This document shows, one piece after another, positions 1 to 33,283 of a stretch of 33,283 nucleotides of DNA. This stretch comes from Polynucleobacter sp. (lineage in GTDB: Bacteria; Pseudomonadota; Gammaproteobacteria; Burkholderiales; Burkholderiaceae), in contig JALRHB010000004.1 of the NCBI GenBank assembly GCA_023253245.1, positions 1 through 33,283 of the forward strand. The letters run 5' to 3'. A program made the position numbers and the translations under genes. Every line of letters begins with the position of its first letter. Within the stretch, counting starts at the first letter, position 1. The notes beneath the pieces were generated by a model, which was not told the origin of the DNA, did no database searches, and was given only the letters and a program-made list of their open reading frames with translations.

Positions 1-575
1 CAAGCGCTGGCATCGTAACCCAAAGCCCCGACCTCTGCTCGAGCAGCCAACCACAATACTCCAGCCCCAGACCAAATTAATGCCAATCGGTAACCGGTTT
101 GATAAGTAGCCGCTAAGGCAGCCTGATGATCACTGTCAGCTGATTCGATTCGAAAAGCATCTAGAGCAATATCTTGGGTAGCAGAACCAAACGCCACTAG
201 CAAGGCACACCAAACAATTGGTGTGAGCTGCGCCCTAGGATCAGCACTTGCCATACCGAGAAGACCCACGATGATTAATAGCTGTGCAAATAGTAGCCAG
301 CTACGCCTTCTGCCAAGAAATGAAGTCAGCATAGGTATGGGCAATCGATCAACCAAGGGCGCCCACATCCACTTAAAGGCATAAATCAAGCCGACCCAAG
401 TGAGATAGCCAATGGTGCTGCGATCAATCCCGGCCTCTCTGAGCCAAAAACTCAAGGTTCCTAAGATTAATAAGAGAGGTAATCCTGCAGAGAACCCAAG
501 AAAGAGCATCCGCAAACATGGCCACTCGAGATAAACTCGAAAATCATTCAGCCAGGACTGAGCGGCTTTAAGCAC
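1..575 (-). CDS. AmpG-like MFS transporter, 3'-truncated by window edge
   Basis: The reverse-strand frame is open from a GTG at 575 to the window edge, giving about 191 residues with no stop. It encodes several hydrophobic segments and an early stretch reading FLGFSAGLPLLLILGTLSFW, followed by REAGIDRSTIGYLTWVGL, which resembles the first helices of AmpG-type muropeptide permeases of the major facilitator superfamily. A later FGSATQDIALDAFRIE segment also fits that family. AmpG members import anhydromuropeptides for cell-wall recycling across the inner membrane. The GTG start overlaps the metW stop by 8 nt, so the gene probably lies at the end of the metX-metW transcript. The first Met in frame comes only about 23 residues in, which supports the GTG. 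The substrate is inferred from family resemblance only, and the C-terminal half is missing. Confidence 0.75.
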   Translation of the reverse strand, partial: MLKAAQSWLNDFRVYLEWPCLRMLFLGFSAGLPLLLILGTLSFWLREAGIDRSTIGYLTWVGLIYAFKWMWAPLVDRLPIPMLTSFLGRRRSWLLFAQLLIIVGLLGMASADPRAQLTPIVWCALLVAFGSATQDIALDAFRIESADSDHQAALAATYQTGYRLALIWSGAGVLWLAARAEVGALGYDASA

Positions 576-1149
576 GGCGAACGCGGAACAGCGCTAAGCT
601 TCCAAAAAAATTAGGCATCAAAGTCACCTGGCGACCTTCATGTAATATGCATTGATCCAAAATCTCGAGGCCTAGCGCAGAGGCTAATTTTTCAAAATCA
701 GCCACCGTTAGAACGCGCACGTTTGGAGTGTTAAACCATTGATAAGGTAGGCTCTTAGAGACTGGCATTCTGCCAAAACCAACGGATAAGCGATGAGACC
801 AGTGTCCAAAATTTGGAAAAGATACGATCGACTCCTTACCAACTCTCACAACCTCTCGCAAAATCTTTTCAGTCTCGTGAATGGTTTGCAAAGTTTGTGA
901 AAGCACCACAGTATCAAAACTGCTATTTTCAAACAATGCTAAGCCGCCTTCTAAGTTTTGCTGAATAACATTAATACCCTTTTGCACACATGAGAGTACG
1001 CGTGCATCATCAATCTCAACACCATAAGCATGAACTGGCTTTTGCTTTTGCAAATATTCCAAAAAACTGCCATCTCCACATCCGAGATCAAGCACTTCGC
1101 TATTAGGTGCAATCCAATTAGCAATCGCGGTAAAGTCTGCGCGCTTCAT
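568..1149 (-). CDS. metW: Methionine biosynthesis protein MetW
   Basis: This 193-residue protein is a class I SAM-methyltransferase-fold protein. Motif I reads [11 protein letters not shown] near residues 19-29 and is followed by an acidic loop (VEIDDARV). MetW is known as the partner encoded immediately downstream of metX in many proteobacteria and is linked to homoserine acylation in methionine synthesis, although its exact chemistry is unsettled. Here its ATG overlaps the metX stop in an ATGA (4 nt), which indicates translational coupling. Its own stop overlaps the start of the AmpG-like gene. Length and gene order are normal for the family, and nothing appears broken. Confidence 0.93.
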
Positions 1150-2285
1150 GATTTTGCCTCCAACATCTGCTCAAAATAAGCTCGAATCAAATTGTGATAG
1201 CGAGGATCATCTAATAAGAAAGCATCGTGACCATGGGGCGCATCAATCTCAGCATAACTCACCTCACTCTTATTGCTTAGCAAAGACTCTACGATTTCGC
1301 GACTACGATTTGGCGGGAAACGCCAATCGGTAGAAAAACTCACCACCAAGAACTTAGCCTGCACCTCAGCCAGGGCTCGATTGAGACTGCCTTCGTAACG
1401 ACGTGCAGGGTCAAAATAATCTAAAGCTCGGGTAATAAGCAAATAGGTGTTGGCATCAAAATAAGTAGAAAATTTATCGCCTTGATGTCGTAAATAACTC
1501 TCTACCTCGAATTCAACATCGAAGCTAAAACGATAATCATGTGGCTCACCTTCAGGGCGCTGCAACTCGCGCCCAAACTTTTCTGCCATATCGTCATCAG
1601 ACAAATATGTAATGTGCCCAACCATACGCGCCAAGCGTAATCCACGCTTTGGTACTACGCCATGCTCATAGTAATTTCCGCCATGAAAATCAGGGTCAGA
1701 CAAAATGGCATTGCGTGCCACTTCATTAAAAGCAATATTTTGAGCGCTAAGCTTAGGAGTAGAGGCAATAATGACGCAATGTGCCAAACGTTTAGGAAAT
1801 TGAATTGACCAAGCCAGGGCTTGCATTCCACCCAGACTGCCACCCATTACAGCAGCAAATTTACGAATGCCCAACTTATCGGCCAAACGCGCTTGAGTAT
1901 TAACCCAATCCTCAACTGTAATGACTGGAAAATCTGCGCCGTAAGGCTTGCCACTAGCAGAATTAATACTCATTGGTCCGGTTGAGCCAAAACAAGAGCC
2001 TAAATTATTCACTCCAATGACATAAAAATGATCTGTATCAACTGGCTTGCCAGGGCCAATCATGTTATCCCACCAGCCAATATCCTTTGGATTATCTGGG
2101 CTTGCTCCAGCCACATGGTGTGAAGCATTTAAGGCATGACAAACCAATACTGCATTACTTTTATCAGCATTTAGCTTGCCATAAGTTTCAATCACTAAAT
2201 CATAGCCATGTAATATGGCGCCACTTTGCAAAGGCAAAGGCTCGGCAAAGTGGATCGTATTTCTTGAGAGGTGCAGCTCGCTCAT
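1146..2285 (-). CDS. metX: Homoserine O-acyltransferase MetX
   Basis: This 379-residue alpha/beta-hydrolase-fold enzyme acylates L-homoserine as the first committed step of methionine synthesis. The nucleophile elbow GGSLGG puts the catalytic Ser near residue 150. The remaining triad members are visible as FSTDW (Asp about 320) and PHGHDAF (His about 353). The oxyanion-side segment [12 protein letters not shown] near residue 93 is typical. Family members use either acetyl-CoA or succinyl-CoA, and that choice cannot be read with confidence here. The start codon overlaps the slmA stop by 4 nt and the stop overlaps metW, so slmA-metX-metW form one coupled unit. Confidence 0.95.
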
Positions 2286-2935
2286 TCGGACAGCAGAATA
2301 CGTAGACTGATATCAGATGCATCTGTAGGCAGCTTTTTAAAGCCACTGCGAGCAAATCGATGCCAGCGCCCTAAAACGCAACTCATTAGCATTGCAGCAC
2401 GAACACTAACCTCATCTTGGCTAACGTTTGCCCATGCCCCGCCCTGAGTTTGTGCAATTCGCAATGCTTGCTTAAGCGAGGCCTCCACGCGATCTAACAC
2501 CTGAGTAATGCGCTCTTGCAAACGATCGTCTTCTTGTAGCAGTGCATCGCCCAAAAGAACGCGAGTCATGCCGGGATTTTTCTCGGCAAAAAATAGCAGC
2601 ATTTGCAAAATACCACGCGCTTGCGCAAGACCAGACTCTTCTTTCTGATTAATTTGATTAATCAAACCAAATACTGTTTGCTCAATGAAGGAAATGAGGC
2701 CTTCAAACATTTGCGCTTTACTCGCAAAATGACGATAGAGCGCCGCTTCAGATACTTGAATTTTTGCAGCTAGCGCTGCAGTCGTGACGCGTTCGCCTTT
2801 TGGGTTCTGCAACATCTCGGCAAGCACCTGAAGAATCTGAAGTCGCCTCTCCCCAGGACGAGGACGCTTGCGTGTTGTAGCCGCATCAACAGTGCTTGCT
2901 TCAAGTTCTGAAGTGGGCTCGAAAGAATCACGCAT
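2282..2935 (-). CDS. slmA: Nucleoid occlusion factor SlmA (TetR family)
   Basis: This 217-residue TetR-type protein has a basic N-terminal tail ([11 protein letters not shown] near residues 21-31), a helix-turn-helix at about residues 50-72 ([20 protein letters not shown]) and an all-helical C-terminal domain. SlmA binds chromosomal sites and blocks FtsZ ring assembly over unsegregated DNA. The assignment rests on the strong HTH match ([20 protein letters not shown]) and on its position beside argB, which is common in Burkholderiales. The stop overlaps the metX start, and the gap to argB is only 22 nt, so cotranscription is likely. A metabolic TetR repressor remains possible but less likely. 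Confidence 0.88.
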
Positions 2936-2957
2936 GTTTATCTCTTTTATTTTGTTC

Positions 2958-3860
2958 TCAACGCGAGCGAATCATCGTTCCAAAAGCTTGCTCAGTCAGA
3001 ATTTCTAATAATAGAGAGTGTTCGATTCGTCCATCAATAATATGAACTGAATTCACACCGCTCTTAGCTGCATCTAATGCCGAAGAAATCTTGGGCAACA
3101 TCCCGCCAGAAATTGTCCCGTCTGCAAATAAGCCATCAATCTCACGCGCAGTAAGATCGGTTAATAGATTGCCACTCTTATCCATTACACCAGGAATGTT
3201 AGTCATCATGACTAATTTCTCAGCATGCAAAATTTCTGCCATCTTGCCAGCGACTAGATCGGCATTAATGTTATATGCCTGACCTTCTTCACTAAATCCA
3301 ATAGGAGAGATTACCGGTATAAACGCATCGTCTTGTAAGGCCTTAACAACCGCAGGATTAATGGCTTCAATTTCTCCCACAAAACCCAGATCAATTTTGC
3401 CCCCAGGAGATTTCTCATCAGCAACTAACATTTTTTTCGCACGAATCAAGCCTCCATCTTTACCAGTCAGACCAACTGCCTGACCGCCAAAATGATTGAT
3501 CAACATCACGATATCTTGTTGAACTTCGCCACCCAGAACCCACTCAACCACTTCCATGGTTTCTTCATCGGTAACGCGCATCCCTTGAATAAAAGTGCCG
3601 CTCTTACCGATTTTCTTGAGCGCTTCATCAATTTGTGGGCCGCCTCCATGAACCACTACAGGGTTCATGCCAACCAACTTGAGCAAAATCACATCGCGCG
3701 CAAAACTTTCCTTTAGGCGCTCTTCCACCATAGCGTTTCCGCCGTACTTAATAACGATAGTCTTGCCGTGATACGCGCGAATATAGGGCAAAGCTTCGGC
3801 CAAAATCTCTGCCTTTAATAAAGGCGGGATTTCACTAATAGATGGTGATTGCTTAGTCAT
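2958..3860 (-). CDS. argB: Acetylglutamate kinase ArgB
   Basis: This 300-residue amino-acid-kinase-family enzyme phosphorylates N-acetyl-L-glutamate in the second step of cytosolic arginine synthesis. The Gly-rich motif KYGGNAM at residues 38-44 binds ATP phosphates, and HGGGPQID at residues 71-78 forms the substrate loop. The C-terminal part carries [13 protein letters not shown] and SGGMLPKI, both characteristic of ArgB. The N-terminal extension before KYGG is long enough for the helix linked to arginine feedback in hexameric enzymes, which suggests but does not prove inhibition by arginine. It sits between dksA (27-nt gap upstream) and slmA. Confidence 0.96.
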
Positions 3861-3886
3861 TGCCGCTTCTAAATTGAGTCTAAAAA

Positions 3887-4375
3887 TTAATCGCCAAACA
3901 ATTTTTGGCGCAGCTCACGACGCTCTTGCGCCTCAAGAGAGAGATTAGCCGTTGGGCGCGCAATTAAACGGTTCAATCCAATGGGCTCACCAGTCTCTTC
4001 ACACCAACCGTAATCGCCAGACTCAATTCGCGCTAGAGCTTGCTCAACTTTTTTCAACAATTTGCGCTCACGATCCCTGGTGCGCAACTCAAGAGCATGC
4101 TCCTCCTCAATTGTGGCGCGATCAGCTGGATCAGGAACCAAAATATTCTCACGAAGATGCTCAGTAGTCTCGGAAGCATTTTTTAAGATATCGTCTTTTA
4201 AGGCGAGCAGCTTCTGACGGAAAAAATCTAGTTGGGCTGCATTCATATAGTCCTTTTCGGACATCTTGAGCAATTCCGCCTCTGTTAAAGGAGCGCCCTT
4301 GCTAGCCTTCGTGCTAGCGGCCTTGGTAGGGGCTTTTGTAGCGGCCGTAGATTTCGCTGGTGTTTTTACCGTCAT
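3887..4375 (-). CDS. dksA: RNA polymerase-binding factor DksA, cysteine-poor type
   Basis: This is a DksA/TraR-family factor that enters the RNA polymerase secondary channel and works with ppGpp on rRNA, tRNA and amino-acid promoters. From the ATG at 4375 it is 162 residues: a Lys/Ala/Thr-rich N-terminal tail, a coiled coil with [20 protein letters not shown] at its tip (acidic DPADRA tip retained), then the globular end [20 protein letters not shown]. Only one of the four zinc-ligand cysteines of the E. coli type remains (CEETG where E. coli has CESCG; LSLEAQ where it has LCIDCK). The start was chosen for its GGAAAGAAAG leader; the frame stays open to 4453 with 26 more residues unlike the family. 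Confidence 0.93.
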
Positions 4376-4488
4376 TTCTTTCTTTCCATGGATTTGAACC
4401 ATTATTACTTCATTCTGCCAAACTTTTGCTGCCACTTTGCCAATATTCTGCAATATTGCCCGTGGCGGCGGATTGTACTGTAAATTTT

Positions 4489-5550
4489 CTATGCCAAACA
4501 GCCTTCAAGGCCAGCTAGCAGAGTGTCTTTGGGCAAATCGATACCAATAAAAACCATCCGGGTTTGCTTAGGTTCAGCACCCCATAAACCGGCTAAATCA
4601 CTCCCCATCATCTGATGGACGCCCTGAAACACCACTTTTCGATTGCTTCCCTTTATATAGAGGACGCCTTTGTAACGCAGCATTTTCTCCCCAAAGACCT
4701 CCAAAATGCCTCCAAGAAAGTCCTCCAATTTTTTATGATCAAAGGGTTTATCACTACGAAAAACGAAGGATTGGATGCGGTCTGTATGTCCCGCATGGCC
4801 ATGATGATCGTGAGCATGGTCGTGACCGCAATTACTGTGGTCGTGGTGCTCATGGCCGTGATCATGGCCACATGTGGCGTGATCATGGTCTTCTTGCTCT
4901 AGAAAATGAGGGTCAATGTCTAACTTGGCATTCAAGTTAAAGCCCTTGAGATCAAGAACAGCCTCCAGTGGCACCACCCCCTTAGAGATTGCCGTAATAG
5001 GGGCACGTGGGTTCATATGCATCAAACGACCCCTTAAGGCCTCTACCTCAGCAGGCCTTACTAAATCAGTTTTAGTAATAAAAATTTGATCGGCAAATCC
5101 TACCTGTCGCTGTGCCTCTTCATGCTCAGTTAATTGCTGCTGGCCGTGCTTGGCATCCACTAGAGTGACGATGGCATCGAGCACGTAATGGTCAGCAACA
5201 TCATCATCCATAAAGAAAGTCTGTGCTACTGGACCAGGGTTGGCTACGCCGGTAGTCTCAATCACAACACGCTCGAAGCTAATTTTTTTGTCTTTGCGCT
5301 GTTCCCACAATGCATTGAGCGCCTCGACCAAATCCCCGCGAATCGTGCAACAAATACAGCCATTACTCATCTGCACAATATTCTCTTGATTGTCTTGAAC
5401 CAAAATATCGTTATCAATATTCTCTTCACCAAATTCATTTTCAATCACAGCAATTTTTTGACCATGTTGTTCAGTCAAAATATGTTTGAGCAAAGTAGTT
5501 TTGCCACTACCCAAAAAGCCCGTGAGAATTGTTACCGGAATTAACGCCAT
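4489..5550 (-). CDS. COG0523 (CobW/ZNG1-like) metal-chaperone GTPase with His-rich insert
   Basis: This 353-residue G3E-family GTPase has a Walker A motif GFLGSGKTT at residues 11-19, the metal-binding CICC motif at 65-68, and ITKTD for guanine recognition near 158-162. A 35-residue His/Asp-rich insert follows at about 221-255 with repeated HDH, CGHDH and HEHHDH units, then the CobW C-terminal domain ([16 protein letters not shown]). Members insert or deliver Zn, Co or Ni, and a His-rich insert points to zinc or nickel binding. The ATG at 5550 is preferred over an in-frame TTG at 5565, because residues before [12 protein letters not shown] are not conserved in the family. It lies upstream of dksA in the same direction. 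Confidence 0.9.
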
Positions 5551-5616
5551 ATTTAATCCATTCAAAATCTATCAATGTCTCCCCAGTTCGGGGAACCTTC
5601 TATCTTACCGAGTTCC

Positions 5617-6627
5617 TCATTCTTTGCCAGCCTTTGCGCGAGGATGGGCCTTATCGTAGGCCTGTGCAAGATGCTGAAAATCCAAAGAGGTGTAAATCTG
5701 GGTGCTGGCAATGCTGGCGTGTCCTAGCATTTCCTGAACGGCCCGCAGGTCCTGAGAGGACTGCAAAACATGGCTGGCAAAACTATGCCGCATCATGTGT
5801 GGGTGCACATGTGTTGGTAAGCCCGCCCTCAAAGCTAGGGTGCGCAAACGCGCCTGAACAGTCCTAGGAGATAGCCTAGCACCTGTTGCCGAAATAAATA
5901 GCGCATTTGATACTGGTGCTTGGCCTACTTGCTGGACCTGATCCCGCAGCTCTCGCCAAACTCTTAAGGACTGCAAGGCGGGACCTCCGATCGGCACTGA
6001 GCGACGCTTGCCGCCTTTACCTAAAACGGTGACCTCTGCCCCATCCCAATCCAACCAGCCCGCCGACTCTTGTTGACGGTCTTTGCTTTGCATCACATCA
6101 ATACCTAAAAGCTCTGATAAACGTAGGCCTGAGGAATACAGCAAGTCAATAATGGCGGCATCGCGCACCGTTTCCAAATCTTTTTTTTCTTGAGCTTCTT
6201 TTACAGCCTGATTAATTAGAGAAAGAGCCTGTTCTACCGAGAGCGCTTTGGGTAAAGATTTGAGCCGCTTAGGGGCTTTAACATCATCGACTGGATTAGC
6301 GGCTAACTTCACTGACGCATGTCCTCGCTGTGCATCACAGCGCATATCTCTCTCTGTTAACCAGTCGTACCATCCGCGCCATGCAGAAAGTGCACGCGCA
6401 ATTGTGCGTGATGATTTTGCCTTAGAGTGCAAACGACCAGCCCAACGACGGATATGGGTATTTCTTGCGCTTAGAAGATCAACTGAATCCTCTAAAGCAA
6501 GTGCCTGCAACCCACTTAAATCCATCCGATATGCTTTGAGAGTATGGGGTGAGAGCTGTCTTAATACATGCAGCTCATGCAAGTATTCCTCAATAAGAGG
6601 GTGTGTCTCAGCTAAGGTTTGGCTCAT
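5617..6627 (-). CDS. xerC: Tyrosine recombinase XerC
   Basis: This 336-residue site-specific recombinase acts with XerD at dif to resolve chromosome dimers. The N-terminal SAM-like core-binding domain (residues ~10-110) contains LSPHTLKAYRMDL. All catalytic residues are visible: Arg169 (SSGLRLSELL), Lys204 (GKGGKRRSVP), His277 and Arg280 (HPHMMRHSFASH), His303 (LGHASIAST) and the Tyr312 nucleophile (TQIYTSLD). It is somewhat longer than the ~300-residue E. coli protein because of charged insertions near 143-153 and 183-192. XerC rather than XerD is called because of the upstream DUF484 gene, with which it overlaps by 20 nt, a linkage also seen in gammaproteobacteria. Confidence 0.93.
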   Translation of the reverse strand: MSQTLAETHPLIEEYLHELHVLRQLSPHTLKAYRMDLSGLQALALEDSVDLLSARNTHIRRWAGRLHSKAKSSRTIARALSAWRGWYDWLTERDMRCDAQRGHASVKLAANPVDDVKAPKRLKSLPKALSVEQALSLINQAVKEAQEKKDLETVRDAAIIDLLYSSGLRLSELLGIDVMQSKDRQQESAGWLDWDGAEVTVLGKGGKRRSVPIGGPALQSLRVWRELRDQVQQVGQAPVSNALFISATGARLSPRTVQARLRTLALRAGLPTHVHPHMMRHSFASHVLQSSQDLRAVQEMLGHASIASTQIYTSLDFQHLAQAYDKAHPRAKAGKE

Positions 6628-7282
6628 AAGCCTGGATGCGATCCAAAGCTGCTGCAGTTAACTCGGCAATTTGACGCAAGTAAAAAGCGCCCATATCGGC
6701 TGTAAAACGCGTTTCATCTTTGCTTGCCAACAACAATACTGCTGGTGGGGCAGATTTACCAATACTCTTACCCAAGGGTATGCCAATGGCCACCATACTC
6801 TGCCATTGAGGATCAATCGTAACTTGCGTTGCCAAAAGATCAATGCTGGCAGAACTCAACTCCTTAGCACTACCGCACAAGGGTATATCCACCCAAGGGC
6901 CAAAAGCAGGGCTGGGCGATAGGAGTTGCGCGGACTCAACTTCAAAAACCTCAGCTAAACCAGCCGTAACTGCGGACTCAACATCCACCTTGTTATTTGC
7001 CTGCATCAAACGTAGCAACCATGCAACCAAACTTTGCTGAGTTTTGTCATTGCGGCTGCCAAAGTGCAACATTTCACTAAGACGACGATTGAGTTCTTGG
7101 TTTTGTGAGCGCAACATTGTCATTTGGCGCTCTTGCAAAGATATAGCGCGATCCTCATGAGGATGCTTTAAACGAATCTCGTTAAATAGATCGGCATATC
7201 GCTCAAAAAAACCTGGGGTAGCGCGCAACCACTCTGCGACCAACTCTTCTTGCTCAGCTTGCTTAGGATCAATTGCGCTCAT
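6608..7282 (-). CDS. DUF484 family protein (GAF-like), upstream of xerC
   Basis: This 224-residue cytosolic protein has the DUF484 pattern. An N-terminal motif EWLRATPGFFERYADLF (residues ~18-34) is followed by a short coiled coil (QERQMTMLRSQNQELNRRL) and a GAF-like domain to the end (IGIPLG, LLLASKDETRF, FYLRQIAELTAAAL). The family is widespread immediately upstream of xerC, and its function is not established. The 20-nt overlap with xerC here suggests coupled expression. No catalytic residues can be identified. Confidence is high for the family and none is claimed for a function. Confidence 0.88.
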   Translation of the reverse strand: MSAIDPKQAEQEELVAEWLRATPGFFERYADLFNEIRLKHPHEDRAISLQERQMTMLRSQNQELNRRLSEMLHFGSRNDKTQQSLVAWLLRLMQANNKVDVESAVTAGLAEVFEVESAQLLSPSPAFGPWVDIPLCGSAKELSSASIDLLATQVTIDPQWQSMVAIGIPLGKSIGKSAPPAVLLLASKDETRFTADMGAFYLRQIAELTAAALDRIQAYEPNLS

Positions 7283-7318
7283 CTATTCTCTCGCTTACTT
7301 TTTTATTTAGCTTATTAA

Positions 7319-8791
7319 TTAGCCCAGTTTTTTACGGAGTAATTCGTTTACCTGGCCAGGATTTGCCTTGCCTTGAGAAGCCTTCATAATTTGACCAACT
7401 AAAGCATTAAAGGCCTTCTCTTTTCCTGAACGGAACTCGTCGACTGACTTTTCATTTGCCGCCAGAACCTTATCGATCATGGCCTCTAACTCACCACTAT
7501 CACTAATTTGCTTCAAGCCCTTGGCATCAATTACTTGATCAACTGTACTAATAGTCTTTCCGGCTACAGCTTCTTCCCACAAGATTGCAAAAATATCTTT
7601 TGCAATCTTGTTCGAGATCGTGCCATCTGCCACGCGGGTTAATAGTGGAGCCAAGTGTTCTGCTTTCAGGGGGGCGTTAGCAACAGAAATGCCCGCTCTG
7701 TTTAGTGAAGATGCAAACTCGCCCGCAATCAAATTGGCAGCAGCTTTTGCCAAAGGCTTCCCAACAATCGCTAACAGCTCTTCAAATATTTTTGCCGTTT
7801 CCCGATCTTGCGTCAGTAACTGTGCATCATAGGCGCTCAGACCAAAGTCGCTTTGCCAGCGCTCGCGCAATTGTGCTGGAAGAGCCGGCATTTTGCTACG
7901 CACGTCTGCAATCCATGCTTCATCTATAACTACTGGTAACAAATCTGGATCAGGAAAGTAGCGGTAATCGTTTGCATCTTCCTTGCTACGCATGCTCCGC
8001 GTCTCTTGACGATCGGGATCATATAAACGCGTTTCTTGAACAACAGTCCCGCCATCTTCAATCAATTCAATCTGTCGACGCACTTCATATTGAATCGCTT
8101 CCTCTAAAAAGCGGAAAGAATTTAGGTTCTTAATCTCACAGCGAGTACCAAACTCTTTTTGCCCAAGGGGGCGAACGGAGACGTTGGCATCACAACGGAA
8201 TGATCCTTCTTGCATATTTCCGTCACAAACACCCAACCATACGACTAAAGTGTGCAAGGCCTTTGCATAGGCCACTGCCTCAGCCGCACTTCGCATGACC
8301 GGTTCAGTCACAATTTCTAATAAGGGAGTGCCAGCACGGTTTAAATCAATCCCACTTGATGCCTCACCATGCGGCCCAATAAAACCTTCTTCATGCACAG
8401 ACTTCCCCGCATCCTCTTCCATATGGGCACGGGTGAGCTCAACCACCTTGACTTGATCTCCAACCAATATCTCCAGATGGCCGCCAACAACAACTGGAAT
8501 CTCCATCTGACTGATCTGATAGCCCTTTGGCAAATCAGGATAGAAATAATTCTTACGCGCAAAAATACTCGCTGGTGAAATTTTTGCGCCTATCGCCAAG
8601 CCAAAACGTATCGCATGCTCTACTACTTGGCGATTGAGTACTGGTAATACTCCAGGCAGCGCCAAATCGACTGCGCACGCCTGTGTATTAGGCCCAGCCC
8701 CAAAACGCGTGCTGGCTCCACTAAAAATTTTAGATTGCGTTTGAAGTTGTGCGTGAGTCTCTAGACCAATAACCACTTCCCATTGCATCAT
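7319..8791 (-). CDS. gatB: Asp-tRNA(Asn)/Glu-tRNA(Gln) amidotransferase subunit B
   Basis: This 490-residue GatB subunit phosphorylates the misacylated Glu-tRNAGln or Asp-tRNAAsn and works with GatA and GatC. The start region [20 protein letters not shown] is diagnostic, as are [18 protein letters not shown] and DANVSVRP. The C-terminal YqeY-like tail ends with [13 protein letters not shown]. The frame stays open 30 nt further upstream, but the ATG at 8791 is chosen because it forms an ATGA overlap with the gatA stop and is preceded by GAGGTGG at good spacing. A second ATG follows directly at 8788. GatCAB indicates that glutaminylation and/or asparaginylation of tRNA is indirect in this organism. 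Confidence 0.97.
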
Positions 8792-10301
8792 GCCACCTCG
8801 CTTGCAATGCGCATATGCCAATCGCTGGCTTGCTGATATTGATGGGCAACTTGCAATAATCGCGCCTCAGAAAAATAGTTACCAATTAACTGCATGCCGA
8901 TAGGCAAATTATTCGCATTAAATCCGCAAGGAACGCTCATTGCCGGTAAACCCGCTAAGTTAGTAGAGAGTGTATAAATATCCTCTAAGTACATTTGCAC
9001 AGGGTCTTTTGATTTCTCGCCAAGACGCCATGCAACATCTGGCGCTACTGGGCCTAAGATCACATCGCACTTTTCAAATGCAATCTGAAAATCTGCTGCA
9101 ATAATGCGCCGAATTTTTTGCGCCTGTAAGTAGTATGCATCGTAGTAACCATGCGAAAGAACGTATGTACCTATTAGGATACGTCGTCTAACTTCTGCCC
9201 CAAATCCCTCTGTACGTGATTTTTTATACATATCAACTAGATCACGATATTCATTAGCGCGATGCCCATAACGCACACCATCAAAGCGACTTAAATTACT
9301 TGAGGCTTCAGCTGGTGCCAAAACGTAGTAAACCGGAATCGATAATTTTGTTTTAGGCAGACTCACTTCTACTAGAGTAGCACCGAGATTTTCTAAAAGC
9401 TTGCTGGCTTCGTTAACAGATTTAGCAACATCGCTTGCCAGGCCTTCCGCAAAAAATTCTTTTGGCAAACCAACACGCAAACCCTCTAATGGTTTCGCCG
9501 AATTTGCACCACCTTCTCTCCATTCCTGGTTGAGATAACGACTGTAATCTTCACCAGTATCCGCTAAGGATGTAGAGTCACGCGGATCGTGTGATGACAT
9601 TGCCGTGAGCAATAAAGCACAATCCTCCGCGGTTTTGCCCATTGGACCGGCCTGATCTAGGGAAGATGCGTAAGCAATCATCCCGTAACGGGAAACGCGC
9701 CCATAACTTGGTTTAATGCCCGTCAAACCACAAAATGCTGCCGGTTGGCGAATTGAGCCGCCAGTATCTGTTCCTGTTGCAATAGGTGCCAATCCAGCTG
9801 CAACTGCAGCCGCAGACCCCCCTGAAGATCCACCGGCTACATACTCGCAATTCCAGGGATTTAAAACGGGTCCATACGCTGAATTTTCATTGGAAGAACC
9901 CATTGCGAATTCATCCATATTGGTTTTGCCTAGGCAAACCATTCCAGCAGCATTCGGCGTGTCCTCATTTGGGATGCCCAAATTTGCAACTACAGTCGCA
10001 TCAAACGGGCTAAGGTAGCCCTCCAGCATTTTGGAGGCTGCAGTGGACTTCCAGCCACGCGTCACAAAGACATCTTTATGCGCTATGGGTATGCCAGTTA
10101 GTTTGCCAGCCTTTCCAGATGCCAGCAAAGCATCTGCCTTAGAAGCTTGTTCCAAACTTAAGTGAGCACTTACATCAATATAAGCATTAAAGCGTTTTTC
10201 AGCCTCGATTCGATCTAAAAAGTACTTTGTTAACTCTGTGCTTGAGACCTCTTTTGCGGCTAGCGCTTTTGCCATTAGGGCAATCGGGGTATTGTGCCAA
10301 C

Positions 10302-10305
<4 letters not shown>
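8788..10305 (-). CDS. gatA: Asp-tRNA(Asn)/Glu-tRNA(Gln) amidotransferase subunit A
   Basis: This 505-residue amidase-signature glutaminase subunit supplies ammonia to GatB. The Ser-cisSer-Lys triad is visible: Lys77 in IAHKDVF, the Ser pair at ~160-161 in [11 protein letters not shown], and Ser184 in [10 protein letters not shown]. Overall length is slightly above the usual ~480-490. Part of this comes from a short extra segment (GIPNEDTP, residues ~110-117) just before [18 protein letters not shown], where other GatA proteins run directly from the helix into the AAGM stretch. The start overlaps the gatC stop by 4 nt, and the stop overlaps gatB, so the three subunits are translationally coupled. 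Confidence 0.97.
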
Positions 10306-11701
<1,396 letters not shown>

Positions 11702-11725
11702 TTGACCTAAACGTCGATTAGGGAA

Positions 11726-12655
11726 TTGCAACATAGCGCTCCTCCTCTTTTCAGACAAGGCGTTCCGGCTTTAGTCAAACTGATTGTCTGCCTGTCGATC
11801 AGCATCGCATTGATGTTGATCGATTTTCGTTACAAAGCACTTGACCCGATTCGCAAGCATGTAAATTGGCTTTTGCGTCCACTCGAGTATGTAATGCTGA
11901 TGCCGCGTAATGCCTATGAGGCAACTACAGAATATTTCACTACTCGCAGCACCTTAGACAAAGAAAATCAACAAATGAAAGTACGCCAAGCAGAGCTCTC
12001 ACTGCTGGCCAATCAATCTGAATTTCTATTGATTGAAAATCAAAATTTACGGCAATTAATGGATTTGCAAAAACAAATTCCATTCAAAACGCTGCCCGTT
12101 GAAATTCTTTTTAACCCACCCAATCCTATTTCCCAACGAATTGTCATCAATCGTGGCAGCAGTGACGGACTTAAATTGGGCAACCCTATTGCCAATGACT
12201 CCGGCATTTTGGGGCAAGTCGTTCGTCTCTATGAGCGCTCAGCAGAAGTATCACTATTAGAAGATCGTGACTTTGCTGTGCCCGTTCAAGTCGCACGCAA
12301 TGGTCTCAGAGCTGCGGTATTTGGTACTGGCCGTGGCAACCCCCTAGAGCTTCGCTATCTTCCCGTTGCTAGTGATTTGGAAGTGGGCGATGTTTTAATC
12401 ACATCAGGTATTGATGGGGTATACCCGCCAGGTTTTGCTGTTGCGGTGATTAGTCGTATAGATCGCAATACCGATAAAAATTCTTCAAACGTATTTTGTG
12501 TGCCAATTGCTCCCGTAAATCGTTATCGCCAAGCACTAGCTTTACTCTACGAGCCACATTGGGATGCCAAAGCCCCCTCAAACACTGGCAAACCTGAAGC
12601 GTCAACAGGCAATTCGCCTGGTCGCCGCCAAACTCGTTCGCGGGGCATGCAATGA
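11726..12655 (+). CDS. mreC: Rod shape-determining protein MreC (TTG start)
   Basis: This 309-residue bitopic inner-membrane protein organises the elongasome on the periplasmic side. It has a short cytosolic N-terminus, one membrane helix (about residues 15-36), a coiled coil at roughly 70-105 (KENQQMKVRQAELSLLANQS), then the beta-rich MreC domain with VINRGSSDGLKLGNPIA and GDVLITSGIDGVYPPGFAVA. The C-terminal ~30 residues are low-complexity and basic. The start must be the TTG at 11726: a stop codon lies in frame at 11708 with no ATG or GTG after it, and AGGGAA precedes the TTG. The 3' end overlaps mreD by 4 nt. Confidence 0.94.
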   Translation: MQHSAPPLFRQGVPALVKLIVCLSISIALMLIDFRYKALDPIRKHVNWLLRPLEYVMLMPRNAYEATTEYFTTRSTLDKENQQMKVRQAELSLLANQSEFLLIENQNLRQLMDLQKQIPFKTLPVEILFNPPNPISQRIVINRGSSDGLKLGNPIANDSGILGQVVRLYERSAEVSLLEDRDFAVPVQVARNGLRAAVFGTGRGNPLELRYLPVASDLEVGDVLITSGIDGVYPPGFAVAVISRIDRNTDKNSSNVFCVPIAPVNRYRQALALLYEPHWDAKAPSNTGKPEASTGNSPGRRQTRSRGMQ

Positions 12656-13176
12656 TTGACTTTCAGAGTGGCTATATTCTGCGCCCAGTCAACCCCGTCT
12701 TTATTTATTTCAGTCTACTTTGTGCATTGTTGTTAAATTTATTGCCCATTGGCAATTATGGCTGGGTACCAGACTGGCTCATTATTTGTATTATTTTTTG
12801 GAATATTCATCAACACCGTTATGTTGGGGTCATTACTGCATTCATCCTTGGCTTGCTGATGGACGTTCACAACTCAGATCTGTTGGGCTTGCATGCATTT
12901 AGCTACTCCTTAGTGGCATATCTTGCCATTACTTGGCATCGTCGCATCATTGCGCTATCAGTACTTCCTCAGGCCTTGCACATTTTCCCGATCTTTTTAT
13001 TGGTTTCACTTTTTCCAGTGCTCGCTCATTGGTTACTCAGTGGTGAGATTTATTGGTGGGCGTTAACTGGCGCTATTCAGGCAACGGTTGAGGCGCTACT
13101 ATGGCCAATAGCAACCCGAATTCTGCTATCACCACAGCGCCGACCAATTGACGTTGATCACAATCGCCCAATCTAA
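12652..13176 (+). CDS. mreD: Rod shape-determining protein MreD
   Basis: This 174-residue integral membrane protein has about five hydrophobic helices and belongs to the MreD family. Recognisable parts are the early VFIYFSLLCALLLNLLP, the WVPDWLIICIIFW helix and the GLLMDVHNSDLLGLHAFSYS segment, which is the conserved core of the family. MreD is thought to link MreC to the PBP2-RodA synthase. The ATG overlaps the mreC stop by 4 nt and mrdA follows 8 nt after its stop, consistent with one transcript. Confidence 0.93.
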   Translation: MIDFQSGYILRPVNPVFIYFSLLCALLLNLLPIGNYGWVPDWLIICIIFWNIHQHRYVGVITAFILGLLMDVHNSDLLGLHAFSYSLVAYLAITWHRRIIALSVLPQALHIFPIFLLVSLFPVLAHWLLSGEIYWWALTGAIQATVEALLWPIATRILLSPQRRPIDVDHNRPI

Positions 13177-13184
13177 AGAGCAGT

Positions 13185-15092
13185 ATGGTTTCCTTTAAAA
13201 AACCAAATCTCGATTCGTTTCAAGAGCGAATTCATATTGCAAGCATCTTTGTTACTTTCTGCTTTCTACTTTTGGTCACGCGCCTAGTATGGCTACAGCT
13301 TGTAAGCCACGGCAAATACGCTGTACTAGCTGAAAATAATCGTATTGCGATTGTTCCTGCGCCCGCCAACCGAGGTCTATTAATAGACCGCAATGGGATT
13401 GTCATTGGCCGAAATTACTCCGCACTTACTTTAGATATCAATGCGGAGGAGGTGAAGGGCAATATGGATGACTTGATCGATGAACTCTCTCAAATTGTCC
13501 AAATTTCTCCTAGAGATCGGCGTAATTTCAAGCGTTCGCTAGAAGATTCACGAAAAATGGGTACATTCCCCCTAAGGTCTATGCTTACCGAAACCGAAAC
13601 AGCCCGGTTTATGGCCAATCGTTATCGCTTTCCTGGGGTAGAAATCCGTGCTCGCAGCTTTCGTGAATACCCTTACAACGAATTGGCCTCTCATTTAATT
13701 GGCTATATTGGTCGCGTTTCGCAAAAGGACAGAGAGCGTATGCAGACCGAAATCGAGAATGCAAAGGCGGATGATCCAGATGCCTTGCAAGCCTCTTTTT
13801 TGCCAGGCATTCAATACGTAGGAAAAATTGGCTTGGAGCAAAGCTATGAATCAGTATTGCGAGGTACCCCTGGCTACGATCAAGTAGAAATCACTGCGGG
13901 CGGAAAACCAGTACGCACACTTTCAAGCTCTCCATCGATACCGGGAAAAAATGTCATTCTCTCCATCGATATCAAATTGCAATATTTAGTGGAGCAGTTA
14001 TATGGAAACTACCGAGGTGCATTTGTAGCAATTGAACCAGAGACTGGTGACATTCTTGCATTTGTCTCAAAGCCAAACTTTAATCCAAATGATTTTGTTG
14101 AAGGCATTGATGCGGTTACTTGGAAAGAGCTCAACGACTCGCCGCAAAAACCTCTCTATAACCGACCGCTTAAAGGTATTTATCCACCAGGATCAACCTA
14201 TAAACCTTTCATGGCGCTCGCAGCATTAGAGACAAATAAACGCACTCCATCACAAAGCATCTCGGATCCAGGCTATTTTGAGTTTGGAAATCATGTCTTC
14301 CGTGATGATAAAAAGGGTGGCCATGGCATTGTTGATATGCAAAAGTCGATTGTAGAGTCTTGTGACACCTATTACTACTTGCTTGCACGCGATATGGGCG
14401 TCAATATGATGCATGATTTTATGAAGCCATTTGGTTTCGGACAAATTACTGGCATCGATTTACAAGGCGAATCTAAGGGTGTTTTGCCATCTACAGAATG
14501 GAAAAAAAAGACCTTCAAGAAACCAGAGCAGCAAAAATGGTATGAAGGGGAAACCATTTCTCTTGGAATTGGTCAAGGCTATAACGCATTCACCATTTTG
14601 CAGTTAGCGCATGCCATGGCTAACCTAGCAAATAATGGCATTGTTATGAAACCCCATTTAGCAAAAGCGATCGAAGATCCGTTCACTCGTCAGCGCGCAT
14701 TAACTACGCCCAAAGAAAGTTATCGCATAGAACTAAAGCCTGAAAACATAGAAGTAATTAAGAAGGCGATGATTGAAGTGAATAACACTGGAACATCGGC
14801 ATCAATCTTTAAGGGCGCCAATTACCAAGCTGGCGGCAAGACCGGAACAGCACAGGTATTTAGTTTAAATTCCAAAGAATATCATCACGGATCTACTGCA
14901 GAGTTTTTACGTGACCATGCTTTGTATGTTGCTTTCGCGCCCGCTGAAAAACCAACCATTGTGATTGCTATGGTTGTCGAGAATGCAGGATTTGGCGCGC
15001 AATATGCTGCGCCGATTGCACGTAAAGCCTTAGATTTTTATATTGAAGGTAAATGGCCTAAGGAGGTTCCTGAATGGAAAAGAGCACCTTAG
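13185..15092 (+). CDS. mrdA: Peptidoglycan DD-transpeptidase PBP2
   Basis: This 635-residue class B penicillin-binding protein cross-links lateral-wall peptidoglycan in the periplasm. It has one N-terminal membrane anchor (about residues 18-40), a pedestal/dimerisation region, and the transpeptidase domain. The three active-site motifs are Ser337 in STYK (PPGSTYKPF), SCD at ~392-394, and KTGTAQ at 552-557. SCD in place of the SxN motif is normal for PBP2. The start at 13185 follows AAAGAGCAG after mreD. The 3' end runs 19 nt into rodA, so synthesis of the transpeptidase and its glycosyltransferase partner is coupled. Confidence 0.97.
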   Translation: MVSFKKPNLDSFQERIHIASIFVTFCFLLLVTRLVWLQLVSHGKYAVLAENNRIAIVPAPANRGLLIDRNGIVIGRNYSALTLDINAEEVKGNMDDLIDELSQIVQISPRDRRNFKRSLEDSRKMGTFPLRSMLTETETARFMANRYRFPGVEIRARSFREYPYNELASHLIGYIGRVSQKDRERMQTEIENAKADDPDALQASFLPGIQYVGKIGLEQSYESVLRGTPGYDQVEITAGGKPVRTLSSSPSIPGKNVILSIDIKLQYLVEQLYGNYRGAFVAIEPETGDILAFVSKPNFNPNDFVEGIDAVTWKELNDSPQKPLYNRPLKGIYPPGSTYKPFMALAALETNKRTPSQSISDPGYFEFGNHVFRDDKKGGHGIVDMQKSIVESCDTYYYLLARDMGVNMMHDFMKPFGFGQITGIDLQGESKGVLPSTEWKKKTFKKPEQQKWYEGETISLGIGQGYNAFTILQLAHAMANLANNGIVMKPHLAKAIEDPFTRQRALTTPKESYRIELKPENIEVIKKAMIEVNNTGTSASIFKGANYQAGGKTGTAQVFSLNSKEYHHGSTAEFLRDHALYVAFAPAEKPTIVIAMVVENAGFGAQYAAPIARKALDFYIEGKWPKEVPEWKRAP

Positions 15093-16225
15093 GAAAATTT
15101 AAAAAAATATTTTTTGCAATTTTTAGCGGTCTCGATCGCCAGCTAGGCCTTATTTTGCTTGCTTTAGCGACAGTTGGCTTTCTTACTTTTTTATCGGCTA
15201 GCCAAAATACTCCCGTGCAATTTGAAGACGAACTTCGTAACTTAGCACTGTCATTCATGGTGATGTGGGTGGTATCTCGCATTCCCCCAAAGTGGTTAGA
15301 AATAGGTGCCGCTTGGATTTATGGTCTAGGTGTTGCTTTACTTATTGCGGTAGCCGTTTTTGGCTTAATTAAAAAAGGTGCGCGTCGGTGGCTGAACATT
15401 GGCTTTGTTATTCAGCCCTCTGAGCTTATGAAAATTGCGATGCCATTAATGCTGGCATGGTACTTTCAAAAACGTGAAGGCATTCAAAAGTCTTGGGACT
15501 ATGCTGTAGCGGCAATCATTCTTGGAATTCCTGTTTTGCTGATTGCTCGTCAACCAGATTTGGGAACCTCATTGCTCGTTTTTGCTGCGGGGATGTATGT
15601 CATTATTCTTGCTGGCCTTCCTTGGAAATGGATTTTGCCATTTATTGCATTAGGAGCACTTGGAATAATTTTGATTGTTATTTTTGGCAGCAGCATTTGC
15701 GCGCAAGATGTTGTCTGGCCATTTGTACATAGCTATCAAAAGCATCGAGTATGCACATTGCTTGATCCAAGCAGTGATCCTCTTGGAAAAGGTTTTCACA
15801 CTATTCAATCGATGATTGCTATTGGATCAGGTGGTTTTTTTGGCAAAGGCTGGTTTCAAGGAACACAAACGCACCTCGAATTTATTCCGGAAAAGCATAC
15901 GGACTTTATTTTTGCTGTCTACTCAGAGGAGTTTGGACTTGTTGGGAATATCATTTTGCTAGCACTCTTTTTTGCGCTCATCAAAAGAGGTTTGGCAATT
16001 TCTGCAAGCGCGCCCAATTTATTCACTCGACTACTAGGTGCTTCAGTAACCTTAATTTTCTTTACTTATGCTTTTGTCAATATTGGCATGGTAAGCGGCT
16101 TATTACCTGTGGTGGGTGTCCCGTTACCATTTATTAGCTATGGTGGTACGGCCCTAGTAACACTCGGATTTGGGGCGGGTATTTTAATGAGCATCCATCG
16201 TCATCGACGTCTTGTACAGAGCTAG
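15074..16225 (+). CDS. rodA: SEDS peptidoglycan glycosyltransferase RodA
   Basis: This 383-residue polytopic membrane protein (about ten helices) polymerises glycan strands from lipid II together with PBP2. It shows SEDS-family hallmarks: the QPSELMKIAMPLMLAWYF segment near residue 115, RQPDLGTSLLVFAAG near 160, HTDFIFAVYSEEFGLVGN near 275, and the terminal GLLPVVGVPLPFISYGGTAL signature. The ATG lies inside the end of mrdA, preceded by AAGGAGG within the mrdA coding sequence, a strong Shine-Dalgarno that fixes this start. It is the last gene of the elongasome operon. Confidence 0.97.
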   Translation: MEKSTLGKFKKIFFAIFSGLDRQLGLILLALATVGFLTFLSASQNTPVQFEDELRNLALSFMVMWVVSRIPPKWLEIGAAWIYGLGVALLIAVAVFGLIKKGARRWLNIGFVIQPSELMKIAMPLMLAWYFQKREGIQKSWDYAVAAIILGIPVLLIARQPDLGTSLLVFAAGMYVIILAGLPWKWILPFIALGALGIILIVIFGSSICAQDVVWPFVHSYQKHRVCTLLDPSSDPLGKGFHTIQSMIAIGSGGFFGKGWFQGTQTHLEFIPEKHTDFIFAVYSEEFGLVGNIILLALFFALIKRGLAISASAPNLFTRLLGASVTLIFFTYAFVNIGMVSGLLPVVGVPLPFISYGGTALVTLGFGAGILMSIHRHRRLVQS

Positions 16226-16251
16226 ATCAACCAAACTGACCTTGGATAAAT

Positions 16252-16279
16252 AAAAAAGCCCGGCATGCCGGGCTTTTTT
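16252..16279. terminator. Bidirectional intrinsic terminator between rodA and HU
   Basis: A perfect 16-nt palindrome (GCCCGGCATGCCGGGC) is flanked by six A on the left and six T on the right. It can form a GC-rich stem followed by a U-run in either transcription direction. It lies 26 nt after the rodA stop and 16 nt beyond the HU stop on the other strand, so it can end both convergent transcripts. Confidence 0.93.
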
Positions 16280-16295
16280 ATCAACAATGCAAGAA

Positions 16296-16580
16296 TTACT
16301 TCTTACGCTTGTTTACTGAATCTTTAAATGCTTTGCCAGCAGAAAACTTAACAGTTTTAGCAGCAGCAATTTTGAGTGGCTCGCCAGTTTTTGGGTTACG
16401 ACCCATACGCGCAGCGCGCTTACCAGAAGCGAAAGTACCGAAGCCGATCAGTTGTACTGAATCGCCTTTAGTAACAGCCTTAATGATTTGCTCAATCGCA
16501 GAATTCAATGCAAATTCAGCTTTGGCTTTTGAGATCTCAGCATCGTCAGCAATTGCTGCGATTAGTTCTGCTTTGTTCAA
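16296..16580 (-). CDS. DNA-binding protein HU (TTG start)
   Basis: This 94-residue HU/IHF-family histone-like protein bends and compacts DNA as a dimer. The sequence after the start, [20 protein letters not shown], matches HU, as do [19 protein letters not shown] (beta arm, with the intercalating RNP) and [16 protein letters not shown] at the end. The frame stays open to an ATG at 16616, but those 12 extra residues are foreign to the family, and AAGGAG stands six bases before the TTG at 16580. TTG is therefore taken as the true start, giving the usual HU length. It is transcribed toward rodA and shares that operon's terminator. Confidence 0.94.
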
Positions 16581-16586
16581 GTGAAG

Positions 16587-16592
16587 CTCCTT
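16587..16592 (-). promoter_or_regulatory. Strong Shine-Dalgarno deciding the HU start
   Basis: AAGGAG on the minus strand lies six bases before TTG 16580. The upstream in-frame ATG at 16616 has no comparable site, so this element selects the TTG. Confidence 0.85.
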
Positions 16593-16692
16593 ATATATAT
16601 TGATGTCAGCGCACATTACGCTTACATGATTTTAACCACAAAAAATTACAAAAATAAAGCTGCATCACAGCAAATTTATTCATATCATCTCA

Positions 16693-17058
16693 TTAATCTT
16701 CCAAAACAGTAATATTCGATACAAAGTACTCTGTATCTCCAAAGCAGGTGGTTGGCAAACCAATATGCTGGTCATAGGAAAGAGATACCTTTTTCCCTAA
16801 ATTAGCGTTGATTTTTTGAGCAACCGCATCTTCTCGTACGGTAAAAAAGAACTTTTCGGACATTGTTCCCGGCATAGAAACCATGGCCAACTCCCCCTCC
16901 CAGGTTTTGCAAACAAACCCCCGGTGTGAAAATTTTTGCACATATCCTGCGCGCTCACCATTTCCATAGCTCCAATTAAGCATAATCCAGGTATAGCCAG
17001 CAAGGCTGGCAAAGCCAATTACTAGAAGGCTAAGTAGCCATTTCACGAATCCATTCAT
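16693..17058 (-). CDS. Membrane-anchored conserved hypothetical protein
   Basis: This 121-residue protein has one N-terminal hydrophobic helix (about residues 5-28, KWLLSLLVIGFASLAGYTW) and a globular part with GNGERAGYVQKFSHRGFVCKTWEGELAM, then GTMSEKFFFTVRE and PTTCFGDTEYFV. It has two cysteines outside the helix (about 50 and 107), which could form a disulfide if the domain is periplasmic. I recall close relatives as conserved unknowns in Burkholderiales, some mislabelled 6-phosphogluconate dehydrogenase; there is no dehydrogenase fold here. It is a single gene, convergent with nothing, and lies upstream of the HU gene on the same strand with a ~110-nt gap. Confidence 0.8.
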   Translation of the reverse strand: MNGFVKWLLSLLVIGFASLAGYTWIMLNWSYGNGERAGYVQKFSHRGFVCKTWEGELAMVSMPGTMSEKFFFTVREDAVAQKINANLGKKVSLSYDQHIGLPTTCFGDTEYFVSNITVLED

Positions 17059-17189
17059 GGTTTTCCTTAATACCCCGCTTTAAGCCCCGATTAGGTGCAT
17101 TTATTTAAGCTTGCTTTAACGAATAAGCAGTATAGGGGGTAAATGATCACAAAAATAGTGAGGTTTCTGGCCTGCAGGCAAACTAAAAT

Positions 17190-17207
17190 ATTAGTGTTAA
17201 CGCTAAT
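17190..17207. promoter_or_regulatory. Near-perfect 18-bp palindrome in the lpxO leader
   Basis: The sequence ATTAGTGTTAACGCTAAT is symmetric about GTTAAC with one mismatched pair. It ends 11 nt before the ATG at 17219, so it could be an operator over the leader or a hairpin affecting translation. No regulator can be named. Confidence 0.4.
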
Positions 17208-17218
17208 CGGTAAATTTT

Positions 17219-18121
17219 ATGGAAGTTCGACACCTAATATTTTTAATATTTGTTCTGTCTGCGATCTATGTCTATTACAGGGGTAGGGTCAGATTTGGTA
17301 TCGTACGCTCTCTCACAGACTACCAAGTTCTTTTGGCACCAATTAACAGCCTTCTCTACCTTTTCTCCAAAACTAAAGCGGGGGCCTTTATTCCCGTAAA
17401 AGAATTTCCTGAAATGCAGATCCTCCAAGATAACTGGCAAATTATTCGAGATGAGGCATTAGCCTTAAATGCTGATGGCGCGATTGCCGCTGCAACTGGT
17501 TATAACGACATCGGCTTTAATTCTTTCTTTAGAACTGGATGGAAGCGCTTTCACCTCTACTGGTATGGGAAAGAAATGCCCTCGGCACAGGCCAATTGTC
17601 CTAAAACAGTTGCACTACTAAAATCAATTCCATCTGTTAAAGCAGCCATGTTCGCCTCCCTTCCACCTGGTGCTACTCTCGTGCGACACCGCGACCCTTA
17701 TGCAGGATCTTTGCGTTATCACATAGGCCTTCTCACCCCAAATGATCCGAAATGCTTTATTGACGTTGATGGGGAACGCTATTACTGGAAAGATGGCGAA
17801 CCTGTAATGTTTGATGAAACTTACATTCATTACGCAGCCAATGAAACTGAGCATCAACGTATCGTCCTCTTTTGCGATGTAGAGCGCCCTGTTTATACAA
17901 AAACTGTGCAACTTTTTAATCGCTGGTTTGGTCGGCATGTCATGAGCGCAGCATCATCACAAAATGTTGAGGGCGAACAAGTGGGCTTTGTTAATGTGCT
18001 CTTTAAATATTTTTACCATTTAAGAGCACAAGCAAAAAAATTGAAAGCAACCCATCGTCAGGTCTACTACATTGGGAAATGGGCGCTAATTTTAGGAATT
18101 TTATGGGCAATATTTTGGTAA
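17219..18121 (+). CDS. lpxO: LpxO-like Fe(II)/2-oxoglutarate dioxygenase (lipid A / aspartyl hydroxylase family)
   Basis: This 300-residue protein has an N-terminal helix (about residues 5-20) and a C-terminal one (about 286-300), flanking an Asp/Asn beta-hydroxylase domain. The metal ligands read His157-x-Asp159 (VRHRDPYAGSLRYH) and His204 (DETYIHYAANE), with Arg214 (EHQRIVLF) as the likely 2-oxoglutarate anchor. Two terminal membrane segments around this domain are typical of LpxO, which hydroxylates the 3'-secondary acyl chain of lipid A at the inner membrane. The domain alone would also fit a peptide hydroxylase, so the lipid A role is an inference. It converges on the YggU-family gene with a single base between stop codons. 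Confidence 0.82.
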   Translation: MEVRHLIFLIFVLSAIYVYYRGRVRFGIVRSLTDYQVLLAPINSLLYLFSKTKAGAFIPVKEFPEMQILQDNWQIIRDEALALNADGAIAAATGYNDIGFNSFFRTGWKRFHLYWYGKEMPSAQANCPKTVALLKSIPSVKAAMFASLPPGATLVRHRDPYAGSLRYHIGLLTPNDPKCFIDVDGERYYWKDGEPVMFDETYIHYAANETEHQRIVLFCDVERPVYTKTVQLFNRWFGRHVMSAASSQNVEGEQVGFVNVLFKYFYHLRAQAKKLKATHRQVYYIGKWALILGILWAIFW

Positions 18122-18122
18122 T

Positions 18123-18419
18123 TTAAAAGCTGAGTACTTCCATAATTTGTTCTGGGGTGATTGAACCCAAAATCTCAAGTCTCTTTTTTCGACTAGTTTG
18201 GCCGGAAAGAAATTGAATTTGCTTTTGTGGAACTTTTAGTTTTTTTGAAAGCCAAGCCAGCAACATTTCATTTGCCTTATTATCAGCAGCAATCGCCTGC
18301 AGAGAAATCTTTAAACACCCATCATGCAAACCCACTATTTTGGTTTGCTTTGCGCCAGGTTGACAGTACAGGCTAAGCACAATTCCTGTAGGGGTTTGTT
18401 TTAACCAATTCACTATCAT
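18123..18419 (-). CDS. DUF167 / YggU family protein
   Basis: This 98-residue small alpha/beta protein carries the family pattern: YCQPGAKQTKIVGLHDGCLKISLQA in the first half and DNKANEMLLAWLSKKLKVP with a following SGQTSRKKRLEI in the second. The PGA.Q and KANE.L motifs together with the G.TSR.K segment are diagnostic of DUF167. The biochemical role of the family is not established. It is divergent from the carbonic anhydrase gene, with about 22 nt between start codons. Confidence 0.9.
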   Translation of the reverse strand: MIVNWLKQTPTGIVLSLYCQPGAKQTKIVGLHDGCLKISLQAIAADNKANEMLLAWLSKKLKVPQKQIQFLSGQTSRKKRLEILGSITPEQIMEVLSF

Positions 18420-18441
18420 TAAAGTCCTTTAAACTAAGGGC

Positions 18442-19107
18442 ATGATAACGAAAAACTCTAGCGCACTTGAACAATTATTTGCCAATAATCGTTCTTGGGC
18501 AGAGGCAATGGTTGCCGAAGATCCACAGTTCTTTAAGCGCTTACTTTCACAACAGGCCCCTGAGTACCTTTGGATTGGTTGCGCAGACAGTCGTGTACCC
18601 GCCAATGATATTGTTAACTTACTGCCAGGGGAATTATTTGTTCATCGCAATATTGCCAACGTAGTAGTGCATACCGATTTGAATTGCTTATCTGTCATTC
18701 AATTTGCGATTGACTTACTAAAGGTAAAACATATTTTGGTAGTAGGGCACTATGGCTGCTCCGGTGTTCATGCTGCTATGACCGATAAACGCGTTGGTCT
18801 TGCTGATAATTGGTTGCGTCATGTCAAAGATGTTCATCAAAAACATGAACGCTATCTTGGAGAAATCATTCCAAGCCCAAGAAGACATGATCGCTTGTGC
18901 GAACTTAATGTGATTGAACAAGTAGTCAATGTGTGCGAAACCACCATCGTGCAAGATGCTTGGGCAAGAGGCCAAGATCTTACTGTGCATGGCTGGACAT
19001 ATCGACTCGAGACAGGCCTAGTGAATGACTTGGGTATGTCTATTAGCTCGCCAGAAGAAATGAATGTCAGATACGCCAAATCTCTCTCGCGCTATGACGC
19101 TGAATAA
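18442..19107 (+). CDS. can: Beta-class carbonic anhydrase Can
   Basis: This 221-residue cytosolic zinc enzyme interconverts CO2 and bicarbonate, supplying HCO3- for carboxylases. The zinc ligands and catalytic dyad are visible: Cys47, Asp49 and Arg51 (GCADSRVP), His103 and Cys106 (GHYGCSGV). The order CADSR followed about 50 residues later by HYGC places it in the E. coli Can-like clade. The start has GGGC but no strong Shine-Dalgarno. The same window carries a putative bicarbonate transporter at 29463, so the two may bear on one inorganic carbon economy, although they are 10 kb apart and separately transcribed. Confidence 0.95.
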   Translation: MITKNSSALEQLFANNRSWAEAMVAEDPQFFKRLLSQQAPEYLWIGCADSRVPANDIVNLLPGELFVHRNIANVVVHTDLNCLSVIQFAIDLLKVKHILVVGHYGCSGVHAAMTDKRVGLADNWLRHVKDVHQKHERYLGEIIPSPRRHDRLCELNVIEQVVNVCETTIVQDAWARGQDLTVHGWTYRLETGLVNDLGMSISSPEEMNVRYAKSLSRYDAE

Positions 19108-19115
19108 TTTCGGTC

Positions 19116-20003
19116 TTGTTAAAAAAACTATCTAATTATTCTGGGGTTGCTCTTCTCAGAGCGCTCGCATCACTTCCGTATAAAACTCTGATTACGATTG
19201 GCTATGGCTTGGGTTGGCTCGCTGCCCACATTCCCTCCGAACGCAATCGTGTTGTTAAAAAAAATCTTCAACTATGTTTTCCCGAGTTAGATAGCTTAGA
19301 AATTGATCAGCTCAGAAAACAACATTGGCGACTTCTTGGGAGAAGCTTGGTTGAGAAAAGCATCATTTGGCTTGGTAGCAAGAAGCAACTAGAAGAGATG
19401 ATTGAAGTGCATTCAGAGATAGACCTGACAGATAGAAAACCAAGGATATTGGTCAATATGCACTTCATTGGTATTGAAGGCAGCATTATCCTAAGCGCAC
19501 TCTCCCAAGAGAAGGGGTGGCCAAGAACCTCAGGCTTTTTTCAAAGAATGAAAAATCCTTTTTTTAACCGCAAAATTATCGAGTGGCGCAATCGATTTGG
19601 AGGTAACTCTATTGATCGTCAAGGAAATCTTCTTGAGTTAATTAGAGAAATTCGTAAAGGTAGCTTTATCATCATTGCACCAGATATTGATCTCGGGCTC
19701 AAAGATTCAACCTTTGTTCCTTTTTTTGATATTCAAACCAATACTATTACGGCTGTTTCTAGGATCGCCAAAATCACAAACGCACAAGTTTGTATGATGA
19801 TTACCACTCTAAAGAAAGATGAGGCGGGATATCTTTGCTCAATTAGCAAGCCATTAGAAAATTTTCCTACCGATGACCCTCAGGCTGATACTGCCAGACT
19901 TAATCAAATTTTTGAAAAAGAAATCCGCTTACGTCCAGCCGAATATTATTGGGTACACAAACGATTTAAGAATCGTCCATTTAACGAAGCAAATCCTTAC
20001 TAG
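19116..20003 (+). CDS. LpxL/HtrB-family lysophospholipid (lipid A late) acyltransferase, TTG start
   Basis: This 295-residue protein has an N-terminal hydrophobic stretch (about residues 10-40), the family motif NRVVKKNLQLCFPEL near 44-58, and the acyltransferase HX4E signature with His116 and Glu121 (NMHFIGIEG). It also has IAPDIDLGLKDSTFVPFF near 188-205, and a terminal EYYWVHKRFKNRP block. These enzymes add secondary acyl chains to lipid A at the inner-membrane cytosolic face. The family usually has PDQD where this protein has PDID. The start is a TTG; no ATG or GTG lies closer to the conserved region. It follows the carbonic anhydrase stop by 8 nt, so they may be cotranscribed. Confidence 0.88.
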   Translation: MLKKLSNYSGVALLRALASLPYKTLITIGYGLGWLAAHIPSERNRVVKKNLQLCFPELDSLEIDQLRKQHWRLLGRSLVEKSIIWLGSKKQLEEMIEVHSEIDLTDRKPRILVNMHFIGIEGSIILSALSQEKGWPRTSGFFQRMKNPFFNRKIIEWRNRFGGNSIDRQGNLLELIREIRKGSFIIIAPDIDLGLKDSTFVPFFDIQTNTITAVSRIAKITNAQVCMMITTLKKDEAGYLCSISKPLENFPTDDPQADTARLNQIFEKEIRLRPAEYYWVHKRFKNRPFNEANPY

Positions 20004-20036
20004 CCATAAATGAATTAATTCCTACATAATGTGGTG

Positions 20037-20774
20037 ATGGAAGAAAAAATTCGCATCTCTAAACTGCTATCAGAATTGGGTCTATGCTCTCGCCGTGAAG
20101 CTGACTCATATATTGAGCAAGGCTTGGTGACAGTAGATGGTGTGGTCGTAAACGAACTGGGCTCTCGCGCATTTCGGCATCAAAAAATAGAGCTGCAATC
20201 GGGTGCCAAAGCACAACAAGCTTCTAGGGTGACTGTTATTTTGAATAAGCCCGTGGGGTATATCTCTCATTATGATGATGAGCAAGAATATCGACCAGCA
20301 GCCTCACTCATAACACCAGAGAACTACTTTTCTAGCCCCCTGGATAAAGGGCGAAACCCGCGCTTCAATACCAAAGGCTTGGCTCCTGCTGGTCGTCTAG
20401 ATATTGACTCTACAGGTATGTTAGTTCTAACTCAAGATGGGCGAATTGCCAAACTACTTATCGGCGAAAACAGTCCCATTGAAAAAGAATATCTTGTCCG
20501 GGTTGAGGGCGCACTCTCTTTTGCTGATTTAGATCGGTTACGGCATGGTCTTGAGCTTGATGGGCTAGCCTTAAAGCCAGCCCAAGTCAGTTGGCAGAAT
20601 GAAGATCAACTCCGATTTGTGTTACGCGAGGGACGTAAGCGTCAAATTCGTAGAATGTGTGAGATGGTTGGGCTCAAGGTTTTAGGCTTAAAGCGTGTTC
20701 GCATGGGACGGATTTCGCTTGGAGCCCTGCCACCGGGCAAATGGCGCTTTCTTAGGCCTGAGGAACAGTTTTAA
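20037..20774 (+). CDS. RsuA/RluF-family pseudouridine synthase
   Basis: This protein of about 245 residues isomerises uridine in rRNA. An N-terminal S4 RNA-binding domain ([21 protein letters not shown]) precedes the catalytic domain. The catalytic Asp sits in [14 protein letters not shown] (near residue 122), and the closing motif [17 protein letters not shown] is typical of the RsuA/RluB/RluE/RluF group. The layout and [17 protein letters not shown] stretch favour the RluF-like branch (23S rRNA), but the exact target site cannot be read. Two in-frame GTG codons at 20031 and 20034 directly precede the ATG, and none has a clear Shine-Dalgarno, so the start may be up to 6 nt upstream. Confidence 0.88.
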
Positions 20775-20788
20775 GCTTTTCCCCCGCT

Positions 20789-20794
20789 TATAAT
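20789..20794 (+). promoter_or_regulatory. Candidate -10 box (TATAAT) for prfC
   Basis: A perfect TATAAT lies in the 44-nt gap between the pseudouridine synthase stop and the inferred prfC start, 24 nt before the latter. It would start transcription near 20801. No good -35 hexamer is seen, so this is weak evidence for a separate prfC promoter. Confidence 0.4.
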
Positions 20795-20818
20795 CCAGTC
20801 TATTCAAATAGGCTCAGA

Positions 20819-22453
20819 ATTACCATCGATACCATCACCTCCAGCACTCCCGGCGCAGAAGTCTTAAGACGTCGTAGCTTTGCCATCATCTCCCATCCGG
20901 ATGCAGGTAAAACTACGCTTACTGAAAAATTACTCCTTTACGCTGGTGCCATTCAAATTGCTGGCAGTGTTAAAGCTCGCAAAGCCAGTAGACATGCGAC
21001 TTCAGACTGGATGGAAATTGAAAAGCAGCGCGGAATTTCTGTTGCTAGCTCCGTAATGCAGATGGAATATCGTGATTGCATTATTAATTTGCTCGATACC
21101 CCAGGCCACCAAGATTTCTCTGAAGATACTTATCGCGTTCTCACAGCCGTAGACTCAGCCCTAATGGTAATTGACGCGGCCAATGGTGTTGAATCACAAA
21201 CCCTGCGCTTGCTTGAGGTATGTCGTGCCCGCAACACTCCCATTGTTACTTTTATTAACAAAATGGATCGCGAAGTTAAACCACCCATGGAGTTGATGGA
21301 TGAAATTGAATCCGCTCTTGGAATCGAAGTGGTTCCATTTACTTGGCCAGTAGGCATGGGTAAGTCATTCGCTGGAGTAATTGATATTGCCAACTCTCAA
21401 ATGCGGATGTTTAAAGCGGGCGAAGATCGTGTGACAGAAAACTCACATGCGATAGTGGATGTGAATGATCCGGCCCTCAAAGAGCGCCTTGGGGCAGATC
21501 TGGAAAATGCCTTGGCTGCGGTCGATCTCATTAAAAACGCAATGCCTGCTTTTAACAAAGAAGCATTTTTAGCAGGGCATCAATCTCCTGTATTTTTTGG
21601 CTCTGCTATTAATAATTTTGGTGTACGTGAAATTCTGAATACTTTAGTTGAGTTGGCGCCATCACCCGGATCACGCAAAGCCTTACAACGCGAAGTGAGC
21701 CCAGCAGAAAATAAATTCTCAGCAGTAGTATTCAAAATTCAAGCCAATATGGATCCGGCTCATCGAGATCGTGTAGCCTTTTTACGTATCTGCTCAGGCC
21801 ACTTTCAGCGTGGCATGAAACTCAAAATTTGTCGCAATGGCAAAGAGGTGCGCACCAATAACGCACTCTCTTTTCTATCTCAAAGACGCGACATCTTAGA
21901 TGAAGCATTTCCCGGTGACATCATTGGATTGCCAAATCATGGGCTCTTAAGGCTAGGTGATACGCTAACTGAGGGTGAGCAACTCCAATTTACCGGCCTA
22001 CCTTTCTTCGCCCCCGAGATTTTCCGCATGGTCGAATCTGCCGATCCATTACGCTCCAAACAATTACGAACTGGCTTAATGCAGCTAGGAGAAGAAGGTG
22101 CTATTCAAGTATTTCGTCCGATGACGGGTGGCACGATGCTCCTTGGAGCTTTTGGGCAACTGCAGTTTGAAGTTGTGAGCCACCGTTTGCAAACTGAGTA
22201 TGGGGCTGAGGTTCGCCTGCTACCTGCACGCTATAACTTAGCTCGTTGGGTTAGCTCTGATGATCCCGTTGCCCTAAAGAAATTCATCCAAGAAAATATT
22301 CACCGTATGGCTGAAGATGTTGTAGGAGCCCCGGTATTTCTAGCCTCCCATAAGTCAGAGCTCGACGTTGCTCAGCAACGCTGGGAATCTATTCAATTCC
22401 ATGCATTACGAGAGCATGCAGGCTTAATTTACCAGTCTGATCTAGCTGGTTAA
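20819..22453 (+). CDS. prfC: Peptide chain release factor 3 (RF3), apparent ATT start
   Basis: This translational GTPase recycles RF1/RF2 after termination. Homology clearly begins before the first ATG (21011): the open frame upstream encodes EVLRRRSFAIISHPDAGKTT, containing the G1 loop without which the enzyme could not bind GTP. G3 is DTPGHQDFSED and G4 is NKMDRE. From an in-frame stop at 20759 to 21011 there is no ATG, GTG or TTG. ATT at 20819, six bases after AGG, gives a 544-residue protein of normal length; ATC at 20825 or 20834 are alternatives. The start is inferred, while the protein identity is firm. Confidence 0.9.
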   Translation: MTIDTITSSTPGAEVLRRRSFAIISHPDAGKTTLTEKLLLYAGAIQIAGSVKARKASRHATSDWMEIEKQRGISVASSVMQMEYRDCIINLLDTPGHQDFSEDTYRVLTAVDSALMVIDAANGVESQTLRLLEVCRARNTPIVTFINKMDREVKPPMELMDEIESALGIEVVPFTWPVGMGKSFAGVIDIANSQMRMFKAGEDRVTENSHAIVDVNDPALKERLGADLENALAAVDLIKNAMPAFNKEAFLAGHQSPVFFGSAINNFGVREILNTLVELAPSPGSRKALQREVSPAENKFSAVVFKIQANMDPAHRDRVAFLRICSGHFQRGMKLKICRNGKEVRTNNALSFLSQRRDILDEAFPGDIIGLPNHGLLRLGDTLTEGEQLQFTGLPFFAPEIFRMVESADPLRSKQLRTGLMQLGEEGAIQVFRPMTGGTMLLGAFGQLQFEVVSHRLQTEYGAEVRLLPARYNLARWVSSDDPVALKKFIQENIHRMAEDVVGAPVFLASHKSELDVAQQRWESIQFHALREHAGLIYQSDLAG

Positions 22454-22454
22454 T

Positions 22455-22703
22455 TTAACGCAAATTTAATTTCGGGTAGTTGCAATCAAATACTGCAACT
22501 AAAGATGTATCACTCTTTCTAAAGCTGGCAGTTTTTCCATACTGAGCACAATAGGCATTTGCTTTTTGGGTCAGAGATTCAATTGAATCGCCATCGCTAT
22601 TCAAAAAGGTTACATGGTTCGAATCTGATGCATCGGTATATACCGCTGCACAGCCAACTAGGAAAAACACAGTGAAAAACAAGCATCGCACCAATTGATT
22701 CAT
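22455..22703 (-). CDS. Small putative lipoprotein of unknown function
   Basis: From the ATG at 22703 this is an 82-residue protein with a hydrophobic signal peptide and lipobox FLVGC (Cys at about residue 18), followed by a short secreted domain with two more cysteines (AYCAQYG and FDCNYPK). It should be lipidated and placed in the inner or outer membrane. GAGG with six-base spacing precedes this ATG; an upstream in-frame ATG at 22715 lacks one. It is convergent with prfC with one base between the stop codons. I do not recognise a family and assign no function. Confidence 0.75.
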   Translation of the reverse strand: MNQLVRCLFFTVFFLVGCAAVYTDASDSNHVTFLNSDGDSIESLTQKANAYCAQYGKTASFRKSDTSLVAVFDCNYPKLNLR

Positions 22704-22800
22704 TAACACCCTCATTAAAAAATTAATTATGTCTAAATCATAATGTCTGCTGCGCCAAATGCCTTATTGAATATGTGATTACCATTCCTTGGCGCATAAG

Positions 22801-22817
22801 TTGGCTTTCAAAGCCAA
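22801..22817. promoter_or_regulatory. Perfect 17-bp palindrome upstream of the histidine phosphatase gene
   Basis: TTGGCTTT and AAAGCCAA face each other across a single C, 34 nt before the ATG at 22852. With a one-base bulge the pairing extends to AGT/ACT. It may be an operator or a leader hairpin; no T-run follows closely, so it does not look like a terminator. Confidence 0.4.
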
Positions 22818-22851
22818 ACTCTAGTGAAATTTTTTATGCAATACTAGACAG

Positions 22852-23496
22852 ATGAGTACTACAAGATTCTGCCTCATCCGCCATGGTGAAACAAACTGGA
22901 ATGCTGAGCGACGCCTTCAAGGCCACACCGATACAGCTCTTAACTCACGTGGCGAGATGCAGGCCAGGCTAATGGCACAAGCCCTTAAAAATGCCAAGCT
23001 TTCATTTGACGTTTTGTACTCTAGTGATCTTCAAAGAGCAGTTCATACTGCTGATGCGATTGTGCAATCATTTGGAGTTAAAAATAACATCGATAGCGCC
23101 TTGCGAGAGCGCCATTTTGGAGCGCTTCAAGGTCTAAGCATTGATCAGGCGCCGCTAGCTCACCCCGACATATGGCAGGCTCATATTGCTCGCCAGCTAG
23201 ATCACGATCTGGCAGGCGGTGAAAGCATTCTTCAGTTTGCAGCTCGAGTCGAGAGTGCAATTGAAAGGTTGCGCGCACTACATCATGGAAAAACAATTTT
23301 GCTAGTTAGTCATGGGGGCACCCTTGATATGATGTATCGAATTGCAAGTAAGCAATCCCTCGACTCTGAGCGAATTGTCTCGGTACCCAATGCCTCTTTA
23401 AATTGGATTACTCATAACGATCAAGGCTGGTCGGTAGAGCGCTGGGCCGACATAAGGCATCTTCAAGATGGGGCTCTCGAAAACGTAGACCTCTAA
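22852..23496 (+). CDS. Histidine phosphatase family protein (phosphoglycerate mutase-like, GpmB/CobC type)
   Basis: This 214-residue protein belongs to the dPGM-like histidine phosphatase superfamily. The phosphorylated His11 sits in LIRHGETNWNAE, followed by GHTDTALNSRGEMQA. The acid residue is in LRERHFGALQG (about residue 87), and the second His is in LVSHGGTLDMM (about 153). In Burkholderiales such proteins are often named phosphoglycerate mutase, but the family includes alpha-ribazole phosphatases and broad phosphatases, so the substrate is open. It is a single gene ended by a clear hairpin terminator. Confidence 0.88.
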   Translation: MSTTRFCLIRHGETNWNAERRLQGHTDTALNSRGEMQARLMAQALKNAKLSFDVLYSSDLQRAVHTADAIVQSFGVKNNIDSALRERHFGALQGLSIDQAPLAHPDIWQAHIARQLDHDLAGGESILQFAARVESAIERLRALHHGKTILLVSHGGTLDMMYRIASKQSLDSERIVSVPNASLNWITHNDQGWSVERWADIRHLQDGALENVDL

Positions 23497-23501
23497 TAAA
23501 A

Positions 23502-23519
23502 AACCGCCATCAGGCGGTT
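23502..23519. terminator. Intrinsic terminator between the histidine phosphatase and Hc1-like genes
   Basis: The stem AACCGCC / GGCGGTT with loop ATCA is preceded by an A-run (TAATAAAAAA) and followed by T and mixed bases. It starts 6 nt after the plus-strand stop. On the minus strand the A-run becomes a U-run, so it is a better terminator for the convergent gene at 23542-23784, but it serves both. Confidence 0.82.
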
Positions 23520-23541
23520 TCAAATCCCAGGGCAATAGTAA

Positions 23542-23784
23542 TTACTTTCTAATGTGGGCATGGCGAGCAGCGTCTTGTGACATGCCATCGCCTCTAGGTT
23601 TACCCTCTAGGGCTTCCTTTTCAGCAGTAATTTCTTTGCGGCGCTCCTTGCAAGAACCCGCTATTTCTTGCAAAGCTTTACGCGCTCTTGCGGCAGAGGC
23701 CTTCACTCCTTTGCTTTGAAACTTTTCATTTTCAGCTTGATAGGTTTCAAAAGCTGCGATTAATTTGTCATGATGATGTGACAT
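23542..23784 (-). CDS. Small histone H1-like (Hc1-type) protein, putative
   Basis: This 80-residue, highly charged, probably all-helical cytosolic protein starts MSHHHDKLIAAFETYQAENEKF. Its central part, KASAARARKALQEIAGSCKERRKEI, resembles the N-terminal helical domain of Hc1-type bacterial histone H1-like proteins (KAAAQRVR...K..RKE pattern in chlamydial Hc1). It lacks the long Lys/Ala tail of those proteins, so DNA binding by this short form is uncertain. A good Shine-Dalgarno (AAGGA) precedes the ATG. Confidence is high that it is a gene and moderate for the family. Confidence 0.7.
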   Translation of the reverse strand: MSHHHDKLIAAFETYQAENEKFQSKGVKASAARARKALQEIAGSCKERRKEITAEKEALEGKPRGDGMSQDAARHAHIRK

Positions 23785-23856
23785 AGTTTTCCTTATTTAT
23801 AGTTGAGTGAGCCTAGCTAAGATGCACTTTAACCCATTACTGAAACAATTCTCTGA

Positions 23857-24609
23857 TTATTGTGTCCAATGATCTATGATGGCCTTAAGCTTTTCGGGAC
23901 CGAGCTCGTTTAAGTATTGATTAAAGTCATCACGTAACTTGGAGCCCTTTTTAAAAGCAAATCCAAGCTTATCAAAGCCTATCACTTGATAACTACTGCT
24001 TACAGGTAAATTGAGTGATTTTTGATAATTCACCAACATGACGTTATCCACAAATACTAAATCTACATTCCCATTTTGCAGGGCAATCAGTGCCTCTGCT
24101 GGAGATGGATATAGCTTGACCTGATCTACGGAATAATATCCTTGGGGTTGCAGCACATTTTTTACATAGTCATCAAAGACCGTGCCTGTGGGGTAGGCAA
24201 TCGTATATTTTTTGAGCTGCGATAAATCTGTTATTTTAATATTTCGTTTATTAAGGCTAATCAGCTGCCAAGTGCTAACAAAGTATGGATTAGAGAAATC
24301 CATCACCTCTTTACGCTTATCGGTAATCGATATTCCAGAAAAGGCCACATCCGCCTGTCCACTAGCAACTGCTCCTAACATTCCTAGCCAGTCATAAGCA
24401 GTCATCTTGAACTTACAGTTGCGAGATTTGCAATAGCCCTCAAAGATTTCCAAATCAACGCCTGTATATTTACCATCTTTTTCAAATAGCATCGGGGGTA
24501 TTGATGGCGATACAGCTACCTTAATCACATTTGAGGGCTCTTCTTTTGAGCAGGCTACTAATAATAAAAGTGAGCAAAATAGAATGGTGAATAAGCGGAT
24601 AGATTTCAT
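23857..24609 (-). CDS. Amino-acid-type ABC transporter substrate-binding lipoprotein
   Basis: This 250-residue protein of the family 3 solute-binding group has a signal peptide ending in the lipobox LLVAC (Cys20), then the start of domain 1 (NVIKVAVSPSIPPMLFEKDG) and the signature GVDLEIFEGYCKSRN. FSGISITDKRKEVMDFSNPY is the classic family stretch near residue 95. The ligand is probably a polar amino acid or related compound. No permease or ATPase gene is adjacent, so it is an orphan component here and may act as a sensor or pair with a transporter elsewhere. Confidence 0.88.
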   Translation of the reverse strand: MKSIRLFTILFCSLLLLVACSKEEPSNVIKVAVSPSIPPMLFEKDGKYTGVDLEIFEGYCKSRNCKFKMTAYDWLGMLGAVASGQADVAFSGISITDKRKEVMDFSNPYFVSTWQLISLNKRNIKITDLSQLKKYTIAYPTGTVFDDYVKNVLQPQGYYSVDQVKLYPSPAEALIALQNGNVDLVFVDNVMLVNYQKSLNLPVSSSYQVIGFDKLGFAFKKGSKLRDDFNQYLNELGPEKLKAIIDHWTQ

Positions 24610-24658
24610 GGAGGGAGATTTATGGTCTATTGAGTGCTATTCCAGCGAGGTGATGATA

Positions 24659-24811
24659 CTACTTACCTTGACACACCAAAGGCATTTCCCATAAAGGCTT
24701 CTCTTGCCTAAAATCACAACTAATGCCATCAGGCGATGTGGAGCTTGCTTGACAAGCTCCCAAAATAATGACGAAGAAGGAAAGTAAGACAAAACTAATT
24801 ATGGAACGCAT
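24659..24811 (-). CDS. 50-residue putative lipoprotein
   Basis: This short minus-strand frame opens with ATG at 24811 and ends in TAG at 24659. It encodes a signal peptide with a hydrophobic core (IISFVLLSFFVIILGAC) whose LGAC lipobox puts the lipidated Cys at residue 20. The mature peptide is about 30 residues: a Ser/Thr linker, then GISCDFRQEKPLWEMPLVCQGK with two cysteines that could pair. GGA lies about nine bases before the ATG. The signal peptide plus lipobox is the only evidence of coding; function is unknown. Confidence 0.6.
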   Translation of the reverse strand: MRSIISFVLLSFFVIILGACQASSTSPDGISCDFRQEKPLWEMPLVCQGK

Positions 24812-24863
24812 GGTCGAATATCCATTAGTGTGTTGTTAGATTGAAAGCATCCATTTACTTTGG

Positions 24864-25547
24864 CTAAAGAATTGCCACTATCTCACTTAATGAACGTCCC
24901 TCATAGTTAGGGCGTTCCCCAATCTCTTCGAAGGGATGAGCCAAACGATTTACCCAAAATACATCAACACCAAACCATTTGGCTGCCAAGGCATCCCAGG
25001 CATTACTAGAAACAAACAGGATGTCCTGCTTTTGTACGGAGAAGGCTTTTAATAAGAGCTCATAGACCTGTGGTGCTGTTTTAAATAATCGCACCTCTTC
25101 TACAGTAAGCAAGCGATCAAGGTATGGGGCTAATCCGCCACTATTAACAACTGTAGCAAGCATTTCTTTACTGCCATTAGATAGAATGGCTGTGGATTTA
25201 TTGAGCTCTTTAATGGTTTTTAAAACACTGAGGCTATCTTCAAAAGCAGTGAGCTTGGCATATTGGCCCATGAGTCGCTCCTCATACTCAGGGGTAAGAG
25301 TCAAAGCCATTCGCTTACAAACATAACGCAAAGATAAAATAGTGATATCCCAGAAAGGTAAGTAGTGCTTGCTTCCAGCGGGGTTAGGATCACTCATCGT
25401 CACTAAACGTGTGTATTCAATTTGACGATCACGCCACATCAGCGCCAATGCTTGACCATTCCCAGGAAATAACTCTTCAGCAAGCTGGCCAATTGAATAA
25501 ACATCAAATAGGGTACCGTATGCATCAAAAGCAATGAGCTTATACAT
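24864..25547 (-). CDS. Haloacid dehalogenase type II (HAD superfamily)
   Basis: This 227-residue cytosolic hydrolase has HAD motif I as FDAYGTLFD with nucleophile Asp8 and Tyr10, the arrangement of L-2-haloacid dehalogenases. The WRDRQIEYTRL segment supplies the Arg that binds the substrate carboxylate. Motif II is ILSNGS, and the C-terminal FVSSNAWDALAAKWFG is characteristic of the same subfamily. It would hydrolyse 2-haloacids to hydroxyacids, although many members act on other small phosphates or halides. The start is placed at ATG 25547, because the frame upstream to a TTG at 25592 adds 15 residues absent from the family. Confidence 0.87.
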   Translation of the reverse strand: MYKLIAFDAYGTLFDVYSIGQLAEELFPGNGQALALMWRDRQIEYTRLVTMSDPNPAGSKHYLPFWDITILSLRYVCKRMALTLTPEYEERLMGQYAKLTAFEDSLSVLKTIKELNKSTAILSNGSKEMLATVVNSGGLAPYLDRLLTVEEVRLFKTAPQVYELLLKAFSVQKQDILFVSSNAWDALAAKWFGVDVFWVNRLAHPFEEIGERPNYEGRSLSEIVAIL

Positions 25548-25658
25548 TCTGAAATCTTTCTCTACTAATTGATATTTTTGTTTGTTTGACAATAAATTAA
25601 TCTACCGCCCAAAAGATGAGCCCTTTATGGGTTAGGCCAATATAGCCTACTTAAAGAC

Positions 25659-26501
25659 TTACTCTCCAACGACAGCTTGAACCTGGCGGGTTTTAATCCA
25701 CTGAATAATCGCCTTAGTAGCAAGCTCTTCTCTGCCGCCCATGGAATGAAGATGGGTGCCCCCACAAATATCTCCAGTGCCTTCGCCACCCTTTACAGTA
25801 ATGAGATTATTTTTAGAATACGCCACAACTGTTGAGTAGGGCGTATGTGGACATTGATCATCTCCATGATGAATATTGAGTACAGGGGCTTTCAATTCCG
25901 ACATATCAAATGACTCAACTGAGGAGCCATACCCCCTGTTGTAAGGACTAGCATTTGTCATCGATGCAGAATGAATACTTCCCTGTATTTCATTTCCGAG
26001 ATTCTTGGCCAGCCACTTGGATGAGATCGTTCCATAGCTGTGGCCCATCACATAAAAATTATTTATTCCATATTTTTCTTTTAACAGCGCAATGATTTTT
26101 CTGACATCATCAGCATGCTGTTTTGACGATCGATAGTCATCATTACAGGCGAGCGGCTTGTTGCCCGGCGCAACCTTATTTTCATCGCTTGGGCAATCCA
26201 TAACGACTAGCGCAATTCCTGCTTGAGCGAATAACTCCGTGTTGTTCTTTAAATAATTTAGATTGCGCTTCCAGTCATTCTCAGAATTAATATTGGCAAT
26301 TCCAGACCAGCCACGATAAAAGAGCAATGCAGTGTCTGAAGGGACTGATGGCTTTAGCAAAATCGCCCTTTGGATCACTGGGGATTTTGAAAAGACTCCA
26401 GACTCTCTTCCCGCATCCACTTCTAAAAGAATGGGTGTTATTGTTTGAGCAATAGCATGATTGAAACAAACTAGAGCGCAGATACTCAGCAACCATTTCA
26501 T
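25659..26501 (-). CDS. Secreted alpha/beta hydrolase
   Basis: This 280-residue protein has a cleavable signal peptide (MKWLLSICALVCFNHAIAQ) and an alpha/beta-hydrolase fold. The nucleophile elbow is GHSYGT with Ser155; the acid is probably in HHGDDQCP (Asp ~214), and the His in GGTHLHS (about 250-252). Several cysteines (MDCPSDE, ACNDD, DQCPH, DICGG) fit a disulfide-bonded periplasmic enzyme. ATG 26501 is chosen because AGGA stands eight bases ahead and the signal peptide starts there; an alternative at 26522 would overlap the upstream patatin gene. The substrate is unknown, perhaps an ester released by its neighbour. Confidence 0.8.
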   Translation of the reverse strand: MKWLLSICALVCFNHAIAQTITPILLEVDAGRESGVFSKSPVIQRAILLKPSVPSDTALLFYRGWSGIANINSENDWKRNLNYLKNNTELFAQAGIALVVMDCPSDENKVAPGNKPLACNDDYRSSKQHADDVRKIIALLKEKYGINNFYVMGHSYGTISSKWLAKNLGNEIQGSIHSASMTNASPYNRGYGSSVESFDMSELKAPVLNIHHGDDQCPHTPYSTVVAYSKNNLITVKGGEGTGDICGGTHLHSMGGREELATKAIIQWIKTRQVQAVVGE

Positions 26502-26512
26502 ATCAAAATTTC

Positions 26513-27619
26513 CTATGCCCAAAATGCTTTAATTTTTGGCCCCTCAACTTTTGACCGATCATAGCCTATCCGTAGAGCGCCAGCAATTTGTTTTGGGTCA
26601 AGCAAATTCACTCCCTGGGGCGTTCCCGCAACAATCCACATCGTTTTAGTTCCAGTTGCCTCTATATCTTTAATGTTTTGAGCAATAGGATGTGGGATGG
26701 TTGTTAAAATTGCGCCCGTGACACCGTCAGTCAAAGTAATAATCAAAGCCCTTTTAGAGCCAGCCACCAAATCAATGTGTGCGGGATTTGAGCAAATACC
26801 GCCATCCATCACATATCGTTGACCCAATAAGGTTGGCCCATCAACCCCAGGCAATGAACTACTTGCTGCGACCCCATGCGATAAGGGAATATTATTTTTT
26901 CTGGCAGTCAGCTGATTGACGACAATGCGCTCACCGGTATAGCAGTCAATACCGGTTGTATACATTCGACTGCTTGGCCAATCTTTTTTACTATCTCCGG
27001 TAAGCAATGCGGCTAATTTTTCAAGTCGGTCACCGTTTAGCTTATTATCAGAAGCCAATCCAGCATGGCCGATAACTCTCCGCGTCTCAATGCTGCCATC
27101 GACTGCACTCATATTGATTCGATCGGCTCTTAATTGACTCAAATTTGGCTTGGCTACAGGGGCAAGCTTTGCAAGAATTTCAGGAAACTTAGCAAAAAAT
27201 TCGAATTCAGTTCGCAAGCGCAAAAATTCTCCTGACAATAATGAAGAGCCCATATATGATCCAGCCGAAGTCCCAACAAGCATCTCTGGGAGCCTAATCA
27301 TGTCCAGGCCCTGTTCAATCAAGCCATGAAAAAATCCGCAATACCAAGCAATGTAGTACTCGCCACCACCGCCTAGCACCAAAGTTCGATCCATTCCTTT
27401 TGCAAACCTTGAAACTGTCGGCTTGGTGGCAATTGGAATTGCCAAGCCATCTTCGGCATATAAATTTTTTGTTATTTCTAGCGCCTTAATTTCGAGCGTT
27501 GATTTTGGAGAATTTGACTGGGCATATGCAGACTCTAGCGGGGCTCCAGCAGCGCCAATAAGCGATGCCGATCCTAATGCGGAAGTTTTTAAGAAATTGC
27601 GACGGGAAGACTGAGTCAT
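26513..27619 (-). CDS. Tat-exported patatin-like phospholipase
   Basis: This 368-residue protein begins with a twin-arginine signal (SRRNFLKTSALG at residues 5-16, followed by a hydrophobic stretch to about Ala33), so it is exported folded. The patatin domain has VLGGGGEYYIAWYCGFFHGL near 81-100, the serine motif GTSAGS with Ser118, and the Asp of the Ser-Asp dyad in VMDGGICSNP. The glycine-rich loop lacks the Arg/Lys usually found after GGG, which is unusual. Patatins hydrolyse acyl esters of phospholipids and galactolipids. GAGG precedes the ATG at good spacing, and the stop is 11 nt from the next gene, so the two hydrolases form an operon. Confidence 0.83.
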   Translation of the reverse strand: MTQSSRRNFLKTSALGSASLIGAAGAPLESAYAQSNSPKSTLEIKALEITKNLYAEDGLAIPIATKPTVSRFAKGMDRTLVLGGGGEYYIAWYCGFFHGLIEQGLDMIRLPEMLVGTSAGSYMGSSLLSGEFLRLRTEFEFFAKFPEILAKLAPVAKPNLSQLRADRINMSAVDGSIETRRVIGHAGLASDNKLNGDRLEKLAALLTGDSKKDWPSSRMYTTGIDCYTGERIVVNQLTARKNNIPLSHGVAASSSLPGVDGPTLLGQRYVMDGGICSNPAHIDLVAGSKRALIITLTDGVTGAILTTIPHPIAQNIKDIEATGTKTMWIVAGTPQGVNLLDPKQIAGALRIGYDRSKVEGPKIKAFWA

Positions 27620-27729
27620 GCTAGCCTCTTAAATGATTCATGAATTTATAGCACTGCAAATAACTACTATTCAAATATTGATTATGGTCGGCCCTAGCAG
27701 TGTTTAATGCTTTAACTTCACTGACTTAT

Positions 27730-27939
27730 CTAATCATCCCACGGAAAGCGTTGGCGAGATAATTCCTCCATGATTTCGCGCTTACTAAGGGCTGCCTTTC
27801 TTTGATCATGAGCACCCTTGGACTGGGGCGATTTTTCTGTACTAGCTTGATCTGTATTTTTACCAGGCTCTGCAGTTGAAAGCTCGGAAAAATCAGCGCC
27901 TATCTGGTTTGCTTTATCTGGATTAGATTGATTAGTCAT
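27730..27939 (-). CDS. Small hydrophilic, probably disordered hypothetical protein
   Basis: This 69-residue protein is rich in Ser, Lys, Gln, Asp and Glu with no hydrophobic core, followed by a more structured end, KAALSKREIMEELSRQRFPWDD. The C-terminal helix-plus-WDD stretch looks conserved enough to be an interaction motif, but I do not recognise the family. It is a single gene between the patatin and MAPEG genes with gaps on each side, no strong Shine-Dalgarno, and normal codon use. It could be a small protein or a chance frame; the absence of any larger frame on the opposite strand supports a gene. Confidence 0.55.
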   Translation of the reverse strand: MTNQSNPDKANQIGADFSELSTAEPGKNTDQASTEKSPQSKGAHDQRKAALSKREIMEELSRQRFPWDD

Positions 27940-27976
27940 ATTTTTTATTTAACAATTCTTTTCTTTTATACACAAG

Positions 27977-28375
27977 CTATCCGAGGAGCTTATATAAAGA
28001 CCATCCCAAATTCAATACGACCAGAGAAATTAAGGTATTGAATGTAAATTTCATGCCAAGCACCCGCTTACTAAAATCAGGTGGCGGAATATTTATCCCC
28101 CGAGCATGAATCACGCGACCGATGATGAGGGTTATGCCAAAAATAGCAACTAGCCACCAAGGTGCGCCATTGAGCTCAAGACAAGCAATCAAAATAATTC
28201 CGATTGGAACATATTCGGCAAAATTTCCTTGAGCACGAATCGCCCTCTCTAAATCCTCATGACCACCGCTACCTAAACCTATTTTATTTTTTCTCCTCAG
28301 GCTAATTACTGAAAATGAGAGTTTGATAAAGATGATGGTTAATACGGAAGCAATAATTGAGGTAATAATAAGCAT
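27977..28375 (-). CDS. MAPEG family membrane protein
   Basis: This 132-residue protein has four hydrophobic helices and the MAPEG signature RAIRAQGNFAEYVPIGIIL near residues 45-63 (ERA..N..EY). The family covers membrane-associated proteins of eicosanoid and glutathione metabolism; bacterial members include glutathione-dependent detoxification enzymes but most are uncharacterised. The RGINIPPPDF loop and GMKFTFNTLISL helix follow the usual order. AGGA six bases ahead supports the ATG at 28375. It is a single gene downstream of the LysR gene in the same direction. Confidence 0.88.
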   Translation of the reverse strand: MLIITSIIASVLTIIFIKLSFSVISLRRKNKIGLGSGGHEDLERAIRAQGNFAEYVPIGIILIACLELNGAPWWLVAIFGITLIIGRVIHARGINIPPPDFSKRVLGMKFTFNTLISLVVLNLGWSLYKLLG

Positions 28376-28481
28376 GGGGATCCTATATATTTTTTAAATT
28401 CTAGTGAGCGAAATTGGAATCACCCCAATAATATTCTTCGCAGCCAGAAATAAATTTGACCCATGCTCAGAGCGTCTAATT

Positions 28482-29378
28482 CTATTTCCAATTTTTTGCC
28501 TGCTGCGACAGGTATCTTTTAAATACTTTTGCTATTGGGGAAAGTTTTTTACCCTTGGGAACAACAATGTGCCAACTTGACTCAATTGGAAATTCTTTAC
28601 ATTTTAAGATGGCCACTTCTTCTTGATCAGCTTTCTCGCCAAGAGAATGCTTTGACAATACAGCTATACCTAGTCCGCCAATCACAGCTTGTTTAATTGC
28701 CTCATTGCTCCCAAGCTCTAATCTGATATTTGGCTTCATTTTTACTCTTTTAAAGTAGGCATCTGTTGCCATCCTAGTGCCAGAACCCTTCTCTCTAAGA
28801 ATAAATTTTTCATTTTTTAACAGCTGAAGATCAATGGATTTCTTCCTGCCCAAGGGATGGTCTCTAGAAGCAACCAATAACAGGGGGTTTGGCATAAACA
28901 CCTCATCTTCTATATCAACGTGCAGTGGTGGTTGTGACATGATGTAAAAATCATCCAAGTTCTCTTCTAATCTTTTAACCACACCATCACGATTGAGCAC
29001 CTCCAAGGAAATGTCTATTTGAGGATACTTCGCACAAAAAGCTCCTAATATTCTTGGGATGAAATATTTTGCAGTACTCACCACCGCGACTCTTAACTTA
29101 CCCCGCGTTAACCCTTTGATGCTATCAACTTCTTGCTCAAAAGCGCCCCACTCTTGGGAGATCGCTCTAGCAGTTTTTGCCAATTCGAGGCCCATTTGAG
29201 TTAAATGTACTTTTCTGGCCACTACTTCATAAAGTGGCACTCCAATAGCATCGCTAATCTCTTTAAGGCACATAGATGCCGTAGGTTGGGTAACGTGCAC
29301 CATACGAGCAGCTGCACTCACGCTACCAGTGTCTGCTAAAGCCAAAAAAAGACGTAATTGTCGAAAAGTAATATTCAT
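28482..29378 (-). CDS. LysR-type transcriptional regulator (CbbR/CmpR-like)
   Basis: This 298-residue regulator has a winged helix-turn-helix at residues ~1-60 (TFRQLRLFLALADTGSVSAAARMVHVTQPTAS) and a periplasmic-binding-protein-like effector domain (GKLRVAVVSTAKYFIPRIL, then PLLLVASRDHPLG and GSGTRMATDAYF). The effector domain resembles CbbR/CmpR-type regulators, which respond to carbon status. It is divergent from the SbtA-like transporter gene, with an inverted repeat directly at its own ATG, which suggests that it regulates both itself and the transporter. The effector molecule is not known from sequence. Confidence 0.88.
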   Translation of the reverse strand: MNITFRQLRLFLALADTGSVSAAARMVHVTQPTASMCLKEISDAIGVPLYEVVARKVHLTQMGLELAKTARAISQEWGAFEQEVDSIKGLTRGKLRVAVVSTAKYFIPRILGAFCAKYPQIDISLEVLNRDGVVKRLEENLDDFYIMSQPPLHVDIEDEVFMPNPLLLVASRDHPLGRKKSIDLQLLKNEKFILREKGSGTRMATDAYFKRVKMKPNIRLELGSNEAIKQAVIGGLGIAVLSKHSLGEKADQEEVAILKCKEFPIESSWHIVVPKGKKLSPIAKVFKRYLSQQAKNWK

Positions 29379-29401
29379 AAGTTTTTACTGATATAAAACT
29401 T
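29379..29401. promoter_or_regulatory. Candidate LysR operator between the regulator and SbtA-like genes
   Basis: A perfect 7-bp inverted repeat, AAGTTTT / AAAACTT, is separated by TACTGATAT. It includes a T-N11-A pair (29385 and 29397), the core LysR pattern. It abuts the regulator's ATG and lies in the divergent gap 62 nt before the transporter ATG, consistent with autorepression and activation of the transporter. Confidence 0.55.
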
Positions 29402-29462
29402 TTGTTTTTTTGATTTTACCTTATATGTTTATTTTCCTAAAATCAGAGCAAAAGGAAAATTT

Positions 29463-30422
29463 ATGACAAACCTATTAGATCCCTCAATTTTATTTTTCAT
29501 TTTTGGAATTTTTGCCGGTCTTATTAAATCTAATCTTGAAATTCCTCAACCGATCTCTCGTTTTCTCTCTCTATATCTTCTAATGGCACTAGGATTAAAA
29601 GGTGGCTTTGCTTTAAATAAGTCAGGATTCACCTCAGAAATTGGAATTAGCCTTGGTTTAGCAATTACCTTAGCCATCATCATTCCATTACTAGGCTACA
29701 ACTTGCTAAAACATAGGCTCGACAAACTGGATGCCGCCGCAATTGCTGCCACTTATGGATCCATTAGTGCGGTCACCTTTATAACAACGACGCAAGTTTT
29801 GGATCAAACAGGCATTCATTATGGCGGTCATATGGCTGCGGCAATGGCACTAATGGAGTCTCCCGCCATCATCATCGCGATAATTCTTGCTAATCGTATT
29901 CGGCAACAACGGCAGGGTACCGCCAGCCCGAACACCTCTCTAGGAAAAGTACTTCATGAATCATTTACTGATGGTGGGCAACTTTTACTACTAGGATCAT
30001 TAGCTGTGGGCTTGATTTCGGGGGATTCAGGCCATAAAGTCATGGCACCATTTTCAATTGATTTATTCAAAGGCCTGCTCGCATTCTTCTTGTTAGATAT
30101 GGGCTTAATTGCTGCGAGAAGTATTGGTGAGCTCAAGGGCAAGCCCCCAGTCACACTGGTATATGCTTTTATTGCGCCCCCGATTCACGCAATAATTGCT
30201 CTTAGCTTATGCCACTTATTTTATGTGCCGCTTGGTGACACAATTCTTTTGATGATTTTGGCAGCAAGTGCATCATATATTGCGGTACCGGCAGTTCTGC
30301 GCCATGCGATGCCTGAGGTGAATCCCGCCTTATATATGGCAATGTCGCTGGGGATTACTTTTCCTTTAAACATCATTTTAGGAATTCCTATCTATAGCGC
30401 CATTGCCAAGTATTTTGCTTAA
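29463..30422 (+). CDS. SbtA-family sodium-dependent bicarbonate transporter, putative
   Basis: This 319-residue integral membrane protein (about ten helices in two halves) fits the SbtA superfamily. Supporting segments are LLDPSILFFIFGIFAGLIKSN at the start, SLYLLMALGLKGGFAL near residues 36-52, TYGSISAVTFITTTQVL near 98, and AASASYIAVPAVLRHAMPEVNPALYMAMSLG toward the end. Cyanobacterial SbtA imports HCO3- with Na+. This protein is shorter, and no PII-like sbtB gene follows. AAGGAAA precedes the ATG. Its divergent LysR gene and the DUF6671 gene 15 nt downstream define a module. Transport of bicarbonate is inferred from family; another anion is possible. Confidence 0.83.
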   Translation: MTNLLDPSILFFIFGIFAGLIKSNLEIPQPISRFLSLYLLMALGLKGGFALNKSGFTSEIGISLGLAITLAIIIPLLGYNLLKHRLDKLDAAAIAATYGSISAVTFITTTQVLDQTGIHYGGHMAAAMALMESPAIIIAIILANRIRQQRQGTASPNTSLGKVLHESFTDGGQLLLLGSLAVGLISGDSGHKVMAPFSIDLFKGLLAFFLLDMGLIAARSIGELKGKPPVTLVYAFIAPPIHAIIALSLCHLFYVPLGDTILLMILAASASYIAVPAVLRHAMPEVNPALYMAMSLGITFPLNIILGIPIYSAIAKYFA

Positions 30423-30437
30423 GAATTTCAAATAAAT

Positions 30438-31292
30438 ATGTCCAGATACCTTAAACCTTATTTTGGATTGCAAGCAAGCCTGTTAACGCAACATGGCAAA
30501 GAAGCCATTATTTCTCCCGAACTACTTAGTACAAATGGACTGGAGGTAATTCATGTCAATAACTATGACACAGATAAATTGGGAACCTTTACTCGCGATA
30601 TTCCTAGATATGGCTCGCAGCTTGATGCCGCCAGAAAAAAGGCGAGAATTGGTATGGCGCTCTCTGATACCAAAATCGGAATTGCTAGTGAAGGGGCGTT
30701 TGGGAACGACCCATATACCGGCTTGCTCCCTTGGAATTACGAATTAGTAATCCTGATTGACGACACTCGCAATCTAGAAATTACTGGCTTTTATGGCGGG
30801 GAGGCACAAAGTGCGAGCAAGCAGGTAACTAGCTGGGATGAGGTAATTGCCTTCTTACCTGAAGCCCAATTTCCAAGTCACCAATTAGTCATAAGGCCTG
30901 ATGATGAATATCACCCTCTTTGCCGCAAAGGAATCAACACAATTGATTCCCTTGAGCTAGCTTACCACTGGGCTAAAAATCTCTCTAAAAACGGCAACAT
31001 TTTTTTGGAGAATGATCTGCGCGCTCATACAAACCCCACGCGTATAGCAAATATTTTAAAAGCTACACAAGACCTAGCCAAGAAATTGAACTCGCTTTGT
31101 CCAAAATGTGAATCCCCCGGATTCTCGGTTACTAAAACTAAAAAAGGTTTACTTTGCGCTAATTGTGGAGCCTCCACAAATCTACCTATTTCTAATATCT
31201 GGTCATGCTTAAACTGTAGGCACACAAAAGAAATTGCGATTACCAATCAAGCCGCAGCTGATCCATCAAGATGCAATTACTGCAATCCCTAA
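30438..31292 (+). CDS. DUF6671-type protein with double zinc ribbon
   Basis: This 284-residue cytosolic protein has an alpha/beta N-terminal region (GLQASLLTQHGKEAIISPEL, DTDKLGTFTRDIPRYG, GIASEGAFGNDPYTGLLPWN), a link with FPSHQLVIRPDDEYHP, then a helical part with NDLRAHTNPTRIANI. The last ~70 residues hold four CxxC knuckles (CPKC, CANC, CLNC, CNYC), the pattern of two zinc ribbons. I recognise it as the DUF6671 family from memory; its function is not established. It follows the SbtA-like gene by 15 nt, so it is very likely cotranscribed, and may regulate or serve the transporter. There is no strong Shine-Dalgarno. Confidence 0.78.
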   Translation: MSRYLKPYFGLQASLLTQHGKEAIISPELLSTNGLEVIHVNNYDTDKLGTFTRDIPRYGSQLDAARKKARIGMALSDTKIGIASEGAFGNDPYTGLLPWNYELVILIDDTRNLEITGFYGGEAQSASKQVTSWDEVIAFLPEAQFPSHQLVIRPDDEYHPLCRKGINTIDSLELAYHWAKNLSKNGNIFLENDLRAHTNPTRIANILKATQDLAKKLNSLCPKCESPGFSVTKTKKGLLCANCGASTNLPISNIWSCLNCRHTKEIAITNQAAADPSRCNYCNP

Positions 31293-31390
31293 AGCTATGC
31301 AATCTCAACACAGACAATTAACTCTCCTTCTGTGACTTATAAATTCGTAAGGCCCGGGGCGAAATCGACCAGAGCCTTGAATGCCTGACT

Positions 31391-31852
31391 CTACCTGTAA
31401 GACTTATAAATGCTGGGCTTGCCATTTAGTCCAATAAGCAAAACATCATAAGGGTCTTTTCTACCCTTATATTCAGGACCATCCATCCCTGGAGAGCCAA
31501 CGGGCATAGCGGGAACTGCCAGTCCAATTGCTTTAGGTTTTTCTGCCAAAAGTCGCTTGATCTCTTTAGCGGGAACATGGCCCTCAATGGCATATCCCTC
31601 AATGAATGCAGTATGACAAGAACCAAACTGAATTGGCATTCCCAATTTCTTGCGAATTTCATCATTGCCATCTGTATAAGCTTTCACGGCAAAGCCATTC
31701 TTTTCCAGATGGTCAGCCCAATCTTTACAACAACCACAAGTAGGGCTCTTCCACATCGTAATGACAGGCTTTGGCGTTACAGCAAAACTCAAGGTTGGCA
31801 ATAGAGCTAATCCTAAAGAAATGAGTCTTCTTTGTTGATTTATTTGTTTCAT
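31391..31852 (-). CDS. DUF411 protein, CopG-like periplasmic copper-binding protein
   Basis: This 153-residue protein has a signal peptide (about residues 1-24) and a thioredoxin-like DUF411 domain with the metal motif KSPTCGCCKDW (Cys39, 41, 42). A further SCHTAFIEGYAIEGHVP near 100 supplies another Cys and His. A characterised relative, CopG of Pseudomonas copper-resistance operons, binds a copper cluster through such cysteines. The C-terminal segment AVPAMPVGSPGMDGPEYKGRKDPYDVLLI is typical. It is the last gene of the three-gene minus-strand metal cassette. Confidence 0.87.
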   Translation of the reverse strand: MKQINQQRRLISLGLALLPTLSFAVTPKPVITMWKSPTCGCCKDWADHLEKNGFAVKAYTDGNDEIRKKLGMPIQFGSCHTAFIEGYAIEGHVPAKEIKRLLAEKPKAIGLAVPAMPVGSPGMDGPEYKGRKDPYDVLLIGLNGKPSIYKSYR

Positions 31853-31903
31853 CTTTTAACTATCACTTTCTTTAAGCGAAGATTGCCCTTGCGGGCAACC
31901 CCC

Positions 31904-32548
31904 TCATTTGTGGGTATGTCCTTGGGTATTCATTGGCATCTGTCCACCACTCATGGGCATTTGATTAACAGACATGTTGCCCATCATTTGCTGATGTTGT
32001 TTCATCATCTTTTCATGCTCTTCTGGGTGGCAAAACTCATGGTCATCAGCACTAGAACTCATTTGATGAACGCCAGTGCCTTTGTAACCAAGAATGCCGG
32101 GATCAAGCATGCCTGCAATCATAGCAATATGGCCAAACACCAAAAATAGGGCAACGCAGATTGCGTGGATTTTTAATTTGCCCATTTGATCTAGCGCCTT
32201 ATTCACCACACCCATCTCTTGTAAGGCAATCCAAATGAGTGGCAATCCTGCAATAACATAAGTACCAACCGCAATCACATCAATTACTGTTCTCCACTCA
32301 CCTGCTTTAGTAATGGGAACTACCGCATTAGTTATGATGTAAATAATGATGCCAATAAAGTACACACCAACGGCAATCCCGGAAAAGCGATTCAGGTAAT
32401 AAATAGCTCCATCAAACTTACGAGTAAATAGTAAATACAACTCGGTAATTGCTAGAGTCTCAGCCAGAATAACTGGGATGGCCATAAAAATAATTAAATT
32501 CCAGGGCTGATTGACAGCCAATAACTCCATATAGTGAGTCATATTCAT
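31904..32548 (-). CDS. Polytopic membrane protein with Met/His-rich C-terminal tail (DUF6803-like)
   Basis: From the ATG at 32548 this is a 214-residue protein with about five hydrophobic helices (QPWNLIIFMAIPVILAETLAI, ISGIAVGVYFIG-like region, VIDVIAVGTYVIAGLPLIWI, IHAICVALFLVFGHIAMIAG), followed by a ~55-residue tail rich in Met and His: HPEEHEKMMKQHQQMMGN, then PMSGGQMPMN and GHTHK. Such tails bind Cu(I) in copper proteins. GGAG seven bases ahead fixes the start; the frame runs on to 32587 with no ribosome site. I recall the membrane part as DUF6803, whose role is unknown. Copper handling is inferred from tail and neighbours. Confidence 0.78.
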   Translation of the reverse strand: MNMTHYMELLAVNQPWNLIIFMAIPVILAETLAITELYLLFTRKFDGAIYYLNRFSGIAVGVYFIGIIIYIITNAVVPITKAGEWRTVIDVIAVGTYVIAGLPLIWIALQEMGVVNKALDQMGKLKIHAICVALFLVFGHIAMIAGMLDPGILGYKGTGVHQMSSSADDHEFCHPEEHEKMMKQHQQMMGNMSVNQMPMSGGQMPMNTQGHTHK

Positions 32549-32607
32549 AAGATTTCTCCGATAGATAGCAGTGGCGAAGCGCCACAAAAAATTAGTTAAA
32601 ACAAAAA

Positions 32608-32940
32608 TTAACTAATAGATCTTGGAGGTTTGAAGATGTGATTGGGAATCGCCTCAATCATTAATTGAGAAACCCACACAACGAAGTGACTAGAAAACTC
32701 GGGTTGCTTGTACTGATTTGAGGGTAAGTTTGCGACTACGCCCAAGCAACATTGATGATGGGTTTGGTGATTAGTGGATTGCGACTTTTCAATCTTTGTG
32801 TCGGCATTTGTATGACAGTCATGTTGCACTACATGCTGAACATGAGCGCCCCCCGAAGGCTCATATGACATAGACATACTGCCCGCATGAATGAGGCTGG
32901 CAAATAAACTAAGGCAGAGAGCAAAACAAATTTTTCTCAT
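32608..32940 (-). CDS. His/Cys-rich secreted small protein, probable metal-related
   Basis: This 110-residue protein has a signal peptide (about residues 1-19, ending LIHAG). The mature region has SMSMSYEPSG and a dense set of His and Cys residues: HVQHVVQHDCHTNAD, then NHQTHHQCCLG. A weakly hydrophobic C-terminal stretch follows (FSSHFVVWVSQLMIEAIPNHIF). It resembles DUF2946-like copper-cassette proteins in size and location, but that match is not firm. The Met/His/Cys content and the cassette point to copper or zinc binding in the periplasm. No Shine-Dalgarno precedes the ATG, and the sequence just upstream belongs to a truncated ABC gene. Confidence 0.7.
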   Translation of the reverse strand: MRKICFALCLSLFASLIHAGSMSMSYEPSGGAHVQHVVQHDCHTNADTKIEKSQSTNHQTHHQCCLGVVANLPSNQYKQPEFSSHFVVWVSQLMIEAIPNHIFKPPRSIS

Positions 32941-32949
32941 GTTTTGATT

Positions 32950-33283
32950 CTATGCTAATTTAATAATTTGTGCAGAAATATCCATAATAAGAGCAGCTGT
33001 CTTAGGATCAAGGGCAGCTGTATGCTCATCTAAAAGTAAAATACTACTTGGTTGTAATGCAGACATTAATAAGGAAACAGATTGACGTTGTCCTCCAGAT
33101 AAAAGTCCCATTTGAGAATTCAATCTATCTTCAAGACCAAGATTTAGTCTACTTAGCTGCTCTTGAAAGATTTTTCGTAATTGATTATTTAACGCTAAAG
33201 ATAAAGAACCTTTTTGTCCACGTCCATATGCAAGTGCCATATTTTCTTCTACTGTTAAATCGCCACAAGTTCCTGCTAGTGGA
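32950..33283 (-). pseudogene. ABC transporter ATP-binding protein fragment (COG1101-like), cut at both ends
   Basis: The minus-strand frame enters open from the right edge and reads LAGTCGDLTVEENMALAYGR, then the ABC signature LLSGGQRQSVSLLMSAL and Walker B with ILLLDEHTAALDPKTA. This matches ATPases of the TrpX/COG1101 type of uptake transporter. It ends IIKLA and a TAG at 32950, about where the family continues with an LTTLMVTHN-like H-loop. The ATPase therefore lacks the switch His and the following C-terminal region. The fragment looks more AT-rich than its neighbours. Either it is a remnant, or the contig is chimeric here; the 5' part lies outside the window. Confidence 0.7.

Follow-up and report, generated by a model that had tools for sequence, protein, structure and literature searches.

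A candidate cutFOG-like copper operon of Polynucleobacter with a DUF6803 membrane protein in the position of the oxidase

Genes and features of the locus

The window, i.e. the whole stretch of 33,283 nucleotides that was analysed, is a complete contig from a Polynucleobacter metagenome-assembled genome (MAG; 1.6 Mb, 82% complete), and in a scan of GTDB genomes the nearest relatives for the locus described here are Polynucleobacter as well. As originally predicted, three genes lie here on one strand and in one order (ORFs 32608–32940, 31904–32548 and 31391–31852, all minus), and transcription would run from 32940 to 31391 through a small upstream ORF (uORF) denoted SEC, a DUF6803 gene and a DUF411 gene. 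Soft-metal ligand residues are indeed present in all three proteins. The features referred to below are:

31391–31852, minus: DUF411/CopG-like periplasmic copper protein (CGCCKDW, GSCHT, EGHVPA, MPVGSPGM)
31904–32548, minus: DUF6803 (PF20617) four-helix inner-membrane protein, 214 aa, with a Met/His-rich C-terminal tail
32556–32559, minus: GGAG Shine-Dalgarno (SD) of the DUF6803 gene, predicted to pair with CUCC in the KPP codons
32571–32585, minus: second hairpin, GUGGCG-CUU-CGCCAC, between uORF and SD (fold prediction)
32591–32616, minus: hairpin across the uORF stop codon (AUUAGUUAA / UUAACUAAU), kept in the FKPPR group
32608–32940, minus: SEC, a CutF/CruR-like putative exported uORF, 110 aa, with C42, HQCC at 62–65 and an FKPPRSIS C-terminus
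32623–32631, minus: C-terminal K-P-P codons, putative arrest motif, with the predicted anti-SD CUCC at 32624–32627
32746–32751, minus: invariant CC codons, putative copper-sensing site (from the alignment and the CC–PP spacing)
32947–32952, minus: TAGAAT, a -10-like hexamer ending 6 nt ahead of the SEC ATG

Across the window an Rfam scan gave no match, and PADLOC reported no defence family.

The assignment of the last gene product as CopG-like holds: it matches PF04214 with an E-value of 8e-28 (96.3 bits, threshold 27) and the CopG structure 6wis with an E-value of 9e-30 over 122 residues, with the CGCC and GSCHT motifs aligned. CopG acts in copper resistance in the periplasm and binds a copper cluster through its CxCC motif (PMC7558416); binding of a tetranuclear copper cluster is a mark of the family. 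The gap between the DUF6803 and DUF411 genes (31853–31903) contains a hairpin, GCCC-GCAA-GGGC. Beyond the DUF411 gene, the plus strand at 29463–31292 encodes a sodium-bicarbonate transporter of the Sbt_1 type (PF05982) and, behind it, a DUF6671 protein whose Cys pairs resemble those of a zinc ribbon.

The membrane protein had been described as an undescribed component. It belongs to a named family, PF20617/DUF6803, which it matches over its full length (E 4e-70, 235.5 bits, threshold 27), and the lack of a described function stands, at least for the literature searched. Its start was placed at 32548 (MNMTHYMELL, with GGAG ahead), a position kept in 52 homologues; the mechanical call at an upstream TTG (32587), which is 39 nt longer, was rejected in favour of this conserved start. 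Instead of the five helices proposed originally, an AlphaFold2 model computed with 52 family members depicts four long helices (14–42, 48–82, 88–111 and 121–147), taken as transmembrane, and a short N-terminal helix, with a mean pLDDT of 80.5, most core blocks at 90–96 and a less certain tail. A Foldseek comparison of this model with the PDB remained without a hit at E ≤ 0.001, its top entries being generic helical bundles led by TRPV at E 0.49, and the best phmmer match among PDB chains had an E-value of 0.39. The Met/His tail with its MMKQHQQMM and PM repeats is present as reported. It is variable, however, being short or absent in many homologues and long mainly in Polynucleobacter, whereas the invariant soft ligands M3, H5, M7, M22, H140, M143 and M147 sit in the core, where E30, E36, W85 and D90 are further invariant residues. 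Judged by eye, the distribution of basic residues suggests, with moderate confidence at best, that both termini are periplasmic and that R43, K44 and the 111–126 loop lie inside; this topology would place the N-terminal Met/His residues, the H140–M147 segment and the Met/His tail in the periplasm. DUF6803 probably has a copper site built from its invariant Met and His residues on the periplasmic side, which would give it a role in copper handling.

The small exported ORF and its conservation

SEC had been taken for a secreted His/Cys-rich protein. His and Cys residues are present and the MAG sequence at its start, MRKICFALCLSLFASLIHAGS, resembles a Sec signal as judged by eye, but the anatomy is that of a CutF-like uORF. 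With 110 residues SEC is within the limit of fewer than 150 residues given for CutF-like proteins, and apart from the signal peptide, which is a judgement by eye only, it fits the anatomical criteria of the CutF authors (PMC9973294). It ends with FKPPRSIS directly before the stop codon, and the DUF6803 start follows 59 nt past the stop. In an alignment of 41 homologues with a mean column identity of 29%, full invariance is limited to C64, P105 and P106, with C42, C65 and K104 near-invariant. The CC pair is separated from the PP pair by 39 residues in 58 and by 40 residues in the remaining 7 of 65 distinct SEC sequences; the position of CC within the called ORFs ranges from residue 38 to 166, yet this spacing stays fixed. 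The C-terminal motif is [YF][KR]PP, mostly 2–6 residues from the stop. From its anatomy SEC thus looks like a copper-sensing uORF of the CutF/CruR type.

Profile searches place SEC apart from the named families. Against DUF2946 (PF11162) it scores 16.6 bits, below the gathering threshold of 23.7, and 5 of the 41 members match this profile at all (best E 0.0022); the CXXC and RAPP motifs of DUF2946/CruR are not present in SEC, which carries H-x-C-C and [YF][KR]PP instead. In L010/L043 and in L053 the SEC ORF (97 and 70 aa, respectively) stops short of KPP and looks frameshifted, with DUF6803 intact.

The SEC transcript is probably leaderless and begins at the ATG, since a -10-like box lies at a fixed distance and an SD is missing: TANNNT ends exactly 6 nt from the SEC ATG in 52 of 64 loci, with at most 3 loci at any other offset, and an SD-like motif upstream of the ATG is found in none of the 64, leaderlessness being read here from the promoter consensus. 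About 30–45 nt upstream of the ATG, near the -35 position, a palindrome such as GTCGTTTAAAACGAC occurs in L027, L029, L035 and many Polynucleobacter loci and is a possible transcription-factor site. It is missing from the window because of a break at 32971, the point up to which the upstream DNA matches relatives. The contig ends with ~310 bases (32972–33283) of 35% GC that encode the C-terminal portion of an ABC ATPase. This partial gene stops 9 bases ahead of the SEC gene and is without a close copy elsewhere in the MAG; this end may be either chimeric or a foreign insertion.

The GTDB scan yielded 80 DUF6803 loci, mostly from Burkholderiales with few others such as Leucothrix, and in 54 of them the DUF6803 gene is immediately preceded, in the same orientation, by a SEC ORF that retains both CC and PP. 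About a third lack the uORF, some through contig ends, so DUF6803 does not require it. Among 101 Polynucleobacter genomes, DUF6803 is found in 50 and DUF411 in 24; outside this genus DUF6803 is rare (of 399 genomes sampled from the phylum, 5 exceed the cut-off). Co-occurrence of the families, which the original prediction had proposed as a check, is borne out for SEC, adjacent to DUF6803 in 39 of the 50 genomes, but not for DUF411, which by hand count lies within ~1 kb of DUF6803 in only 7 of the 50, one of these being divergent. At the genome level the hand-counted co-occurrence of DUF411 and DUF6803 (15 of 24 genomes with DUF411, 35 of 77 others) is not clearly above chance. The conserved core is the SEC–DUF6803 pair and not the three-gene cassette, with DUF411 as an optional add-on; in the GTDB set DUF411 comes right after DUF6803 in no more than a few Polynucleobacter, at times with an HMA-domain protein behind it.

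The link of the trio to copper is supported by the CopG-like nature of the DUF411 protein and by SEC paralogues that head copper operons in other Polynucleobacter. In L195 a Pfam scan gives the order SEC-(small ORF)-OEP-MCO-cupredoxin-DUF411-CusF-HMA with a Cu-ATPase nearby, and L196–L198 have similar gene orders, although only L195 was Pfam-scanned. The SEC paralogues of these oxidase operons end with YKPPRI, IKPPIL or AKPPVS, and in L198 the oxidase operon adjoins a SEC–DUF6803–DUF411 cassette. For the MAG itself, a stand-alone system for copper capture or transfer had been suggested on the ground that no copper ATPase was in view. This is correct within the window, but the genome carries two P1B Cu-ATPase loci, one (L200) next to apparent cbb3 oxidase genes and likely CcoI, the other cut by a contig end, so that the stand-alone view is not sustained. 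Cu-oxidase_3, the multicopper oxidase profile, gave no match in the MAG, which is 82% complete.

Shielding of the DUF6803 Shine-Dalgarno by uORF tail codons

The RNA that extends in the window from the KPP codons up to the start of DUF6803 folds with a minimum free energy of -20.9 kcal/mol (z -3.3), a value that 2 of 200 shuffles equal. In the predicted structure a helix between CUCC (32624–32627, drawn from both Pro codons) and GGAG (32556–32559) encloses the two hairpins, and the SD is paired with a probability of 0.99, almost entirely with uORF tail codons. In homologues the stem sequence of the second hairpin varies and a hairpin is predicted at the equal position.

Over 65 loci, which share ancestry and are not independent counts, the mean SD pairing probability is 0.92, compared with 0.735 (replicate sd 0.024) for dinucleotide shuffles of the upstream part and 0.64 at 27 other gene junctions of the same loci. 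To lessen relatedness, 21 representatives below 70% identity were chosen, for which pairing is 0.89 versus 0.77 in shuffles; not one of 100 shuffles attained 0.89. Because the PP codons are C-rich anyway, the uORF tails of the representatives were also recoded synonymously by drawing on each locus's own codon usage; mean pairing then falls to 0.68, with none of 60 replicates as high as 0.89. Masking of 27 nt, corresponding to the footprint of a ribosome on PP, lowers the pairing of the representatives by 0.43 as opposed to 0.035 in shuffles and 0.21 after synonymous recoding.

The partner of the SD lies in the uORF tail codons, stop included, with a share of 0.84 in the 65 loci and 0.75 in the representatives; the two Pro codons and the next codon account for 0.69 and 0.35, respectively. 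CCU-CC is used at PP in 48 of the 65 loci, while CCU makes up 33% of other Pro codons. In Comamonadaceae the anti-SD is shifted a few codons downstream (CUCUCC, UCUCUU), still inside the uORF tail, and L066 shows a two-sided change, CUCCGAAG / CUUCGGAG. Covariation according to RNAalifold is weak within groups because the sequences are too close, and the SD cannot vary, so support was taken from the synonymous-codon and shuffle controls. Five of the 21 representatives (L027, L005, L024, L081 and L094) show merely ordinary SD pairing of 0.50–0.64. Sequestration of the SD by the uORF tail is a common design, but not a universal one. A count of the longest contiguous SD complements, in which many anti-SDs were intergenic, was dropped in favour of the partition function, as it scored G-U runs without energies.

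In the SEC paralogues ahead of oxidase operons SD shielding is moderate (0.58–0.75) and mostly not by PP codons; in L195:5651-6019, L196:6778-7134, L197:5192-5542 and L198:9420-9764 it is brought about mainly by sequence at and after the uORF stop. The PP-codon anti-SD would accordingly belong to the DUF6803 branch.

Proposed mechanism and alternatives

In CruR of Bordetella pertussis, a DUF2946 protein, CXXC and RAPP are 45 residues apart, a distance that matters, and copper control depends on both motifs (PMC9426467). In CutF a CXXXC motif and a Pro-rich C-terminus are likewise ~45 residues apart, and a copper-dependent delay of export opens a stem-loop shielding the cutO SD (PMC9973294); the gene order in Rhodobacter capsulatus is cutF-cutO-cutG, cutG being CopG-like (PMC9973294; PMC7558416). 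The present locus resembles cutFOG in that gene 1 is a small, putatively exported uORF with a Cys motif and a C-terminal Pro-rich motif, a structure, here a predicted one, shields the SD of gene 2, and gene 3 is CopG-like. It differs in that gene 2 encodes DUF6803 and not a multicopper oxidase, that the SEC motif is H-x-C-C and not CXXXC, and that the SEC start is probably leaderless. The predicted anti-SD of the SEC leader lies in KPP or the next codons. With CruR, SEC shares the Cys motif, the C-terminal Pro motif, their fixed spacing and the position at the operon head, but it has CC/KPP, ~60 nt of intergenic sequence and an SD-sequestering helix in place of CXXC/RAPP, 162 nt and Rho-dependent termination. 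The CopL family of Xanthomonas and Stenotrophomonas also consists of small Cys-rich, cis-acting ORFs ahead of copper genes; a CopL_fam match is seen in only 3 of 41 SEC members and is weak (best E 0.027). The DUF411 gene is here found behind DUF6803 and not behind an oxidase or efflux system.

In leaders of the SecM type an exported nascent chain with a Pro-containing arrest site controls access to the SD of the next gene. Unlike in these leaders (cited in PMC9973294), the signal for SEC would be a metal and not the export status.

The locus is best read as a genuine and conserved copper cassette of two to three genes, a modified CutF-type operon whose new target is DUF6803. The anatomy, the fixed CC–PP distance, the conserved shielding of the SD, the tuned codons and the synteny, all established computationally, are in keeping with the following scheme, in which we infer the stalling and copper as the ligand. 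In the resting state, uORF tail codons (in the window the Pro codons, CCUCC) would pair with the GGAG of DUF6803. The nascent SEC chain would sense copper through C42 and H-x-C-C and the ribosome would slow at the C-terminal KPP motif; held there, it would cover the anti-SD, leaving the SD free for translation of DUF6803 and the downstream CopG-like protein. DUF6803 may then bind, pass on or detoxify copper jointly with the latter. By analogy to CutF, expression would be on with copper, CruR acting oppositely. That this is a cutFOG-like copper operon, in which a KPP stall on a leaderless copper-sensing uORF frees the SD and DUF6803 stands in the place of the oxidase, we consider probable. The more specific reading, namely that codons of the arrest motif double as the anti-SD on a leaderless transcript and that DUF6803 represents a novel class of membrane proteins for copper handling and replaces the multicopper oxidase, is put forward tentatively, as plausible but somewhat short of probable.

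The soft-metal ligands in all three proteins, the CopG-like DUF411 and the His/Cys content and apparent signal peptide (by eye) of SEC would also suit a periplasmic chain of three structural proteins for copper capture or transfer, with SEC as a secreted copper carrier acting in trans. A carrier, however, needs neither an invariant PP near the stop nor a fixed CC–PP spacing around otherwise free sequence nor SD-tuned codons, the experimentally studied relatives were not detected as stable proteins (PMC9426467, PMC9973294), and DUF411 is usually missing beside SEC–DUF6803; we regard the chain as improbable, the small protein being better explained as a regulatory uORF. Constitutive uORF translation with plain translational coupling, i.e. 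without copper sensing or regulated stalling, would likewise open the SD helix, and sequestration by tail codons is just what such coupling requires. It leaves the invariant CC, the KPP, their spacing and the paralogues heading copper operons unexplained, and is in our opinion a poor candidate.

Somewhat more weight is due to control in the opposite sense, although it too seems unlikely: as in Bordetella, where CruR heads an uptake operon switched off by copper (PMC9426467), copper would relieve stalling and DUF6803 expression would drop, for instance if DUF6803 were a copper importer. Against this reading, the intergenic region measures 57–69 nt in most loci compared with 162 in cruR-bfrG, the SD sequestration is CutF-like and the third gene, when present, is the resistance protein CopG. 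A metal other than copper, e.g. silver, nickel or zinc, is very improbable: some CutF-like proteins do adjoin Ni/Co genes, but these have His-only motifs, whereas SEC has invariant Cys, lies near a CopG gene and has paralogues at the front of copper operons.

Under the preferred CutF-type reading, DUF6803, a named but functionless family, gains a testable role in copper handling, and the growing class of copper-sensing nascent-chain regulators gains a new target. The leaders of freshwater Burkholderiales suggest that the RNA switch consists of the stall codons themselves; if true, one ribosome-bound segment would serve as sensor output and RNA switch together. The predicted switch is self-contained within ~100 nt and is therefore easy to test.

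A distant SEC-like ORF with an FKPPKAIA end (L199:6617-6976), together with about a dozen similar loci, is found ahead of a gene for an outer-membrane lipoprotein-like protein and is perhaps another uORF with a different target.
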